A stretch of DNA of 64,000 nt from Clostridia bacterium (lineage in GTDB: Bacteria; Bacillota; Clostridia; Lachnospirales; Anaerotignaceae), in the NCBI GenBank assembly GCA_910575055.1, contig CAJTDC010000011.1, positions 1 to 64,000 of the forward strand. The letters run 5' to 3'. The translations under genes and the position numbers were made by a program. Positions 1-64,000 of the stretch are shown here, piece after piece. Positions within the stretch are counted from its first letter, which is position 1. The number at the start of each line of letters is the position of its first letter. Below the pieces are notes generated by a model, which was not told the DNA's origin, did not search any database, and saw only the letters and a list, made by a program, of their open reading frames with translations.

Positions 1-100
1 GCAGTTGGCAGACCGCACTTTTATTATAATCGAAAGGAGTTTTTTTGTCTGCCTCATCGCCAGTAGGCTTTCTGGAACCACGCGACTATCGCGTGGTTTT
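1..100 (+). other. Unidentified structured element at the window edge
   Basis: No ORF is present. The sequence can form a 7-bp stem GGCAGAC (7-13) with GTCTGCC (47-53), a CCAG/CTGG stem (60-63 with 72-75) and then the strong hairpin at 76-98. It looks like the 3' part of a structured non-coding RNA or leader cut by the window edge. I could not match it to a known riboswitch or to SRP, 6S, tmRNA or RNase P RNA, and its strand is not certain. Confidence 0.3.
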
Positions 101-102
101 CT
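76..102 (+). terminator. GC-rich hairpin, terminator-like
   Basis: A perfect 9-bp stem AACCACGCG (76-84) / CGCGTGGTT (90-98) with loop ACTAT is followed by a short T run. It could end the transcript that enters from the left edge. Confidence 0.5.
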
Positions 103-108
103 CCACAC

Positions 109-147
109 AAAAAAAGCCTGCTATATAAAGTAGGCTTTTTTATTTTT
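109..147 (+). terminator. Rho-independent terminator upstream of maf
   Basis: AAAAAGCCT (111-119) pairs with AGGCTTTTT (132-140) and a T-rich tract follows. The A and T arms make it potentially bidirectional. The following 200 bp up to maf is very AT-rich and holds only the maf promoter candidate. Confidence 0.7.
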
Positions 148-274
148 TTGTATATTTGATATAAAAAATTATATGTTGTCAAACTATCAAAAATATATTT
201 TTATTATCACAACATCAAATAAAAAATTTTTGTCACTATTTTTCTATTTTATACATATTTTTTAATAAAATAAC

Positions 275-301
275 TTGCATTTCAAAAAAATATGATATAA
301 T
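275..301 (+). promoter_or_regulatory. Candidate promoter for maf
   Basis: An extended -10 (TGATATAAT, with TATAAT at 296-301) is preceded by a TTGCAT -35-like hexamer at 275-280. The spacing of 15 bp is short, so the extended -10 is the main support. It lies about 50 bp before the maf start. Confidence 0.45.
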
Positions 302-348
302 GTTATAGTATTATAAAATTGATTTATAAATCCTAAAGAGGTGCGACC

Positions 349-969
349 ATGTTACAGAAATTAATATTAGCGACAAATCTTTTTTCTAGAGCAAATTTAT
401 TAAAACAATTAGATGTTCCTTTTGAAGAATTACATTGTCAAATTGAAGAAAAAGAAGTTGAAATTGACAATGAATACTCTCCTTATGAATGGGTAAAATC
501 CATTTCAGCAATTAAAGCAATGTCTGTTTTAGACAGAGTGGAGGGAGAAGCCATTATACTTGGCATAGATACTGTTGTAACAGATTTCGGAAGGATATTG
601 CATCGTCCTAAAAATAAACAAGATGCTGTTATAATGCTCAAAAAATTACAAGGACGAAAACATACTACTTACACAGGTTTAACTGTAATATATCATCATA
701 CAGATGGTTCTTATGAAACAGACAGTTATGTAGACGGTGTAGATGTTTATATGCACCATCTTTCTGATAAAATGATTGATGCGTACACAGATACAGATGA
801 GCCTTATGATAGACCCGGCGGTTATTCCATTACTGGAAAAGGTGCTCTTTTAATTGAAAATATTTATGGTGATTATTATACACTTGCTGGTTTGCCACTT
901 CGTCTTTTAAACAAATCTTTATTAAAACATAATATTGATATAATAGATTTTTGGATTAAACCGCAATAA
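349..969 (+). CDS. maf: Maf-family nucleotide pyrophosphatase with altered signature
   Basis: 206 residues, the usual Maf length. Family blocks are clear: GIDTVV near residue 73, DAVIMLKKLQGRKHTTYTG in the middle, and GKGALLIENIYGDYYTLAGL near the C-terminus. Maf proteins hydrolyse non-canonical or modified nucleoside triphosphates and are linked to septum arrest; the gene often sits beside mreBCD as here. The normally invariant N-terminal SxSPRR motif reads TNLFSR, the LGKP lysine motif reads LHRP, and the DKAGAYGIQG block reads DRPGGYSITG, so substrate range may differ. RBS aaagaggtg precedes ATG 349. radC, often found between maf and mreB, is absent. Confidence 0.85.
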   Translation: MLQKLILATNLFSRANLLKQLDVPFEELHCQIEEKEVEIDNEYSPYEWVKSISAIKAMSVLDRVEGEAIILGIDTVVTDFGRILHRPKNKQDAVIMLKKLQGRKHTTYTGLTVIYHHTDGSYETDSYVDGVDVYMHHLSDKMIDAYTDTDEPYDRPGGYSITGKGALLIENIYGDYYTLAGLPLRLLNKSLLKHNIDIIDFWIKPQ

Positions 970-979
970 ACATCATTTT

Positions 980-1013
980 AGACGGTTCGTATTTATTTAC
1001 AACCGTCTTTTTT
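980..1013 (+). terminator. Terminator after maf
   Basis: AGACGGTT (980-987) pairs with AACCGTC(T) (1001-1008) and runs into TTTTTT. It separates maf from mreB. Confidence 0.85.
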
Positions 1014-1181
1014 ATTTCTTTTTTTATAAAAAAATGTTATTATTGAAATACAATCAAAAAAGCGGTATGATTACAAGTAAGCTATTTACCACTATAAATA
1101 TTTATAAAAATATTGTGCTTAGTTTTCACAAAATTGAAAATACTAAATTTATATAACACAAATGAGAGGAGAAAAAATTTT

Positions 1182-2210
1182 ATGTTTTCAAAAGACATGG
1201 GAATTGATTTAGGGACTGCAAACACCCTTGTATATATGCCAGGAAAAGGAATTGTTGTAAATGAACCCTCCGTTGTTGCAATTAATTTACAGACAAAAGA
1301 AGTACTTGCTGTTGGCAATGAAGCAAAGGATATGATAGGTAGAACACCTGGAAATATTGTAGCAATACGTCCTATGAAAGATGGTGTGATTGCAGATTTT
1401 GATACAACACAAGCAATGTTAAAATATTTTATAAATAAAGCTTGTCCTCGCTCTATGTTTGGCCCAAAGCCTAGAGTAGTTGTCTGTGTACCCTCTGGTG
1501 TAACAGAAGTAGAAAAAAGAGCTGTATTGGAAGCAGCAATTTCTGCTGGTGCAAAAGACAAAGACACTTATTTAATTGAAGAACCTATGGCAGCATCTAT
1601 TGGTGCAGGTTTACCTGTAGAAGAACCTACTGGTAGTATGATTGTAGACATAGGAGGAGGAACAAGTGAAGTTGCTGTTATATCATTAGGAGGCATTGTT
1701 ACAAGTACTTCACTACGTATTGCAGGAGATGAATTAGACAATTATATTGTAAATTATATCAAAAAAGAATTTAATCTTGCTATTGGTGATAGAACAGCAG
1801 AAGAAATTAAAATTGCTATTGGTTGTGTATATCCTACTGACGAAGTACGTGAAATGAATGTGCGAGGGCGTGACCTTCTTTCTGGTTTACCTAAAACAGT
1901 AGTAGTAACATCTACTGAAATTATGGAAGCCTTACACGAACCTGTTTATTCCATTATTGATACCATAAAACAAACATTAGAAGCAACACCTCCTGAACTA
2001 GCTGCTGACGTTATGGAAAGTGGTATTACATTAACAGGAGGCGGTGCTTTGCTTCGTGGTCTTGATTATTTAATTTCTGATGAAACAGGTATGCCTGTAC
2101 ACATAGGTAATGAACCTTTAAATTGTGTTGCTACAGGCACTGGTCTTGTTTTAGAACACATTGATACATTAAAAGCAGTATTAATTTCACCAAGAAAAAT
2201 AAGATTTTAA
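1182..2210 (+). CDS. mreB: Rod shape-determining protein MreB
   Basis: Actin-like cytoskeletal ATPase that guides lateral peptidoglycan synthesis at the inner membrane. 342 residues from ATG 1182. The phosphate-1 motif GIDLGTANT is at residues 7-15, DIGGGTSEV (phosphate 2) near 155, and [11 protein letters not shown] (adenosine motif) near 285. An upstream in-frame start at 1113 exists, but the strong SD GAGAGGAGA at 1165-1173 and the family N-terminus ([12 protein letters not shown]) favour 1182. It is first in an mreB-mreC-mreD-PBP2-minC run on the plus strand. Confidence 0.96.
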
Positions 2211-2233
2211 TTAAAGTATAGGGAGTATGTATC

Positions 2234-3088
2234 GTGGAATTTTTTGAAGAACACAAAAAGCAAATTATGTTAGCCACCATTGCAATACTCATTGTTGTAA
2301 TATTTATTACCTATGGCAGAAAAACAAAAGCGACTTTTGTAGAAAGTGCTCTCGGTTTTGTGATTACTCCTGTACAGGAATTGACAACAAATGTAGGAAA
2401 TTGGTTCGGCAGTAAAATTGACTGGGTACGAAACAAAGATAATTTAGCAACAGAAAATGAACAGTTAAAAGAACAAATTGCTTTATTAGAAGCAGAAAAT
2501 AAGAGATTGAGAAAATATGGCACTGAAAACCAAAGATTATCTGAATTATTAAAAATTTCTCAAAAATATGCAGATTATCACACAACTGGTACACAAATTA
2601 TTGCAAAAGACCCCGGTAACTGGTATGATGTTTTTTTAATAAACAAAGGTAGAGATGATGGTTTAGAAGCAAATATGGTTTTAACTTCTTCTAATGGTTT
2701 AGTAGGTAAAATTATAGAAAGTGGCGATACTTATTCTAAGGCGTTATCTATATTAGACAGCAGAAGTTCTGTACCTGCTATGAGCCAGAGAACAGAAGAT
2801 TTAGGTGTTGTAAAGGGCGAATATTCTCTTATGAACAGCGGTCTTTGTCGTATGGAATATATTGACTCTGAAGCTGAAATTATGGAAGGTGACGAAATTG
2901 TCACCTCTCATCTTAGCGATGTATATCCTCCTGGTATTGCAATAGGCAGAGTAAAAGAAATCAGAACAGAGGCAAATGGTTTAACAAAATATGCTATTAT
3001 TGAACCTTATGTTGATTTTAAGCACCTTGATACCCTTTTAGTTATTGGTGATATATTGCAGCAAAATACGCAGGAGGAAGCACAATGA
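2234..3088 (+). CDS. mreC: Rod shape-determining protein MreC
   Basis: 284 residues from GTG 2234 with SD agggag. A transmembrane segment at about residues 9-27 is followed by a coiled coil (about 65-105, rich in E, L, K) and the MreC beta domain (DPGNWYDVFLINKGRDDGL, GLVGKI, SRSSVPAM). MreC links MreB to the extracytoplasmic elongasome and activates PBP2-RodA. Its TGA stop overlaps the mreD ATG by 4 nt, implying translational coupling. Confidence 0.95.
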   Translation: MEFFEEHKKQIMLATIAILIVVIFITYGRKTKATFVESALGFVITPVQELTTNVGNWFGSKIDWVRNKDNLATENEQLKEQIALLEAENKRLRKYGTENQRLSELLKISQKYADYHTTGTQIIAKDPGNWYDVFLINKGRDDGLEANMVLTSSNGLVGKIIESGDTYSKALSILDSRSSVPAMSQRTEDLGVVKGEYSLMNSGLCRMEYIDSEAEIMEGDEIVTSHLSDVYPPGIAIGRVKEIRTEANGLTKYAIIEPYVDFKHLDTLLVIGDILQQNTQEEAQ

Positions 3089-3597
3089 GGGTTTTTATTA
3101 CGGCTATATTTATTATTATTAATTTTTTAATGCAGTCTACTGTGCTACATTATATCGAAATACGTGGTGTCATACCAAATACTACAATTATATTAGTCGT
3201 TTCTTATGCTCTTTTAAGAGGCAGCACAGAAGGTGCCATTGTTGGCTTTTTTACAGGATTATTACAGGATATATTTTTTGGTACATCAATAGGATACTTT
3301 ACACTTTTTAATATTATTACAGGATATTTATTCGGCAGAGGCAATCACGATTTTTACAGAGAAAATTATATTCTTCCTATGATGTTATGTGCTGTTGCTG
3401 TTTTTTTATATGAAACCATTATATATATTATTAGTTTTCTATTTCGAGGTCAATTAAACTTTATATATATATTAAGTAATACATTATTACCAGAAACTGT
3501 TTATTCCTGTATATTTACTATTCCTTTATATCGTATTTTATTTGGTACAAATGAATGGTTAGAATTAAAAGAAAAATACAAATATAGACTATTTTAA
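3085..3597 (+). CDS. mreD: Rod shape-determining protein MreD
   Basis: 170 residues, strongly hydrophobic, with about five predicted membrane segments and the MreD-like stretch GFFTGLLQDIFFG. It is the integral membrane partner of MreC in the elongasome. It starts on the ATGA overlap with mreC and is followed 28 bp later by the PBP2 gene, the usual mreBCD-mrdA order. Confidence 0.92.
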   Translation: MRVFITAIFIIINFLMQSTVLHYIEIRGVIPNTTIILVVSYALLRGSTEGAIVGFFTGLLQDIFFGTSIGYFTLFNIITGYLFGRGNHDFYRENYILPMMLCAVAVFLYETIIYIISFLFRGQLNFIYILSNTLLPETVYSCIFTIPLYRILFGTNEWLELKEKYKYRLF

Positions 3598-3625
3598 AGG
3601 CTTCCCCTTTTACTGGAGGATGTTT

Positions 3626-6475
3626 ATGAACAAATTTCAAGAACGAGTACAAGAATTTTCAAAAAATAGAATTTTTATGTTACTTTGCAGTATTGTTATT
3701 CTTTTTGTAATATTGATTTTTCGTTTGTTTTTATTACAAATTATACACGGAGAAGAATATGAACAAAAACTAACAACAAGCATACTCAGACAGGTAAATT
3801 TACCTGCTTCACGTGGTGCAATTTATGACCGTTATGGTCGTCCTTTAGCTGTCAATCATGTTGCCTATTCTATACAAATTGATGACAGTATTACATTAGA
3901 TTTATCAAATTATAAATCCAAATTAGTTATGGATTTTGTAAATTATATGAAACAAAAAAGTCTACCTTTAGCAGATACATTGCCTATTTCAAAATCAAAG
4001 CCTTATTCTTTTGAATTTGAAACTGTGAAAGAAGAACAAGATTGGAAAGAAAGTATTGATATTCCTAAAAATATGATGGACAGTTCTGCAGAAGAAATAC
4101 TTACTTATTTTGAAAATCAATTAAATATTCCTTCTCATTTTTCACAAGAAGAAAAAAGAAGTATTATTTCATTTTATATTTCTGTTAGTGACAGAAATCT
4201 TATGGTACTTTCTTTATTAAAAATATTAGAAGAAAATAACGAAACATTAGTGGACGATTTACCTATTACGCAGCAGCAACCTTATAGCTTTTTATTTGAT
4301 GACAACAAAGGAAAAGAGCTTTCTTGGAAAAACACAGTACAAATGACAACAGCAGAAGAACAATCTTATGATGCTGCACAAACAATTACTTATTTACAGC
4401 ATTATTTTGATATTCCTAAAGAACTGCCTGTTGACATTGTAAGAAAAGCAATAGGAATACGCTATGCTATGTATTTACAACGTTTTTATCGTTATCAGCC
4501 TGTTACCATAGCATTGGATGTTTCTACAAAAACACTTGCAAATGTAGAAGAGATGAATGACACATTTCCTTGTATTATTATAGGTACAAACTCTTTGAGA
4601 GATTATCCTATGGGAAAATATTTTGCCCATATAGTAGGCTACACTAGAAAAATGACAGATACCAACTATAAAATTTACAAAGATGATGTAGACGAAGAAG
4701 GCAACAAAATATATACTATGAATGACATTGTAGGGCAGTCTGGTATTGAATCACTTTATGAAAGGGAACTGAATGGTAAAGATGGAGAAATGATAGTAGA
4801 GGTAGACAGTATGGGGCGTCGTATGAATACTATAGAGTCTAAAAATCCAGTTTCTGGCCAAGATGTCTTTTTAACATTAGATGCTCGCCTTCAAAAATCT
4901 GCTTATGATATACTAGAAAATACATTGAGAGATGTTATAAAAACAAAACTTAATGGTGGTGGTACTACATTACAAGAATTATTTAGTCGTATGCTTGCTG
5001 ATAATACTATTTCTATTGATAAGATATGTAATTCTGTGGAAGGAGAACAATATATTTTATATCAAAAAATACTAGAGCAAGACCCTACATTTGAACTAAG
5101 AGAACTTACAGAAGAAGAAAAAAAACAAGGAAAGGCAAATCCGAGAGATTTTGCACTACAAACATTAACTTCAGCTATTGACAGAGGAGAAATTTCTCAA
5201 AAACAACTGATACTAGTACTGATTGAACAAGGAAAATTTACAGCAGACGAACAATATTTATTTAATATTCAAAATGGTATTATTTCTCCTTTGCAAGTTA
5301 TCAATGATAAATTAGACTCTGGAGAACTCACACCAGGCGATACCAATTTAGACCCTTGTACGGGTTCTGTTGTAATTTCTCGTGTAGACTCTGGAGAACT
5401 TTTAGCAAGTGTCACTTATCCATCTTATGATACAAATGAGTTTTCTAACAATTTTAATAACAGCTACTATATTGATTTAATTCATAGAACAAGCACAACA
5501 CCACTTGTAAACAGACCTATGTCAGAAAGAAAAGCTCCTGGTTCCACATTCAAAATGATACCAGCTTTAGCAGGATTAGAAACAGGCGTTATTACACCTA
5601 ACACTACTATAAGAGATTTAGGTTATTTTACAAAAGCAGCAAAGCCTTATCCAAAATGCTGGATTTATGGCAGCAGCGGAGGTACACATGGTGCTGTTAA
5701 TGTAGCTCACGCTTTAGAAGTATCTTGTAACTATTTTTTCTATGAACTTGCTTATCGTTTAGGAAATGCTTCAGAAGGTACTACTTTACAAGGTATTTCT
5801 ACACTAAATGAATATATGGCAGCATTTGGATTGAATGATAAAACAGGTATAGAAATAGGGGAAAGTTCTCCTATGATGGCTACACCTACACACAAAGAAC
5901 GCTCTATACGTAGTATCAACCCTAATGCTTCACAATCCCAAGTACAATGGACAGATGCCGACTCCATACGTACTTATATAGGACAATCTGTAAATAACTA
6001 TGCTCCTATTCATATGACAAAATATATTGCAACATTAGCAAATGGCGGTACAAGATACAAAATGCACCTAGTATCCAAATTAGTAAATGCTGATGGCAGT
6101 ACCACACAAAAAATAGATGAAGTAGTAGAAAATATATTAGAATTACAACCACAAAATTTAGATATTGTACATCAAGGTATGCTTCTTGTTACATCTGGGC
6201 AAAAAGGAACGTTGCGTGCAATATTCCGTGACTTTCCTATACAAGTAGCAGCAAAATCTGGTACAGCAGAAGAAGATAAATCAAGAAGCTCTCACAGTTG
6301 GTTTGTTTGCTTTGCACCTTACGATGACCCACAAATTGCTATTACAGTATTATTGCCTTATGGTGAAATTTCTGGTTCGCCTGCAGCAGTAATTGCAAGA
6401 GAAATTATAAGGGATTATATGGGACTAAATTATGAGCCTACAAATCAATATATGGAAAATATATTAGCAGAATAA
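3626..6475 (+). CDS. mrdA: Class B penicillin-binding protein (PBP2/MrdA type)
   Basis: Peptidoglycan DD-transpeptidase of the elongasome. A single membrane anchor (about 17-36) precedes the dimerisation domain (RGAIYDRYGRPLA) and the transpeptidase domain with all three motifs: STFK (Ser640), SCN (Ser700-Asn702) and KSGT (Lys877). At 949 residues it is far longer than the roughly 630 of E. coli PBP2, with acidic insertions around residues 100-290 and 420-580. ATG 3620 abuts the SD GGAGG (3615-3619) with no spacer; ATG 3626 has normal spacing and is chosen. It sits between mreD and minC. Confidence 0.93.
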   Translation: MNKFQERVQEFSKNRIFMLLCSIVILFVILIFRLFLLQIIHGEEYEQKLTTSILRQVNLPASRGAIYDRYGRPLAVNHVAYSIQIDDSITLDLSNYKSKLVMDFVNYMKQKSLPLADTLPISKSKPYSFEFETVKEEQDWKESIDIPKNMMDSSAEEILTYFENQLNIPSHFSQEEKRSIISFYISVSDRNLMVLSLLKILEENNETLVDDLPITQQQPYSFLFDDNKGKELSWKNTVQMTTAEEQSYDAAQTITYLQHYFDIPKELPVDIVRKAIGIRYAMYLQRFYRYQPVTIALDVSTKTLANVEEMNDTFPCIIIGTNSLRDYPMGKYFAHIVGYTRKMTDTNYKIYKDDVDEEGNKIYTMNDIVGQSGIESLYERELNGKDGEMIVEVDSMGRRMNTIESKNPVSGQDVFLTLDARLQKSAYDILENTLRDVIKTKLNGGGTTLQELFSRMLADNTISIDKICNSVEGEQYILYQKILEQDPTFELRELTEEEKKQGKANPRDFALQTLTSAIDRGEISQKQLILVLIEQGKFTADEQYLFNIQNGIISPLQVINDKLDSGELTPGDTNLDPCTGSVVISRVDSGELLASVTYPSYDTNEFSNNFNNSYYIDLIHRTSTTPLVNRPMSERKAPGSTFKMIPALAGLETGVITPNTTIRDLGYFTKAAKPYPKCWIYGSSGGTHGAVNVAHALEVSCNYFFYELAYRLGNASEGTTLQGISTLNEYMAAFGLNDKTGIEIGESSPMMATPTHKERSIRSINPNASQSQVQWTDADSIRTYIGQSVNNYAPIHMTKYIATLANGGTRYKMHLVSKLVNADGSTTQKIDEVVENILELQPQNLDIVHQGMLLVTSGQKGTLRAIFRDFPIQVAAKSGTAEEDKSRSSHSWFVCFAPYDDPQIAITVLLPYGEISGSPAAVIAREIIRDYMGLNYEPTNQYMENILAE

Positions 6476-6492
6476 TTGGGGGGAAAATAATT

Positions 6493-7137
6493 ATGAACCA
6501 AGAAAACTATGTCATGTTTAAGGGGACAAAAAATGGTATCAACATTTTATTACAACAAGACATTCCTTTTTCAGAATTAAAAGTACTTTTTGAAAAAAAA
6601 GTAATAGAGTCTGCTAAATTTTTTGAAGGTGTCAAAACTTCTATTGCCTTTCAAAGAAGGACACTTTCTCAAGAAGAAGAAACTTCTCTTTTAGACATTA
6701 TTACAGAACATACTACTATGAATATTACATTTATTAGAGATGGAAAAAAAGAAGACAATACACAAACAATACCTGAAGGTGTTACTTTACCTGATGATAT
6801 GGAGCAATATTATATTACAAAATATCACAAAGGTTCTATACGCTCTGGGCAATGCCTTACTTTTGATGGTAGTGTTGTAGTGATAGGAGATGTAAATCCT
6901 GGTGGAGAAATCAAAGCCTCTGGAAATATTATTATATTAGGACAATTAAAAGGAATTGCTCACGCTGGCTGTAACGGTATGACAGATGCTTTTGTTTCTG
7001 CATTATATATGATACCTGTACAATTACGCATTGCAGATATTATTACACGTTTTCCAGAAGAAAACAAAAAAGGGCCTAAACCGCCAGAATTTGCCTATAT
7101 AGAAGAAGGACAAATTTATGTTATGCCTCTTGCTTGA
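6493..7137 (+). CDS. minC: Septum site-determining protein MinC
   Basis: 214 residues. The C-terminal beta-helix domain is unmistakable (GSIRSGQ, GDVNPGGEIKASGNIIILGQL, GIAHAGCNG). The N-terminal half (1-95) matches the less conserved FtsZ-antagonising domain. MinC blocks FtsZ assembly and is positioned by MinD. SD GGGGGG lies 7 nt before ATG 6493. minC is separated from minD by an unusual 389-bp intergenic region. Confidence 0.93.
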   Translation: MNQENYVMFKGTKNGINILLQQDIPFSELKVLFEKKVIESAKFFEGVKTSIAFQRRTLSQEEETSLLDIITEHTTMNITFIRDGKKEDNTQTIPEGVTLPDDMEQYYITKYHKGSIRSGQCLTFDGSVVVIGDVNPGGEIKASGNIIILGQLKGIAHAGCNGMTDAFVSALYMIPVQLRIADIITRFPEENKKGPKPPEFAYIEEGQIYVMPLA

Positions 7138-7526
7138 AGAGCAGAGCCTCACAAACAAAATCAAAAACGTCGTCATATATTGCTTCAAAAAGCAATTTCT
7201 TTGCATTATTTTTCAGGTTTACAACATATTAAAAATGTATGGAAAAAATAACGGCTTATTGTGAGGCTTGGGGACCTCTCCATAGCAAAAATCCTTTATT
7301 TTTCGTACCTTGTGTCGTTTTTTAATACAGCAAATCATAATTTGCTAAAAAAAAAGAGTGCAAAATGGTAATACTTTTGTTAATATATAAATATACAAGC
7401 TATTTTTATATGAAATGGAAAACAGTTTAAAAAATTACTCGTTTTCGGCTTACATTGTCGAAATGCTAGAAATATGATTACCGCATCAGCGGAAAAAGTC
7501 AATTCCGGAACTAGGGGGAACAATAT
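7138..7526 (+). other. Long minC-minD intergenic region with RNA-like structure
   Basis: No plausible gene. A 10-bp helix AGCCTCACAA (7145-7154) / TTGTGAGGCT (7259-7268) closes a domain that contains the hairpins ATTGCTT (7179-7185) / AAGCAAT (7190-7196) and ACAT...ATGT near 7221-7237. Farther on are AGCAAAT (7329-7335) / ATTTGCT (7340-7346) and CCGC ATCA GCGG near 7483-7494, shortly before the minD SD. It could be a minD 5' leader element or a small RNA; I do not recognise the family. Confidence 0.35.
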
Positions 7527-8324
7527 ATGAGTGAAGTTATCGTTATAACAAGTGGAAAAGGCGGTGTTGGTAAAACAACTACCAGTGCAAATATTGGCTG
7601 TGGTCTTGCACTCACTGGTAAAAAAGTTGCACTTGTAGATGCAGATATTGGATTAAGAAATTTAGATGTCGTTATGGGACTGGAAAACCGCATTGTTTAT
7701 GATTTAGTAGATGTAGTAGAAGGTAATTGCAGGCTTAAACAAGCTTTAATTAAAGATAAACGTTATAATGGTTTATTTTTATTACCTGCTGCACAAACCA
7801 GAGATAAAGATGCTGTTTCTCCTGAACAAATGCAGAAACTTTGTGAAAGTTTAAAAGAAGAAGAATTTGATTACATCATTATAGACTGCCCTGCTGGTAT
7901 TGAACAAGGTTTTAAAAACGCCATTGCTGGTGCAGATAGAGCAATTGTAATTACAACACCAGAAGTATCTGCTGTAAGAGATGCTGACAGAATTATAGGT
8001 CTTTTAGAGGCAAGTGGTTTAAATGACCCTACATTAGTGTTAAATAGACTACGTGTGGATATGGTAAAACGTGGTGATATGATGAGCATTGATGATGTTA
8101 CAGAAATACTTGCTATTGAAATATTAGGTGTTGTACCAGATGATGAAAGCATTGTTGTAGCAACAAATAAAGGAGAACCTGCTGTTACAGACGAGGAGTC
8201 TTTTGCAGGACAAGCTTATCGCAATATTGTTAAAAGGATACAAGGAGAAGATGTCCCTATTATGCGTTTTGAAAAAGATGCAGGTCTTTTTAATAAACTT
8301 TTTAAAAAATTTCGTCGTAATTAG
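7527..8324 (+). CDS. minD: Septum site-determining ATPase MinD
   Basis: 265 residues. Deviant Walker A GKGGVGKTTTSANIG at about 10-24, DADIGLRNLD switch I, and DYIIIDCPAG Walker B/switch II. The C-terminal amphipathic membrane-targeting helix LFNKLFKKFRRN is present. MinD recruits MinC to the membrane and, with MinE, places the division site. SD AGGGGG before ATG 7527. minE follows 20 bp downstream. Confidence 0.96.
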   Translation: MSEVIVITSGKGGVGKTTTSANIGCGLALTGKKVALVDADIGLRNLDVVMGLENRIVYDLVDVVEGNCRLKQALIKDKRYNGLFLLPAAQTRDKDAVSPEQMQKLCESLKEEEFDYIIIDCPAGIEQGFKNAIAGADRAIVITTPEVSAVRDADRIIGLLEASGLNDPTLVLNRLRVDMVKRGDMMSIDDVTEILAIEILGVVPDDESIVVATNKGEPAVTDEESFAGQAYRNIVKRIQGEDVPIMRFEKDAGLFNKLFKKFRRN

Positions 8325-8344
8325 AGACAAAGGAAGTGTTTTTA

Positions 8345-8632
8345 ATGGATTTTCTTAATTTCTTCAAAAAGAAAGATAATACTGCATCAAAAAATGTTGC
8401 AAAAGATAGATTAAAATTAGTATTAGTACATGACCGTGTAAACTGTTCTTCTCAAATATTAGAAATGTTAAAAACAGATATTATAAAAGTAATATCCAAT
8501 TATATGGAAATTGATGAGGAAGAATTAGATATTCAAATTACTCAAACACAATCTGATGATAATACAGGTACTGTTCCTGTTCTTTATGCTAATATTCCTA
8601 TTAAAAGTATGCGTAAAGTAAATCAAGATTAA
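8345..8632 (+). CDS. minE: Cell division topological specificity factor MinE
   Basis: 95 residues from ATG 8345. A GTG at 8336 is in frame but touches the SD AAAGGAAG, so the later ATG fits better. The N-terminal MDFLNFFKKK membrane-binding segment and the ASKNVAKDRLKLVLVHDR MinD-interacting block are typical. With MinE present, the cell probably uses dynamic MinCDE positioning; some clostridia carry both MinE and DivIVA, and no divIVA is seen in the window. Confidence 0.93.
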   Translation: MDFLNFFKKKDNTASKNVAKDRLKLVLVHDRVNCSSQILEMLKTDIIKVISNYMEIDEEELDIQITQTQSDDNTGTVPVLYANIPIKSMRKVNQD

Positions 8633-8660
8633 ATGATACATATTCTATTTTTTGCTTATT

Positions 8661-8695
8661 ACAGACCGAATTTCTTTTTCGGTCTGTCATTATTT
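8661..8695 (+). terminator. Hairpin after minE
   Basis: A perfect 10-bp stem ACAGACCGAA (8661-8670) / TTCGGTCTGT (8678-8687), followed by CATTATTTT. The T tract is weak, so it may be a partial terminator between minE and rodA. Confidence 0.6.
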
Positions 8696-8744
8696 TATCA
8701 GATGTTAATCAGTTTTTCACTTTTTTATATAGGAGGTTTTTTTC

Positions 8745-9887
8745 ATGAATGTAAAAAAACAACTTTCTAATTTAGATTTTTGGCTAATTGGTGCTATTTG
8801 CATATTGTCCATATTTGGTATAATTTGTATTGGTAGTGCAACGCATATTAATTTAGGTGCAGACCCAGACAATTTTTATAAACAAATGATTTGGTTTGCT
8901 ATAGGCCTAGCTCTTATGATAGTTGCTTCTCTTGTGGATTATGAAGCTTTATCTCAATTTTATATACTTTTTTATTTATTAAATATATTGCTGTTAGTTG
9001 CTGTATTATTTTTAGGCACAAATGTAAAAGGTGCTACTCGTTGGATTGCTATTGGTCCTATCAATGTACAACCTTCTGAATTTGCAAAATTAATTATGAT
9101 ATTTTTTCTGGCTAAACTTTTAACAAAAAAACAGGAACAAATTAATCAAATTCCTACTCTTTTGTTAGTTTGTATCACTGTTGTTATTCCTGTTGTTTTA
9201 ATACAGAAACAGCCTTCTCTTTCTGCTAGTCTTGTACTTCTTGCTATATTATGTATTACATTATTTGTAGCTGGTATTGATTTTAAAATTATAAGACTTG
9301 TACTTTGTATTGTTGTACCTGCGATTGCTTTTGTATTATGGGACGTAAGCCTTGAAAAGCCATTAATTATGGATAAAATACTAAAACCTCACCAATTTAC
9401 AAGAATATTAACATTTGTTGACCCTAGCCGTGATATGGACTCTTATTATCAAACGGAAAAGGCAATTAATGCCATCGGCTCTGGTCAACTCAATGGAAAA
9501 GGGCTTTATCAAGGTACACTAAATCAATTAAGTTATTTACCTGAACCTCATAATGACTTTATTTTTTCTGTAATTGGGGAAGAATTTGGATTTATTGGCT
9601 GTGTCATTGTACTGTTGTTGTTGCTTTTTATCATATTTCGTTGTATATTAATAGCAGTATCTATTCGTGATTTCTTTAGCCAGCTTATTGTAGTGGGCGT
9701 TGCTGGTATGATTGCCTTTCAAACATTTATTAATGTTGGTGTTGCAACAGGCATTATGCCAAATACAGGTATGTCTTTACCTTTTGTTAGTTATGGTGGT
9801 AGTTCTATGTGGACAAATATGACGGCGATTGGTTTAGTATTAAATATCGGTATGAAACGTTCCAAATCGCTTTTTGAGGGGGTTTAA
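8745..9887 (+). CDS. rodA: RodA, SEDS peptidoglycan glycosyltransferase
   Basis: 380 residues with about ten membrane segments. SEDS signatures include TRWIAIGPINVQPSEFAK, the extracellular QLSYLPEPHNDFIFSVIGEEFGF with its conserved Asp, and the C-terminal GMSLPFVSYGGSS. RodA polymerises lipid II in partnership with the PBP2 encoded upstream. SD AGGAGG (8731-8736). It could in principle be FtsW, but placement after mre/PBP2/min genes supports RodA. Confidence 0.92.
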   Translation: MNVKKQLSNLDFWLIGAICILSIFGIICIGSATHINLGADPDNFYKQMIWFAIGLALMIVASLVDYEALSQFYILFYLLNILLLVAVLFLGTNVKGATRWIAIGPINVQPSEFAKLIMIFFLAKLLTKKQEQINQIPTLLLVCITVVIPVVLIQKQPSLSASLVLLAILCITLFVAGIDFKIIRLVLCIVVPAIAFVLWDVSLEKPLIMDKILKPHQFTRILTFVDPSRDMDSYYQTEKAINAIGSGQLNGKGLYQGTLNQLSYLPEPHNDFIFSVIGEEFGFIGCVIVLLLLLFIIFRCILIAVSIRDFFSQLIVVGVAGMIAFQTFINVGVATGIMPNTGMSLPFVSYGGSSMWTNMTAIGLVLNIGMKRSKSLFEGV

Positions 9888-10198
9888 AATTTACTTCCAT
9901 ACTCTTTTAAAATTGATTGAACTATGTGCAAATGTGACGAAAACAATACGGGCATTTTGTCCGTTTTGATAATAACTATACTTTAGATAAATGAAACACC
10001 AATTATCTAATGACAAGTTAAAACTTCTCACAAAAGAAAACGCAGGTTGCAGCGTTATGTATCACAAAAGATATAAAAAATAAAGAAAGGAGAAATTACG
10101 ACAAAACTTGCAGCATTATAGTAAAGCATAAATAAACTTTCTTAATAATATCGCAAAAGTTTATCGCTTATTATAATTTTTTCGTAATAGGTTGAATT
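9888..10198 (+). other. Gene-free interval before mgsA
   Basis: 311 bp without a supportable ORF. A weak hairpin ACGG...CCGT occurs near 9948-9964, and a -10-like TATAAT lies near 10173, about 25 bp before the mgsA start, without a clear -35. A good SD-like AAAGGAG near 10084 is not followed by a start codon. I see no identifiable RNA family. Confidence 0.3.
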
Positions 10199-10594
10199 AT
10201 GAATATAGCTTTAATTGCACACGACAACAAAAAAAAATTGATGGAAAATCTTTGTATTGCGTACCGTCATATACTTTGTAAACACGAATTATATGCCACT
10301 GGTACAACAGGTCGTCTTGTAGAAGAAACAGCAAATCTTATTGTTCATAAATATTTAGCAGGCCCTTTAGGTGGTGAACAGCAGCTTGGTGCACAAGTTG
10401 CCAGCAATGACATTGATTTAGTGATTTTTTTAAGAGACCCTGTAACACAAAAAAATTATGAACCTGATATTAATTCTATATTGCGTCTTTGCGATATGCA
10501 CAACATTCCTCTTGCAAGTAATTTAGCTACAGCAGAAATATTACTTCTTGCTTTAGATAGAGGTGATTTAGATTGGAGAAACGTGGTGAAATGA
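10199..10594 (+). CDS. mgsA: Methylglyoxal synthase, catalytic-position Asp to Glu
   Basis: 131 residues. It would convert dihydroxyacetone phosphate to methylglyoxal and phosphate, a glycolytic overflow route. Family blocks: [44 protein letters not shown]. The almost invariant GPxGGDQQ motif reads GPLGGEQQ: codon GAA at 10376-10378 gives Glu60 where the catalytic Asp (Asp71 of the E. coli enzyme) is expected. The fold is clearly MgsA but activity may be reduced or altered. DUF1294 starts one base after its stop. Confidence 0.88.
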
Positions 10595-10595
10595 T

Positions 10596-10928
10596 ATGTC
10601 TTTGTATATAAAAATATTATTACTCTATACACTCATTATAAATATAGCATTATTTTTTACAATGGGTTTTGACAAACATTGTGCTGTAAAAGAAAAGAGG
10701 CGTATTCCTGAAGCAACTCTTTTTATAATGGCACTATTGGGCGGCAGTATAGGTGGTTTTTTATCTATGAAGTTATTTCATCACAAAACAAAAAAGTGGT
10801 ATTTTTATGTAATTTTCGTTATAGCTTTGTTTTTTCAAATTATGTTATGGATATTACTTTTTTCCAAATCAAAAACATTTTTGTTACTTCCAGAAGCGAC
10901 AAGCAGCTACATCATGACATGGATATAA
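10596..10928 (+). CDS. DUF1294 family small membrane protein
   Basis: 110 residues. The family core is FDKHCAVKEKRRIPEATLF followed by LLGGSIGGFLSMKLFHHKTKKWYF, with hydrophobic segments at about 5-24, 45-65 and 70-92. DUF1294 proteins are small membrane proteins of unknown function. It is coupled to mgsA (1-nt gap) and ends at a strong hairpin. The last dozen residues beyond the third membrane segment are unconserved. Confidence 0.85.
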   Translation: MSLYIKILLLYTLIINIALFFTMGFDKHCAVKEKRRIPEATLFIMALLGGSIGGFLSMKLFHHKTKKWYFYVIFVIALFFQIMLWILLFSKSKTFLLLPEATSSYIMTWI

Positions 10929-10940
10929 TACAAAGTATGG

Positions 10941-10969
10941 GCCATTGGAAGTACTTTCCAATGGCTTTT
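10941..10969. terminator. Terminator between DUF1294 gene and sleB
   Basis: Perfect 10-bp stem GCCATTGGAA (10941-10950) / TTCCAATGGC (10956-10965) followed by TTTT on the plus strand. It lies between convergent genes; the T run favours termination of the plus-strand transcript. Confidence 0.8.
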
Positions 10970-10975
10970 GTGTGA

Positions 10976-11683
10976 CTATTTTACGCCGAATACATGTCTT
11001 CCTATAGATGTTGTAATAGGCACAGACCATATCCATCGGCTCGTTGCTGTGGCTGGGTTCCAATAATATAATGCACCATTTGTAGGATCCCAACCATTTA
11101 AAGCATCTTGTGCTGCACGAAATGCTGTATCATTTGGTGTTAATGTAATTTGACCATCTCTTACTGCATCAAAAGCCCCTCTTTGATATACCACCTCTGC
11201 GATAGAATTTGGAAAATCTTCACTAGATACTCTATTTAATATAACTGCACCTACTGCTACCTGTCCTTCATAAGGTTCTCCTCTTGCCTCTCCATGTATT
11301 GCTGAAGCCAACAAATATAAATCTTCATCAATATTGCTTTGTCCTGTTTGCCCTATGCCGCTGCTTCCTGTTCCAGAAGAAATTCCTAATGCACTTAATG
11401 TTGCCTCTCCTGCAATACCATCTGTTGTCAATCCATTGTCCCTTTGAAATGATACAATCGCATTATATGTACCTGTACCATAAATGCCGTCTACATTCCC
11501 TGTATAATATCCTTTGTTTTTTAATGCTTGCTGCACATCTCTTACAAGCTGTCCTCTTGTTCCCCAAGAAACATAAGAAATTGCTTCAACTGTTTCACTT
11601 TTATTTTTGCAATATAATGCCACTGATGCTGTCAAAAACACACAACATAGCAAAAAAATAATTTTAAACATTTTATTTTTCAT
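10976..11683 (-). CDS. sleB: Spore cortex-lytic enzyme SleB
   Basis: 235 residues from the ATG at 11683, which has SD TGGAGTG. A longer reading frame back to 11734 overlaps spoIIR and is rejected. N-terminal signal/anchor (about 1-25), a peptidoglycan-binding type 1 domain (RGQLVRDVQQALKNKGYY, about 45-100), then the SleB hydrolase domain with AIHGEARGEPYEGQVAVGAV, whose Glu is the expected catalytic residue. It degrades cortex peptidoglycan during germination. It is last in the ger-spoIIR-sleB run. Confidence 0.92.
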   Translation of the reverse strand: MKNKMFKIIFLLCCVFLTASVALYCKNKSETVEAISYVSWGTRGQLVRDVQQALKNKGYYTGNVDGIYGTGTYNAIVSFQRDNGLTTDGIAGEATLSALGISSGTGSSGIGQTGQSNIDEDLYLLASAIHGEARGEPYEGQVAVGAVILNRVSSEDFPNSIAEVVYQRGAFDAVRDGQITLTPNDTAFRAAQDALNGWDPTNGALYYWNPATATSRWIWSVPITTSIGRHVFGVK

Positions 11684-11712
11684 AGTATCACTCCAAAACA
11701 ACTTTTTCGATG

Positions 11713-12393
11713 TTATTTTCTTTCCTGCCACCACTCTACTATTTTAAATTTTACATTTGTGCTTATTTCTTGCTCTGCACTATCTATGATACAAAATTCT
11801 TCTTCTGTTAAACTTCCCTGCAAACGGATTTTACTTTCTTCTGTTATTTCTGAACAAGCAACATCTACATAACACAAAGGAGGATATACTACACACCACC
11901 AATTTTTCCCTTTTGCTTTTCCTATTTCCACGCGTAACGCCTCATACATTCCAGCAGGAAATGTTAATTCTCCATATTTTTTTAATGGAAATACTGTGTT
12001 TTCTAAACTTACATTTACATCATAGTCATATCCTTGTATAGCAATTTCTTGTAATGCTATATTTTTTATTCTGTCCATATTATTTTTTAAATATTGTTTT
12101 GTTTGTTCTTTGTTATGACATTTTTCTAATTCTTCCCCTAATTGCTGTAATATAGCATCTCTTACTGCTAATTTCAAATTTTGGTCACTTTCTGTATCAC
12201 TATTTGCTAATACGTGGAAACGTATTACTTTTTGTGCTATACCACTTTGTATATGTTCTGAATACACTTTTGTAGCATAAATACTACAACATAACAAAAA
12301 TATTAGTGTCAAAACACAACACCATAAAATATTTTTTTTCTCCATTTTTAATATATATTTCGCTCTATAATATGTATATGCCAATCCTTTCAT
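11713..12393 (-). CDS. spoIIR: Stage II sporulation protein R
   Basis: 226 residues from ATG 12393 (SD gcaggtg). An N-terminal membrane/secretion segment lies at about residues 24-42, followed by the family core VIRFHVLANSDTESDQNLKL and the domain ending near WWCVVYPPLCYVD. SpoIIR is made in the forespore and triggers SpoIIGA to process pro-sigma-E in the mother cell. It lies 80 bp after gerAC and 29 bp before sleB on the minus strand, so it may share their transcript. Confidence 0.92.
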   Translation of the reverse strand: MKGLAYTYYRAKYILKMEKKNILWCCVLTLIFLLCCSIYATKVYSEHIQSGIAQKVIRFHVLANSDTESDQNLKLAVRDAILQQLGEELEKCHNKEQTKQYLKNNMDRIKNIALQEIAIQGYDYDVNVSLENTVFPLKKYGELTFPAGMYEALRVEIGKAKGKNWWCVVYPPLCYVDVACSEITEESKIRLQGSLTEEEFCIIDSAEQEISTNVKFKIVEWWQERK

Positions 12394-12473
12394 ATTTTCA
12401 CCTGCTTTTTTATTTGATGAAAAAAGGATTGACCACAATATCAAATTTTATACCTCTCTATTAAAAAAACAAA

Positions 12474-13601
12474 TTAATCTACAACGCCTATTGTTCTAAT
12501 TTTGACAGAAACCGTTACATCAAATACTGTATTTTGTATCATTTCATTTGCATTATTTCCATATTTTTGATACAGTTCTGTATTTTGTTTTTTCAATTCA
12601 GAAGCGATATCAAATATATCTTTTTTATATTTTTTTTGTGCTAATGCTATTGTATTTTCTATTTCTGATTTTATGATGATTTCAAACATATTTTCTATTT
12701 CATTTATAGAACTGCTTTGAAATATGTTTCTGCTTTCTAAATTGCTTCCTTCTGCACTACCTTCTATAAAAAGTTTGATATGACAAATGAGCTGATTATT
12801 TTCTTCTGTAAAATATAGTTTACTTTTATTTTTATAAACCCACATAGGAACAGTATTATTTTGCCAAATTCCTTCTATTACAGCCCCTTTTCCTTCTTGT
12901 TGCAATAATAATACTCCTTGTTCCTGTTTGTCTGTTAAATCGCCAATAAAAGCGTAATCACTTAGTGCAATGCCTCCTCCTATTTTAATGCCTTGTTCTG
13001 TTGTTGTAATTTTAGGCAATATGCTGTTTCCTTTACTTTGTCTTAGTTCTCTCAAAAATGTTTCTAAATCTAATTTTTTTGTTACAGCAACATCTTGTGC
13101 TGTATTTTTATAAAAATCCCATATAAAAAGTCCTGTAGAAGCATCTTCTTCTAATATAGCATTGACACATTCTTGTGCACTACCTTCTGTACCCAGCAAT
13201 ATAATCTTTCCTGAAATATCTTGATTTCTTTCTAATTCGTCTAATATAGACTGCAAATATTGTTTTTGCTGAAGTAATTCTTTTCCTAATACTACTGTTT
13301 TTAACTGTCCTAAATAAACCTGTCTACTACTGTAAGTGTCTGCCTGTCTTACAGCAGATGCAATACTATCTCCTTTTACTGTAATACCTTTTTCTGGAGC
13401 TTCACTATTACTACTTTCTTCTCCACTGTTCATTGCTGAAAGTTGTGCAGGTGCCAACGTCAACAAATATTTGTTATCGTCATCACTTTTATCTATACCC
13501 ATTGTAATAATATAACTTCTGTCTTCCATTTCTTTATCGTCCCAGCAACCAGTAAGGAAACAAACCATCAATACTATTAAACCTTTTTTTATATATTTCA
13601 C
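12474..13601 (-). CDS. gerAC: Germinant receptor subunit C, Ger(x)C lipoprotein
   Basis: 375 residues from GTG 13601, overlapping the gerAB stop by 4 nt (GTGA). Signal peptide with lipobox LTGC near residue 19, then the family opener WDDKEMEDRSYIITMGID and a Ger(x)C C-terminal domain. GerAC-type lipoproteins sit on the outer face of the spore inner membrane as part of the A-B-C nutrient receptor. The substrate cannot be read from sequence; symbol given by family (gerA/gerK). Confidence 0.9.
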   Translation of the reverse strand: MKYIKKGLIVLMVCFLTGCWDDKEMEDRSYIITMGIDKSDDDNKYLLTLAPAQLSAMNSGEESSNSEAPEKGITVKGDSIASAVRQADTYSSRQVYLGQLKTVVLGKELLQQKQYLQSILDELERNQDISGKIILLGTEGSAQECVNAILEEDASTGLFIWDFYKNTAQDVAVTKKLDLETFLRELRQSKGNSILPKITTTEQGIKIGGGIALSDYAFIGDLTDKQEQGVLLLQQEGKGAVIEGIWQNNTVPMWVYKNKSKLYFTEENNQLICHIKLFIEGSAEGSNLESRNIFQSSSINEIENMFEIIIKSEIENTIALAQKKYKKDIFDIASELKKQNTELYQKYGNNANEMIQNTVFDVTVSVKIRTIGVVD

Positions 13602-14704
13602 ACTTGTTTCCTCCTTTTTATGTTATCTATTACGAAAAGTACAACGGGCAATATTAAAATATAAAATGTACCTCCATATTTTTTTAATCGTTCCATATAT
13701 TCGTGTGTACTCGCTACATCTTGAGGCAATATTGCTACCAAAAACACAATTACCATAACAAACAACATCCATTTTCTTGCTGGTATTTTTTTATTTTTAT
13801 TCTGTTGTATTCTTTCAAATAATATTGTGACAAAAAATAATGCTGCACTTACAGATGCAAATATAGAAACTACCCAAAACCAAAGCATAAATATATCTTG
13901 TCTATCCAAAAAAGAACCAGGTAATTGTAATGAATCCATCATTTGAAGCACTGGAAACAATTTATTTGTTACAGAATACTGACCAAAAACTGCAATTGTT
14001 AAAAGCGTTATAAGTGTCATAAAAAACGCAATTATCAAACCTGCTTGTAACATACCTTTTTTTGCTCTTTTAGGGCATTGTAAATAAGGAAATACCAAAA
14101 ATAGAAATTCTAATCCTTGAAAAGAAAGTATTGTATACCACGTTCCTTTTGCAATATCAGAAGTGCTATGACTCAGCACAGGACGCAAATTACTATAATC
14201 TGCTGTAAAAATAGCCAGAAACATTAATATCAAAAAAGGAACAAATACAAATACAAACAATATCTCTCCTGTTCTGGCACGACATTCATACCCTATTGCA
14301 GATACATAACTACAAATCAAAAGCATAGCAAGTGCTGTGATAAATATAGGAGTACGAAAAAGCATAGATTGTCCTATCATTTCACAAAATATACGTAGTT
14401 CTAGCCCTGCTCCTATCATTATTTTTATAGCAAGTCCTAGTGACAGTAATAACCCTACAGGACGACTAAGCAACATTTGAGAAATTTCTACTACGGTTTT
14501 ATTGGTATATCTTTGCCCTAATATTGTAAAAACAAGTGTAAAAACTGCCATAATGATACTACCTAAAAGTACTGCTATATAAGCATCATTTCCTGCTACA
14601 TTTACTGTTTGTCTTGGAAGTGTTACAACACCTGTTCCAAATAAATCTAATATCAGCAACGCTTGTAACTGCCTTATTGAAATTTTATCATTTTCGGAAA
14701 ACAT
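13598..14704 (-). CDS. gerAB: Germinant receptor subunit B, GerAB family transporter-like
   Basis: 368 residues with about ten membrane helices and the APC-superfamily style N-terminus ISIRQLQALLILDLFGTGVV. GerAB-type subunits resemble amino-acid permeases and are thought to bind the nutrient germinant. Its ATG overlaps the gerAA stop by one base (TAATG), and its stop overlaps gerAC, so the three genes form a tight operon. Confidence 0.92.
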   Translation of the reverse strand: MFSENDKISIRQLQALLILDLFGTGVVTLPRQTVNVAGNDAYIAVLLGSIIMAVFTLVFTILGQRYTNKTVVEISQMLLSRPVGLLLSLGLAIKIMIGAGLELRIFCEMIGQSMLFRTPIFITALAMLLICSYVSAIGYECRARTGEILFVFVFVPFLILMFLAIFTADYSNLRPVLSHSTSDIAKGTWYTILSFQGLEFLFLVFPYLQCPKRAKKGMLQAGLIIAFFMTLITLLTIAVFGQYSVTNKLFPVLQMMDSLQLPGSFLDRQDIFMLWFWVVSIFASVSAALFFVTILFERIQQNKNKKIPARKWMLFVMVIVFLVAILPQDVASTHEYMERLKKYGGTFYILILPVVLFVIDNIKRRKQV

Positions 14705-16191
14705 TACATTCTGCCTCCCTTTTCTCTTTGTCTGTGTTTGTCATTAGAAAAAATAGGTCTTTTTTTCATAAACCAAAGTGGCAAACGAAATATACTATCT
14801 TCTAAATCATTATAGTCATTTATTGATGCAGAACAAAAAGGATACAAAAATGGTATATGAAAACTTTTTAAACTTGCCATATGAATTAACATTAGTATGA
14901 GTGCAAGCCAAAAACCGTATAATCCCAATAATGAAGAAAATAATAGTACAATATATTTTGTTAAACGCAGTCCTGAAACTAATGCAATATTTGGAATAAC
15001 AAAAGTACATATTCCCGTCAAAGCAGAAACAATTACTACACTTGGACTAACAATGCCTGCTTCTACGGCCGCCTGCCCTATAATAATGCCTCCTACAATG
15101 CCTATTGTAGAACTGACAGGAGAAGGCAATCGGATACCTGCTTCTCTCAAAAGTTCAAAAGCTAATTCCATTATTAATATCTCTCCTACTGCTGGAAATG
15201 GAATATTTTGTCTTGTTTCTGCTATTTTCAGTGCTAAATTGGTAGGTATCATAGATGGGTGAAATACTGTCAATGCAATATACAATCCTGGCAATGCTAC
15301 CGCTAAAAAACCAGCACAATATCTTATCAGTCTTATAAAACTCATAATCTCCCATCTATCATAATAGTCTTCTGCTGCTTGAAAAAATACATTTAATGTT
15401 GCAGGTGCCATCACAACAAATGGAGTATTATCTATTACAATGACTACACGCCCCTCCAACAATGCAGAACTTGCTTTGTCAGGGCGTTCTGTCATTTGTA
15501 ATTGTGGAAAAGGAGAAAGCCATTTATTTTCTAATAACTGGTCAATATATCCACTATCTAATATTACATCAATATCAATTTGATTAATTCTATTTTCTAC
15601 TTCCTGTAATATTTCTTTTCTTACAATATCCTCCATATACAATATTGCAACATCTGTTTTGCTTCTTTTTCCTACTTTTGTTCTTTTTACTTTTAATTTG
15701 GTATCTCTTATTCTTCTTCTAATTAATACAATATTGGTTGCTCCTATTTCTGTAAAAGCATCTTTAGGTCCTTGCACAACCACTTCTGTTTTTGCTTCGC
15801 TTACCCCTCTGGAAGGAAAACCTTTTGTAGAAGCCTGCAATGCAATGTCATTTCCGTCCATAAGCAATATGGTATCTCCTAAAAGTACTGCATCAAATAT
15901 TTCTTGAAATGTTTTGACTTCTGTCATTTCTCCAATGGCAATGACTTCTTCATTTAATCTTTTAAGCATACCTTCTTTTTTGCCATCAATACGACAACGG
16001 TTCATAATATTTGTCAATATACTTTCTTCTATAGCACTACCATTTACAATATTGTCTGTATAAATCATATATACAGCAATTTCTTTTTTCTCTCCTACAA
16101 AAAAACGCCTTTTTACAATATCACCACAATTTTGAAAAGCATTTTCTATTACTTTGATATTTTTTTCTAAATTGCTTGAAATCTGTTCCAA
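14704..16191 (-). CDS. gerAA: Germinant receptor subunit A, GerAA family
   Basis: 495 residues from TTG 16191 (SD taggtgg). An N-terminal soluble domain of about 280 residues (RRFFVGEKKEIAVYMIYTD; GPKDAFTEIGATNIVLIRRR) precedes several membrane helices and conserved FELLREAGIRLP and SPVSSTIGIVGGIIIGQAAV. GerAA is the oligomeric membrane subunit of nutrient germinant receptors. It is first in the operon; 275 bp upstream I could not identify a convincing sigma-G promoter. Confidence 0.93.
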   Translation of the reverse strand: MEQISSNLEKNIKVIENAFQNCGDIVKRRFFVGEKKEIAVYMIYTDNIVNGSAIEESILTNIMNRCRIDGKKEGMLKRLNEEVIAIGEMTEVKTFQEIFDAVLLGDTILLMDGNDIALQASTKGFPSRGVSEAKTEVVVQGPKDAFTEIGATNIVLIRRRIRDTKLKVKRTKVGKRSKTDVAILYMEDIVRKEILQEVENRINQIDIDVILDSGYIDQLLENKWLSPFPQLQMTERPDKASSALLEGRVVIVIDNTPFVVMAPATLNVFFQAAEDYYDRWEIMSFIRLIRYCAGFLAVALPGLYIALTVFHPSMIPTNLALKIAETRQNIPFPAVGEILIMELAFELLREAGIRLPSPVSSTIGIVGGIIIGQAAVEAGIVSPSVVIVSALTGICTFVIPNIALVSGLRLTKYIVLLFSSLLGLYGFWLALILMLIHMASLKSFHIPFLYPFCSASINDYNDLEDSIFRLPLWFMKKRPIFSNDKHRQREKGGRM

Positions 16192-16339
16192 CAGATACCA
16201 CCTACTTTAACATACTTTTTATTAGCTTTTGCCAAATGATAAAAAATATGTAAGTTTTTTATAAAAATTGCTATTCTAATATTTTATAATTTCTTAAAAA
16301 ATAGCTTTGTTAAAATTTTTGCAATATGCAATAAAATAT

Positions 16340-16368
16340 TTGACAAATAATGTAAATTAATGTATAAT
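16340..16368 (+). promoter_or_regulatory. Consensus vegetative promoter for the 16467 gene
   Basis: TTGACA (16340-16345), a 17-bp spacer and TATAAT (16363-16368): a perfect match to the housekeeping sigma consensus. The start codon follows about 100 bp downstream, leaving a roughly 90-nt leader. The rest of the gerAA-16467 gap is AT-rich without other clear signals. Confidence 0.85.
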
Positions 16369-16466
16369 CACAATATATGAATACAAAAGGATGTGATAGT
16401 AAAAAAAGTTAAAAGTTACATATAAAGATAAAGAGTTAAGGATTAAAAAAAGAGAGAAGAATATGT

Positions 16467-16958
16467 ATGTTATTTAAAAAATACTTATCATTAGCTTTAG
16501 TTGCTGTAACAGCTTCTACATTTACTTTACCTACAAATATCGTATTTGCAAACGATAATATCACAGTTCAAAGCAATGTAGTAAAAAAAAGAGTTTTTTC
16601 TGTTTCTTCAAATGGTGAATTAATACTTATAACAAATAATACACAAACAAGAGTTGCAAGCGATGAAAGAATTGTAATTGCATCATATGAATTATCAGCA
16701 GAACAAATTCAAACACTAGCTGACAATATGAAATTTTATCAAAATAACTGGTTTGGCTTTGGAGAATTTTTAGTTGAATTAATTAATCCAGTAACTGCTG
16801 TTGCAGCTTATTGTCATAGTCTTGCAAGAAATGCTATTTTTAGGCAGGACGTAGTAGACGCTGCAAAAAATGGGGATAGAATGAGAATTATTATTATAGA
16901 TTATAAAGATTACCATACTTCATATTCTGTACAAGTAGAATATGAAGTAATCCATTAA
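16467..16958 (+). CDS. Small secreted protein of unknown function
   Basis: 163 residues. A Sec signal peptide (MLFKKYLSLALVAV..., cleavage likely after VFA near residue 28) is followed by a mostly beta-type region, a short hydrophobic stretch (GFGEFLVELINPVTAVAAY) and a C-terminal beta strand region. No family was recognised. It has its own perfect promoter and is followed 26 bp later by a 54-residue membrane ORF. A bacteriocin or effector with a membrane partner is possible but not shown. Confidence 0.75.
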   Translation: MLFKKYLSLALVAVTASTFTLPTNIVFANDNITVQSNVVKKRVFSVSSNGELILITNNTQTRVASDERIVIASYELSAEQIQTLADNMKFYQNNWFGFGEFLVELINPVTAVAAYCHSLARNAIFRQDVVDAAKNGDRMRIIIIDYKDYHTSYSVQVEYEVIH

Positions 16959-16984
16959 ATTTAACTTATTTAAGGTAAGTTTCA

Positions 16985-17149
16985 ATGATAAAAGAATTTT
17001 TAAAAAGTTTTTTGTTCTATACCTTTTTATTTCTTATTATTTTTGCACCAATATATAAATCAAGAACTACATGGCCAAATAGCAAAATATGTATTATCTG
17101 TTTTTTATTGAATATTGTAGTAAGTTATAAAAGAGCAAAAAATAAATAA
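16985..17149 (+). CDS. Possible 54-residue membrane protein
   Basis: Begins at ATG 16985 with a weak SD (taaggtaag) and ends at TAA 17149. Hydrophobic residues dominate positions 5-23 and 35-47, with a lysine-rich tail (YKRAKNK). It lies 26 bp after the secreted protein gene and ends just before the shared terminator, so the two probably form one transcript. Its coding status rests on position and hydrophobic pattern only. Confidence 0.5.
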   Translation: MIKEFLKSFLFYTFLFLIIFAPIYKSRTTWPNSKICIICFLLNIVVSYKRAKNK

Positions 17150-17152
17150 AGT

Positions 17153-17192
17153 ACAAAAAAATCGGTAACATAAAAATGCTACCGATTTTTTT
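17153..17192. terminator. Bidirectional terminator
   Basis: ATCGGTA (17161-17167) pairs with TACCGAT (17180-17186), flanked by a run of A before and T after, between convergent genes. It would serve both the 16467 transcript and the minus-strand aminotransferase gene. Confidence 0.85.
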
Positions 17193-17197
17193 TATCA

Positions 17198-18535
17198 TTA
17201 CCAGCCTTGTTTAAAATCTAATACTTCATCTGAAATATTACCTTGTTTATATTCCTGCATTGCTTCATCTATTATAGCAAATGCTTTTCTGAATAAATTT
17301 TCATCAATATTCAAAGGTGGTTGTATTCTTAATATATTATCTGCTACAGAAATCATAAGTAAACCTTTTTCATATGCTCTATACAATATTTTAAATGTAC
17401 CATTTGGGTCAGCCACTCTTTGTCCATTCTGTTCCTTTACAATGCCAATGCCATAAGATAAACCTAATCCATTCATTGTACTAATAATATCACCATGTTT
17501 TTGTTTTAACTTAGCAAATTCTTGTTGTAATATATCACAATTTCTTTTTAATATATTTTGAAATTCTTCAGACTGCATATAATCAAAAGCGGCATTTCCT
17601 GCTGCACAAGCAATAGCATTTCCTCCTAATGTAAATAAATGTGCTGGTGCTTTTAAGCAATTCATAATTTCTTCTCTTGCCATAAAAGCACCTAATGTTA
17701 AACTTGCCCCAATAAATTTCCCCATAATAATACCATCTGGCACAATACCATAATGTTCTATACCAAAAAATTTTCCTGTTCTATAAAATGCTTGCTGTAC
17801 TTCTTCAGAAATAAAAAGAATACCATATTTTTTACAAATATCATATAATTTTTTCATAAATATAGTATGTGCTGGCATCAATCCGCCATCTCCTTGCAAA
17901 GGCTCCACTATTACAGCTGCTACTTCTTCTGCTGGCAAATATGTTGCAAAAGCTCTTTCCATTTCTTTTAAACATTCTTTTTCGCATTCTTCATCATTCA
18001 TATCAGAACTAAAAAAAGGAAAATGATAAATTTCTGGTAAAAAAGGCCCCATTTTAGCGTGCATACGTGGTGTACAAGTTGTTAGAGAAGAAGAACCATA
18101 CGTATTACCATGATAACCATTTAAAAATGTAATAATTTTAGTACGACCTGTATATGCTCTTGCAAATTTTACAGCAGCATCATTTGCATCAGAACCACAG
18201 TTTCCAAATAATATTTTAGCTTTTACTCCTCCAGGATAAATAGAAGTTAATTTTTCTGCATATTCAATCATAGTAGCACTATAAGTATATGCTACTGTAT
18301 ATTGTGTACATTTCTTTAACTGTTGTTGTATTGCTTCTGTGATTTTTTCATTACAACTCCCCAAATTTAAAGAAGATGCACTACTTAGAAAATCAATATA
18401 TTTATTTCCATCTTCGTCATAAATCATAGCATCTTTTGCACTCTCTACTACTAATGGAAAATAAGAAAGATGTTGTGTAGGTGCTACTACTTTTTTATCT
18501 CTTTCTACCCACTGCATACACTTTTGTGCTTTCAT
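17198..18535 (-). CDS. Class III PLP enzyme (aminotransferase or amino-acid epimerase type)
   Basis: 445 residues, fold-type I class III. It has GNCGSDANDAAVKFARAYTGR, GYHGNTYGSSSLT, EPLQGDGG, and IIMGKFIGASL with the PLP lysine at residue 273. The usual Asp that pairs with the PLP ring nitrogen (DEVQ) is Glu244 in SEEVQQ, exactly 29 residues before the lysine as in E. coli GabT. The SASS motif near residue 51 and GSDANDA and PAHLFTLGGN blocks resemble isoleucine 2-epimerase and caprolactam racemase relatives more than GABA transaminase, so epimerase/racemase activity is an option. Monocistronic with its own promoter. Confidence 0.82.
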   Translation of the reverse strand: MKAQKCMQWVERDKKVVAPTQHLSYFPLVVESAKDAMIYDEDGNKYIDFLSSASSLNLGSCNEKITEAIQQQLKKCTQYTVAYTYSATMIEYAEKLTSIYPGGVKAKILFGNCGSDANDAAVKFARAYTGRTKIITFLNGYHGNTYGSSSLTTCTPRMHAKMGPFLPEIYHFPFFSSDMNDEECEKECLKEMERAFATYLPAEEVAAVIVEPLQGDGGLMPAHTIFMKKLYDICKKYGILFISEEVQQAFYRTGKFFGIEHYGIVPDGIIMGKFIGASLTLGAFMAREEIMNCLKAPAHLFTLGGNAIACAAGNAAFDYMQSEEFQNILKRNCDILQQEFAKLKQKHGDIISTMNGLGLSYGIGIVKEQNGQRVADPNGTFKILYRAYEKGLLMISVADNILRIQPPLNIDENLFRKAFAIIDEAMQEYKQGNISDEVLDFKQGW

Positions 18536-18592
18536 TTGTATTCACTCCTCATAAATAAATATACATACACTTACTCTTTTTTATATTCGTTT

Positions 18593-18621
18593 ATTCTAGC
18601 ACTATTTTTTTATTTTGGCAA
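18593..18621 (-). promoter_or_regulatory. Promoter of the class III PLP enzyme gene
   Basis: On the minus strand TTGCCA (18616-18621), a 17-bp spacer and TAGAAT (18593-18598). It lies about 60 bp upstream of the ATG at 18535, which has SD GAGGAG. Confidence 0.65.
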
Positions 18622-18689
18622 TAAAAAGCTATTTTTTGTCAAAAAAATACTATTTCTATTTCTAAAATCAACAGCATTTTCTGTTAAAA

Positions 18690-18725
18690 TATAATAAAAA
18701 AGACAAGAATAAAATATTCTTGTCT
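18690..18725 (-). terminator. Terminator of the TolC-like gene
   Basis: AGACAAGAATA (18701-18711) / TATTCTTGTCT (18715-18725) with a 3-nt loop; read on the minus strand it is followed by TTTTTTATTATATTTT. It ends the surface-locus transcript. Confidence 0.85.
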
Positions 18726-18744
18726 GACATTATTATTTTATTTC

Positions 18745-19875
18745 TCAGCTTATACTACCTAATACACAAGTATTATCAAATGTAAACATTAACAAATCGT
18801 GATTTAATGTATTTTCTAAAAAGCTATTTTCAATACTTTCTAACGCTAATGTCGCTTGGTCTAATGTTAATTTTGTAATATTTCCTACTTTGAAATTAAC
18901 TTCTGCTTTTTCTAAATCTGATTTTGCTTTTTCTAAATCCGTTTGCAAATTTTTACGTACAGACTCTAGCTGTTGTAATTGTATATATGCTTCTCTAATA
19001 CTTTTTTCTTTGTCTTCTTTTGCATTTTTATAATCTCTTGCTGCATTTGTTGCTTCTAGTTCTGTTGTTCTATATTGAGAGCCTGTTGTACCAAGCGAAA
19101 TTGTTTTTGCAGCAAATTCTGCATTTTCTACTCCTATTTGCTGCATTTGCAAAGATTGGTCTGTAGAGAGTTTTCTATTGATATACATTTCTAAGCTCAT
19201 AGTCATTTCAAGAGGTGTATATTCCACTTCATTTACAATTTCATATCTATCTTCTGGATTTGTACCAATTAAGTCATTTAATGCAATATAAGCATTATCT
19301 ATGTTCATTTGTAATTGTTTTATCTGCTCAGCCATTTGTTGTGTCTGTCTGTTTAAATCTTCTAAATCCTTGTTACTCATTACACCAACCTGATTTTTAA
19401 CATTTGCTTGAGCAAGAAGTTGTTTTTGCAAATTATAATTTTTTTGAAGCAAATCCAATTTACTTTGATTTAACAATATTGTAGTAAAAGAATTTTTAAC
19501 TGCTGCCTGTATACCTATTTTAGTAACATCTTCTGTAATTTTAGAAATACGATAACTTGCGTCTAATGAATAAATATTACTCAAATAAGCCAATCTTTGT
19601 GCACTCACCACAACTAGTTGTGTACTATCGCCAGGACGCACACCGCCATCAAATAAGTCTTCTTTATTATCTAATGTTACATCAATCTGGTCAGCAATTT
19701 TTTTCAATGACGAAGCATTTTTAATTGCTATATCTACAGCTGTTTGATAATCCAATGACTGGATATCCAGTGTAGTATCCTTGTTTTCTGCTGCAAACAC
19801 CATACTGCTCATTAAAATGCTAATACAAAGCACAGCAGAAATAATTTTTGAAACAGACAAAAAACCATTTTTCAT
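18745..19875 (-). CDS. TolC-like secreted coiled-coil protein
   Basis: 376 residues. Signal peptide (about 1-28, ending VFA). The mature part is almost wholly alpha-helical with two long heptad regions (about 125-200 and 275-345) in the two-fold arrangement of TolC/outer-membrane-efflux proteins, including the pattern NQVGVMSNKDLEDL and its echo NFKVGNITKLTLDQATLAL. Such proteins occur in spore-forming Firmicutes whose envelope is not classically diderm; their role there is unclear. It lies 13 bp downstream of the stalk-domain gene and is probably co-transcribed with it. Confidence 0.78.
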   Translation of the reverse strand: MKNGFLSVSKIISAVLCISILMSSMVFAAENKDTTLDIQSLDYQTAVDIAIKNASSLKKIADQIDVTLDNKEDLFDGGVRPGDSTQLVVVSAQRLAYLSNIYSLDASYRISKITEDVTKIGIQAAVKNSFTTILLNQSKLDLLQKNYNLQKQLLAQANVKNQVGVMSNKDLEDLNRQTQQMAEQIKQLQMNIDNAYIALNDLIGTNPEDRYEIVNEVEYTPLEMTMSLEMYINRKLSTDQSLQMQQIGVENAEFAAKTISLGTTGSQYRTTELEATNAARDYKNAKEDKEKSIREAYIQLQQLESVRKNLQTDLEKAKSDLEKAEVNFKVGNITKLTLDQATLALESIENSFLENTLNHDLLMFTFDNTCVLGSIS

Positions 19876-19888
19876 TTTTCATCACACC

Positions 19889-20635
19889 TCATTTTTTAAA
19901 ATCAAAACGTATCGTATCAATGACATCACCAGAGCCATCATTTACTCTAACTTGGAATTCCAACGAGCCCTTTGTATAGCCATACTCTACGCCATTAAAC
20001 AATATATAACCTTCTTTTTGCTCATCTTTCTTGATATTTTCGCTCCAAGCATCATCCCATCTACCGCCAGCAATAGACACATCAATTTCCTTATCATCTA
20101 ATATCAATTTTGCTTCATAAGGCATCACACTAATTTTTGTAACATCAGTATTTTCCACCTTCAAATATGTTCGAGTTCTTCTCATACCAGCATTTTCTTC
20201 ATCGTCCATCATAATATTTTTAAGAGTAACTTCGTAACCATCTTTATACACAGTGACAGGCAGTTTATTATACACCACATAATCAGGGTCATCACTTTTA
20301 TCTACATAAACAATTTTTTCAACTTCTTTTTCAACCACTTTTTCAATGACCTCAGCTTCAGGGGAAACCATAGCAACTCTTTTCATAACAGGGTCAAAAG
20401 AAACCTGACATTCCAGAGCTTCTGAGACAAATCTCAATGGCACATAAATATAGCCATTATAATTCAGCACGGGCTGATTAGAGGGGGAAGCGACAACATT
20501 ACCATCGACATCAAACATCACATCAGCCATAATTTGAGCCTGTACAGTTTTGTACACGCTAGCGAAAACGGGACTAACCCCCATCACCATAGCACCAGCA
20601 GCAAAACCTAATATACCTATTTTCCAACTTTTCAT
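19889..20635 (-). CDS. Copper amine oxidase N-terminal (stalk) domain protein
   Basis: 248 residues from ATG 20635, chosen for the SD AAAGGAGG at about 20640-20648; a longer frame to 20689 lacks a proper SD. Signal peptide (GILGFAAGAMVMGVSPVFA), then a stalk-type domain with NGYIYVPLRFVSEALECQVSFDP (about 55-90), a charged valine/glutamate-rich linker (VIEKVVEKEVEKIVYVDK) and a C-terminal beta domain. Probably cell-surface exposed. The same stalk domain ends the giant protein encoded upstream and another protein at 40.9 kb. The name is historical and implies no oxidase activity. Confidence 0.82.
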   Translation of the reverse strand: MKSWKIGILGFAAGAMVMGVSPVFASVYKTVQAQIMADVMFDVDGNVVASPSNQPVLNYNGYIYVPLRFVSEALECQVSFDPVMKRVAMVSPEAEVIEKVVEKEVEKIVYVDKSDDPDYVVYNKLPVTVYKDGYEVTLKNIMMDDEENAGMRRTRTYLKVENTDVTKISVMPYEAKLILDDKEIDVSIAGGRWDDAWSENIKKDEQKEGYILFNGVEYGYTKGSLEFQVRVNDGSGDVIDTIRFDFKK

Positions 20636-20707
20636 AAATAATCCTCCTTTCCTACTTATTATACGATATTTCCGCAATATAGTCTTCATAAAATATAAAA
20701 AAATATC

Positions 20708-20722
20708 TGTAAAATTCTGTAA
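20708..20722 (-). promoter_or_regulatory. Possible TTACA repeat upstream of the stalk-protein gene
   Basis: Two TTACA units on the minus strand (20718-20722 and 20708-20712) with a 10-bp period, upstream of a TATAAT at about 20653-20658. They resemble the boxes at 24341-24522, but the period and the distance to the -10 differ, so a common regulator is only a possibility. Confidence 0.3.
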
Positions 20723-20760
20723 AAACCATATTTTTCAGCAAAAATACAGTTTTTATTTTC

Positions 20761-20830
20761 AAAGTTCTTTGTCCAACTTTCTTTCAAGAAAGTTGGCAGG
20801 GTAGTGGGACAGCGTCCCACGGTCTTTCAA
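20761..20830. repeat. Two-hairpin palindromic repeat, copy downstream of the surface gene
   Basis: AAAGTT..., then stem 1 CCAACTTTCTT (20773-20783) / AAGAAAGTTGG (20786-20796) with a TC loop, stem 2 GTGGGAC (20804-20810) / GTCCCAC (20814-20820) with a 3-nt loop, and GGTCTTTC. The same plan with different stem sequences occurs at 24612 and 24864 on the other side of the surface gene. Confidence 0.75.
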
Positions 20831-20851
20831 TATTTTTTCTTTTTTCTAAAA

Positions 20852-20880
20852 AACAAAGGTGGTGACTATGTCACCACCCC
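20852..20880 (-). terminator. Terminator of the giant surface protein gene
   Basis: Perfect 9-bp stem GGTGGTGAC (20858-20866) / GTCACCACC (20870-20878); on the minus strand it is followed by TTTGTTTTTT. It separates the 1084-residue protein gene from the stalk/TolC-like genes. Confidence 0.85.
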
Positions 20881-20915
20881 CGCTTTATTTTAATTTAAAC
20901 TTTTTAAACTTCAAA

Positions 20916-23900
20916 TTAGTTTAATCTAGCTGTTTGAGTTGTAGCGTCCCAAGAAATCTGGCTTTCAGATAATCCCAAAGCGTATCCTAAATCTCTAAGA
21001 GGTAAGAACACACGACCATCTCTAATTTCTGGAGCTGCATTCAATGCTGTAGATACACCATTCATATTAAGCACTTTGCTTCCAACTGTCATAGAGAACA
21101 CTCTTTGACCGAAACCGATTGTACATGTCTTTGTAGCGTCATCCCATCTAACTGCTGCGATGTTGTTCAAAGATTCTGTTACGGCTCTAACTGGTAACAT
21201 TGTGTAACCATCATTGTTGATGTATGCTGGAGGGCAAGCGCCGCCTTCCATTTCGCTCAATTTGATTTCTCTAGTACCTGCTGTGATTACATCAGAACCA
21301 ACTGGTACTACGATACTTGTTGTAAATGTAGCATCGTCTTTGTCACGACCTGCTGTTACAACTTTTACGAAATCATTCATTACTGTTACTTTAGCTGTTT
21401 CGAAGCTGTTAGCGTAATCATCGCCATCTTTATGGTAGTTGTTCATGAAGAATTCGTTGTCTTCGTCACCGAATACTTTCAATTTGTAATCACCAGCTGC
21501 CAAGCTTCTGTTCATGTACAGGCTCAAACCAGAGATTTTGATTTCTGCTGGAGTTTTGGAGCTTCTGCTATCAACTTTTACAAACAATACGCCGTTTTTG
21601 TCGTCGCCGCTGTCTTCTGTATCAACATAATCTCCGCCCAATTTAGCAAGTTTCATATCGCCATTTACAACTTCAGCTTTAGCACCGCCTTCAAAGCTCA
21701 TTCTTTCGCCTTCAAGTCTGATTACGTCATCTTTAGCCCATAATCCTGCTTCTGGCTCAACGATTGTAATGTCAGCAACGTCTGTATTTCTATAGTCAAT
21801 CTTCAATTCATTTACAGTTGTTCTAACTTCGATAGGAGCTTTTACTGTAGCGATTGTAGCACTTACGCTCTGGTTAGCTACTGCTGGGCCACTCAATGTC
21901 ATTACAACATCGCCTGTGAAGTCAGCTTCTGCGGATACGTGTACGCTGAATTCGAATTTTCTCTTTCTGTCTTTGTTACTTCCGCTGCTTTCGAATATAC
22001 CTTCTGGAAGGTCTTTGCTTGTGATTGTGATTTTGCCACCATCAGCATCAACTGTGAAAGCATCTTTTACTTGGTTCAATGTACCTTGGAAGTTGTAAGC
22101 TTTGAAATCTTCTGTGATATCGTCAATGCTTGAGATTTTTTGTTCAGCATCGCCATTATCCATAACGAATTCTACACCTTCAGGTAATGTCAATTCCATT
22201 TTTCTATTGTCAATGAAAGAGTTAGCTACTGTTTCTTCAATAGTTACTTTCAATGTTTGGTTGTCATATTTGCTGCTTGCTTTTGTACCTGCGTAGATAA
22301 CTGGAAGTTCTTTATCTTCAGCTGTCATTTTTACGCCGTAATCTTCATAAGTACCTATTGTTACTGTTTGTTTGCTTGTTCCGCCACCGCTTACTGTGAT
22401 TGTAGCTTCATCACCAAAGTCAGCACCGTCTTCAACGATTAACAAACCTGTAATTCTGTATTGTACAGCTTGTGTAGACTGTGTTCCACCTAATTGGATA
22501 TAGATTTCATCACTGTCATCGCCTTTTGTGAATTTGTCTTCACATTTAGGGTCTGTGTATACACTTTCTGTTAAATCTTGGTCTAAGTTGTTACCTGTAA
22601 TTCTCTTAATGGAGAAGTTGTTTCCTCTTTTCAATTTGAAGTCGCCGTTAACTCTCAATGATACAAGTCCGTCATCTTCTAATGTACCAGGAACTAATTC
22701 TTCAATGTAGATGTTCTTTACTTCATCGCCATCATAGAAGCTTTGTGTTTTTTCGATTGTCAAGTTTGTATCTCCGTCAGCTGTTTTAGCAAATGTTTTG
22801 CCTTCGCTTGTAAACTCAGAGTTCAATGAGTCAATAGATACGCTTGCAACACCGCCTGTTGTTCTTACGAACAGAGGAATTCTCAATACGTCGCCATCTT
22901 TGAATTTGTAACCTTCTGTTGTTACGATAACTCTTGTATCGGATTTTTTATCAATAGTTACTTTTAATTCAGTACCGTTTACTGTTGTTGTGTATACACC
23001 AGCTACAACACCACTGATTTTAAATGCTTTAATTCCTATTGCTTCGTAATTTGCAGTTGCCTGGTTAGCATCTTGACCTTGTGTATAATCACCATTACTA
23101 TCACAGAAGTGTAATTCTTCATCAGTCTGTCTAATATATTTTACACCACTGTCGCCATATCCATCTACTAATTTTTGTCCTGCTTCATTTCTTGCTTTCA
23201 ATGCTGCGTCCAATGCTGTTTTAGCCTCTCCTGCTAAACTAGCTACTTTATCATCATATGCTTTTTGTGCTGCAGACAAAGCTGCTTCTGATGAAGTTAC
23301 TGCTCTTTCTGCTGTAGATACTGCTGCTTCTGCTGTAGATACTGCGCTTTCAATACCTTCTGTATTTACTAAATCATCCAATACCTCTGCTCCAGCACCT
23401 GTCAATGCGTCTGCTGCACTTGCTAATGCTGCATCTACTGCACTAACTAATTCTTTTTGTGCTTCTGTAGCACTTACTCCATTAGCATCACCAGCTGAAT
23501 CTTCAGCAATTTCTGCCTTTGCCTTTTTGTAAGCATCTGTTTGTGTATCAGCATACGCTTTAGTATATGCGTCTACCAATTTTTCTACATTTGCCAAATT
23601 GTCTTGTGCTGTTTTTAAATTGCCTTGTGCTGTTACCAAAGCCTCTTTTTTACTATCTAAATCTGCAATTGCAGCATCTAAAGCTGTTTTTTCAGTTGAT
23701 GCTGATGTACCTATACCTGTTAAGAAGTTATCTGCTGCTTCTTTTAAAGTTTCTGCTGCAGCATAGTAAGCTTTTTGTAATGTTGCTTCACTTTCGCTTG
23801 GTGTAGTACCAGATGGGCTATCACCTGTACTTCCATTTGCTGGTACAAACTGTAAATAGTCTTTCATTGTAGCGTCGTCTTCAACATATAATGTATCTCC

Positions 23901-24170
23901 GTCGTCGCCGTCCATCTCTAACCATTCAGCATTCTCAAGTGCTAATTCGAATGTTTGTTTGTCATCAATAAAGTCGTTGCTTGCTTCTAATAAAATGTAT
24001 GGTACATCTCTGTAATCGCTACCTGCATCTTTTTTAGGTTTGAATTCTGTGTTTGCTGTTACTCTGATATTTGAGTGAGATGTTGTCAAATCACTGCTTG
24101 CAAATGCTGTTGCAGGTATCATGCTCAATGCCATGCTTGCTGCTAACGCAAATGATATAAACTTTTTCAT
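20916..24170 (-). CDS. Giant surface protein with C-terminal stalk domain (S-layer candidate)
   Basis: 1084 residues, ATG 24170 with SD GGAGGAAA. Signal peptide (about 1-24, MIPATAFA). Residues about 125-345 form an Ala-rich helical/coiled-coil block (TAEAAVSTAERAV, SSEAALSAAQKAYDD) placed inside beta-rich, acidic domains (about 30-120 and 350-950). The last 130 residues are a copper-amine-oxidase-N/stalk domain (TMLPVRAVTESLNN; VFLPLRDLGYALG). No cysteine-rich, LPXTG or SLH motif was seen. Size, acidity, strong paired promoters and a frequent use of TTC/ATC codons suggest an abundant surface-layer protein; this is inference. Flanked by palindromic repeats on both sides. Confidence 0.75.
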   Translation of the reverse strand: MKKFISFALAASMALSMIPATAFASSDLTTSHSNIRVTANTEFKPKKDAGSDYRDVPYILLEASNDFIDDKQTFELALENAEWLEMDGDDGDTLYVEDDATMKDYLQFVPANGSTGDSPSGTTPSESEATLQKAYYAAAETLKEAADNFLTGIGTSASTEKTALDAAIADLDSKKEALVTAQGNLKTAQDNLANVEKLVDAYTKAYADTQTDAYKKAKAEIAEDSAGDANGVSATEAQKELVSAVDAALASAADALTGAGAEVLDDLVNTEGIESAVSTAEAAVSTAERAVTSSEAALSAAQKAYDDKVASLAGEAKTALDAALKARNEAGQKLVDGYGDSGVKYIRQTDEELHFCDSNGDYTQGQDANQATANYEAIGIKAFKISGVVAGVYTTTVNGTELKVTIDKKSDTRVIVTTEGYKFKDGDVLRIPLFVRTTGGVASVSIDSLNSEFTSEGKTFAKTADGDTNLTIEKTQSFYDGDEVKNIYIEELVPGTLEDDGLVSLRVNGDFKLKRGNNFSIKRITGNNLDQDLTESVYTDPKCEDKFTKGDDSDEIYIQLGGTQSTQAVQYRITGLLIVEDGADFGDEATITVSGGGTSKQTVTIGTYEDYGVKMTAEDKELPVIYAGTKASSKYDNQTLKVTIEETVANSFIDNRKMELTLPEGVEFVMDNGDAEQKISSIDDITEDFKAYNFQGTLNQVKDAFTVDADGGKITITSKDLPEGIFESSGSNKDRKRKFEFSVHVSAEADFTGDVVMTLSGPAVANQSVSATIATVKAPIEVRTTVNELKIDYRNTDVADITIVEPEAGLWAKDDVIRLEGERMSFEGGAKAEVVNGDMKLAKLGGDYVDTEDSGDDKNGVLFVKVDSRSSKTPAEIKISGLSLYMNRSLAAGDYKLKVFGDEDNEFFMNNYHKDGDDYANSFETAKVTVMNDFVKVVTAGRDKDDATFTTSIVVPVGSDVITAGTREIKLSEMEGGACPPAYINNDGYTMLPVRAVTESLNNIAAVRWDDATKTCTIGFGQRVFSMTVGSKVLNMNGVSTALNAAPEIRDGRVFLPLRDLGYALGLSESQISWDATTQTARLN

Positions 24171-24184
24171 TTTTTAATTTCCTC

Positions 24185-24290
24185 CTTTAATTATAAAACC
24201 ATAATAGTTGTCTTTTTTGTGTGTAGAGTATTTTTATTACTTTAGGCTTTTTATTACCTAAGCCCCACCAAAGGGCACCCCCTTGATACA
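24185..24290 (-). promoter_or_regulatory. Structured 5' leader of the surface protein mRNA
   Basis: Transcripts from the promoter at 24297 would carry about 120 nt of leader. It contains the hairpins AAGG.../CCTT near 24281-24294 and CTTTAGG...CCTAAG near 24241-24262. Such leaders often stabilise mRNAs of abundant surface proteins; the role here is inferred. Confidence 0.4.
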
Positions 24291-24296
24291 AGTTGA

Positions 24297-24325
24297 ATTA
24301 TATCATCGCTTTTTTTCTAAGTCAA
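24297..24325 (-). promoter_or_regulatory. Promoter P1 of the giant surface protein gene
   Basis: Minus strand: TTGACT (24320-24325), 17-bp spacer, TATAAT (24297-24302). Near-consensus housekeeping promoter. A pair of TTACA boxes sits 15 bp upstream of the -35. Confidence 0.85.
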
Positions 24326-24340
24326 TAATTCTCCTTCAAG

Positions 24341-24356
24341 TGTAACAGTACTGTAA
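24341..24356 (-). promoter_or_regulatory. Paired TTACA box upstream of P1
   Basis: On the minus strand TTACA-N6-TTACA (24352-24356 and 24341-24345), an 11-bp period that suits a winged-helix response regulator of the OmpR/PhoB type binding as a tandem dimer. It is separated from the P1 -35 by exactly 15 bp, the same distance as at P2. The regulator is not known. Confidence 0.55.
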
Positions 24357-24440
24357 TATTCATATTCTCACATTAACGCTATCTGGCGTTCCTCAGCTTA
24401 CAGCCTGTTCTTTTTTGGCTTCTCTCCCTTTGCTGAACAC

Positions 24441-24469
24441 ATTATAACTTATCCTTTTTTTTTACGCAA
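24441..24469 (-). promoter_or_regulatory. Promoter P2 of the giant surface protein gene
   Basis: Minus strand: TTGCGT (24464-24469), 17-bp spacer, TATAAT (24441-24446). Its architecture copies P1: same spacer length, same 15-bp distance to a TTACA pair. A transcript from here would read through P1. Confidence 0.7.
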
Positions 24470-24484
24470 CCCCTTTGCCTATCT

Positions 24485-24522
24485 TGTAACATAACTGTAA
24501 ACTCTCTTAAATATCCCTGTAA
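24485..24522 (-). promoter_or_regulatory. Phased TTACA boxes upstream of P2
   Basis: Minus-strand TTACA at 24518-24522, 24496-24500 and 24485-24489. The last two are 11 bp apart and the first is 22 bp (two periods) further up, with a degenerate unit between. This is a typical layout for a tandem-binding response regulator such as PhoP/PhoB-like factors. Confidence 0.5.
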
Positions 24523-24611
24523 CTTTTCCCTCTCTCCCCACCCCTTTCTACATTATTAATGTCTTAACTTTTTGCCTCACATTTATAAAAAAACTTCCGT
24601 TTGCAAAAAAT

Positions 24612-24752
24612 AAAGTTTTTGGTCAAGCTTTTTTCAAAAAGCTTGTGGAGTTTGAGGCGAAGCCTCAATGTCTTTCTGCTTCAAGTGTGTTTTTGAGGGG
24701 GAGGAGCGTAGCGACGGGAGAACTTTTCACAAGTGAAAAAAGTTCTCCCCCT
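24612..24752. repeat. Palindromic repeat unit A
   Basis: AAAGTT core, stem 1 CAAGCTTTTT (24624-24633) / AAAAAGCTTG (24636-24645) with a TC loop, stem 2 TTGAGGC (24652-24658) / GCCTCAA (24662-24668) with a GAA loop, then a third element ending in GAACTTTT...AAAAGTTC (about 24720-24744). The unit recurs 252 bp downstream as unit C. Confidence 0.75.
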
Positions 24753-24753
24753 T

Positions 24754-24810
24754 AAAGTTTCGCTCAAGCCTTTTCAAAGACTGGCAGGTATAGACAGTGT
24801 CCACGACCTC
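24754..24810. repeat. Degenerate palindromic repeat unit B
   Basis: Starts AAAGTTTCGCTC and keeps the order of the family, but stem 1 is imperfect (AAGCCTTTTC...GACTGG) and stem 2 is reduced to GACAGTGTC. It looks like a decayed copy between units A and C. Confidence 0.5.
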
Positions 24811-24863
24811 CCCCCTTCTCCACTAAGCCCATATCGTCATTGGAAAAACGAAGTTTTTCCTTT

Positions 24864-25012
24864 AAAGTTTTGCCTCGCTTTTGAAAAAGCGAGTGGGCAA
24901 GTGGGGCAAAGCCCCACGGTCTTGCTCTTTCTGCTCCAAGCGTGTTTTTGAAGGGGGAGCAGGCTTTGCCTGCTGGGGGAACTTTTCACAAGTAAAAAAA
25001 GTTCCCCCTTTC
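24864..25012. repeat. Palindromic repeat unit C
   Basis: AAAGTT core, stem 1 CTCGCTTTT (24874-24882) / AAAAGCGAG (24885-24893), stem 2 GTGGGGC (24901-24907) / GCCCCAC (24911-24917), CGGTCTTGC, then AGCAGGC / GCCTGCT and a terminal GGGGGAACTTTT / AAAAGTTCCCCC hairpin. Third-element sequence is close to that of unit A, so A and C are related by duplication. Reading frames crossing these units are not genes. Confidence 0.75.
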
Positions 25013-25055
25013 CTACCTTATAAAAATAAAAAGCACTCGCCCCTTCAGCAACTGC

Positions 25056-25085
25056 TTTACAAATCACATATTTTTATGTTATAAT
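25056..25085 (+). promoter_or_regulatory. Promoter of small RNA copy 1
   Basis: TTTACA (25056-25061), an 18-bp spacer and a consensus TATAAT (25080-25085) on the plus strand. Confidence 0.75.
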
Positions 25086-25091
25086 TTACTT

Positions 25092-25186
25092 ATAAAAGAA
25101 GAGCAATCACCACTTTGTGGTCGCCCTCAGCTTTTGGATAAAAAACTACCCTAGCTTTACGAGAGCTATGATGGGTAGTTTTTTGT
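25092..25186 (+). ncRNA. Small RNA copy 1, orphan antitoxin-like
   Basis: A predicted RNA of about 95 nt, starting near 25092 and ending at the terminator 25139-25184. No toxin ORF with a start codon and SD faces it; only a remnant-like LMKKK-stop end is readable on the minus strand. It may be a silent duplicate or an extra antitoxin dose acting on the neighbouring toxin. Ends inferred from promoter and terminator, not measured. Confidence 0.6.
25139..25184. terminator. Terminator of small RNA copy 1
   Basis: AAAAACTACCC (25141-25151) pairs with GGGTAGTTTTTT (25173-25184); an inner AGCT/AGCT pairing extends the hairpin. Symmetric A/T arms make it usable on both strands. Confidence 0.85.
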
Positions 25187-25231
25187 TACTTCTTTTTCAT
25201 CAAAAAAAGCACTTGCTTTCTCAGCAACTGC

Positions 25232-25261
25232 TTTACAAACTACACAATATTGTGTTATACT
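25232..25261 (+). promoter_or_regulatory. Promoter of small RNA copy 2
   Basis: TTTACA (25232-25237), 18-bp spacer, TATACT (25256-25261) on the plus strand, equivalent to the copy 1 promoter. Confidence 0.75.
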
Positions 25262-25267
25262 TTATTT

Positions 25268-25360
25268 ATAAAGAGGAGCAGTCACCACTGTGTGGTTGCC
25301 CTCAGTTAGAGCTAAAAAAACTACCCTAGCTTTCTGAGAGCTATGATGGGTAGTTTTTTG
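25268..25360 (+). ncRNA. Small RNA copy 2, putative type I antitoxin
   Basis: A predicted RNA of about 90 nt convergent with the toxin mRNA. The two transcripts share the terminator at 25314-25359, giving antisense complementarity at their 3' ends, the arrangement of txpA/ratA-type modules. The 5' part (GCAGTCACCACTG...GCCCTC) also resembles the toxin leader (GCAGTCATGACGGG...GCCCTC). Antitoxin function is inferred. Confidence 0.65.
25314..25359. terminator. Shared terminator of toxin mRNA and small RNA copy 2
   Basis: AAAAAACTACCC / GGGTAGTTTTTT hairpin with T runs on either strand, placed directly after the toxin stop codon (25361). Confidence 0.85.
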
Positions 25361-25444
25361 TTACTTCTTGTCAATGTAAGAAAGTAACGCTACAATAAAC
25401 AAACCAAAGGTTAACATAACCATAATTGCTTCGTAAATTGTCAT
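25361..25444 (-). CDS. Small hydrophobic type I toxin (holin-like toxin family)
   Basis: 27 residues: opens MTIYEAIMVM, a single hydrophobic helix (LTFGLFIVALLSY) and a charged IDKK end. The (M)T(V/I)YEA(L/I)M opening is the hallmark of the putative holin-like toxins related to B. subtilis TxpA/BsrG. SD AAGGGGGTGG lies before ATG 25444, a promoter lies at 25509-25537 and a terminator follows the stop. Such peptides insert into the membrane and are silenced by an overlapping antisense RNA. Confidence 0.8.
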   Translation of the reverse strand: MTIYEAIMVMLTFGLFIVALLSYIDKK

Positions 25445-25508
25445 AGCACCACCCCCTTATCCCTTTTAATATGTAAGAGGGCGGCCACCCGTCATGACTG
25501 CTTTTTTC

Positions 25509-25537
25509 ACTATATCACATTTTATTTCTTTTTTCAA
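25509..25537 (-). promoter_or_regulatory. Promoter of the toxin gene
   Basis: Minus strand: TTGAAA (25532-25537), 17-bp spacer, TATAGT (25509-25514) with an upstream TG. The leader of about 55 nt holds a GGGTGGCC/GCCCTC hairpin near 25478-25492 that could hide the SD. Confidence 0.65.
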
Positions 25538-25597
25538 CAAAAGTTCCTTTTTTTCCCTTTTGCTTTGTTTTTTCCAAAAAAACCTATTTTATAAATT

Positions 25598-25644
25598 TGT
25601 ATAAATTTTGCAATTTTACAAATACTATTGTCAAAAAATATAAT
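25598..25644 (+). promoter_or_regulatory. Candidate promoters of spoVT
   Basis: Two overlapping readings. A sigma-G-like one: TGTATA (25598-25603), 17 bp, AATACTA (25621-25627). A sigma-A-like one: TTTACA (25615-25620), 18 bp, TATAAT (25639-25644). spoVT is sigma-G dependent in Bacillus subtilis, which favours the first. An AGCGG/CCGCT hairpin follows at about 25651-25670. Confidence 0.45.
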
Positions 25645-25691
25645 ACAAAAAGCGGTGATTTTCTGCCGCTATCAAATAGGAGGAAATGATT

Positions 25692-26237
25692 ATGAAAGCA
25701 ACTGGTATAGTGAGAAGAATTGACGACTTGGGTAGAGTTGTTATTCCTAAAGAAATTAGAAGAACATTGAGAATACGAGAAGGTGACCCTTTAGAAATAT
25801 TTACAGATAGAGAAGGCGAAATTATATTAAAAAAATATTCCCCTATAGGAGAATTAGGTGCTTTTGCCCGAGAATATGCCGAGTCTTTAGCTCAAACTGC
25901 TGGTCATCTTACCTGCATTGTTGACAAAGACCAAATTATTGCCGTTTCTGGTGGCAGCAAAAAAGAATTTTTCGAAAAGCACATTAGCGGAGAATTAGAA
26001 CAATGTATCAATCAAAGAACTACTGTTATAGCAGATAGAAAAGAAAATACTTTTATTCCTATGTTAGAAGACAACGAAACTGAAAATTACAATTATCAGC
26101 TCATTACCCCTATTATTTCTGAAGGTGATGCTATGGGTGCTGTTATTTTTCTCTCCCAAGACAAAAAAATGGGAGAGTTAGAAGGCAAATTAGCACAATC
26201 TGCCGCCGGTTTTTTAGGCAAACAAATGGAACAATAA
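25692..26237 (+). CDS. spoVT: Stage V sporulation regulator SpoVT
   Basis: 181 residues from ATG 25692. ATG 25686 lies only 2 nt from the SD AGGAGG (25678-25683), and the family N-terminus MKATGIVRRIDDLGRVVIPK begins at 25692. Residues 1-50 are the AbrB swapped-hairpin DNA-binding domain; the rest is a GAF-like domain. SpoVT modulates forespore sigma-G genes. Monocistronic with its own terminator. Confidence 0.94.
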   Translation: MKATGIVRRIDDLGRVVIPKEIRRTLRIREGDPLEIFTDREGEIILKKYSPIGELGAFAREYAESLAQTAGHLTCIVDKDQIIAVSGGSKKEFFEKHISGELEQCINQRTTVIADRKENTFIPMLEDNETENYNYQLITPIISEGDAMGAVIFLSQDKKMGELEGKLAQSAAGFLGKQMEQ

Positions 26238-26250
26238 TACTATATATTTT

Positions 26251-26277
26251 AAGAGCCATTCGTGGCTCTTTTATTAT
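26251..26277 (+). terminator. Terminator after spoVT
   Basis: AAGAGCCA (26251-26258) / TGGCTCTT (26263-26270) with a UUCG tetraloop and a T-rich tail. Confidence 0.9.
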
Positions 26278-26320
26278 TATAGTAAAACCATACAAAAATA
26301 TTTTTTGTGCTATGTTTTCT

Positions 26321-26349
26321 TTGACATAACTTGACACATATCTTATAAT
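26321..26349 (+). promoter_or_regulatory. Promoter of the hydrogenase gene
   Basis: TTGACA (26321-26326), 17-bp spacer, TATAAT (26344-26349): consensus housekeeping promoter, about 90 bp before the start codon. A second TTGACA lies within the spacer. No convincing Rex operator was seen. Confidence 0.85.
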
Positions 26350-26437
26350 ACACCTATACAACACTTTTTTAACATTGTTGTTTTTTATGTATTAACCTAT
26401 CTCTACAAGAGTATATTTGAAAAGGAGTGTATCATTA

Positions 26438-27928
26438 ATGAAGCATTTTGACAGTAACGTAGAGTATATTAAATATCTTGTAAACAAAGAAATTGCATCT
26501 CGTTTCTTTCAGGGTACTCTCACAGAACACGAAGATTCTTACCAAGATATTGCAAAATCAATTATCCCTGGCCCAAAAGCACAATTTCGCTGCTGTATTT
26601 ACAAAGAACGTCACATTATAGAAGACCGTGTTGGTCTTGCACTAAAACCTACCAAAGATGACAGAGTAATTAACGTTTTAGACTCAGCCTGTGACGAATG
26701 TCCTATTGACCGTTTTGTTGTTACAGAAGCCTGTCGTGGTTGTCTTAGTCACAAATGTCAAGAAGTTTGTCCAAAGCACGCTATTACAATTGTTAATCAC
26801 CGTTCTTATATCAATCAAGAAATTTGTATTGAATGTGGCAGATGCAAAGAAGTTTGTCCTTTTAATGCAATCAGTGAAGTAAAACGTCCTTGTGTACGTG
26901 CTTGCCCTGTAAAAGCTGTTTCTATGGACGACAATCGTAAATCCAAAATTGACCACAACAAATGCGTTTCTTGCGGCTCTTGTGTATATCAATGTCCTTT
27001 TGGTGCTATTGTTGACAAAACTTACATAAAAGATGCTCTTACCCTTATTAAAGAGTCCTGGAACAACACAAACTACAAAGTATTTGCTGTCATAGCACCT
27101 GCTATTGCCAGCCAATTCCCAGAACATAAACTTGGTCAAGTTTTTACTGCTATTAAAAATTTAGGTTTTTATGATATTGCAGAAGCATCACTTGGTGCAG
27201 ATATGGTTTCTCTTTACGAAGCAAAAGAATTTGCAGAAACAATAGAAGAAAAAGGTTGGAAAACTTCTTCTTGTTGTCCTGCTTTTGTTGACTTTGTAAA
27301 AAGACATTATCCACAATTGATGTCTCATGTATCTACTGCAGTTTCTCCTATGGTTGCTGTTTCTAGAATGATTAAATATCAACACTCAGATGCAAAAATT
27401 GTATTTATAGGACCTTGTACAGCGAAAAAAGTAGAAATTAAGCAAAATGATATTAAAGATGCTATTGATATTGTATTGACATTTGAAGAATTACAATCTG
27501 TATTAGATGCTAAAAATATCAACATCGCTGAATTAGAAGAAATGTCTCTTGAAAATACACAATATTGTACTTCCTCCTATTATGGCAGAGTATTTGGTAG
27601 AACAGGCGGTGTAACAGAAGGTGTTATACAAGCAAAAGAAGTACAAAATATTGATGTAGAAATAAAACCTGTTCGTTGCAATGGTTTAGATGAATGTGCA
27701 AAAGCATTACGTCTTGCTGCTGCTGGCAAATTAAACGGCAACTTTATAGAAGGTATGGCTTGCAAAAACGGCTGTACTGGTGGAGCAGCATCTATGTGCC
27801 ATGCTGTAAAAGGTATCAATGACGTTACACAATATGGAAAAACTGCTACTTCCTCAAACAGTTTAGAAGCATTAAATGGTTTTGACCTTTCTCTCATTAA
27901 TATGGAAAGAGATTTTGACAACGCATAA
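26438..27928 (+). CDS. Monomeric [FeFe]-hydrogenase, group B-like
   Basis: 496 residues from ATG 26438 (SD AAGGAG); an earlier in-frame TTG at 26417 precedes the SD. The N-terminal half holds ferredoxin-type clusters (CRGCLSHKCQEVCP, CIECGRCKEVCP, CVSCGSCVYQCP). The H-cluster motifs follow: TSCCPAF (276-282), GPCTAKK (325-331) and EGMACKNGC (438-446), each with its cysteines. The short form and the GPCTAKK variant of MPCxxKK point to the poorly studied group B enzymes. It would reduce protons or oxidise H2 in the cytoplasm. Maturases are not in the window. Confidence 0.88.
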   Translation: MKHFDSNVEYIKYLVNKEIASRFFQGTLTEHEDSYQDIAKSIIPGPKAQFRCCIYKERHIIEDRVGLALKPTKDDRVINVLDSACDECPIDRFVVTEACRGCLSHKCQEVCPKHAITIVNHRSYINQEICIECGRCKEVCPFNAISEVKRPCVRACPVKAVSMDDNRKSKIDHNKCVSCGSCVYQCPFGAIVDKTYIKDALTLIKESWNNTNYKVFAVIAPAIASQFPEHKLGQVFTAIKNLGFYDIAEASLGADMVSLYEAKEFAETIEEKGWKTSSCCPAFVDFVKRHYPQLMSHVSTAVSPMVAVSRMIKYQHSDAKIVFIGPCTAKKVEIKQNDIKDAIDIVLTFEELQSVLDAKNINIAELEEMSLENTQYCTSSYYGRVFGRTGGVTEGVIQAKEVQNIDVEIKPVRCNGLDECAKALRLAAAGKLNGNFIEGMACKNGCTGGAASMCHAVKGINDVTQYGKTATSSNSLEALNGFDLSLINMERDFDNA

Positions 27929-27984
27929 TGACATAACAAATTTGTTCACTTCATTGTAATAAAAATCAGTAACCACTTTTTATT

Positions 27985-28014
27985 GAAGGAACTGCAACAG
28001 TTCCTTCCTTTTTT
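27985..28014 (+). terminator. Terminator after the hydrogenase gene
   Basis: Perfect 10-bp stem GAAGGAACTG (27985-27994) / CAGTTCCTTC (27998-28007) and a T run. It separates the hydrogenase from the ABC transporter genes. Confidence 0.9.
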
Positions 28015-28036
28015 ATCATACAAATTTTATAAAACG

Positions 28037-28104
28037 AAAGGAGAAGCTGCTCTATAAAATCACTTTATTTTCTACATCAAAGCAAGAGCAGCAACATCAT
28101 TATG
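28037..28104 (+). promoter_or_regulatory. Stem-loop bridging a distant SD to the start codon
   Basis: A good SD AAAGGAG (28037-28043) is 58 nt from ATG 28102, too far to work directly. Between them GCTGCTCT (28046-28053) pairs with AGAGCAGC (28085-28092). If folded, the SD-to-ATG distance drops to about 11 unpaired bases. The SD has no other start codon close by. Folding-dependent translation is inferred. Confidence 0.5.
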
Positions 28105-29109
28105 AAAAACAAACAAAAAAGAGTTTTCAGTATTTTACTTTTGATTACTTTACTTTTTAGCATTGTAGCTTGTTCTAACAATTCTAACTCAGCAGCGGAA
28201 CAACCAGAAAATGTAAACAAACCACGTGTTTCTGTTGCTGTTTTAAAAGGACCTACAGGAATTGGTGCTGTACAATTATTAGAGTCTACTGATTTATCAA
28301 ATGATTACACATTTGAAATTTTTTCTGCACCAGATGAAGTTATGGCAGAACTGATTAACGGAGGAGTAGACATTGCTGCATTACCTACGAATGTCGCTGC
28401 TACTGTTTACAACAAATCTGAACACGAAATTTCTATTGCTGCTATAAACACATTAGGTGTATTGCATATTTTAGAATGTGGTGACACCATACAATCCATT
28501 TCAGATTTAGAAGGAAAAACAATTTATGCTACAGGACAAGGCTCTACTCCTGAATATGTCCTCAATTATATTTTACAAAAAAACAACATTAAAAATGTAA
28601 CAGTAGAATATATGACAGAACACGCAGAACTTGCTGCTGCTTTATTAGCAGGCGATGTTAATATAGCACTTTTACCAGAGCCTAATGTTACAGCCGTTTT
28701 ATTAAAAGACAATACCATACGTCAAGCACTTGATTTAACACAAGAATGGGATAATACACAAAAATTTAATTCTTTACAAGCATCACAGCTTGCTATGGGC
28801 TGCATTGTGGCAAGAAAAGAATTTATAGAAAATAATAAACAAGCATTCGAAAACTTTTTAAAAGAATATGAAAACTCTGTAAACTATGTTAATACAAATA
28901 TTAGTGAAGCTGCTAAACTAGTACAGCAATATGGCATTATGGAAAATGCTACTGCCGCAGAAAAAGCAATACCAAACTGCAACATTGTTTTTATTTCTGG
29001 AGAAGAAATGAAAACTGCTTTACAAGGTTTTTATCATATTTTATTTGATGCAAATCCAAAATCTATAGGAGGCGTATTGCCTGATGAAGATTTTTATTAC
29101 ACAAAATAA
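28102..29109 (+). CDS. ABC transporter substrate-binding lipoprotein (NitT/TauT type)
   Basis: 335 residues. Lipoprotein signal with lipobox SIVAC (Cys near 24). The NMT1/SsuA-like two-lobe fold shows in VAVLKGPTGIGAVQLL, GGVDIAALPTNVAATVYNK, DLEGKTIYATGQGSTPEYVL and AGDVNIALLPEPNVTAVL. It delivers a small organic solute to the permease encoded next. The solute cannot be deduced; relatives carry sulfonates, nitrate or thiamine precursors. The permease start overlaps its 3' end by 26 nt. Translation may depend on the leader hairpin. Confidence 0.85.
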   Translation: MKNKQKRVFSILLLITLLFSIVACSNNSNSAAEQPENVNKPRVSVAVLKGPTGIGAVQLLESTDLSNDYTFEIFSAPDEVMAELINGGVDIAALPTNVAATVYNKSEHEISIAAINTLGVLHILECGDTIQSISDLEGKTIYATGQGSTPEYVLNYILQKNNIKNVTVEYMTEHAELAAALLAGDVNIALLPEPNVTAVLLKDNTIRQALDLTQEWDNTQKFNSLQASQLAMGCIVARKEFIENNKQAFENFLKEYENSVNYVNTNISEAAKLVQQYGIMENATAAEKAIPNCNIVFISGEEMKTALQGFYHILFDANPKSIGGVLPDEDFYYTK

Positions 29110-29878
29110 AAAGCTGATTTCTAAAACAGCCATACTATTTGTATGGCTGTTGTTTTGGCAATTTTTATTTATTATCATAAACAAAGAAATATTAATTGCT
29201 TCTCCTATTCGTGTCATAAAAACTTTTTTCTCTCTTTGTTTAGAATATTCTTTTTGGCATACTATATTTTATTCTATGATACGTATATTGACAGGTTATT
29301 TATTTTCTGTTCTTTTAGGCATTTTATTTTCAATACTTTGTTATCGCAGTAAAATACTATATGACTTTCTTTCTCCTGCTATACACACAATGAAATCAAC
29401 TCCTGTTGCCTCTTTCAGCATATTAGTGCTTCTATGGGTAAAAACAGATTTTGTTCCTATCGTTATATCATTTTTAATGGTATTTCCTTTAATATGGACA
29501 AATATTAGTATTGGTATAGCACAAACACAAAAACAATATCTAGAAATGGCAAAAATATATGGCTTTTCTTATTTTAAAACGTTTCGTTTTATATATGTTC
29601 CTTCTGTACTTCCTTATTTTATATCTGCTTGTCATACTGGTATAGGTATGGCTTGGAAAGCTGGTATTGCTGCTGAAGTAATATGTACTCCTAATGCTTC
29701 TATAGGCAAAAAAATTTATGAAACAAAAATTTATTTAGAAACACCAGAATTATTTGTATGGACAATTTGTGCTATATTATTTAGTATATTATTAGAAAAA
29801 ATTTTTTTAAAATTACTTTACTATATCAGCAGAAAGATAGGTATTTTATATGAAAACAAAAACAATACTGCAATTTGA
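29084..29878 (+). CDS. ABC transporter permease (NitT/TauT type)
   Basis: 264 residues with about six membrane helices and the cytoplasmic coupling loop (EMAKIYGFSYFKTFRFIYVPSVLPYF) typical of BPD_transp_1 permeases. SD AGGAGG precedes ATG 29084 inside the end of the upstream gene. It overlaps the ATPase gene by 29 nt, so the three subunits form one translationally coupled operon. Confidence 0.88.
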   Translation: MKIFITQNKKLISKTAILFVWLLFWQFLFIIINKEILIASPIRVIKTFFSLCLEYSFWHTIFYSMIRILTGYLFSVLLGILFSILCYRSKILYDFLSPAIHTMKSTPVASFSILVLLWVKTDFVPIVISFLMVFPLIWTNISIGIAQTQKQYLEMAKIYGFSYFKTFRFIYVPSVLPYFISACHTGIGMAWKAGIAAEVICTPNASIGKKIYETKIYLETPELFVWTICAILFSILLEKIFLKLLYYISRKIGILYENKNNTAI

Positions 29879-30473
29879 CAATGTAACATTTTGTTATGAT
29901 AAAACTATATTACAACAATTTTGCTGCTGTTTTAATAAGCAAGGAATTTATTGCATATTAGGCAAAAGCGGTTGCGGAAAAACGACATTTTTTAAATTAA
30001 TAAGTGGTTTATTACTTCCTCAAAAGGGTTCTATTCATCACAATGCTTCAAAAATTTCATTTCTTTTTCAAGAAAACAGATTATTGCCTTGGTTCACTGT
30101 TTTAGATAATATGACTGTTGTAAACAATGACAAAGAATACTGCATTTCTATATTAGAACAATTAGATTTATTTCATATAGAAAAGAAATTACCTTCTGAA
30201 TTAAGCGGTGGTATGTTAAGGCGTGTTGCTCTAGCAAAAGCCATTGCTTATGATGGTGACATATTTCTTTTAGACGAGCCCTTTGTTGGTATTGATTTAG
30301 AAAGAAAACAACAAATTATATCATTTTTACAAAAAAAACTACTTCACAAAATTTGTCTTGTTATTACACATAACATAGAAGAAGCAACTGCTCTTTCTTC
30401 TCATTTATTTGTACTTCAAAAGCACTCCTTAAAAACAGTTACGCAAAACGATTTTGTCGAATTCATACATTGA
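29850..30473 (+). CDS. ABC transporter ATPase (NitT/TauT type)
   Basis: 207 residues. Walker A GKSGCGKTT (about 37-45), Q-loop FLFQENRLLPW, signature LSGGMLRRVALAKA, Walker B IFLLDEPF and switch His (ITHN). Powers the permease encoded upstream. It is shorter than the usual 240-260 residues, mainly at the C-terminus, but all catalytic motifs are intact. Confidence 0.9.
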   Translation: MKTKTILQFDNVTFCYDKTILQQFCCCFNKQGIYCILGKSGCGKTTFFKLISGLLLPQKGSIHHNASKISFLFQENRLLPWFTVLDNMTVVNNDKEYCISILEQLDLFHIEKKLPSELSGGMLRRVALAKAIAYDGDIFLLDEPFVGIDLERKQQIISFLQKKLLHKICLVITHNIEEATALSSHLFVLQKHSLKTVTQNDFVEFIH

Positions 30474-30480
30474 AAATGCC

Positions 30481-30510
30481 TTGCTTTTTATATAGTACAA
30501 CAGCTATAAT
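30481..30510 (+). promoter_or_regulatory. Promoter upstream of pth
   Basis: TTGCTT (30481-30486), 18-bp spacer, TATAAT (30505-30510). The leader then contains the hairpin AGTCCTA (30538-30544) / TAGGACT (30555-30561). Confidence 0.6.
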
Positions 30511-30589
30511 GAAATCTATACTATGCAACTTATTTATAGTCCTATCTATTTATTTAGGACTTATTTCTAGTGTAAAAAGGAGGTATTTT

Positions 30590-31261
30590 ATGAATTTATT
30601 ATACTTACTACCATTTTTAAAAAAAAACAGAGGTGATAAAAATATGATAATTATTGCAGGTCTAGGAAATCCTGGAAAAGAATATGATAAAACAAAACAT
30701 AATGTAGGTTTTTGGGTTATTGACCAGCTTGCAAAACAATATAATATTGATGTAACAAAATTTAAACACAAGGCTCTCATAGGAGATGGTACTATACTAG
30801 GTAAAAAAGTGCTTCTTGTAAAACCTCAAACTTATATGAATTTAAGCGGAGAAAGCATAAGAGAAATATTGAAATTTTATAAAATTCCATTAGAACAATT
30901 TTATGTAATATATGATGATACCAGTTTACCTCTTAGCACAGTACGCATAAGAGAAAAAGGTAGTGCAGGTGGTCATAATGGCATCAAAAATATTATATCC
31001 CATTTAGGTACAGAAGATTTTGTTCGCATTAAAGTAGGCATTGGCGAAAAACCAAATGGTTGGGATTTAGCAGATTATGTACTTGCTAAATTTTCAAAAG
31101 ATGATGAACCTCTTATACTCAGTGGTGTGGACAAAGCCTGTCACGCTATAGAAATCATATTGACAGAAAATATAAAAGAAGCTATGAACCAAACAAATCA
31201 AAAACTTAAAAAAGAAAACAAAAAAGCAAAACCTTCTCATCAAAACGAGGTGATTTCTTGA
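30590..31261 (+). CDS. pth: Peptidyl-tRNA hydrolase
   Basis: Releases tRNA from prematurely dropped peptidyl-tRNAs. Core motifs: IAGLGNPGKEYDKTKHNVGF with the catalytic His, KPQTYMNLSGES, and GSAGGHNGIKNI. Two in-frame starts each have a good SD: ATG 30590 (AAAAGGAGG, 223 residues) and ATG 30644 (AGAGGTGA, 205 residues; starts MIIIAGLGNPG like family members). The catalytic domain is identical either way, and the 18-residue extension (MNLLYLLPFLKK...) is basic and hydrophobic. The stop overlaps mfd by 4 nt; a pth-mfd pair is common in Firmicutes. Confidence 0.93.
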   Translation: MNLLYLLPFLKKNRGDKNMIIIAGLGNPGKEYDKTKHNVGFWVIDQLAKQYNIDVTKFKHKALIGDGTILGKKVLLVKPQTYMNLSGESIREILKFYKIPLEQFYVIYDDTSLPLSTVRIREKGSAGGHNGIKNIISHLGTEDFVRIKVGIGEKPNGWDLADYVLAKFSKDDEPLILSGVDKACHAIEIILTENIKEAMNQTNQKLKKENKKAKPSHQNEVIS

Positions 31262-34200
31262 ATACTCTTTTTGAACCTTTATTAGAATTACAGCAATATC
31301 AAAAAATACTACAAAGCATTACACAAAACAATACCCCTGTATTAGCTTCTGGTATAATTGATATACAACTAACTCATATGATAGCAGCAATTTGTCACCA
31401 CACAAATCGTCCTGCTGTCATACTGACATATAGTGAATTAAAAGCACGTGAAATTTATGAAAATTTTTGCTTTTTTCATAAAGATACTTGCTTTTATCCA
31501 GCAAAGGATTTACTTTTTTATAGTGCTGATGTACGCAGCCAAGCCATCACTTGTCAACGTTTTTCTGTAATACATCGTTACATTTCAGGAGAAAAACCTA
31601 TACTTGTGCTTTCTATAGAAGCACTTCTTGACAAAATGCCTCCTAAAGAAATTTTTTCTTCTTTTGTACTACAACTAAAAGAAGGAGATATTATTGATAC
31701 TAAAAAATTATTACAAAAATTAGTACAAATGGGATACGAACGCACAGAATTAGTAGAAGCAGCAGGACAATTTGCTGTGAGAGGAGGCATTATAGATATT
31801 TATTCTCCAACAGCAGAACAAACATTTCGTATTGAACTTTGGGACAATGAAATAGACTCTATTCGTCTTGTCAATACCAATACTCAACGTTCTACTGAAA
31901 AGATACACAATATTTCTATTTTTCCTATGAGAGAACTAGTATACAACAGTGAAACTGCTTTTGCTGCTATAGAAAAAATAGAAAAAGAATACCAAGCTAC
32001 ATTGCAACAATTTGAAAAGGAAAAACTTTATGACTATGCTCAGCGTTTAAAAGAAAATACACTTCCCATATTAGAAGCACTAAAATTAGGACAAAACCAT
32101 AGCAATATCAACAATTATATGCCCTATTTTTATGAAAATACAGTGTCCCTTTTAAACTATATTGCAAAAGATACTCTTTTATTTTTTGATGAACCTGATA
32201 AAATACAACAACACATCAATACTATTTTTGCAGAATACAGTGAAAGTATGAAACAGCGTATCGAAAAGGGATACATACTCCCTACACAGAGCAATCTCCT
32301 TTTTGATTATATTCATATTTTAAAAGAGGCTTGTTCCTTTTCTCAAATTCTTTTCACAACAATATCTCAAAAAGCTCCTTGTTTTACTGTAAAAGATACT
32401 TTTTTCTTTTCTGTAAAATCTGCTCCTGCTTTTCAAAAAAGAATTGACTTGTTTTGTAATGAAATTGATATGCTTAAAAAATCTAATTATCGTATTGTAA
32501 TACTAGCTGGAGGACGTACTCATTGTGAAAGAGTAGTAAAAGAACTAGCAGAAAGAAATATTACTTCTTTTTATAGTGAAACATTTGAAAAAACAATACC
32601 AAAAGGTACTGTTGTGGTAGCATCTGGAAAACTAAATCAAAGCTTTTATTATCAAGACATTGCTTTCGCTATTTTTTCTGACAAAGAATTTTACGGAGAA
32701 GTAAATCGTAAAAAAAGACGTAATAAAACTAAAAAAGGAACACCTATAGAAAGTTTTACTGATTTAAAAACAGGAAATTATGTTGTACACGATAATCACG
32801 GTATTGGTGTTTTTCAAGGTCTTGAAAAAATTACTATAGATGGCATCAACAAAGACTATATGAAAATATCTTATGCTAATGGTGGAAATTTATTTGTTCC
32901 TGTCAATCAAATGAATTTAATACAAAAATATATCGGTAGTTATGGTGTTGCTCCAAAATTAAACAAACTAGGCGGACAAGAATGGAAAAAAGCAAAAACA
33001 AAAGCTCGTTCTGCTGTCAAAATATTAGCACAAGACTTAGTAGCACTTTATGCCAAAAGAGCAAATACAAAAGGTTTTTTATACTCCAAAGATACTTTAT
33101 GGCAAAAAGAATTTGAAGAGGGATTTTCTTTTGAAGAAACAGAAGACCAATTATATGCTATAGAAGACATCAAAAGAGATATGGAAAGCGGCAAAGTAAT
33201 GGACAGATTAATATGTGGCGATGTTGGTTATGGTAAAACAGAAGTTGCTATTAGAGCAGCTTTTAAAACAGTACAAGATAGCAAGCAAGTTGCTTATTTA
33301 GTGCCTACTACTATACTCGCTCAGCAACATTACAACACTTTTTTACAGAGAATGTCTGGTTATCCTATTAAAATAGGTTTGCTTTCTCGTTTTCGTACTC
33401 CCAAACAACAAAAAGAAACATTGGAAGGTTTAAAAAACGGTATTATAGATATTGTGATAGGCACTCATCGTATTTTATCAAAAGACGTTATTTTTAAGGA
33501 TTTAGGGCTTATTATTGTAGACGAAGAACAACGTTTTGGTGTTGGACACAAAGAAAAATTAAAATCTTTTCGCGAAAATGTAAATGTGCTTACACTTACT
33601 GCAACACCTATTCCTCGTACGCTTCATATGAGCCTTTCTGGTATTCGTGATATGAGTATACTAGAAGAACCTCCTCAAGAACGTTATCCTATACAAACTT
33701 ATGTTTTAGAAAGCAATCCTGCTTTTGTGAGAGAGGCAATTCACAGAGAATTAGCAAGAGGAGGACAGGTATATTATTTATTTAATCGTGTACAAAATAT
33801 TGTAGAAGAAACACTTCATTTACAAAAATTAGTTCCTGAAGCAAAAATTAGCTATGCTCACGGTCAAATGACGGAAAGAGAACTAGAAAACATTATGTCT
33901 GATTTTATAGAAGGAGAAATTGATGTTCTTGTTTGTACTACCATTATTGAAACAGGTCTAGATATTTCTAATACCAATACTATCATTATACAAGACGCTG
34001 ACCGTATGGGACTTTCTCAGCTTTATCAATTAAGAGGACGTGTTGGTCGTTCTAACAGAATGGCATATGCTTATTTAATGTATCATAAAGATAAAGTGTT
34101 ACAAGAAACAGCAGAAAAAAGATTACAAACAATACGTGAATTTACAGAATTTGGTTCTGGGTTCAAAATTGCTATGAGAGATTTAGAAATCAGAGGTGCT

Positions 34201-34764
34201 GGCAATCTTTTAGGAGCAGAACAACACGGACATATGGAAGCAATAGGCTATGATATGTATTGCCGTCTTTTAGAAGAAGAAATTCAAAATATGAAAGGAG
34301 AACCTAAACAAGAATATTTTGAAACTACTATTGACTTAAATATCAATGCTTATATTCCTGATTTCTATATCAAAAATCAAGAACAACGTATGGAAATGTA
34401 CAAAAAAATTGCCGCTATTTCAAATCAACACGACTATTATAACATACAAGAAGAATTAGAAGACCGTTTTGGAAATTTACCCAAAAGTGTTCAAACACTT
34501 TTAGATGTGGTACTTTTAAAAGCAGATGCACACTATTTAGGTATATTATCTATTATACAAAAAACAAACAGTATATTATTACAGTTAAAACCAGAAGCAA
34601 ATATAAAACCAGAAAATATTACTTCATTGATTGCAAGCGGAAAAGGAAAATACTTTTTTACTGCGGGTACTTCTCCTTACATTACTATAAAATTTACTCA
34701 AAAAGAAAAAGAAAGTACAATATTAGACAATATTAAAATATTATTACAAGCATTGAAATGCTAG
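31258..34764 (+). CDS. mfd: Transcription-repair coupling factor Mfd
   Basis: 1168 residues from TTG 31258, overlapping pth (TTGA) with SD GAGGTGA. UvrB-homology N-terminal part, RNA polymerase-interacting domain (LKTGNYVVHDNHGIGVFQGL, near 510), then RecG-like helicase with GDVGYGKTEVAIRAAF (Walker A), VDEEQRFGVGHKE (DEEQ box), LTATPIPRTLHMS and QLRGRVGRS (motif VI). The TRCF domain is at the C-terminus. It removes stalled RNA polymerase and recruits UvrA. Confidence 0.96.
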   Translation: MNTLFEPLLELQQYQKILQSITQNNTPVLASGIIDIQLTHMIAAICHHTNRPAVILTYSELKAREIYENFCFFHKDTCFYPAKDLLFYSADVRSQAITCQRFSVIHRYISGEKPILVLSIEALLDKMPPKEIFSSFVLQLKEGDIIDTKKLLQKLVQMGYERTELVEAAGQFAVRGGIIDIYSPTAEQTFRIELWDNEIDSIRLVNTNTQRSTEKIHNISIFPMRELVYNSETAFAAIEKIEKEYQATLQQFEKEKLYDYAQRLKENTLPILEALKLGQNHSNINNYMPYFYENTVSLLNYIAKDTLLFFDEPDKIQQHINTIFAEYSESMKQRIEKGYILPTQSNLLFDYIHILKEACSFSQILFTTISQKAPCFTVKDTFFFSVKSAPAFQKRIDLFCNEIDMLKKSNYRIVILAGGRTHCERVVKELAERNITSFYSETFEKTIPKGTVVVASGKLNQSFYYQDIAFAIFSDKEFYGEVNRKKRRNKTKKGTPIESFTDLKTGNYVVHDNHGIGVFQGLEKITIDGINKDYMKISYANGGNLFVPVNQMNLIQKYIGSYGVAPKLNKLGGQEWKKAKTKARSAVKILAQDLVALYAKRANTKGFLYSKDTLWQKEFEEGFSFEETEDQLYAIEDIKRDMESGKVMDRLICGDVGYGKTEVAIRAAFKTVQDSKQVAYLVPTTILAQQHYNTFLQRMSGYPIKIGLLSRFRTPKQQKETLEGLKNGIIDIVIGTHRILSKDVIFKDLGLIIVDEEQRFGVGHKEKLKSFRENVNVLTLTATPIPRTLHMSLSGIRDMSILEEPPQERYPIQTYVLESNPAFVREAIHRELARGGQVYYLFNRVQNIVEETLHLQKLVPEAKISYAHGQMTERELENIMSDFIEGEIDVLVCTTIIETGLDISNTNTIIIQDADRMGLSQLYQLRGRVGRSNRMAYAYLMYHKDKVLQETAEKRLQTIREFTEFGSGFKIAMRDLEIRGAGNLLGAEQHGHMEAIGYDMYCRLLEEEIQNMKGEPKQEYFETTIDLNINAYIPDFYIKNQEQRMEMYKKIAAISNQHDYYNIQEELEDRFGNLPKSVQTLLDVVLLKADAHYLGILSIIQKTNSILLQLKPEANIKPENITSLIASGKGKYFFTAGTSPYITIKFTQKEKESTILDNIKILLQALKC

Positions 34765-34914
34765 GATTTTTTATTTTTCTAGTGTATAATGAAAAATATA
34801 CAGTGAAAATAGAATACTATGAATAATATTAAAATTTTCTGTTTTTCAGGTATGTATCAGCAATATTTGTAACTATTAAAATAATATATTATATTTGATG
34901 AAGCAGGTGTATAC

Positions 34915-35880
34915 ATGAAAAAATTAAAATCAATACTCGCCATGCTTCTTTGTTTCTTACTGTTTACAATAACAGCTTGCTCTGAACAAATTGACAACGA
35001 AAATATTATTGCGACAGTAGATGGCAAGGCGATTTCTAAATCAGAATATATGTTATATTTATACGAAGCAACAAGAGATTTTAATGAAATTGGTGGTAAT
35101 GATATATGGGAAACAGATTTTGACGGACAATCTGCCGAAAATGTAGTAAAAGAAAGAGCATTTATTACAATGGTTCACGTCAAAGTAACAGTAGACAAAG
35201 CAAGTAAATATAAAGTTTCTCTTTCCGATAAAGACAAATCTGAGGCAAAACAAGAAGGAGATACAGAACTTGCTTCTATGACAGAAGAACAAAAAAATAT
35301 TATTTCAATTTCTCAACAAGATATTTATCGCATTATGGAAGATACTTCACTTTATAGAAAAGTAGTAGAAGCTGTTACAAAAGATTATCAACTTTCTGAA
35401 GCAGATTTCAATGCTTATTTTGAAAAAAATAAAGAAGCCCAAAGAACTGCTTACACACAATATACTATCAGTACAATATTAATACCAGACCAGCAAATAG
35501 CACAACAAATATCGCAACGTCTAAAGCAAGGAGAAGAATTTCAATCATTATTTCAAACATATGAAATGAACTCTCAAAATGAAGGATTTGTTGAAACTAT
35601 ACAAGCATATAAAGATAGACTAGATACTGTTTTTAATATAGATTTTAATTTTGAACAAGGTCAAATTACTGACCCTATTTCTACAGAAGAAGGTTATTTT
35701 ATTATTCATATCGACCAAAAATCTATTCCTGATGATGTTCAATTAAAAGAATTAATAAAAGCAGAATATGAAGCATCTATGAAACAGCAGGTATTTACAG
35801 ATGAACTTAATCAATGGATTGCTGATACTGAAATTGAAAGAAATGATACTGTATGGAACACTATTGAAATGATACCATAA
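34915..35880 (+). CDS. PrsA/SurA-like foldase lipoprotein
   Basis: 321 residues with lipobox ITAC (Cys near 22). A SurA-N-like helical domain (ATVDGKAISKSEYMLYLYEA) is followed by a divergent parvulin-type rotamase domain (about 180-275: YTISTILIPDQQ, ISTEEGYFIIHIDQ). PrsA-like proteins help exported proteins fold outside the membrane. The position directly after mfd is common in Clostridia. The parvulin core is degenerate, so isomerase activity is uncertain. Confidence 0.8.
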   Translation: MKKLKSILAMLLCFLLFTITACSEQIDNENIIATVDGKAISKSEYMLYLYEATRDFNEIGGNDIWETDFDGQSAENVVKERAFITMVHVKVTVDKASKYKVSLSDKDKSEAKQEGDTELASMTEEQKNIISISQQDIYRIMEDTSLYRKVVEAVTKDYQLSEADFNAYFEKNKEAQRTAYTQYTISTILIPDQQIAQQISQRLKQGEEFQSLFQTYEMNSQNEGFVETIQAYKDRLDTVFNIDFNFEQGQITDPISTEEGYFIIHIDQKSIPDDVQLKELIKAEYEASMKQQVFTDELNQWIADTEIERNDTVWNTIEMIP

Positions 35881-35895
35881 AAAGAGGTGATAGTT

Positions 35896-35931
35896 ATGAG
35901 GCTTTGCATTGTATTTACTGAAATAGTTTGA
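35896..35931 (+). CDS. Possible 11-residue leader peptide
   Basis: MRLCIVFTEIV with a strong SD (AAAGAGGTGA at 35881-35890) and ATG 35896. Its last five codons form the 5' arm of the hairpin at 35914-35949, and the TGA stop lies in the loop. A ribosome finishing this ORF would melt the hairpin next to the SD of the esterase gene. Regulatory role is inferred. Confidence 0.4.
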   Translation: MRLCIVFTEIV

Positions 35932-35949
35932 TTTAACTATTTCAGTAAA
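35914..35949 (+). promoter_or_regulatory. 15-bp perfect hairpin before the esterase gene
   Basis: TTTACTGAAATAGTT (35914-35928) / AACTATTTCAGTAAA (35935-35949), loop TGATTT. The SD of the esterase gene (AAAGGAG, starting 35947) overlaps the 3' arm by three bases. No T run follows, so it is not an ordinary terminator. Confidence 0.55.
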
Positions 35950-35962
35950 GGAGTGTATTGAT

Positions 35963-36730
35963 ATGAGATTAAGTGGTACAATATTTTCTAATGTACTTCA
36001 AAAAGATACAGGTATTACCATTATTACACCAAATGATTTATCAAAACAAAAACAATATAAAGTAGCTTATGTACTTCACGGACTTTGCGGAAATAGCAAA
36101 ACTTGGTTAGATTATTCTATGTTATCTGTTTATGCTATGCAAGGAAATACTATTTTTATACTGCCTGATGCAGAAAGAAGTTTTTATTGTAATATGAAAT
36201 ATGGTTTTGATTATTTTAATTACATCACAGAGGAATTACCTTTGATTTGTAAAAATATTTTTTCTATATCTTCTCATAGAGAAGATACTATTATATTAGG
36301 TGGTTCTATGGGTGGTTATGGTGCTTTATTATGTGCTTTATCCAAACCAGAGCAATATGGCATTTGTGGAGCTTTTTCTTCTTGTTGTTTATTTTTAAAG
36401 CAAGGACTTTATGATATGAAACAAAATAGTATGAAATATGAGCAACAGTTCGGAAAGCAACTCATAAATGACTTTACTGCAATATTTGGGGAAACATTAG
36501 AATGGAGAGCAGAATTTGATTTAATAGAATTAGTGAAAAAAGCAAAAGTATTTCCTCAAATTTATTTAACTTGTGGCACAAACGATTTCTTTTATAAAGA
36601 CCATTTGCAATTTTGTGAATACTTAAAAAATAAAAATGTGCCATATTCATTTGAACAATGGAATGCTCAACACGATTTTATTTATTTTGATGAGGCAATG
36701 AAAAAAATGATTTCAAAATATTCTTTATAA
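35963..36730 (+). CDS. Esterase of the alpha/beta hydrolase fold (tributyrin esterase type)
   Basis: 255 residues, no signal peptide. Oxyanion region YVLHGLCGNSKTW, nucleophile motif GGSMGGYGAL (Ser near 115), acid LTCGTNDFF and catalytic His in NAQHDF. It resembles the EstA/FrmB (D-like esterase) family that cleaves short-chain acyl esters; natural substrate unknown. Preceded by the leader peptide/hairpin element, followed by a strong terminator. Confidence 0.85.
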   Translation: MRLSGTIFSNVLQKDTGITIITPNDLSKQKQYKVAYVLHGLCGNSKTWLDYSMLSVYAMQGNTIFILPDAERSFYCNMKYGFDYFNYITEELPLICKNIFSISSHREDTIILGGSMGGYGALLCALSKPEQYGICGAFSSCCLFLKQGLYDMKQNSMKYEQQFGKQLINDFTAIFGETLEWRAEFDLIELVKKAKVFPQIYLTCGTNDFFYKDHLQFCEYLKNKNVPYSFEQWNAQHDFIYFDEAMKKMISKYSL

Positions 36731-36741
36731 AGCTATATTAC

Positions 36742-36776
36742 AAAAGCCTTCAATATTATTTTGAAGGCTTTTTTTA
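36742..36776 (+). terminator. Terminator after the esterase gene
   Basis: AAAAGCCTTCAA (36742-36753) pairs with TTGAAGGCTTTT (36761-36772) followed by further T. Confidence 0.9.
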
Positions 36777-36865
36777 TGATATTATAATGATATACGAATT
36801 TATTTGTAAATATTTTTTACTTTAAACAAAATGATAACAAAGCTACACAAGGAGGATATTTTTAT

Positions 36866-37396
36866 ATGAAACAAAAAAATCTATTTATATTATCTGTAAT
36901 TTCTATTTTTATATCATTATACGCTACCATAAATGTTTTTGCATCTCCTATTGAAGTTTATAATTTATTACCACTATTGCAACAAACAATAGAACAAAAT
37001 ACGCATACTATGACATTACAATTTACAGAACCATCAAGATTAGGAGATAAATATGCTTGGCTTATTACATCTGAAGCAGGTCAGCTAGCCCCTAGCCTTT
37101 GTTTATTTATTTCAGTAGCACCAAATTCAAATGTATTTGGAGAGGATACACAAATCATTCTTGTACAAAAAGCTATAGATTTAGATAAAGTTTGTGAAAT
37201 ACTTCATTTAAACTATAAAACTCGTAGCAATCTATTAACAGTCACTGAACCTATCACAGTAAATTATTACTATCAAAGTGACATAGAAAATGCCTATCCT
37301 GTAATACTTCTTCCTCACTATGATATTTTATTAGAACAAAATCCCATCAAACAAGCAAGTAATATGGCAAAAATATATATAGAAAATCAAAAATAA
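36866..37396 (+). CDS. Secreted protein of unknown function
   Basis: 176 residues. Signal peptide (about 1-27, ending NVFA). The mature part mixes alpha and beta and includes MTLQFTEPSRLGDKYAWLI and QIILVQKAIDLDKVCEIL. No known family or catalytic motif was recognised. SD AGGAGG precedes ATG 36866. It stands alone between a terminator and the convergent galE gene. Confidence 0.75.
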   Translation: MKQKNLFILSVISIFISLYATINVFASPIEVYNLLPLLQQTIEQNTHTMTLQFTEPSRLGDKYAWLITSEAGQLAPSLCLFISVAPNSNVFGEDTQIILVQKAIDLDKVCEILHLNYKTRSNLLTVTEPITVNYYYQSDIENAYPVILLPHYDILLEQNPIKQASNMAKIYIENQK

Positions 37397-37423
37397 ACAG
37401 TATACAATTATACTACATAAAAT

Positions 37424-37460
37424 TAGCCTGCCAAAAGCAACATTTGACAGGCTATATTTA
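37424..37460. terminator. Terminator between the 36866 gene and galE
   Basis: TAGCCTG (37424-37430) pairs with CAGGCTA (37448-37454), extended inward by CCAAA/TTTG(A). Lies between convergent genes; on the minus strand it is followed by ATTTTATG. Confidence 0.75.
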
Positions 37461-37464
37461 TTAT

Positions 37465-38457
37465 TTATCTATCTTCAAATCCATTTGGGTGGTTTTTATG
37501 CCACTCCCATGCAGAAGCAATTATTTTTTCTAATGTATTATATTTTGGTTGCCAATTCAATTCATTTATTATTTTTTCAGAAGATGCAATCAACACAGAA
37601 GGGTCGCCTGCTCTTCTTGGCTCTATTTTTTCTGGAATTTCTTTTCCTGTTACTTTTCTTGTCATTTCCACTACTTCTTTTACAGAAAATCCTTTTCCAT
37701 TTCCTAAATTATAGGTACGACTTTTATTTTCCTGCATTGTTTTTTCTAATGAAAGAATATGTGCATCTGCTAAATCTGTTACGTGTATATAATCTCTAAT
37801 ACAAGTACCATCTTCTGTTGGATAGTCATCTCCAAACACACCTATAAATTCTCTTTTTCCCAATGCTACTTGTAATATAATAGGAATTAAATGGCTTTCA
37901 GGAAAATGGTCTTCTCCTATTGTACCACTTTTATGAGCACCTGCTGCATTAAAATAACGTAATACAGAATATTTAATACCATATGCTTCATCAAACCAAC
38001 GAAGTATTTTTTCTACACAAAGTTTAGACTCGCCATATGGATTTGTTGGCAATGTTCTATCACTTTCTAATATAGGAATATTTTCTGGTTCTCCATAAGT
38101 TGCCGCTGTAGAAGAAAATACAATGTATTTTACATTATGTTCTCTCATTTTTTTCAATAAGCTGAGTGTACCTCCAATATTATTTTCAAAATATTTTGCT
38201 GGTTCTGTTACACTCTCTCCCACAAGAGAATACGCTGCAAAGTCAATTACAGCATCTATAGTATGTTGTGTAAATACGCTTTCTAAAAAGTCGCTATCTG
38301 AAATATTGCCTACACAAAGTGCTGCTCTTTCATCTACTGCTTTTTTATGTCCTGTTTCCAAACTATCCACTACAACAACTTCATAGTTTTTATCTAACAA
38401 TTCCTTTACTGTATGACTACCAATATAACCTGCACCACCACAAACTAAAATTTTCAT
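37465..38457 (-). CDS. galE: UDP-glucose 4-epimerase
   Basis: 330 residues. Rossmann motif GGAGYIGSH at 7-15, FSSTAATYG, and the YGESK catalytic pair (Tyr near 145, Lys near 149) of extended short-chain dehydrogenases; later GDDYPTEDGTCIRDYIHVTD. Interconverts UDP-glucose and UDP-galactose for the Leloir pathway and surface polysaccharides. It follows murG by 15 bp on the minus strand. Confidence 0.94.
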   Translation of the reverse strand: MKILVCGGAGYIGSHTVKELLDKNYEVVVVDSLETGHKKAVDERAALCVGNISDSDFLESVFTQHTIDAVIDFAAYSLVGESVTEPAKYFENNIGGTLSLLKKMREHNVKYIVFSSTAATYGEPENIPILESDRTLPTNPYGESKLCVEKILRWFDEAYGIKYSVLRYFNAAGAHKSGTIGEDHFPESHLIPIILQVALGKREFIGVFGDDYPTEDGTCIRDYIHVTDLADAHILSLEKTMQENKSRTYNLGNGKGFSVKEVVEMTRKVTGKEIPEKIEPRRAGDPSVLIASSEKIINELNWQPKYNTLEKIIASAWEWHKNHPNGFEDR

Positions 38458-38472
38458 ATTGTATTCCTCCTT

Positions 38473-39531
38473 TTATTGTTTTGTAATGATTTTTATTACT
38501 TCATTTACTCCATCTGAAAGATGGCTATTTTCCATATTTTTTATATATTTTTGTCTGTTTTTATATAATAAACGTACTGCTTTTTCCAGAGAAACATATG
38601 TCATATCTTCCTCTTGCAATATCATAGAAAAACCTTGTTTTTCAAAAGATTGGGCATTTAATATCTGGTCACCTCTACTTGCCTTTGCAGAAAGTGGTAT
38701 TAAAATATTTGGTTTCTTTAATGCTAAAAATTCTGATATAGAATTGCTGCCTGCTCTAGAAATAATTACATCTGCCGCTGCAAATACGTGAGGCAATTCT
38801 TCCGATAAATATTCAAATTGTCTATATCCTTTTTTATTTTCTAATTTTTTATCTATATTTCCTTTTCCACAGATATGAACTAATTGAAAATCTTTTAAAA
38901 GTGTTGGCAATGCTCCTCTCAACTGTACATTAATTTTTACAGAACCAAGACTTCCTCCCATCATCATAATAATTGGCTTTTGCTCTGTAAAACCACATAA
39001 TTCTAATCCTTTTTGTTTATCTCCTTCAAAAAGTTCTTTTCGTATAGGTGTTCCTGTATTTACCCCTTTTTTATTTGGAATATATTGTAATGTTTCTGGA
39101 AATGTAGTACAAACTTTTTTAGCAAAAGGCATTGCAATACGATTTGCTAATCCTGGTGTCATATCTGACTCGTGCACAATAACAGGCACTTTATTAAACT
39201 TTGCTCCTAATACCACTGGTACAGCAACAAAACCTCCTTTAGAAAAAATAATATCTGGTTTTATTTTTCTTATTAAGGATGTCGCCTCTTTTATACCAGA
39301 AATTACACGAAATATATCAGTAATATTTTTAAAAGACAAATATCTTCTTAATTTTCCTGTTGGTATGCCATAATAAGTAATATTTACTTTTTCAATGAGT
39401 TTCTTTTCCATTCCTTGTTCTGAACCAATGTATATTATCTCATATCCTTCTGCTTTTAGTGCAGGAATTAACGCTAAATTTGGTGTTACATGACCTGCTG
39501 TTCCTCCACCTGTTAATATTATTTTTTTCAC
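38473..39531 (-). CDS. murG: MurG, lipid II synthase
   Basis: 352 residues from GTG 39531 (SD AGGAGTG). N-terminal [14 protein letters not shown], middle [12 protein letters not shown] and [14 protein letters not shown]-terminal [12 protein letters not shown] and [15 protein letters not shown]. Adds GlcNAc to lipid I on the cytoplasmic face of the membrane. It is outside the usual dcw cluster and coupled to galE instead. Confidence 0.95.
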
Positions 39532-39744
39532 ACATAGTTCACTCCTATTACACTATTGTTATATGATACTACATTATATTTACACATATTCTTTTTTTAT
39601 CATATCAAAAAAAATATAGAATATCCATATAAATTTTATATCTACTATGTAAAAAAATCTATACAAAAATCACTTTTTTTATCATTTTTTATTTTCTGCT
39701 GCATATCATAACATTAAAACATATTGCAAAGGAGTAGTCTATCT

Positions 39745-40257
39745 ATGTATCCATATCGCTCTAACACAAACATTTACCAAAAAAATACTTCCCTTAATAC
39801 AAGAGAAACAACTCTTTCTGTCACAAAAGAGGATTTAAAACAAGATAAACGTCTTTTAGAATTGTTAGAAATTGCACAACAAGAAACTATACAATCATTA
39901 TCTGCTTTTGATGCACTTATTAAAAATGAAGCATTACAATCAGATATTGAAACATTACGCAATGCTTATTTAGATGAAATAAAACATCTAAAACTATTAC
40001 AAGAAATTTTATATAATATTACAGGAAAGTCTTCCTCTACACAACAAATCACACCACACACTACTGAAACAACTAGTCAAAATGTTTCTTCAGAAATTGA
40101 AAAAACATTACATCAAGAAATGGAACAAACAGACTTTTTTAGAGAATTACTTATTGCTATACCTCAAACAGATTTGAGAGATATTCTCTTTGAAATTATA
40201 ACAGATAAACAAGACCACTGTATTCGTCTTTGTTTTCTTTTTTCAAAATATAAATAG
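39745..40257 (+). CDS. Ferritin-like domain protein
   Basis: 170 residues from ATG 39745 (SD AAAGGAG at 39729-39735). Two helical hairpins (about 45-95 and 120-165) with metal-ligand-like spacing, e.g. YLDEIKHLKLLQEI and TDKQDHCIRLCFLF, resemble the short ferritin-like/rubrerythrin-type proteins of Firmicutes, some of them spore-coat related (YPYRSN opening). A Ser/Thr-rich linker separates the hairpins. Function not established. Confidence 0.65.
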   Translation: MYPYRSNTNIYQKNTSLNTRETTLSVTKEDLKQDKRLLELLEIAQQETIQSLSAFDALIKNEALQSDIETLRNAYLDEIKHLKLLQEILYNITGKSSSTQQITPHTTETTSQNVSSEIEKTLHQEMEQTDFFRELLIAIPQTDLRDILFEIITDKQDHCIRLCFLFSKYK

Positions 40258-40318
40258 TAAAAATCACTTTTCCATGTTATACTTAAAATAAAAAGTATTT
40301 GGAAAAGGAGCGTTTTTT

Positions 40319-40732
40319 ATGAGTGATTGTATATTTTGTAATATTGTATCTGGAACATTTGGCTCTGCCACATTATACGAAAATAACGAATTTAAAGTAA
40401 TATTAGACCGTTTTCCTGCAAATGAAGGTCATATTTTAATTCTTTTAAAACAACACGTATCTAATATTTTTGAATTGGATCCAGAAGTAGGAGGACGTTT
40501 ATTTGCATTAGCTGTTAGAATTGCCCAAGTGATGAAAAAAACATTAAATTTAGAATATATGAATGTACTACAAAATAATGGTTCTGTAGCTGGTCAGACA
40601 GTAAACCACTTTCATATGCACTTAATCCCTCGTTATGAAAACGATGGTATTCAAATTGCTTATAAACCTCTTGACTTAACAGATGAGCAAATTGAAGCTA
40701 TGCGTCAAAAAATTGCCTCTGGTATACAGTGA
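40319..40732 (+). CDS. HIT family nucleotide hydrolase
   Basis: 137 residues. CxxC zinc pair in CIFCNI at the start, EGHILILLKQH, QNNGSVAGQTVNHFHMHLIPR with the histidine triad. Hydrolyses nucleotide phosphoramidates or dinucleoside polyphosphates (Hit/HinT type). SD AAAAGGAG; own terminator follows. Confidence 0.92.
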   Translation: MSDCIFCNIVSGTFGSATLYENNEFKVILDRFPANEGHILILLKQHVSNIFELDPEVGGRLFALAVRIAQVMKKTLNLEYMNVLQNNGSVAGQTVNHFHMHLIPRYENDGIQIAYKPLDLTDEQIEAMRQKIASGIQ

Positions 40733-40734
40733 TA

Positions 40735-40772
40735 ATAAAAAGCTTCTCTTTATTTTAAGAGAGGCTTTTTAT
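40735..40772 (+). terminator. Terminator after the HIT gene
   Basis: TAAAAAGC(T)TCTCTT pairs with AAGAGAGGCTTTTTA across a short TATTTT loop. Confidence 0.8.
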
Positions 40773-40962
40773 TATACTCCATTATTTTACATTTAATTTT
40801 CTAAAAAATGTAATACAAACTTTATACAATAATACTAAAAAATTAAAGCAATTTTTCTCAAAATAGTGTAAAATAGAAATGAGAAAGAAATATTATTTCA
40901 AATCTATTTGAATAAACACTATATTCTTTCTTTATTATATTATCACAAAGGAGTTTTTCATT

Positions 40963-42153
40963 ATGAAGAAAAAATTATTAAATTGTATGCTATGTGCATT
41001 TGCTTTTACCTGTTGCCCTTTTACTGCATACAATAATAACATTGAAAAAGTTTTTGCAGTAGATTCTGCATTTTCTCCTATCACTTTAGAAACAACTTCT
41101 ATAAAAGAAGTAACAGGTGCTACTAATATCGCTGCTTTTCGTATCAAAGATAAAAGTGGTATCGCTGTACAAGAAGATACTATTTATTCTTTAAAATTAG
41201 ATAATGGCTTTATATTTCAAAACAGCCCAGAAATATTATCTTCTGGAAAATACAGAGATAAAGTTTTTTTTGAAATTGATTATCAAAATCCTTCTATTGC
41301 TTATATTACAATACAGAAAAAAACAGATACTAGTGATGGTGTAATAGAAATTCACAATTTAGACATTGCTCCAACAAGAAATTCAGAAATTAACAAAGAT
41401 ATTTCATTATCTTTAAGCGGAAATAATACCTATGATACTATAAAAATTGGTATATATAAAGAAGCATCTGCTACTTACAGAACACCTATTACAATCAAAA
41501 CACTAGAAGGCAGTAAAAAACCTTATGCAACAGGCACTGCTCCTGCCAACAGAAAATTACAAATACTGATTGATGACGAAGAATATGGCACAATTATAAC
41601 AGGAGAAGATGGTATATGGAATTACACATTTCCTTATAAGTATTCCTCTTTAGAAGCAGGAACACACACTTTTTCTATAGGTTATTTTCAGGGAGAAAAC
41701 ATTACATTAGTTAATACCATTTCAAAAGAATTTGAAATTGCACCAGACATTATCAAAACAACAAAAACTGTTACTTTTACTATAGGACAAAAAACATATT
41801 CTTATGACGGCAAAACAGGTTATTTAGAGGCTGCTCCTTTTATAGATAACAATGGCAATGTACTATTACCTTTGAGAGCAGTTGCTGGTACACTTAATAT
41901 TGATGCACAAAACATCATATGGGATACCCAAACGCAAACAATTACTATAAAACAAGCAGAAAAAACAATTTGTTATACCATAGGCTCTAATGTTATGACA
42001 ATCAATGGTGTTGCTTCTCAAATGAATACAGCACCTATTATACAAAACGGTGTTACATTTTTACCTTTGCGTTCTCTATTAAATTCTCTTGGTATTACAA
42101 ATAATAATATACAATGGGACAGCAATACTCAAATTATTTCTTATGAAGTATAA
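40963..42153 (+). CDS. Secreted protein with stalk (copper amine oxidase N) domain
   Basis: 396 residues, signal peptide about 1-30. N-terminal beta-rich region (about 35-165), a middle Ig-like segment (about 180-260) and a C-terminal stalk domain with two LPLRA/LPLRS repeats (VLLPLRAVAGTLNI, VTFLPLRSLLNSLGI) and SNVMTINGVASQMNTAP. The last 130 residues closely parallel those of the 1084-residue surface protein, suggesting a common way of holding proteins at the cell surface. SD AAAGGAG precedes ATG 40963. Confidence 0.82.
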   Translation: MKKKLLNCMLCAFAFTCCPFTAYNNNIEKVFAVDSAFSPITLETTSIKEVTGATNIAAFRIKDKSGIAVQEDTIYSLKLDNGFIFQNSPEILSSGKYRDKVFFEIDYQNPSIAYITIQKKTDTSDGVIEIHNLDIAPTRNSEINKDISLSLSGNNTYDTIKIGIYKEASATYRTPITIKTLEGSKKPYATGTAPANRKLQILIDDEEYGTIITGEDGIWNYTFPYKYSSLEAGTHTFSIGYFQGENITLVNTISKEFEIAPDIIKTTKTVTFTIGQKTYSYDGKTGYLEAAPFIDNNGNVLLPLRAVAGTLNIDAQNIIWDTQTQTITIKQAEKTICYTIGSNVMTINGVASQMNTAPIIQNGVTFLPLRSLLNSLGITNNNIQWDSNTQIISYEV

Positions 42154-42199
42154 AAATACTACATTGTAAACAGTCTATTTTTAAGGAGGTTTTTTAAAA

Positions 42200-43381
42200 A
42201 TGAAAAAAGCACTAGAGTATTTTAAAAATGATTTAAACACAATTCAAAATGCAGGTACTGCAAAAGAAGAACGTATTATTACAACTCCCCAAAAATCACG
42301 TATTGATACTACTACAAAAAAACAAGTTGTAAATATGTGTGCGAACAATTATTTAGGTCTTTCTGACAACAGTGAGTTGATTTCTGCTGCAAAAGAAAGT
42401 TATGATAAATGGGGATTTGGTTTAAGTTCTGTTCGATTTATATGTGGTACACAGCAAATTCATAAAACATTAGAAAATCGCATCAGCAACTTTTTAGGTA
42501 TGGAAGACACAATATTATATTCTTCTTGTTTTGATGCAAATGGTGGTTTATTTGAAGCATTGCTTAATGAGCAAGATGTTATTATTTCTGACGAATTAAA
42601 TCACGCAAGTATTATTGATGGTGTTCGTCTTTGCAAAGCAAAAAAAATGCGTTACAAAAATAATGATATGGCAGATTTAAAAAATTGTTTGGAACAGTCA
42701 AAAGATGCTCGTATTCGTTTGATTGCTACAGATGGTGTTTTCTCTATGGACGGTTTTATTGCAAATTTAAAAGGTATTTGTGATTTAGCAGAACAATATG
42801 ATGCTTTGGTTATGGTAGATGACAGTCACGCAGTTGGCTTTATGGGAGAACACGGCAAAGGAACACCAGAATATTGTGACGTTATGGGCAGAGTGGACAT
42901 TTTAACAGGCACTTTTGGTAAAGCATTAGGAGGTGCTTCAGGTGGTTATACGAGTGCTAAAAAGGAAATTGTTGAGTTACTTCGTCAACGTTCTCGTCCT
43001 TATCTTTTTTCAAATACAGTTGCTCCTGCTATTTGTGCTGCTACTATCAAAACCATTGATTTATTAGAACAATCCACTTCATTACGTGATAAAGTACACG
43101 AAAATACTGCTTATTTTCGTCAAAAAATGAGTAGTTTAGGATTTGATATTCCAGAAGGCTCCCACCCTATTGTACCAGTTATGCTTTATGATGCAAAAAT
43201 AGCAAAAGAATTTGCAACACGTATGTTAGATTTAGGTGTTTATGTGATTGGCTTTTCTTATCCTGTTGTACCAATAGGAAAAGCAAGAGTACGTACACAA
43301 ATTTCTGCTGGACATACCAAACAAGATTTAGATTTTGCAGTAGAATGCTTTGCAAAAGTAAAAAAAGAAATGGGACTATAA
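42200..43381 (+). CDS. kbl: Glycine C-acetyltransferase (2-amino-3-ketobutyrate CoA ligase)
   Basis: 393 residues, alpha-oxoamine synthase family. Motifs: [11 protein letters not shown]-type opener ([13 protein letters not shown]), [27 protein letters not shown] and [13 protein letters not shown] with the PLP lysine. Converts 2-amino-3-ketobutyrate and CoA to glycine and acetyl-CoA. No threonine dehydrogenase (tdh) gene is adjacent, so the substrate could be supplied from elsewhere or the enzyme could be another oxoamine synthase. Confidence 0.88.
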
Positions 43382-43424
43382 TATAAATATATAATACATA
43401 AGCATACAATACAGGGGGGCTGTT

Positions 43425-44186
43425 ATGAGTAGACCTCTAAAATGGATATTAGCTATTATGGGTATTTTTTTATCAGCATTTTCATTGTATACCATTTACA
43501 TAAGCGGAAAACCTGTATTTGACTCTTATAACATACTTGGCTGGATAGGATTTGCAATAGGATTTTTTATTTTAATGCTGCTTTTATACTACTTAAATGT
43601 TAAAGTAGGTATTACTTATACATTAATATTACTTTTATTGTTATTTCTTATGATAGGCTTAGAAAAATTAAATCATAACAATACAGCAGAGAAAGAAAAT
43701 TCTGATGAAATACAACAATTTGATGAAAATGGTAACATTATTATTACTCACCCTTATGATAATTTAATCAGCCTAGAATGGGGTACTTACAACAATGTAG
43801 ATTTAGATTTAATGTTAATGGACAAAAAAAATAATATTTTTGTTAACTTCAGTGCTCCAAAATATGCTATAGATGAAAATAATAGCATTTGGTTAGATTA
43901 CGATTACCAAAGGCAAAAATCTGTTGCAACAAAAGAAGTCATTTCTATACTTGGTATGGAAGATAAAACATTTTCTATTATAGCAATGAATTATAATGGT
44001 GAAAAATTAAATCAAGATGCTGTTGTTACCATTTCACTATCAAATGGAAATACTACAACATATACATTACCTGCAAAACAATTTAACGATGATACCAATT
44101 CTATTCATATTTGTGATATATCTATGCAAACAAATGATGTTACAGAAGTTATAAAAGACTTTCATAACAATATAGTACAACACTAA
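43425..44186 (+). CDS. Membrane protein of unknown function
   Basis: 253 residues, with three hydrophobic segments near 5-25, 35-58 and 63-80, then a charged, probably external domain of about 170 residues containing a beta-rich part (EWGTYNNVDLDLMLMDKKNNIFVNF). No family recognised. SD AGGGGGG before ATG 43425. It is followed by a strong hairpin. Confidence 0.72.
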   Translation: MSRPLKWILAIMGIFLSAFSLYTIYISGKPVFDSYNILGWIGFAIGFFILMLLLYYLNVKVGITYTLILLLLLFLMIGLEKLNHNNTAEKENSDEIQQFDENGNIIITHPYDNLISLEWGTYNNVDLDLMLMDKKNNIFVNFSAPKYAIDENNSIWLDYDYQRQKSVATKEVISILGMEDKTFSIIAMNYNGEKLNQDAVVTISLSNGNTTTYTLPAKQFNDDTNSIHICDISMQTNDVTEVIKDFHNNIVQH

Positions 44187-44201
44187 TTACAATATTAGTA
44201 A

Positions 44202-44240
44202 ATCCTCCACCTAAAAAGGTGGAGGATACTTATTAATATT
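44202..44240 (+). terminator. Strong hairpin after the 43425 gene
   Basis: Perfect 11-bp stem ATCCTCCACCT (44202-44212) / AGGTGGAGGAT (44217-44227) with an AAAA loop; only a mixed A/T tail follows, so termination is likely but not certain. Confidence 0.65.
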
Positions 44241-44270
44241 TTAACTGATTTATGTAAAATGGAGATAACT

Positions 44271-44639
44271 ATGTGGAAAGATGATAATGATAAAATAATG
44301 GATCTATTGTATGATATTCAAACACAAAATATAAAAAGTTTTCCAGCAATATGCCCTATATGTGGTGAAAAACAAGCCCATTTATATTTTTATAGATACG
44401 CTGAAAATACAAATAAAGGAGGAGGTTGGGTGTGGTGTAGTAAATGTAAACATTATGCTCACTTTTTGATTAAAATTCCAGAATATTGGGAAAATTTCAG
44501 CAAAATCAAATTTGAAAAATTAGCAGCTTATCCAGACTATATTGAAAAAGAAAAAAATAATATTGATAACTGGAATAACAAATTATTATGTTACAACAAT
44601 AATAGACATTCTAATACCCAAAACAACAAAATTTACTAA
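44271..44639 (+). CDS. Small zinc-ribbon-like protein of unknown function
   Basis: 122 residues from ATG 44271, which has SD GGAG at 44261-44264; an ATG at 44259 overlaps that SD. Two CxxC pairs (CPIC near 28 and CSKC near 57) flank a beta region and suggest a zinc ribbon (HLYFYRYAENTNKGGGWVWC between them). The tail is Asn-rich and low in complexity. No function can be assigned. Confidence 0.65.
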   Translation: MWKDDNDKIMDLLYDIQTQNIKSFPAICPICGEKQAHLYFYRYAENTNKGGGWVWCSKCKHYAHFLIKIPEYWENFSKIKFEKLAAYPDYIEKEKNNIDNWNNKLLCYNNNRHSNTQNNKIY

Positions 44640-44687
44640 TTATTTACAATTCAAAAAATAAAATTAAGAATAGAGGGGAAGTTTTAT

Positions 44688-45071
44688 ATGAAAATTGACC
44701 ATATTGCAATTTATACCAAAAAGTTAGACAGGCTAAAAGCATTTTATGAATATTATTTTGGTGGTATTTCAAACACAAAATATACAAATAAAACAACTGG
44801 TTTAGAAACTTATTTTATTTCATTTCAAGACGGCACTCGTTTAGAAATTATGACACGTCCAGTATTAGACAACAATAGCAACGAATTATTTCATACAGGT
44901 TATATTCATATTGCATTTTCTGTTGGTTCTATTGAAAATGTAAATATGTTAACACAAAAACTAGAAGAAGATGGTTATCCTATTATCAGTTATCCTCATA
45001 CAACAGGTGACGGTTATTATGAAAGCTGTGTGTTAGACCCTGATGGCAACCAAATTGAAATTACAGCATAA
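44688..45071 (+). CDS. VOC family (glyoxalase/dioxygenase superfamily) protein
   Basis: 127 residues. Paired beta-alpha-beta-beta-beta modules with metal-ligand candidates: MKIDHIAIYTKKLDRLKAFY (His5), LEIMT, HTGYIHIAFSV and VLDPDGNQIEIT (Glu near C-terminus). Typical of small glyoxalase/bleomycin-resistance-like proteins. Substrate unknown. SD GAGGGG before ATG 44688. The CatA-like gene starts 18 bp later. Confidence 0.85.
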   Translation: MKIDHIAIYTKKLDRLKAFYEYYFGGISNTKYTNKTTGLETYFISFQDGTRLEIMTRPVLDNNSNELFHTGYIHIAFSVGSIENVNMLTQKLEEDGYPIISYPHTTGDGYYESCVLDPDGNQIEITA

Positions 45072-45089
45072 ATAAAAAGAGGTGATTTT

Positions 45090-45743
45090 ATGACATTTAC
45101 TCCTATTGATATGCAACATTGGGAAAGAAAAGAACATTATCAATATTACATTAACTTAGTAAAAGCAAAATATACTATTACAGCTGAAATAGACGTTACA
45201 AAACTTATTTCTGAAATAAAACAAAAACATTTAAAATTTTATCCTTCTTTTTTATATGCTATTATACACAATATCAATCAAAATAAAGAGTTTCGTATGG
45301 GCTATAATGAGCAGGGACAATTAGGTTATTGGGATATTTGTCACCCATCTTATACTATTTTTCACAATGATGACAAAACTTTTTCTGATATTTGGTCAGA
45401 ATATCATTCTTCTTTCACTGTCTTTTACAATAATGTAATACAGGATATGCAGCAATATAAACATATAAAAGGTATCAAAACAAAACCTAGAACTGGACAA
45501 AATTACTGTCCTATTTCTTGTGTACCTTGGCTGTCTTTTACAAATATTAGTTATGACACATTTACAGAAAATAAAATGCTTTTACCTATTATCTGCTTTG
45601 GAAAATATCATAGTTATCACAATAAAATTACTTTACCTTTTTCTATATTTGTAAACCATGCTGTTGCAGATGGTTATCATACTTGCAAGCTGATACAAGA
45701 CATACAATATTTTGTAAATCATTTAGATTGGCTTTTTGATTAA
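45090..45743 (+). CDS. Chloramphenicol acetyltransferase-like protein (CatA type)
   Basis: 217 residues, the normal CatA length. It has the catalytic block FVNHAVADGYHTCKLI with the His and Asp of HxxxDG, the region PISCVPWLSFTNISYD, and KFYPSFLYAIIH in the N-terminal half. Type A acetyltransferases form trimers and acetylate chloramphenicol with acetyl-CoA. Sequence alone cannot tell whether this divergent member detoxifies the drug or another substrate. No mobile element is adjacent; base composition matches its surroundings. Confidence 0.85.
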   Translation: MTFTPIDMQHWERKEHYQYYINLVKAKYTITAEIDVTKLISEIKQKHLKFYPSFLYAIIHNINQNKEFRMGYNEQGQLGYWDICHPSYTIFHNDDKTFSDIWSEYHSSFTVFYNNVIQDMQQYKHIKGIKTKPRTGQNYCPISCVPWLSFTNISYDTFTENKMLLPIICFGKYHSYHNKITLPFSIFVNHAVADGYHTCKLIQDIQYFVNHLDWLFD

Positions 45744-45889
45744 AATATGCTTTGTTTTTATAATATGTAGTTTTTTATACTACTTCTTAAAATATTTATA
45801 ATTGAAAATAGATATTATATTTGTTATGATAAAGTAAATACTAACATTATCAATTTTTGTATTTATACGATTTTAAGGAGGAGTTTTTA

Positions 45890-46786
45890 ATGTCTTTATT
45901 TCAAATTTTTAGTGATGGTGCCGCGGATATACCTAATCAAGTTACAAAACAATATCATATTTCTGTTATTCCTTTTTATGTTTCATTAGACCAAAAAATT
46001 TATCAAAAGGAATTAGTAGAGCTCCCCCTTAGCACATTTTATCAAAAAATGATAGAACAAAATCTATTTCCTAAAACATCACTGCCTCCTGTACAGGACT
46101 ATATAGAGGCTTTTACTCCTGCATTAGAGGCTGGTAAAGACATTATTTGTTTTACCATTACAGATACTTTAAGCGGTTCTTTTCAGTCTGCTACAACTGC
46201 AAAACAAATGTTAGAAGAAAACTATCCTCAAAGAAAAATATACATTGAAAATTCTTGGTCTGCCACAGGTTCTCAATATCTTATTGTAAGAGAAGCTGCG
46301 CGTATGCAGCAAGCTGGATATGATATTGATGCAGTACATTATTATATTCAAAAAGCAAAAGCAGATAGTCGTATCTTTTTTATGGTGGGAACATTAACTC
46401 ATTTAGAAAAAGGGGGAAGAATTGGAAAAGTTGCTGCTCTTTCTGGTAGTATATTAAATATAAAACCTCTTATTGTATTGGGAAATGGTGAAATTAATAA
46501 AGCAGGCATTGCTCGCAGTCGCAAAAAAGCAATGATAAAATTATCAGAGTTAACAGCAGAGTATATACAGAAAAATCATTTTTCTGTTTCAGATTTTACT
46601 TTTACAATAGGTACTACAAATACACCAGAAGAAGTAACTCCTTTTTCAGAAATATTAAAATCATATTTACCTGATATGGAATTTATAGAACCTTTTCAAA
46701 TTGGTGCAACTATTGCTACACATACGGGTCCTATGACAATAGGTATTTGTATGAACAAAAAATTTGAAACCTATTTATCACAATAA
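45890..46786 (+). CDS. DegV family fatty-acid-binding protein
   Basis: 298 residues from ATG 45890 (SD AAGGAGGAG). FSDGAADIP at the start replaces the usual TDSxxDLP, then PKTSLPPVQDYIEAF (TSQP-like), ITDTLSGSFQSA and FMVGTLTHLEKGGRIGKVAAL. DegV/FakB proteins present fatty acids to the FakA kinase for phospholipid synthesis. fakA is not in the window. A HAD gene follows 13 bp downstream. Confidence 0.9.
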   Translation: MSLFQIFSDGAADIPNQVTKQYHISVIPFYVSLDQKIYQKELVELPLSTFYQKMIEQNLFPKTSLPPVQDYIEAFTPALEAGKDIICFTITDTLSGSFQSATTAKQMLEENYPQRKIYIENSWSATGSQYLIVREAARMQQAGYDIDAVHYYIQKAKADSRIFFMVGTLTHLEKGGRIGKVAALSGSILNIKPLIVLGNGEINKAGIARSRKKAMIKLSELTAEYIQKNHFSVSDFTFTIGTTNTPEEVTPFSEILKSYLPDMEFIEPFQIGATIATHTGPMTIGICMNKKFETYLSQ

Positions 46787-46799
46787 GGAGGGAACCTAT

Positions 46800-47435
46800 A
46801 TGCAGAAATATATGATATTTGATTTAGATGGTACATTAATTAATTCTATGCCTCTTTGGAAAAATATTGGTAAAGATTATTTAAACAGATACGGCTTTTT
46901 ACCTCCTACTGATTTAGATGACAGAGTAAAAAAACAAACTTTATTTGAAACAGCTAGCTATTTTAAACAATTATTTGACATTCCTAAAACAATTAACGAA
47001 ATGGTAACAGAAATTATTGCTATGGTAGCAGGACAATATGCTAACACAGTACCTTTAAAACCTTTTGCAAAACAATATTTACAAAAAGAAAAACAAAACG
47101 GTACAAAAATGTGTGTTTTAACAGCATCTGAACCTGATTATATTTTAGCAGCAATGAAGCGACTTGATATATTACAATATTTTGATTTTATTGCTACTTG
47201 TACAGAAATGGGATTAACCAAAAAAACTGCTCAGCCATTTGAACAAGCAATGATACGCTTAGGAGGAAATAAACAAAATACAATAGTATTTGAAGATGCT
47301 CTTTATGCTATACGTTCTGCTAAAGAAGGTGGCTTTTATGTTATTGCCATTGCAGAAGATACTCGTCCGAATGATACAGCAGAAATACAAACATTAGCTG
47401 ACAAATACATATATTCTTATGAAGATTTATTATAG
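46800..47435 (+). CDS. HAD family hydrolase (beta-phosphoglucomutase-like)
   Basis: 211 residues from ATG 46800 (SD AAGGAGGG). Motif I FDLDGTLINSMPLW, motif II LTASEPDY, Lys in TKKTAQPFEQAM and motif IV FEDALYAI. The helical cap lies between motifs I and II, as in phosphoglycolate phosphatase/PGMB subfamily members. Substrate unknown. Confidence 0.87.
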   Translation: MQKYMIFDLDGTLINSMPLWKNIGKDYLNRYGFLPPTDLDDRVKKQTLFETASYFKQLFDIPKTINEMVTEIIAMVAGQYANTVPLKPFAKQYLQKEKQNGTKMCVLTASEPDYILAAMKRLDILQYFDFIATCTEMGLTKKTAQPFEQAMIRLGGNKQNTIVFEDALYAIRSAKEGGFYVIAIAEDTRPNDTAEIQTLADKYIYSYEDLL

Positions 47436-47457
47436 TTCAGTTAACATTATTACATAC

Positions 47458-47500
47458 ATAAGCAGTTATATTTTCACATAATATAACTGCTTTTTTATTT
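47458..47500 (+). terminator. Terminator after the HAD gene
   Basis: AGCAGTTATATT (47461-47472) pairs with AATATAACTGCT (47480-47491) followed by TTTTTT. Confidence 0.88.
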
Positions 47501-47605
47501 ACTATATTATTTCCTTTTTTCATTTTTCTTAATTTTATTGCTTTTACTTCATAACTATGATAAAGTTTTACATTATGAAGTATAACAAATAGGAGGAAAT
47601 AAAAT

Positions 47606-49438
47606 ATGTGTGGTATTTGTGGTTTTACAGGTACATTAGCAAATGCAGATGATGTTTTAGATAATATGATGAATAAAATAATACATCGTGGACCAGACAG
47701 TGGCGGAAAACATATTGATGATAAAGTAGCATTAGGATTTCGTCGTTTAAGCATTATAGATTTAGATAACGGTTCTCAACCTATGTATAACGAAACAGAC
47801 GATATTGTTGTAACATTTAATGGTGAAATTTATAACTATCAATCATTGAGAGAAGATTTGATTGCAAAAGGTCATATATTTAAAAACGACTCTGATACAG
47901 AAGTATTAATTCACGCTTATGAGCAATATGGGGAAGATATGCTCAATAAATTAAGAGGTATGTTTGCTTTTGTCATTTGGGACAGCAAAAAAGAATTATT
48001 ATTTGGTGCAAGGGATTTTTTTGGTATTAAACCTTTTTATTATACCATTATTGATGGTAATATTGTATATGGTTCTGAAATTAAAAGTATATTAGAATAT
48101 CCTCTTTTTAAAAAAGAAGTAAATACAGAAGCATTAGAAAATTATTTAACATTTCAATATTCTGTACTACCTGAAACATTTTTCAAGGGTGTATACAAAT
48201 TGATGCCTTCTCACTGTTTTACATTTCAAAATGGTACTATGAATATAAAAAGATATTGGGAACCAACATTTGAAGCAGACAACAGTAAAACACTAGAACA
48301 ATTTGTAAATGAAATTGATACAGTTATGCAGGACTCCATCAAAAAACATAAAATTAGTGATGTAGAAGTAGGTTCTTTTCTTTCTAGCGGTGTAGACTCC
48401 AGTTATGTTGCAGCCTCTTTTCACGGCGACAAAACATTTACAGTAGGATTTGATTATGCAAAATATAATGAAATTGATTATGCCAAATCTTTGTCTAAAA
48501 AAATTAATATTGATAATTACAGTAAATTAATTACAACAGAAGAATATTGGAACACCATTCCCAAAGTACAATACCATATGGACGAGCCTTTAGCTGACCC
48601 CTCTGCTATTGCATTATATTTTGTAAGTCAAACCGCTTCAAAACACGTTAAGGTTGCTCTTTCTGGAGAAGGTGCAGATGAATTTTTTGGTGGTTATAAT
48701 ATTTATAGAGAACCTCACGACTTACTTCCTATTACTCGCCTTCCAAAACCTATTAGAAAACTATTGGGAGGTATTGCAAAAGCAATTCCTTTTAAAATAA
48801 AAGGAAAAAATTATATCATTAGAGGCAGCAAAGATTTACAGCAACGTTTTATAGGAAATGCCTTTATGTTTAATGAAGAAGAAAGGGAAAAATTATTAAA
48901 ACACCCTACAGGACATTATCATCATACAGAAATTACAAAACCTCTTTATGACAAAGTAAAACATTTAGACGACGTTACTAAAATGCAATATATTGACATC
49001 AATCTTTGGTTAATAGGTGATATTTTATTAAAAGCTGATAAAATGAGTTGTGCTCACTCTCTTGAAGTCAGAGTTCCTTTTTTAGACAAAGAAGTATTCA
49101 AAGTAGCAAGAACATTACCTACAAAATTTAAAGTAAATAAAGAAAATACAAAATATGCTATGCGTTGCGCTTCTCATCGTTATTTACCTGATATGGTAGC
49201 AGAAAAGAAAAAATTAGGTTTTCCTGTACCTATTCGTGTCTGGCTAAAAGAGGACAAGTATTATAATATTGTAAAAGAGGCTTTTACAAGCAAAACAGCA
49301 CAAACTTATTTTAAAACAAATGAAATTGTAAAATTTTTAGACGAACATAGAGCAGGTAAAGCAGACAATAGCCGTAAAATATGGACAATTTATATGTTTT
49401 TAGTATGGTATAAACAATTTTTCGAAACAGCAGCATAA
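47606..49438 (+). CDS. asnB: Asparagine synthase, glutamine-hydrolysing
   Basis: 610 residues. The MCGICGFTG N-terminus gives the catalytic Cys2 of the class II glutaminase domain (about 1-200, with IHRGPDSGG). The synthetase domain has the ATP pyrophosphatase loop SSGVDSSYVAA (near 255) and GEGADEFFGGY. Makes asparagine from aspartate, glutamine and ATP. SD AGGAGG; monocistronic with its own terminator. Confidence 0.93.
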   Translation: MCGICGFTGTLANADDVLDNMMNKIIHRGPDSGGKHIDDKVALGFRRLSIIDLDNGSQPMYNETDDIVVTFNGEIYNYQSLREDLIAKGHIFKNDSDTEVLIHAYEQYGEDMLNKLRGMFAFVIWDSKKELLFGARDFFGIKPFYYTIIDGNIVYGSEIKSILEYPLFKKEVNTEALENYLTFQYSVLPETFFKGVYKLMPSHCFTFQNGTMNIKRYWEPTFEADNSKTLEQFVNEIDTVMQDSIKKHKISDVEVGSFLSSGVDSSYVAASFHGDKTFTVGFDYAKYNEIDYAKSLSKKINIDNYSKLITTEEYWNTIPKVQYHMDEPLADPSAIALYFVSQTASKHVKVALSGEGADEFFGGYNIYREPHDLLPITRLPKPIRKLLGGIAKAIPFKIKGKNYIIRGSKDLQQRFIGNAFMFNEEEREKLLKHPTGHYHHTEITKPLYDKVKHLDDVTKMQYIDINLWLIGDILLKADKMSCAHSLEVRVPFLDKEVFKVARTLPTKFKVNKENTKYAMRCASHRYLPDMVAEKKKLGFPVPIRVWLKEDKYYNIVKEAFTSKTAQTYFKTNEIVKFLDEHRAGKADNSRKIWTIYMFLVWYKQFFETAA

Positions 49439-49440
49439 AA

Positions 49441-49476
49441 AACAAAGCACTCTTGACTAATATAAGAGTGCTTTAC
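49441..49476. terminator. Bidirectional terminator, asnB / rnj operon
   Basis: AAAGCACTCTT (49444-49454) / AAGAGTGCTTT (49464-49474). On the minus strand the stem runs into TTTGTTTTTT; on the plus strand into ACTTTTATTT. Confidence 0.85.
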
Positions 49477-49478
49477 TT

Positions 49479-49691
49479 TTATTTATTATCTTCTATTACT
49501 AATTTTGCAAAATCATAAAAAGAATATCCTTCTATTATTTCTTCATTCTTTACTATGTTAAAAAAACAACTAGGTATTTCTTTTTTCTTTAAATTTTTTT
49601 GAATACACAAACTACACCCTTTATTATGTTTTGTTGGGTGAAATGGACATTCTAAATCCTTACAAGTACAAAAATTATTGAAATCATTCAT
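49479..49691 (-). CDS. Cysteine-rich small protein, DUF6485-like
   Basis: 70 residues. Cys pattern CTCKDLECPFHP...GCSLCIQKN...PSCFF resembles the DUF6485 family of short cysteine-rich Clostridia proteins. The spacing suggests bound metal, perhaps zinc or an iron-sulfur cluster. Function unknown. It lies 18 bp after ylbF and ends at the shared terminator. Confidence 0.7.
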   Translation of the reverse strand: MNDFNNFCTCKDLECPFHPTKHNKGCSLCIQKNLKKKEIPSCFFNIVKNEEIIEGYSFYDFAKLVIEDNK

Positions 49692-49709
49692 TTATTTTCC
49701 TCTAATATC

Positions 49710-50069
49710 TCAATCTTTCATATCATCTATATAACCAAAATCGACTGGTGCTTGTTTTACTACAATTTCTAACACATCTGCTAGAAATGACATTATTTTT
49801 TTTTCACTTTCCCAAAATCCCATACCGTCAGGGTCCAAAGCAACTTCACTATATGCTTTACTCAAATCTTCTTCCTCTTTTAAAGACACAAATTCTCCTT
49901 GTCTTCTTCTCAGTCCTTGACTAAGCTGTAATCTCTTTAGTTCATCAATTTGCTGCTTTAATGCTGTTTTATTTTCTACTCTTTCTTTATAATATAAATA
50001 GGATTGGTATAAATCAGATTGATATATTTCCTCCCCCAACTTCTTCGCCTTTTCTTTTATATTATCCAA
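49710..50069 (-). CDS. ylbF: YlbF/YmcA family regulator
   Basis: 119 residues from TTG 50069; its SD GGAGG overlaps the end of the rnj gene, 3 bp apart. All-helical protein with the family core KKLGEEIYQSDLYQSYLYYKE. YlbF, YmcA and YaaT form the Y-complex that steers RNase Y activity in B. subtilis. The placement directly after an RNase J gene fits an RNA-processing role. Confidence 0.82.
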   Translation of the reverse strand: MDNIKEKAKKLGEEIYQSDLYQSYLYYKERVENKTALKQQIDELKRLQLSQGLRRRQGEFVSLKEEEDLSKAYSEVALDPDGMGFWESEKKIMSFLADVLEIVVKQAPVDFGYIDDMKD

Positions 50070-50072
50070 TTT

Positions 50073-51743
50073 TTATACCTCCATAATAATAGGCAAAATC
50101 ATAGGACTGCGTTTTGTTCTCTGCCATAAATAATTTTTTAATGTATCCTTAATCAGCCCTTTTATATAACTCCAACCAGTAATATGTTCCTTTTCACATT
50201 TCATTAATGCTTCCATAACAACAGCTTTTGCTTCTTCCATTAAATCTTCTGCTTCTCTTACATAAACAAAACCTCTTGAAATAATATCTGGCCCTGCTAC
50301 CACCATACCACTTTCTTTTTCCATTGTCACTACTACTACCATAAGACCATCTTGTGACAAATGTTTTCTATCTCTTAATACAATATTACCTACATCTCCT
50401 ACACCAAGACCATCTACCATAATCTGTCCTACTGGTATGACACCACTAATTTTTGCATCATTTTTAGAAATTTCAAGCACATCTCCCGTTTTCATCAAAA
50501 ATATATTCTTTTTGTTCATACCCATTGATATTGCTAAATCTCTATGGCTTGTTAAGTGCATAAATTCTCCATGCACTGGCATAAAATACTGTGGTTTTGT
50601 TAATGTTAGCATCAGCTTTAATTCTTCTTGTCTGGCGTGTCCTGAAACGTGAATATCTGCCATACCTTCATATACCACATCAGCACCTTTTTTTAAAAGT
50701 TCATTGATAACACGAGAAATATTTTTTTCATTTCCAGGTATAGAAGATGCACTAATAATAATTTTATCACCAGGTTTTACAGAAACTTGTCTATGTTCTG
50801 ATGATGCAATTCTGGACAATGCAGACATTGTTTCGCCTTGACTACCTGTTGTAATAATTACAAGTTGCTCATCTTTAAAATTACGGATTTCTGAAATATC
50901 TATCAAAATACCTGCTGGTATATTCAAATACCCTAATTCAGAAGATGTTTTTACTGCATTTACCATACTTCTTCCTATAATAGTTACTTTCCTTCCAAAT
51001 GTTTTTGCAGAATTGATAATCTGTTGTATTCTATGAATATTAGAAGAAAATGTTGCTACCATAATGCGGTTTTTAGGTGTTTCTTCAAATATTCTATCAA
51101 ATACTGTACCTACTGATTTTTCAGACATTGTAAATCCTTTTCTTTCTGCATTTGTACTATCACTCATAAGCAAAAGTACTCCCTGTTTTCCCAGTTCTGC
51201 AAATCTATGAATATCCATAATATCCCCATCAATAGGCGTATAGTCAACTTTAAAATCTCCTGTGTGTATTACAACACCTAAAGGTGTTGTAATTGCTAAT
51301 GCAACTGCATCTGCTATAGAATGATTTGTGTGTATAAACTCTACTTTCATCTGCCCTAATTTTACAGTTTCTCCTGGTACTACAGTATGACAAGTTACTT
51401 GATTTAATAATTCGTGTTCTCTTAGCTTATTCTCTAGAAGCCCTAATGTCAACAATGTACCAAATACAGGAACATTCAAATCCTTTAACACATATGGTAA
51501 TGCACCAATATGGTCTTCGTGACCATGTGTCAATACAATTCCTCTCACCTTTTCTGCGTTTTTGACTAAATAAGAAATATCTGGTATTACTAAGTCAATT
51601 CCTAACATATCATCTTCTGGAAAAGCTAATCCACAATCAATTACAATGATGTCATTATTATATTCCAGAACTGTCATATTTTTTCCAATTTCTTCTAGAC
51701 CTCCTAATGCCATTACCTTTAATTTTTGTTTTTTTGTTGCCAA
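50073..51743 (-). CDS. rnj: Ribonuclease J
   Basis: 556 residues from TTG 51743, which has SD AAGGAGG at normal spacing; an in-frame GTG at 51752 is part of that SD. Beta-lactamase metal motif LTHGHEDHIGALPYVL, later HTNHSIADAV, MSDSTNAERKGF and VHGEFMHLTSH, GHA RQEEL (beta-CASP). RNase J is a 5'-3' exonuclease/endonuclease in mRNA decay and rRNA maturation. The C-terminal domain is short but complete to the typical end. Confidence 0.95.
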   Translation of the reverse strand: MATKKQKLKVMALGGLEEIGKNMTVLEYNNDIIVIDCGLAFPEDDMLGIDLVIPDISYLVKNAEKVRGIVLTHGHEDHIGALPYVLKDLNVPVFGTLLTLGLLENKLREHELLNQVTCHTVVPGETVKLGQMKVEFIHTNHSIADAVALAITTPLGVVIHTGDFKVDYTPIDGDIMDIHRFAELGKQGVLLLMSDSTNAERKGFTMSEKSVGTVFDRIFEETPKNRIMVATFSSNIHRIQQIINSAKTFGRKVTIIGRSMVNAVKTSSELGYLNIPAGILIDISEIRNFKDEQLVIITTGSQGETMSALSRIASSEHRQVSVKPGDKIIISASSIPGNEKNISRVINELLKKGADVVYEGMADIHVSGHARQEELKLMLTLTKPQYFMPVHGEFMHLTSHRDLAISMGMNKKNIFLMKTGDVLEISKNDAKISGVIPVGQIMVDGLGVGDVGNIVLRDRKHLSQDGLMVVVVTMEKESGMVVAGPDIISRGFVYVREAEDLMEEAKAVVMEALMKCEKEHITGWSYIKGLIKDTLKNYLWQRTKRSPMILPIIMEV

Positions 51744-52580
51744 AAAACACACCTCCTTTTTTTATTTTTACTTTACTGACTTTAAAAGGAGCTGATATAA
51801 AAATTTTTTGTCTACAAAATCAAAGAACTTCTTTTCAAAAAACTTAGTTGGAAAACAGTAAATTTACAAAATATAGTATATTTTTTCATCTTTTTATATA
51901 TTACCTTTTTAAAGTATAGATATTTACTAATTTTGTGAAATATAATCCAGTAAAAATAATTTACCGTTTTTATTGAAAATAAGTTGAATATTTATTTTTA
52001 TATTAGTCTGTCACATTTTTGACATACTATTAAAATCTTTTTTTCTATCAAAAAAAACACCGCCAAAAAACAGTAATAATTTTTTATTAAAACTGTTTCT
52101 CTCTTTCATTTTATCAGACATTGAAATACCTTATTTCTTTTCCATACCGGTATTTACTAATATCATTCAGTAAATATATAAAATACTACCAAATAACAGC
52201 TTGTCTGTATATAGAAGTTATTTTTTTCAACATCACTATTCACTTCTATATCTGACCTTTTTACATCTGCTCACTTTCACCGTTCTTTTGCTATAAAAAT
52301 AGTATGCCATACAAATGCTTTTTCTAAACTTATGAAATAAAAAACTTTTTTGACTTTTTTAGAAAACGCAACAGAAAAAGAGCAGCTTTTTTTATTTTTA
52401 TAAAAATGACATACCGCTTTTTTATACTATGCCTTACAAAAACAATACTGCTTTACCAAAATAAAAAATGTATTGTAAATATCTATCATTTAAAGCCAAT
52501 CAGTCTATTACCTCAAATTTTTGTATTACATATTTATAATAATAAAAAACAGACTTTACTGTTTTTTTAAGAACATTATT
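51744..52580. other. 837-bp gene-free, very AT-rich interval
   Basis: No convincing gene. TATTTACTAAT occurs at about 51929 and again at about 52152, where it forms a dyad with AGTAAATAT (52173). Related TATGCCATAC and TATGCCTTAC words occur near 52304 and 52431. A 36-codon minus-strand ORF (52011-52121, MSDKMKERNSFNKK...) has no good SD. It could hold the rnj promoter, decayed genes or repeats; I cannot say which. Confidence 0.4.
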
Positions 52581-52883
52581 TTAATTTATTTTAACGTCAT
52601 ATTCTCCTTCACGATTAGCAAATAAGGCAGAAACTCTTTCAAATTCTGCATCTTGTTCTACTAATTCATATGTGACATCATCTGCATTAATCGCAATTTC
52701 TTTTAGTATAATAGCATCTGCTTCTTCTTCGTCCATTAAGCTACTTTCCATTACCAAAAGATACCTATTTCTTTCACTCATTACATTATCTATTATAACA
52801 AATTCTATTTCATTTCCATTTTCATCTTCCATAGAAACAATTTCAAATTCATTTTCCAAATCTTCTTCAAATTGATTTGACAT
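52581..52883 (-). CDS. DUF1292 domain protein
   Basis: 100 residues from ATG 52883 (SD TGAGGTG). Very acidic. The family pattern is IVSMEDENGNEIEFVIIDNV and YLLVMESSLMDEEEADAIILKE. DUF1292 proteins are found next to ruvX and ireB across Clostridia; function unknown. It starts 8 bp after ruvX ends. Confidence 0.88.
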   Translation of the reverse strand: MSNQFEEDLENEFEIVSMEDENGNEIEFVIIDNVMSERNRYLLVMESSLMDEEEADAIILKEIAINADDVTYELVEQDAEFERVSALFANREGEYDVKIN

Positions 52884-52891
52884 AACACACC

Positions 52892-53326
52892 TCAACATTT
52901 TTCATTTTGTTTTTTGTCTAAATATCCCTGCAATATATGCACAGCTGCCATTTTATCAATTATACTCTTTCTTTTTTTACGGCTCATATCTGCTTCTAAA
53001 AGGCTTCTTTCTGCTGCTATAGTACTCATTCTTTCATCCCAAAGCACAATAGTAACATTAGGAAACGCTTGTTGTAATTGTTTTTGAAATATTTTTGTTT
53101 TTTGGCAGCGTTCTCCTTCTGTATTATCCATATTTTTAGGATACCCTAACACAATCGTATCAACTTCATATTCTTTTATCCACTGTGCAATGCGTGAAAT
53201 ACTTTTTTTATATTCTGTACTATGACTCCTTTTAATCACTTCTAATGCTTGAGCAGTCCAGCCAAAACCATCGCTTACTGCTACACCTATTGTTCTTTCT
53301 CCATAATCTAATCCAAGTATTCTCAT
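52892..53326 (-). CDS. ruvX: RuvX/YqgF, RNase H-fold nuclease
   Basis: 144 residues. [19 protein letters not shown] gives the first metal-binding Asp, [16 protein letters not shown] the middle motif and [22 protein letters not shown] the third. Bacterial YqgF acts in pre-16S rRNA 5' maturation and has been proposed as a Holliday junction resolvase. Overlaps ireB by 4 nt. Confidence 0.92.
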
Positions 53327-53586
53327 AATCCATTCTTCTCTAAATAATTATTTACAACTTCTTCTAACAATTCATCTCTTTCTAATTTTCGAATTAAAGA
53401 ACGAGCATTTTTATGGCTTGTAATATAAGTAGGGTCACCAGAAAGAATATATCCAACTATCTGATTTACTGGATTATATCCTTTTTCTTTTAATGCTTCA
53501 CTAACTTTTAACAATATATTTCTTGCCTCATTTTGTTCTTCTTTTTCTACACTATCAAAAAATTGTGTTTCATTCAAATTTTCCAC
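53323..53586 (-). CDS. ireB: IreB family regulatory phosphoprotein
   Basis: 87 residues from GTG 53586 (SD AAGGAG). Family core [39 protein letters not shown]. In enterococci IreB is phosphorylated by the Ser/Thr kinase IreK and tunes cell-wall stress resistance. The order ireB-ruvX-DUF1292 is the usual Clostridia arrangement. The 260 bp upstream contain no supported gene. Confidence 0.93.
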
Positions 53587-53846
53587 GTTTTCTCACACTC
53601 CTTATCATTTATCAAACATTAACAACACAATTTATTTTTTATACAACAACATAGTTGCTAATGTTATTCCACAGAAAGTACAAGCCTTTACCAAACAATA
53701 AAGCATTGTCAAACACTTTTAATTATGAGTAAATTTGTTTTACAAATTTATATACATTTGACCATTTTCATTCCGAACTACAAGCTCTCTTGTTTCATAA
53801 TAATATAAATTTACAAATTATGCAAATAAAATTTCTATAATAAAAC

Positions 53847-55148
53847 TTACAGTTTTGTTACAATCCCTTTTGCTATTTCTCCGTGTTTATTTTTTATAGT
53901 TGTTTTTAAAATTTTATTTGTTATATTTTGGTCACATACAGTATGTACCTTCATATAATTAGTAGTATGTCCTTCATATATATTTTGTTCTATTTGTTTT
54001 TCGTATAAAACACTCATATCTTTTCCTACAAACTGACATAAAAATAACTCTGCCATTTCTTCACTTAATGAAATCAATTTTTGACTTCTTTCACCTTTTA
54101 CATTATTTGAAATTTGATTTGGCATAACTGCTGCGGGTGTCCCTTTTTTAGGAGAATAAGGAAAAACATGAATTTTAGAAAAACCAATCTCTTTTGCAAA
54201 TTCATAACTCTCTAAAAAATCTTGTTCTGTTTCTCCTGGAAAGCCTACAATAATATCTGTTGTAATCGCTACAAAAGGCATATAACTTCTTAATATTTTC
54301 ACTGCTTGACGATATTTTTCTGTAGTATATTTTCTATTCATTGCTTGTAACGTTTTATCACAGCCACTTTGTAATGATAAATGAAAGTGGTCACAAACTT
54401 TATTCAATTTTGACAATCTTTCTACAAATTCATTTGTTACAACATTAGGTTCAATAGAACTAAGTCTTATCCTTTTTATATCTTCTACAGTGTGCACATT
54501 TTCAATCATTTCTATCAATGTAACATCTTTTAAATCTTTTCCATAAGATGCTACATGTATTCCTGTTAATATTACTTCTTGAAATCCATTTTGTGCTAAT
54601 CGGTTTACTTCTAACATTACATCTTGTGGTTTTCTACTTCTAATCGCTCCTCTTGCATAGGGTATAATACAATAAGAACAAAATTGACTGCAACCATCTT
54701 GTATTTTTAAATAAGCTCTTGTTCTATTTTCTAATTTTTGTATAGATAACGGTTCAAACTCTTTTTCTTTCATAATTTCAGAAACACAATTCTGAGGCTG
54801 TTTTTCTTTTTTATAGTTCTCTACCAGTTCTACAATTTGACTTCTATTTTTGGTTCCTACTATAATATTAACACCTTCTATTGCCATAATTTCCTCTGGA
54901 GCAGTTTGTGCATAACAGCCTGCTACAACTACAATACTATCTGAATTTTGTCTTTTTACTTTACGAATAAGCTGTCTTGACTTTTTATCTCCAAAATTAG
55001 TAACGGTACACGTATTAATAATATATACATCTGCTGGCTGTTCTATGTTTACTATATGATACCCTTTTTGTTGAAATAATTCTGCTATTGCTTCACTTTC
55101 ATACTGATTTACTTTACAGCCTAATGCGTGACTTGCTACTGTTTTCAT
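53847..55148 (-). CDS. mtaB: tRNA t6A37 methylthiotransferase MtaB
   Basis: 433 residues. N-terminal cluster domain SHALGCKVNQYESEAI with Cys residues in NTCTVTN and VVAGCYAQT; radical-SAM motif CSQFCSYCIIPYARG (CxxxCxxC); C-terminal TRAM domain. Converts t6A to ms2t6A at position 37 of tRNA(Lys). SD GAGGTGG. The Cof-type phosphatase gene lies 9 bp upstream in the same direction. Confidence 0.94.
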   Translation of the reverse strand: MKTVASHALGCKVNQYESEAIAELFQQKGYHIVNIEQPADVYIINTCTVTNFGDKKSRQLIRKVKRQNSDSIVVVAGCYAQTAPEEIMAIEGVNIIVGTKNRSQIVELVENYKKEKQPQNCVSEIMKEKEFEPLSIQKLENRTRAYLKIQDGCSQFCSYCIIPYARGAIRSRKPQDVMLEVNRLAQNGFQEVILTGIHVASYGKDLKDVTLIEMIENVHTVEDIKRIRLSSIEPNVVTNEFVERLSKLNKVCDHFHLSLQSGCDKTLQAMNRKYTTEKYRQAVKILRSYMPFVAITTDIIVGFPGETEQDFLESYEFAKEIGFSKIHVFPYSPKKGTPAAVMPNQISNNVKGERSQKLISLSEEMAELFLCQFVGKDMSVLYEKQIEQNIYEGHTTNYMKVHTVCDQNITNKILKTTIKNKHGEIAKGIVTKL

Positions 55149-55157
55149 TTTTCCACC

Positions 55158-55946
55158 TCAAATATTGACAAACTTTTTAATTTGTGCTACAACTGCTCCC
55201 TTATTATTATCTCCTGCAACATAATTGGCACATTTTTTAACACCTTCTTCGGAATGTTGCATAGCAAAGCTATATTTTGCACATTGCAGCATTTCTATGT
55301 CATTGTAATTATCTCCAAAAGTCATTGTTTCTTCTGGCGTAATATTCCATCTTTTTTGCAATAATTCAATGGCATTTCCTTTTGATACCCCTTTATTTAC
55401 AATATCTACACAATCAAAACCAGAAACTGCAATTTCCACTTTCCCCTTTAATATTTTCTCTAATATAGGAAAACTATATCCACTTGCTCCTTTTGGGTCT
55501 ACTAGAGAAATTTTAATAATTTCTTCTTTAATTTCATCAAAACAATTTATCATTTTTACTTTATAATGAAATTTAGGAGAAGCTAATGTTTCATAGCATT
55601 GTATGTTAGGTGTATAACAGCAATGTTTCCCACAATACAATATTCCTACATTATCTAGTTTTCTAATTTCAGTCGTTATAAAATCAATCAATTCTCTTGT
55701 CATAACACTAGCATATATTTCTTCTCCATTATGTACTACGTATGCTCCATTTTCTGCCAGTATCGTGACATCTTTTAAATGTCCTTCAAACGATTTTTCT
55801 AAACTAGGACGCTGCCTTCCACTTGCTGCTACAAAATGTATCCCCTCTTTTTTCATTTTAGGCAATAATTCATATATTTCTCTATCAATTTCTTTATTAT
55901 CTTTTAAAAGTGTACCATCCATATCTGTTGCAATTAATTTAATCAT
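55158..55946 (-). CDS. Cof-type HAD phosphatase
   Basis: 262 residues. Motif I IATDMDGTLLKDN, motif II VAASGRQRPSL, Lys in VSKGNAIELL, and motif IV TFGDNYNDIEML. The C2B cap sits between motifs II and III. Members dephosphorylate sugar phosphates, flavins or nucleotides; substrate unknown. Followed by mtaB. Confidence 0.9.
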   Translation of the reverse strand: MIKLIATDMDGTLLKDNKEIDREIYELLPKMKKEGIHFVAASGRQRPSLEKSFEGHLKDVTILAENGAYVVHNGEEIYASVMTRELIDFITTEIRKLDNVGILYCGKHCCYTPNIQCYETLASPKFHYKVKMINCFDEIKEEIIKISLVDPKGASGYSFPILEKILKGKVEIAVSGFDCVDIVNKGVSKGNAIELLQKRWNITPEETMTFGDNYNDIEMLQCAKYSFAMQHSEEGVKKCANYVAGDNNKGAVVAQIKKFVNI

Positions 55947-55970
55947 ATCAAAAAATCCTTCTCCTTTTTA

Positions 55971-56525
55971 TTATATTTTTAAAAACAAAGGCAATACTTT
56001 TAAAGCAATTTTTACATCTTTCCCTGAAATCCACACTATATATTGTCTTAATTTATCCCATTTTCTTTTCCTTGTTAAAGGTAAACTACAAATTTCTTCT
56101 ATCTCTCCCAATTTTACAATTACTTCTTCTTTTTCTATAGAAGAAATTTCTTCCATCATACCAATACTTAAACGAACTGCTGTAAAATCCATTTCTGTTA
56201 TAATTGTATCTTTTGCTCTCTCTTGCTCTAAATACAAATCAAATAAGCCATCATTGCTATAATTATTTTGTTGAAATAGCTTCATTCTTTCTATCAACAA
56301 TGAAATATTTTTACGACAAGTTTCTACTTGCTGCTCTATTGTTTGATAAGCACTTAAAACTTCAATCCCCTCTGCAAAACCATTAATTTTATCAATATAA
56401 TGACTAATCAACATTAAAAAAAGGGCTTCCATTGTTTCTTTATCATTATAAAATTGTGTCCAAACAATTTCATATTGTGCAAAATCATCTTCTATCATTT
56501 GTTGCATTTCTTTCTCCTCTGTCAT
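55971..56525 (-). CDS. Helical protein of unknown function
   Basis: 184 residues from ATG 56525 (SD GAAAGGGGCG). Acidic, almost entirely helical, no membrane segment except a hydrophobic C-terminus (VKIALKVLPLFLKI). No motif recognised. Together with the downstream phosphatase and mtaB it forms a minus-strand run with 24-bp spacing. Confidence 0.7.
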   Translation of the reverse strand: MTEEKEMQQMIEDDFAQYEIVWTQFYNDKETMEALFLMLISHYIDKINGFAEGIEVLSAYQTIEQQVETCRKNISLLIERMKLFQQNNYSNDGLFDLYLEQERAKDTIITEMDFTAVRLSIGMMEEISSIEKEEVIVKLGEIEEICSLPLTRKRKWDKLRQYIVWISGKDVKIALKVLPLFLKI

Positions 56526-56616
56526 AAAAATCGCCCCTTTCAATATTACCTATCATATCAAATGCCTTTTATGATGTCAATTTTAAGATTATTTTAATAT
56601 ATTATGATATCCAAAC

Positions 56617-56648
56617 ATAAAAGCTCTGGAAAAACCAGAGCTTTTATT
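56617..56648. terminator. Terminator of malQ
   Basis: AAAAGCTCTGG (56619-56629) / CCAGAGCTTTT (56635-56645) with a 5-nt loop and T-rich flanks on both strands; it follows malQ in the minus direction. Confidence 0.85.
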
Positions 56649-56664
56649 ATTACTTACTTCAATA

Positions 56665-58365
56665 TTATCTTCTTCTTTTTGGTCTTTTTACACTTTTTTC
56701 TTTTTTATTTACAGCAACAACTTCCTCTTCTATTTCTTCTGAAACATCTTTTTGTTCTACTGTTTCCTTTATTTCAGGTATTCTATTAAACAATTCAGAA
56801 AGATAACGTAATCCATTTGCATCATCTTCATTTAATTGAGATAACTCAAAACGGAACTGCCAATTACTATTTGATGTACTTGGTATATTCATACGATGGC
56901 TACCATCTAAACGCAGCATATCTTGTATTGGAAAAATAGCAAATACTGCTGATGAACTCATAGCAAGACGTATCATATCCCACGCAATATCATCACCACT
57001 AATATTCATATAACGACGTACATAGTCTTTTTCGTGTTCTGTACCATTTGTATACCAGCCTATTGTTGTATCATTATCATGAGTACCTGTATATACTACT
57101 GTATTTGGCTCATAATTATGAGGCAAATAATCATTTTTACTATCATCGTTAAAAGCAAAATGAAGTATCCTCATACCTGGAAATCCTAGTTTTTTTCTTA
57201 ATTCTCTTACATCATCTGTAATAATACCTAAGTCTTCTGCAATAATAGGTAAATTTCCTAATTCTTTTTCAACTGCTTTAAATAATTTTTCTGCTGGGCC
57301 TTTTCTCCATTCCCCTTTTGTAGCATCTCTATCCCCAAAAGGTACTGCCCAATAACTTTCAAATCCTCTAAAATGGTCAATACGAAGAATATCTACCATA
57401 TTTAATGTACAACGTATTCTATCAATCCACCATTTATAACCTGTCTTTTCATGTTCTTCCCAACGATAAAGAGGATTTCCCCAAAGCTGTCCTGTTTCAC
57501 TAAAATAGTCTGGTGGAACACCTGCTACTACTGTAGGAAAACCTTTTTCATCTATATAATAATTTTTAGGATTTGCCCACGTATCTGCACTATCATAAGC
57601 TACAAATATAGGCACATCTCCTATAATTTTTATATTTTTTTCATTTGCATATTGTTTTAATGCTTCCCACTGACTGAAAAATTCGAACTGTAAAAATTTA
57701 TATCTATCTATTGCTGTTGTTAATTTTCTTTTCCACTTTTCTAATGCACCATATTCTCTATTTACTAATTCTTCAGGCCATGTACTCCATACTGCACCAA
57801 AATAATAATCCTTTTGTAAATTTTTTGATAATTTTTTCGCAGTCTTTTCTTCAAAAGCAAAAAATTCATTTGAAAAACCTGCTTCTTGTCTTTCTGCAAT
57901 AAAATAGTCTTTCAAAGAAGCAAATAAAGCATAATCTTCTAGCCAAAAACTATTTTTTTCACAAAATTTCTGAAATGCAACTTGGTCAGCTGTAAATGCC
58001 TTTTTTTGAAAACGACGATGTGCTTTCTCAAATAAACCTCTTTTAAAAGGAATAGCATTACCATAATCTGTTTTTTTACAGGAAAAAATTGGTGCTAATT
58101 CCACATCTCTTTCTTCTAAATATCCCTTTTGACATAATACCTCCGGACTAATAAATAATGTATTTCCAGCAAATGTAGAAAAGCTTTGATAAGGAGAATC
58201 TCCAAAACTTGTTGGACCTAAAGGCAATATTTGCCAAAGATGTTGCCCAGATTTTTCTAAAAAATCTACAAATTTATAAGCATTTGGCCCAAAATCTCCT
58301 ATACCAAATTTACTAGGCAAACTGGAAGGATGAAGTAAAATACCACTGCTTCGTTGAAAATTCAT
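56665..58365 (-). CDS. malQ: 4-alpha-glucanotransferase (amylomaltase)
   Basis: 566 residues, GH77. RSSGILLHPSSLPSKFGIGDFG opener, GDVPIFVAYDSAD, ILRIDHFRGFESYW (nucleophile Asp), IIAEDLGIIT (acid/base Glu) and YTGTHDNDTTIGW. Transfers alpha-1,4-glucans in maltodextrin or glycogen metabolism. The last 40 residues are an unusual tail, acidic then ending KKEKSVKRPKRRR, beyond the GH77 domain. Monocistronic. Confidence 0.94.
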   Translation of the reverse strand: MNFQRSSGILLHPSSLPSKFGIGDFGPNAYKFVDFLEKSGQHLWQILPLGPTSFGDSPYQSFSTFAGNTLFISPEVLCQKGYLEERDVELAPIFSCKKTDYGNAIPFKRGLFEKAHRRFQKKAFTADQVAFQKFCEKNSFWLEDYALFASLKDYFIAERQEAGFSNEFFAFEEKTAKKLSKNLQKDYYFGAVWSTWPEELVNREYGALEKWKRKLTTAIDRYKFLQFEFFSQWEALKQYANEKNIKIIGDVPIFVAYDSADTWANPKNYYIDEKGFPTVVAGVPPDYFSETGQLWGNPLYRWEEHEKTGYKWWIDRIRCTLNMVDILRIDHFRGFESYWAVPFGDRDATKGEWRKGPAEKLFKAVEKELGNLPIIAEDLGIITDDVRELRKKLGFPGMRILHFAFNDDSKNDYLPHNYEPNTVVYTGTHDNDTTIGWYTNGTEHEKDYVRRYMNISGDDIAWDMIRLAMSSSAVFAIFPIQDMLRLDGSHRMNIPSTSNSNWQFRFELSQLNEDDANGLRYLSELFNRIPEIKETVEQKDVSEEIEEEVVAVNKKEKSVKRPKRRR

Positions 58366-58590
58366 AATACCACCCTTTTTCTTTTGGATTTGTTTGACAA
58401 TTTATAATTCTATTATAACGAAAAATTTACCATTTTACTACCCCTTTATTTGACAAAATAAAAATCATTTGGTTGTTTTTTGTCATAATGGCAAATTTAT
58501 TGTCGTATGAAAAAACTTTTCGTGTAAAAAATAAACTTGAACTTAATTTCATTTATTTTTTCTCAGTTACTATTAAAGGAGGATTTTAAT

Positions 58591-58980
58591 ATGAAAAGGT
58601 TTTCTATATTAACAATTAGCACTATAGCTATATTGATGTTTGGTATTACTGCCTGTGGTGAAAAAGTTTCTAATAACTTAGGCGGTGCAACAAGAGGAAA
58701 CGGTGCATATGACTACAATTATGATTACAGTGGCACAGATACTAATGGAAATAATATGCTTAATCGTTTTGGTTTTACTAACTCAGGTGGTGCTGGTTAT
58801 TGGGATTATTATGGTATTACAAACGGCAGTGCTAACGACAGTATGAGAAATGATTTAGTAAACAATTACAACACTTCTACTACCACCAATCGTACCATAC
58901 CATATAATACTGCTAACACTATGATAGGCACAACAAACACTGCAAATACTATGTTAGACAGTGCTACAGTAACAAATTAA
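58591..58980 (+). CDS. Small Asn/Thr/Gly-rich lipoprotein
   Basis: 129 residues from ATG 58591 (SD AAAGGAGG). Lipoprotein signal with lipobox ITAC (Cys near 22). The mature part is low in complexity: GNGAYDYNYDYSGTD, then NTSTTTNRT and repeated (N)TANTM units (NTANTMIG, NTANTMLD). No known domain; resembles spore- or surface-associated low-complexity lipoproteins, which is only a guess. Confidence 0.72.
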   Translation: MKRFSILTISTIAILMFGITACGEKVSNNLGGATRGNGAYDYNYDYSGTDTNGNNMLNRFGFTNSGGAGYWDYYGITNGSANDSMRNDLVNNYNTSTTTNRTIPYNTANTMIGTTNTANTMLDSATVTN

Positions 58981-58984
58981 AGTG

Positions 58985-59028
58985 AAAGCATTATGAAATA
59001 GCGAAAACTATTTTATAATGCTTTTTCC
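58985..59028. terminator. Terminator after the lipoprotein gene
   Basis: AAAGCATTAT-g-AAATAG pairs with CTATTT-t-ATAATGCTTT and continues in T; it overlaps the last codons of the convergent ogt gene. Confidence 0.8.
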
Positions 59029-59477
59029 AATTTTAAAAGGAATTCTTTTTTCTTTAATCCACCATTATATCCTGTTAATTTCCCATTTGCTCCTATTACT
59101 CTATGACAAGGCACAACAATGGCAACAGGATTATTATGATTTGCATTACCTACTGCTCTTACAGCTTTATCACAACCAATTTCTTTTGCAATTTGTCCAT
59201 AAGTTTTTGTTTTTCCATAAGGAATATTTTGTAATGCTTCCCATACCTTTATCTGAAATGTTGTTCCTTCCAGCAATAAAGGCAATAAAAAATTTTGTCT
59301 TTTTCCTTCAAAATACTCTAAAAGTTGTATTTCTGTCAATTCTAAAAGTGGTGTTTTTTGTATTCTAATTTGTAAAAATTCCTGCTTTACTCCATAACAA
59401 ATATGACTTATCTTTTTCAATTTTTCAATCAATGTTATAATACCTAATGGTGTGTTTATTTCATAGCGATACTCCAT
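59013..59477 (-). CDS. ogt: Methylated-DNA-protein cysteine methyltransferase
   Basis: 154 residues. Active site VVPCHRVIGANGKLTGYNGGL with the acceptor Cys, preceded by IPYGKTKTYGQIAKEIG and AVRAVGNANHNNP. Repairs O6-methylguanine in DNA by irreversible transfer of the methyl group. SD AGAGGAA. Single-gene unit on the minus strand. Confidence 0.94.
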   Translation of the reverse strand: MEYRYEINTPLGIITLIEKLKKISHICYGVKQEFLQIRIQKTPLLELTEIQLLEYFEGKRQNFLLPLLLEGTTFQIKVWEALQNIPYGKTKTYGQIAKEIGCDKAVRAVGNANHNNPVAIVVPCHRVIGANGKLTGYNGGLKKKEFLLKLEKAL

Positions 59478-59584
59478 TATTATATTCCTCTTTCTTTATT
59501 ATATTAAATTATTAATAGCACACTAACATTAGTATATGATAAAATAATTTAAAAAACAACATCATATAAAAGGAGGAAATCAAA

Positions 59585-60265
59585 ATGATTGGAACAATTA
59601 CAAATTGTTGCACTATATTAGCTGGAAGTGTTATTGGTGCTACATTACACAAAGGAATTAAAGAACAATATCAAGAAACTATGATGAATGGACTAGGCTT
59701 AGCTGCATTAGCACTAGGTATCAATAATTTTGCAAAAGCTATACCTAATAGTCAATATCCTGTTTTATTTATATTTAGTATGGCATTTGGTGGATTAATT
59801 GGTTCTATAATCGATTTGGATGGAAAATTTCAAAGTTTAGCAAAAAAAGTATCTAAAGGAAATTTAGCACAAGGGCTTACTACAGCAGTACTTTTATTTT
59901 GTATAGGTACTATGTCTATATTAGGGCCTATCGAAAGTGCTTTAAATGGAAATAACACCCTTTTATTTACAAACGCTATGTTAGATGGCGTAACATCTAT
60001 GATATTAGCTTCTAATTTTGGCATTGGTATTGCACTTTCTGCTGTGATACTTTTTTTATGGCAAGGTAGTATTTATTTTCTAGCACAATTTATAGGTGGA
60101 TTTATGACAGAAAACTTAATGACAGAAATTTCTATTATAGGTGGTATTTTAATTATGAGTTCTGCACTTGGAATATTAAAAATAAAGTCTATTAAAACAT
60201 TAAATTTACTTCCTGCACTTATTGTACCAGCATTTTATATAGCAATTACCTCTTTATTGTTTTAA
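59585..60265 (+). CDS. DUF554 family membrane protein
   Basis: 226 residues with about six to seven membrane helices. Family features: MIGTITNCCTILAGSVIGA at the N-terminus, GLGLAALALGINNF, DGVTSMILASNFGIGI and GGILIMSSALGILKIK. Putative transporter of unknown substrate. SD AAAGGAGG precedes ATG 59585. Confidence 0.88.
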   Translation: MIGTITNCCTILAGSVIGATLHKGIKEQYQETMMNGLGLAALALGINNFAKAIPNSQYPVLFIFSMAFGGLIGSIIDLDGKFQSLAKKVSKGNLAQGLTTAVLLFCIGTMSILGPIESALNGNNTLLFTNAMLDGVTSMILASNFGIGIALSAVILFLWQGSIYFLAQFIGGFMTENLMTEISIIGGILIMSSALGILKIKSIKTLNLLPALIVPAFYIAITSLLF

Positions 60266-60418
60266 TTTGTCAAATATTCCTTTTTTATTAATGTGTATTT
60301 TTTTATGCAATGCTGTTTCTCTATTGCAGTATATCGTTCTTTCTTGTATAATTTATATAGAAAAGCAATATCACAACAAGTCACTATTTATTGTTAAAGT
60401 AGTAAGGAGAGAAGCACT

Positions 60419-60868
60419 ATGACAGCAAAAACGCACGGTTATATTACAAAAGAAATTGAATTAGAACAAATTTATCAATTTATATTAAAATGGTTTGACC
60501 CCGCTGCTAAAGTTAATCGTTACGAAAACAAAAACGGCGAAAACAATGAAATGGCTGTTTATTTTACATATAAAGGAGAAGAACGCCGTTTATTTGCTAT
60601 CGTTTACAAAAGCACAAAATTTTCTAAAACAGGACAAAAAGAAAGACAGATATTTTTAGACTTAGGCTATTGGGGCTCTAGTGTAGAAATTATGAAGTCT
60701 ATTATCTCTAATTTTTCTGGTTATTTAGATGAAAATGACTGTGACGACGAAGACCCTTATTTTATTGCAGAACATCCAGAAGGCATTATGCCAAATATTA
60801 TTAAAATTACACGTTCTGAATTAAACAAAAGAATGGGCGGTACTGTAGTTATTATTGATGAAGAATAA
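60419..60868 (+). CDS. Soluble protein of unknown function
   Basis: 149 residues, no signal peptide or membrane segment. Mixed alpha/beta (FDPAAKVNRYENKNGENNEM, FLDLGYWGSSVEIMKSIISN) with an acidic patch DENDCDDEDPYF and a C-terminal beta strand GGTVVIIDEE. Family not recognised. SD AAGGAGAG; own terminator. Confidence 0.72.
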   Translation: MTAKTHGYITKEIELEQIYQFILKWFDPAAKVNRYENKNGENNEMAVYFTYKGEERRLFAIVYKSTKFSKTGQKERQIFLDLGYWGSSVEIMKSIISNFSGYLDENDCDDEDPYFIAEHPEGIMPNIIKITRSELNKRMGGTVVIIDEE

Positions 60869-60920
60869 TAAAAAGCCCTTAGCATTATAGTTATGCTAAG
60901 GGCTTTTTATTTTTTTTATT
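60869..60920. terminator. Terminator between convergent genes
   Basis: AAAAAGCCCTTAGCAT (60870-60885) / ATGCTAAGGGCTTTTT (60893-60908) with long A and T arms; serves both strands. Confidence 0.92.
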
Positions 60921-61362
60921 TCTTTTCTTGCATTTCTTTCACTTTTAAGCTCATTTTCTCCCCAAATGTTTTCTTTTTCTTATTTGCTAAATTTGTTCCT
61001 TTTACTTTTACAATGTATATTCCTGCTAATTCTACTTTTACATTTTTCTTTACAGGTATAATTTCATAAACAGATTTATCACACATTAAATTAACAATCT
61101 GTGGCCCTACTTTTGCTTTTACTAAAGGCATTTTTCTTATTCTTGCCATTTTAGGCATCTGTTCATATACAGCCTTTGTCATATTTGTAGGAGATGGTTT
61201 TTCTATTTTTTTGTCTATTACAAAAATTTGTGTTAAAACTTTATTCTGTTCAATAAAATCTTGTGCTTGTATCATTTTCCCCATATTTTTACGATTGAAA
61301 TAATATAATATTCCAAGTGCAATGATAACAATAACAAGTACTATAATTAATATGTCTAGCAC
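60916..61362 (-). CDS. Membrane-anchored basic protein of unknown function
   Basis: 148 residues from GTG 61362 (SD GGAGGAAAG). One N-terminal membrane helix (about 3-22, LIIVLVIVIIALGILYYF) and a cytoplasmic, lysine-rich domain of about 120 residues with beta-like segments (VLTQIFVIDKKI, IYIVKVKG) and a KKKKTFGEKM tail. No family recognised. Confidence 0.72.
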   Translation of the reverse strand: MLDILIIVLVIVIIALGILYYFNRKNMGKMIQAQDFIEQNKVLTQIFVIDKKIEKPSPTNMTKAVYEQMPKMARIRKMPLVKAKVGPQIVNLMCDKSVYEIIPVKKNVKVELAGIYIVKVKGTNLANKKKKTFGEKMSLKVKEMQEKK

Positions 61363-61557
61363 AATCTTTCCTCCTCATTTATATTATTTTTGAACATCAT
61401 AGCAGTTGTTTCTATTTTAGCATTATTTTTTGTTTTAGGAAATAGAAAAATAAATTTTTTATACTAATTTTAAAAATGTTATTAAAATAAAGAGGAAAAA
61501 ATGCAAAAAATACGTTATAATAATAAAATATAATTATTAAATTACAGAGGTGACAAA

Positions 61558-63024
61558 ATGACATTTATAGATTTTTTACCATTTTTATCAACAGGTATCT
61601 TTATATTGAATGTTGTTTTTGCAGGTCTTGTTGTATTTTTTGAGCGACGAAAACCTGCCAGTAGTTGGGCATGGCTTCTTGTATTATTTTTTATTCCTTT
61701 TTTTGGATTTATTATATATATGGTATTTGGAAGAAACAGTAAAAGAGAAAAGATGTTTATACAAAAAGAAAAATATGATACAGAAGTATATTATCGTTAT
61801 TTACTATTTAATGATACTTCACTTGATACCTTTCGTTCTCAAAAAAAATTACTTGAGAATAAAGAAAACTTTATTGTAAGTCAAAATTTAGACGATTTAA
61901 TTTGTCTTCACCTTAATACAGGAAATTGGGTGACAACAAACAATACTTTAAAACATTTTATAGATGGAAACAGTAAATTTAATGCCCTTATAGAAGACAT
62001 TCGTCAAGCTAAAAAATTTATACATTTGGAATACTACATCATAAGAGGAGATGACTTAGGTAAAAAAATAGTACATGAACTTGCATTAAAAGCCAAAGAA
62101 GGGGTAGAAGTTCGTTTACTTTATGATGGTATGGGTTGTGCTAGCCTTCCTCGCAATTTTTTTGATGAGTTAAAACAAAATGGTGGATATGCTGTTGCTT
62201 TTTTACCTCGTTTTATCATTCGTTTAAATTATCGTGACCATAGAAAACTTTGTATTATAGATGGTGAAATTGGTTATATTGGCGGCTTTAACATTGGTAA
62301 TGAATATTTGGGTATTGTAAAGAGATATGGTGCGTGGAGAGATACCCACTTAAGAATACAAGGCGATGCCATAGACCAATTACAAATAAGATTTATTATG
62401 GACTGGAATTTTACTACTACTCACGCTCCTATATCATTAAAAAAATCTTATTTCCCTAACAGAGAACAAATAGATGGTATTAAAATGCAAATTATATCCA
62501 GCGGCCCTGACACTGTTTGGAAAAATATATGGAATGGCTATTTTAAAATGATGAATGAGGCAGAAAAACACATTTATATTGAAACACCTTACTTCGTTCC
62601 AGATGATGGTATATTAGAAGCCCTTCGTGTAGCAGCTCTTTCTGGTATTGATGTTCGTATTATTATTCCTGGAAATCCTGACCACTTTTTTGTTTATTGG
62701 GCAAGTATGTCCTATTTAGGAGAACTTTTAGAAGCAGGTGTTCGTTGCTATCAATATGAAAAAGGATTTATTCATACAAAAGCAGTATTTATTGATGGCG
62801 AAATTTGTTCTATTGGTACGGCAAATATGGATATACGCAGTTTTGACTTAAATTTTGAAGTGAATGCTTTTTTATATGACAAAGAAACAACTACATTACT
62901 AGAACAGGACTTTCTAAATGATTTAGAAAATTGTGTCGAAATTACAAAAGAGTGGTATATCAAGCGAAAATGGTGGTTCCGTGTAAAAGAGTCTGTTTCT
63001 CGTTTGATTTCCCCTATGCTATAA
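61558..63024 (+). CDS. cls: Cardiolipin synthase
   Basis: 488 residues. Two N-terminal membrane helices (about 8-28 and 36-58, SSWAWLLVLFFIPFFGFIIY), then two HKD motifs: DHRKLCIIDGEIGYIGGFNIG (near 224) and IHTKAVFIDGEICSIGTANMD (near 405). Makes cardiolipin from phosphatidylglycerol at the membrane. SD AGAGGTGA. The thioesterase gene begins 20 bp downstream. Confidence 0.95.
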   Translation: MTFIDFLPFLSTGIFILNVVFAGLVVFFERRKPASSWAWLLVLFFIPFFGFIIYMVFGRNSKREKMFIQKEKYDTEVYYRYLLFNDTSLDTFRSQKKLLENKENFIVSQNLDDLICLHLNTGNWVTTNNTLKHFIDGNSKFNALIEDIRQAKKFIHLEYYIIRGDDLGKKIVHELALKAKEGVEVRLLYDGMGCASLPRNFFDELKQNGGYAVAFLPRFIIRLNYRDHRKLCIIDGEIGYIGGFNIGNEYLGIVKRYGAWRDTHLRIQGDAIDQLQIRFIMDWNFTTTHAPISLKKSYFPNREQIDGIKMQIISSGPDTVWKNIWNGYFKMMNEAEKHIYIETPYFVPDDGILEALRVAALSGIDVRIIIPGNPDHFFVYWASMSYLGELLEAGVRCYQYEKGFIHTKAVFIDGEICSIGTANMDIRSFDLNFEVNAFLYDKETTTLLEQDFLNDLENCVEITKEWYIKRKWWFRVKESVSRLISPML

Positions 63025-63044
63025 TACTTTAAAGGAGCAAAATT

Positions 63045-63815
63045 ATGGATAAAAGTTATACAGAACATCAACAAATTAGTTATTTTGAAGTAGACAACAA
63101 TTTATTTCTTACACCTTCTGCACTTGTATTTCATTTACAAGATACTGCTATACGTCATTCTGCTAGTTTAGGCTATACATTGGATTATATGGCAGAACAT
63201 CATAGAGGTTGGGCTGTAGTAAATTGGCATATTATAATAGACCATATGCCAAAATGTGGTGAAAACATAAAAATAGTAACGTGGAGCAGTAAATGCCGTC
63301 GTATGCAAGCAGAACGCTCTTATTTACTTTATGACCAATATGACAATATCGCTGCTCACATTGCTTCTCGTTGGATATTTATGGACTTAGAAGAAAGAAA
63401 ACCAACTACTATTGGCAATGATATGGAACAAAAATATGGGAATACTGAAATTACTGCAATAGAAAATGAAAAATATAAATTACCAAAAATGCAAAAAAAT
63501 GATACTATTATTGAAAGAACTTTTATTGTTACAAGGCGAGATACCGACAACAACGGACATACTAATAATGTTAAATACATTGAATGGGCTATTGACGATA
63601 TACCCGACGACATTTATAACACTATGACTATTTCAGATATTCGTGTTGTTTATCGTAAAGAATGTTATAAAGGAGATGCTGTAACATCAAAATGTTGTGT
63701 TCATACGCTAGAAAACGGTATCAAAGAAGTTATCTCTTTTTTTGAAGATGGAACTAGTGAGGGTACTTTATTTGCAGAAGTGGTAACACAGTGGAAAAAT
63801 AATGCTGCTTTGTAA
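63045..63815 (+). CDS. Acyl-ACP thioesterase
   Basis: 256 residues, FatA/FatB-like double hot-dog protein. First hot-dog shows SALVFHLQDTAIRHSASLGY and WAVVNWHIIIDHMP; second starts VTRRDTDNNGHTNNVKYIEW with the family's Asp/Asn/His catalytic residues. Releases fatty acids from acyl carrier protein. SD AAAGGAG. Adjacent to cls, which groups two membrane-lipid functions. The 185 bp after it hold no gene. Confidence 0.9.
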   Translation: MDKSYTEHQQISYFEVDNNLFLTPSALVFHLQDTAIRHSASLGYTLDYMAEHHRGWAVVNWHIIIDHMPKCGENIKIVTWSSKCRRMQAERSYLLYDQYDNIAAHIASRWIFMDLEERKPTTIGNDMEQKYGNTEITAIENEKYKLPKMQKNDTIIERTFIVTRRDTDNNGHTNNVKYIEWAIDDIPDDIYNTMTISDIRVVYRKECYKGDAVTSKCCVHTLENGIKEVISFFEDGTSEGTLFAEVVTQWKNNAAL

Positions 63816-64000
63816 AAGTTAACAAAATTTGTGATGGCAAATACAATATCCAAATACATCTTCCTACTATAATATTTTTTGTTAAAAAAGAAATTGCAGT
63901 ACAGCAATCACATAATACAAAAAGAATAAGCCCTATTTTATATAGATTATTACATTTTTGAGTATATGCTGTAATGATGTGCAACAGAAATATTATACTA

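Follow-up and report, generated by a model that had tools for sequence, protein, structure and literature searches.

Two copies of one operator–promoter module with WalR-like boxes precede a probable S-layer gene in a member of the Clostridia

Introduction

S-layer proteins are among the most abundant proteins of the cell, and one question about them is how their synthesis is matched to the growth of the wall. The S-layer genes of lactobacilli and brevibacilli have tandem promoters, with more than one promoter serving a single gene for an abundant surface protein. Direct repeats with an 11-bp period, located upstream of the -35 element and bound by OmpR-family regulators, are known from the Pho boxes of PhoP/PhoB, and the WalR (YycF/VicR) operators of Firmicutes are likewise 11-bp direct repeats, found at envelope genes that include those of NlpC/P60 hydrolases. 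The published WalR consensus is TGTWAH-N5-TGTWAH (PMC9210968; PMC4168254). WalR has been described as present in all Firmicutes, and its overexpression in C. difficile raises the expression of six S-layer genes (PMC9210968).

We analysed a stretch of 64,000 nucleotides from a Clostridia bacterium of the Anaerotignaceae (contig CAJTDC010000011.1; hereafter the window), in which the gene of a large surface protein is preceded by two promoters. Unlike the tandem promoters of lactobacilli and brevibacilli, these are copies of one operator–promoter module. The half-site sequence, the 11-bp direct repeat and the association with envelope genes are shared with WalR operators, but here the box keeps a fixed distance of 14-15 bp to the -35 element, in one orientation, before probable major S-layer genes throughout Clostridia. 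From the Pho boxes of the same genomes, which are of the pstS type TTTACA-N5-TTAACA, it differs in its sequence (DTTACA-N5-RTTACA). No earlier description of a fixed S-layer module was found in the literature searched; what appears to be new is a WalR-type operator held at this distance before surface-layer genes across Clostridia, with WalR as its most likely regulator.

Results and Discussion

Two copies of one module upstream of the surface protein gene

The features of the locus, in the coordinates of the window, are as follows.

20916..24170, minus strand: gene of a 1084-aa secreted surface protein with Cu_amine_oxidN1 at its C-terminus (Pfam PF07833, 73.4 bits)
24171..24296, minus strand: leader of the transcript from P1; a possible hairpin (CAAGGGG / CCCTTTG) lies immediately downstream of the -10
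24297..24325, minus strand: core promoter of P1, TTGACT-17-TATAAT; the -10 is of the extended kind (TGA), and the element aligns in every member of the genus
24341..24356, minus strand: P1 operator TTACAGTACTGTTACA, two TTACA half-sites at 11-bp spacing; other strand TGTAACA-GTAC-TGTAATA
24441..24469, minus strand: P2 core promoter, TTGCGT-17-TATAAT, with a weak -35
24485..24500, minus strand: P2 operator TTACAGTTATGTTACA; other strand TGTAACATAACTGTAA
24518..24522, minus strand: further TTACA in phase with the P2 box, 22 bp (two 11-bp turns) upstream of it

Read along the minus strand, the P1 box (24356-24341) is followed after 15 bp by TTGACT (24325-24320) and after a further 17 bp by TATAAT (24302-24297); the P2 box (24500-24485) is followed at the same distances by TTGCGT (24469-24464) and TATAAT (24446-24441). 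A sequence-only reading of this DNA had described two near-consensus promoters with 17-bp spacers, each preceded at 15 bp by TTACA-N6-TTACA with an 11-bp period, and a further in-phase unit at 24518. The coordinates and spacings of both TTACA pairs and of both core promoters proved exact, and the additional TTACA does lie at 24522-24518. The promoter description holds for P1, but P2 is near-consensus at its -10 only: its -35 agrees with the consensus at three of six positions, and because of this weak -35 P2 was absent from our consensus promoter scan. In the related genomes G002-G004, an in-phase TTAC[AG] unit stands 11 bp upstream of the P2 box in place of the 22-bp one, and a third unit at 11 bp is in weak excess across the class in our module collection.

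OmpR/PhoB-type tandem operators consist of direct half-sites that follow one another in phase at about 11 bp, upstream of the -35, and both P1 and P2 are built in this way. The 11-bp direct repeats, the third in-phase unit in relatives and the exact match to an OmpR-family consensus (see below) strongly support the tandem-binding regulator of this type that had been suggested from the sequence. The P1 box may also be read as a palindrome (ACAGTACTGT); this reading was rejected, as the palindrome is lost in P2 and class-wide while the direct repeat is kept.

Conservation of the module in the genome, genus, family and order

The genome-wide counts given here derive from exact-pattern searches, which miss degenerate copies. 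TTACAGTNNTGTTACA has three matches in the 3.55-Mb genome: P1, P2 and the antisense end of a CDS; the last match (53847, plus strand), in a CDS of the tRNA-modification type, was dismissed as chance. The complete module is found twice in the genome. The bare box gave 12 matches in the genome-wide pattern scan compared with 19 for the control and is thus not enriched. By itself, therefore, the box defines no regulon, and the case for the module is built on how it is conserved and where it stands.

Alignment with the four remaining members of the genus showed the two boxes nearly unchanged and both distances and the -10 elements retained in every one of them, while the sequence separating the P1 and P2 modules has diverged. 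Of 58 genomes of the family, 37 have the exact module with its -10, as do 100 of the 392 order genomes; the control, in which the pattern was reversed, gave no match in either set. When the spacing was freed to 5-35 bp, nearly all family sites still fell at 15 bp, or at 14 bp in genus g7. Tandem copies were also found in genus g9 and at loci L139, L163 and L199, and are hence old or recurrent; Tyzzerella sp. An114 likewise carries a P1/P2 pair. In one family of the order (f6) the module was found in none of about 130 genomes, unlike in many neighbouring families.

A chance resemblance was considered as an alternative, given that many -10-like sites occur in such AT-rich sequence (27 promoter-like sites in the consensus scan compared with 23.6 in shuffles) and that the genome as a whole holds no more bare boxes than chance would give. 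It is refuted by the occurrence in the family and order with an empty control, by the retention of the module in all genus members and by the distance of 14-15 bp where 5-35 bp was allowed, and its probability is negligible. The view of the sequence-only reading that the repeated geometry is not accidental is thereby confirmed, as it is by the rarity of TTACAGTNNTGTTACA in the genome.

Boxes in the forward orientation with a promoter were scattered in the family and had no fixed spacing; this search exposed the sites at wal and hydrolase genes described below. At two positions (G007:C9:141400 and G015:C2:142796) a forward WalR-type box precedes the S-layer module by about 120-180 bp, and the second module is missing.

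Genes behind the module across Clostridia

A DNA-only pattern scan of 84,980 genomes (one per species), run with the GT-containing form of the box, recovered the module in at least 116 contigs or stretches. Among the 80 titles listed of these 116, the finely named records are Clostridia and anaerobic relatives (Fenollaria), the remainder being metagenome-assembled genomes with broad names; the Clostridia named include Alkaliphilus, Fusibacter, Anaerotignum, Chakrabartyella, Tyzzerella, Ruminococcus, Cellulosilyticum and Ruminiclostridium. Among the matches listed, 105 of the 111 modules with an assignable gene precede a protein, typically of 700-1250 aa, with a signal-like N-terminus as called by a crude hydrophobicity rule. 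Domain searches, again among the matches listed, assigned SLH to 53 of 110 N-terminal pieces of these targets and Cu_amine_oxidN1 to 24 of 60 C-terminal ones, many other genes being cut by the end of the locus.

The 1084-aa protein of the window has no SLH domain by Pfam search, and homologues of it with the same promoter module were found across the family. Judged from its secretion, size, domain and relatives, it is probably an S-layer protein. Its gene has a GC3 of 0.27, compared with 0.13-0.20 in 14 other genes of the window, which is compatible with high expression and does not prove it. The surface gene of the window belongs to the Cu_amine_oxidN1 type and others encode SLH proteins, so one promoter architecture serves two kinds of surface protein that are apparently unrelated. 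The module is a DNA signature by which S-layer genes can be found without protein homology.

A minority of modules precede other genes, for RtcB, NfeD and lipoproteins, which may reflect chance or further targets. The RtcB-type (L177, L203) and NfeD-type (L188, L232) genes each occur behind the module in a pair of genomes.

The S-layer boxes resemble those of wal and wall hydrolase genes

Among the matches listed, the boxes of 145 distinct modules give T-D-TTACA-GTT-N-T-R-TTACA; a C directly ahead of either half-site is almost never seen, and the GT after the first half-site has frequencies of 0.90 and 0.92. On the opposite strand this becomes TGTAAY-N5-TGTAAH. The published WalR consensus is fitted by P1, by P2 and by 142 of these 145 modules, most of its positions having been set in advance by the pattern used for the search; P1 conforms to the refined VicR form as well (TGTWAHA-N4-TGTWAHA; PMC4168254).

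The same box was found at two further places in the family. The first is directly downstream of walK, before the next gene: 28 of the 30 family genomes listed have the box there (27 under a 200-bp limit), and the gene that follows usually encodes a secreted protein. In the genome of the window this walK-side box is TGTAACATAATTGTAAC, compared with TGTAACATAACTGTAAA in P2. Within the wal locus there (L272, contig C3), the conserved WalR-type box precedes a small secreted protein (MKKFSIAFIVVMLFCFAPVLVYA...) of no clear known family. Upstream of an SH3-NlpC/P60 wall hydrolase gene a consensus box occurs in 29 of 30 family genomes, where 0.3 would be expected; these boxes (L302-L331) lie 23-54 bp before the start codon, mostly in forward orientation, and several hydrolase loci carry an extra reverse-orientation box about 140 bp further up. 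A position so close to the start codon suits repression more, which suggests repression or dual control of the hydrolase.

A phosphate regulator of the PhoB/PhoP type, which would place the S-layer gene in the Pho regulon, had been offered as one possibility by the sequence-only reading. The 11-bp direct-repeat architecture is the same, and the P2 hexamer TTTACA also fits a Pho half-site. However, the pstS-type loci of the family (L332-L361, identified by pstS profile matches) carry TTTACA-N5-TTAACA in 14 of 30 cases, usually some 100-130 bp ahead of the start codon, with T before each half-site and TAACA in the second, and the S-layer boxes avoid exactly this pattern. When the TTACA cores were left out of the score, 64 of 77 S-layer boxes came out closer to the Wal set, P1 by 14 bits and P2 by 4.5 bits. 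As the S-layer boxes match those of the wal and hydrolase genes and are unlike those of pstS, the assignment to an OmpR-type regulator holds and the phosphate idea is not supported; we regard Pho control as very unlikely. Envelope control, the other possibility raised, fits these data, and WalR is its specific candidate.

The boxes could alternatively be upstream promoter elements or a conserved DNA shape, kept for the high output of a strong constitutive promoter and not serving as operators at all. Strong core promoters, with an extended -10 in 98 of the 145 modules among the matches listed, and a box within reach of the C-terminal domains of the alpha subunit would be in line with this, as would the use of S-layer promoters as strong promoters in thermophiles reported in the literature. 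Base-specific TTACA direct repeats at 11 bp are nevertheless unlike A-tract UP elements, and at wal and hydrolase genes this box is found outside the promoter geometry of the S-layer module. This explanation is accordingly given very little weight.

Candidate regulator and proposed mechanism

The genome of the window encodes both WalR and WalK. The WalR orthologue (L248, 997-1737) has the typical recognition helix, and its best NCBIfam model is NF040534 (YycF) at 339 bits, 1 bit under the cut-off of 340; the best model of the neighbouring kinase piece is HK_WalK. The walK open frame (L248, 1758-3229, contig C3) is interrupted in the assembly and comprises 472 aa compared with about 600 in relatives, whose copies are intact. 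As walK is essential in other Firmicutes, the interrupted frame is odd and is probably an assembly or sequencing error.

We consider it probable that a single activator-dependent S-layer promoter module, present twice here as P1 and P2, is bound by WalR and couples the S-layer to wall growth. The OmpR-family protein WalR (YycF), probably phosphorylated, would bind as a dimer to the two half-sites, which the 11-bp spacing places on the same side of the DNA. The operator is centred about 59 bp from the predicted transcription start, on its upstream side, in a class-I-like position. Held at a fixed 15 bp above the -35, it would help sigma-A RNA polymerase to initiate at the S-layer gene. Tandem copies of the module may raise or buffer output, and the extra in-phase unit at P2 may extend binding and offset the weak -35 of P2. 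Since the wal locus and a wall hydrolase gene carry this box too, S-layer production would be tied to peptidoglycan growth. Several points count against WalR: the bare box is not enriched in the genome, the fit to the consensus is largely set by the search pattern, the YycF score is just under its cut-off, the S-layer boxes are oriented opposite to most wal and hydrolase boxes, and the wal operon of C. difficile was reported as not autoregulated (PMC9210968).

The main rival is a paralogue of similar specificity, that is, a different OmpR-family regulator dedicated to the S-layer, with the likeness to wal and hydrolase boxes due to shared ancestry of the DNA-binding domain. The genome encodes 16 proteins with OmpR-type DNA-binding (Trans_reg_C) domains, the GT preference of the S-layer boxes is not common to all wal and hydrolase boxes, and the opposite orientation and strict distance of the S-layer boxes point in the same direction. 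Such a regulator would, however, have to occur in nearly all module-bearing Clostridia, as WalR is described to do in all Firmicutes (PMC9210968), and no candidate other than WalR was identified. We therefore judge a dedicated paralogue unlikely, if less so than the Pho and promoter-element explanations.

With WalR retained as the preferred regulator, a wider and more tentative proposal, to which we give somewhat less than even weight, is that one ancient operator–promoter cassette sits Clostridia-wide on whichever protein serves as the S-layer, be it of the SLH or the Cu_amine_oxidN1 kind. S-layer output would then be a dedicated and position-locked branch of the WalRK signal for wall growth, and the opposite orientation of the box at the hydrolase, together with its position close to the start codon, could place coat synthesis and wall hydrolysis under reciprocal control. 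A single fixed module on apparently unrelated S-layer genes, tied in sequence to WalRK, makes the matching of coat and wall directly testable, and the module is a possible explanation for the effect of WalR on the S-layer genes of C. difficile.

Leader and neighbourhood of the surface protein gene

The possible leader hairpin, with 11 predicted pairs and little covariation, is weak. An Rfam search of the window matched no RNA family, which means that the leader corresponds to no known riboswitch. The S-layer promoters are separated from spoVT by a non-coding stretch of about 1 kb that contains inverted repeats (24600-25680), and the matching stretch differs greatly among members of the genus. 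Downstream of the surface gene (18745-20689, minus strand) lie genes for a small Cu_amine_oxidN1 protein and for a secreted coiled protein, the latter, in this Gram-positive lineage, resembling outer-membrane efflux proteins.
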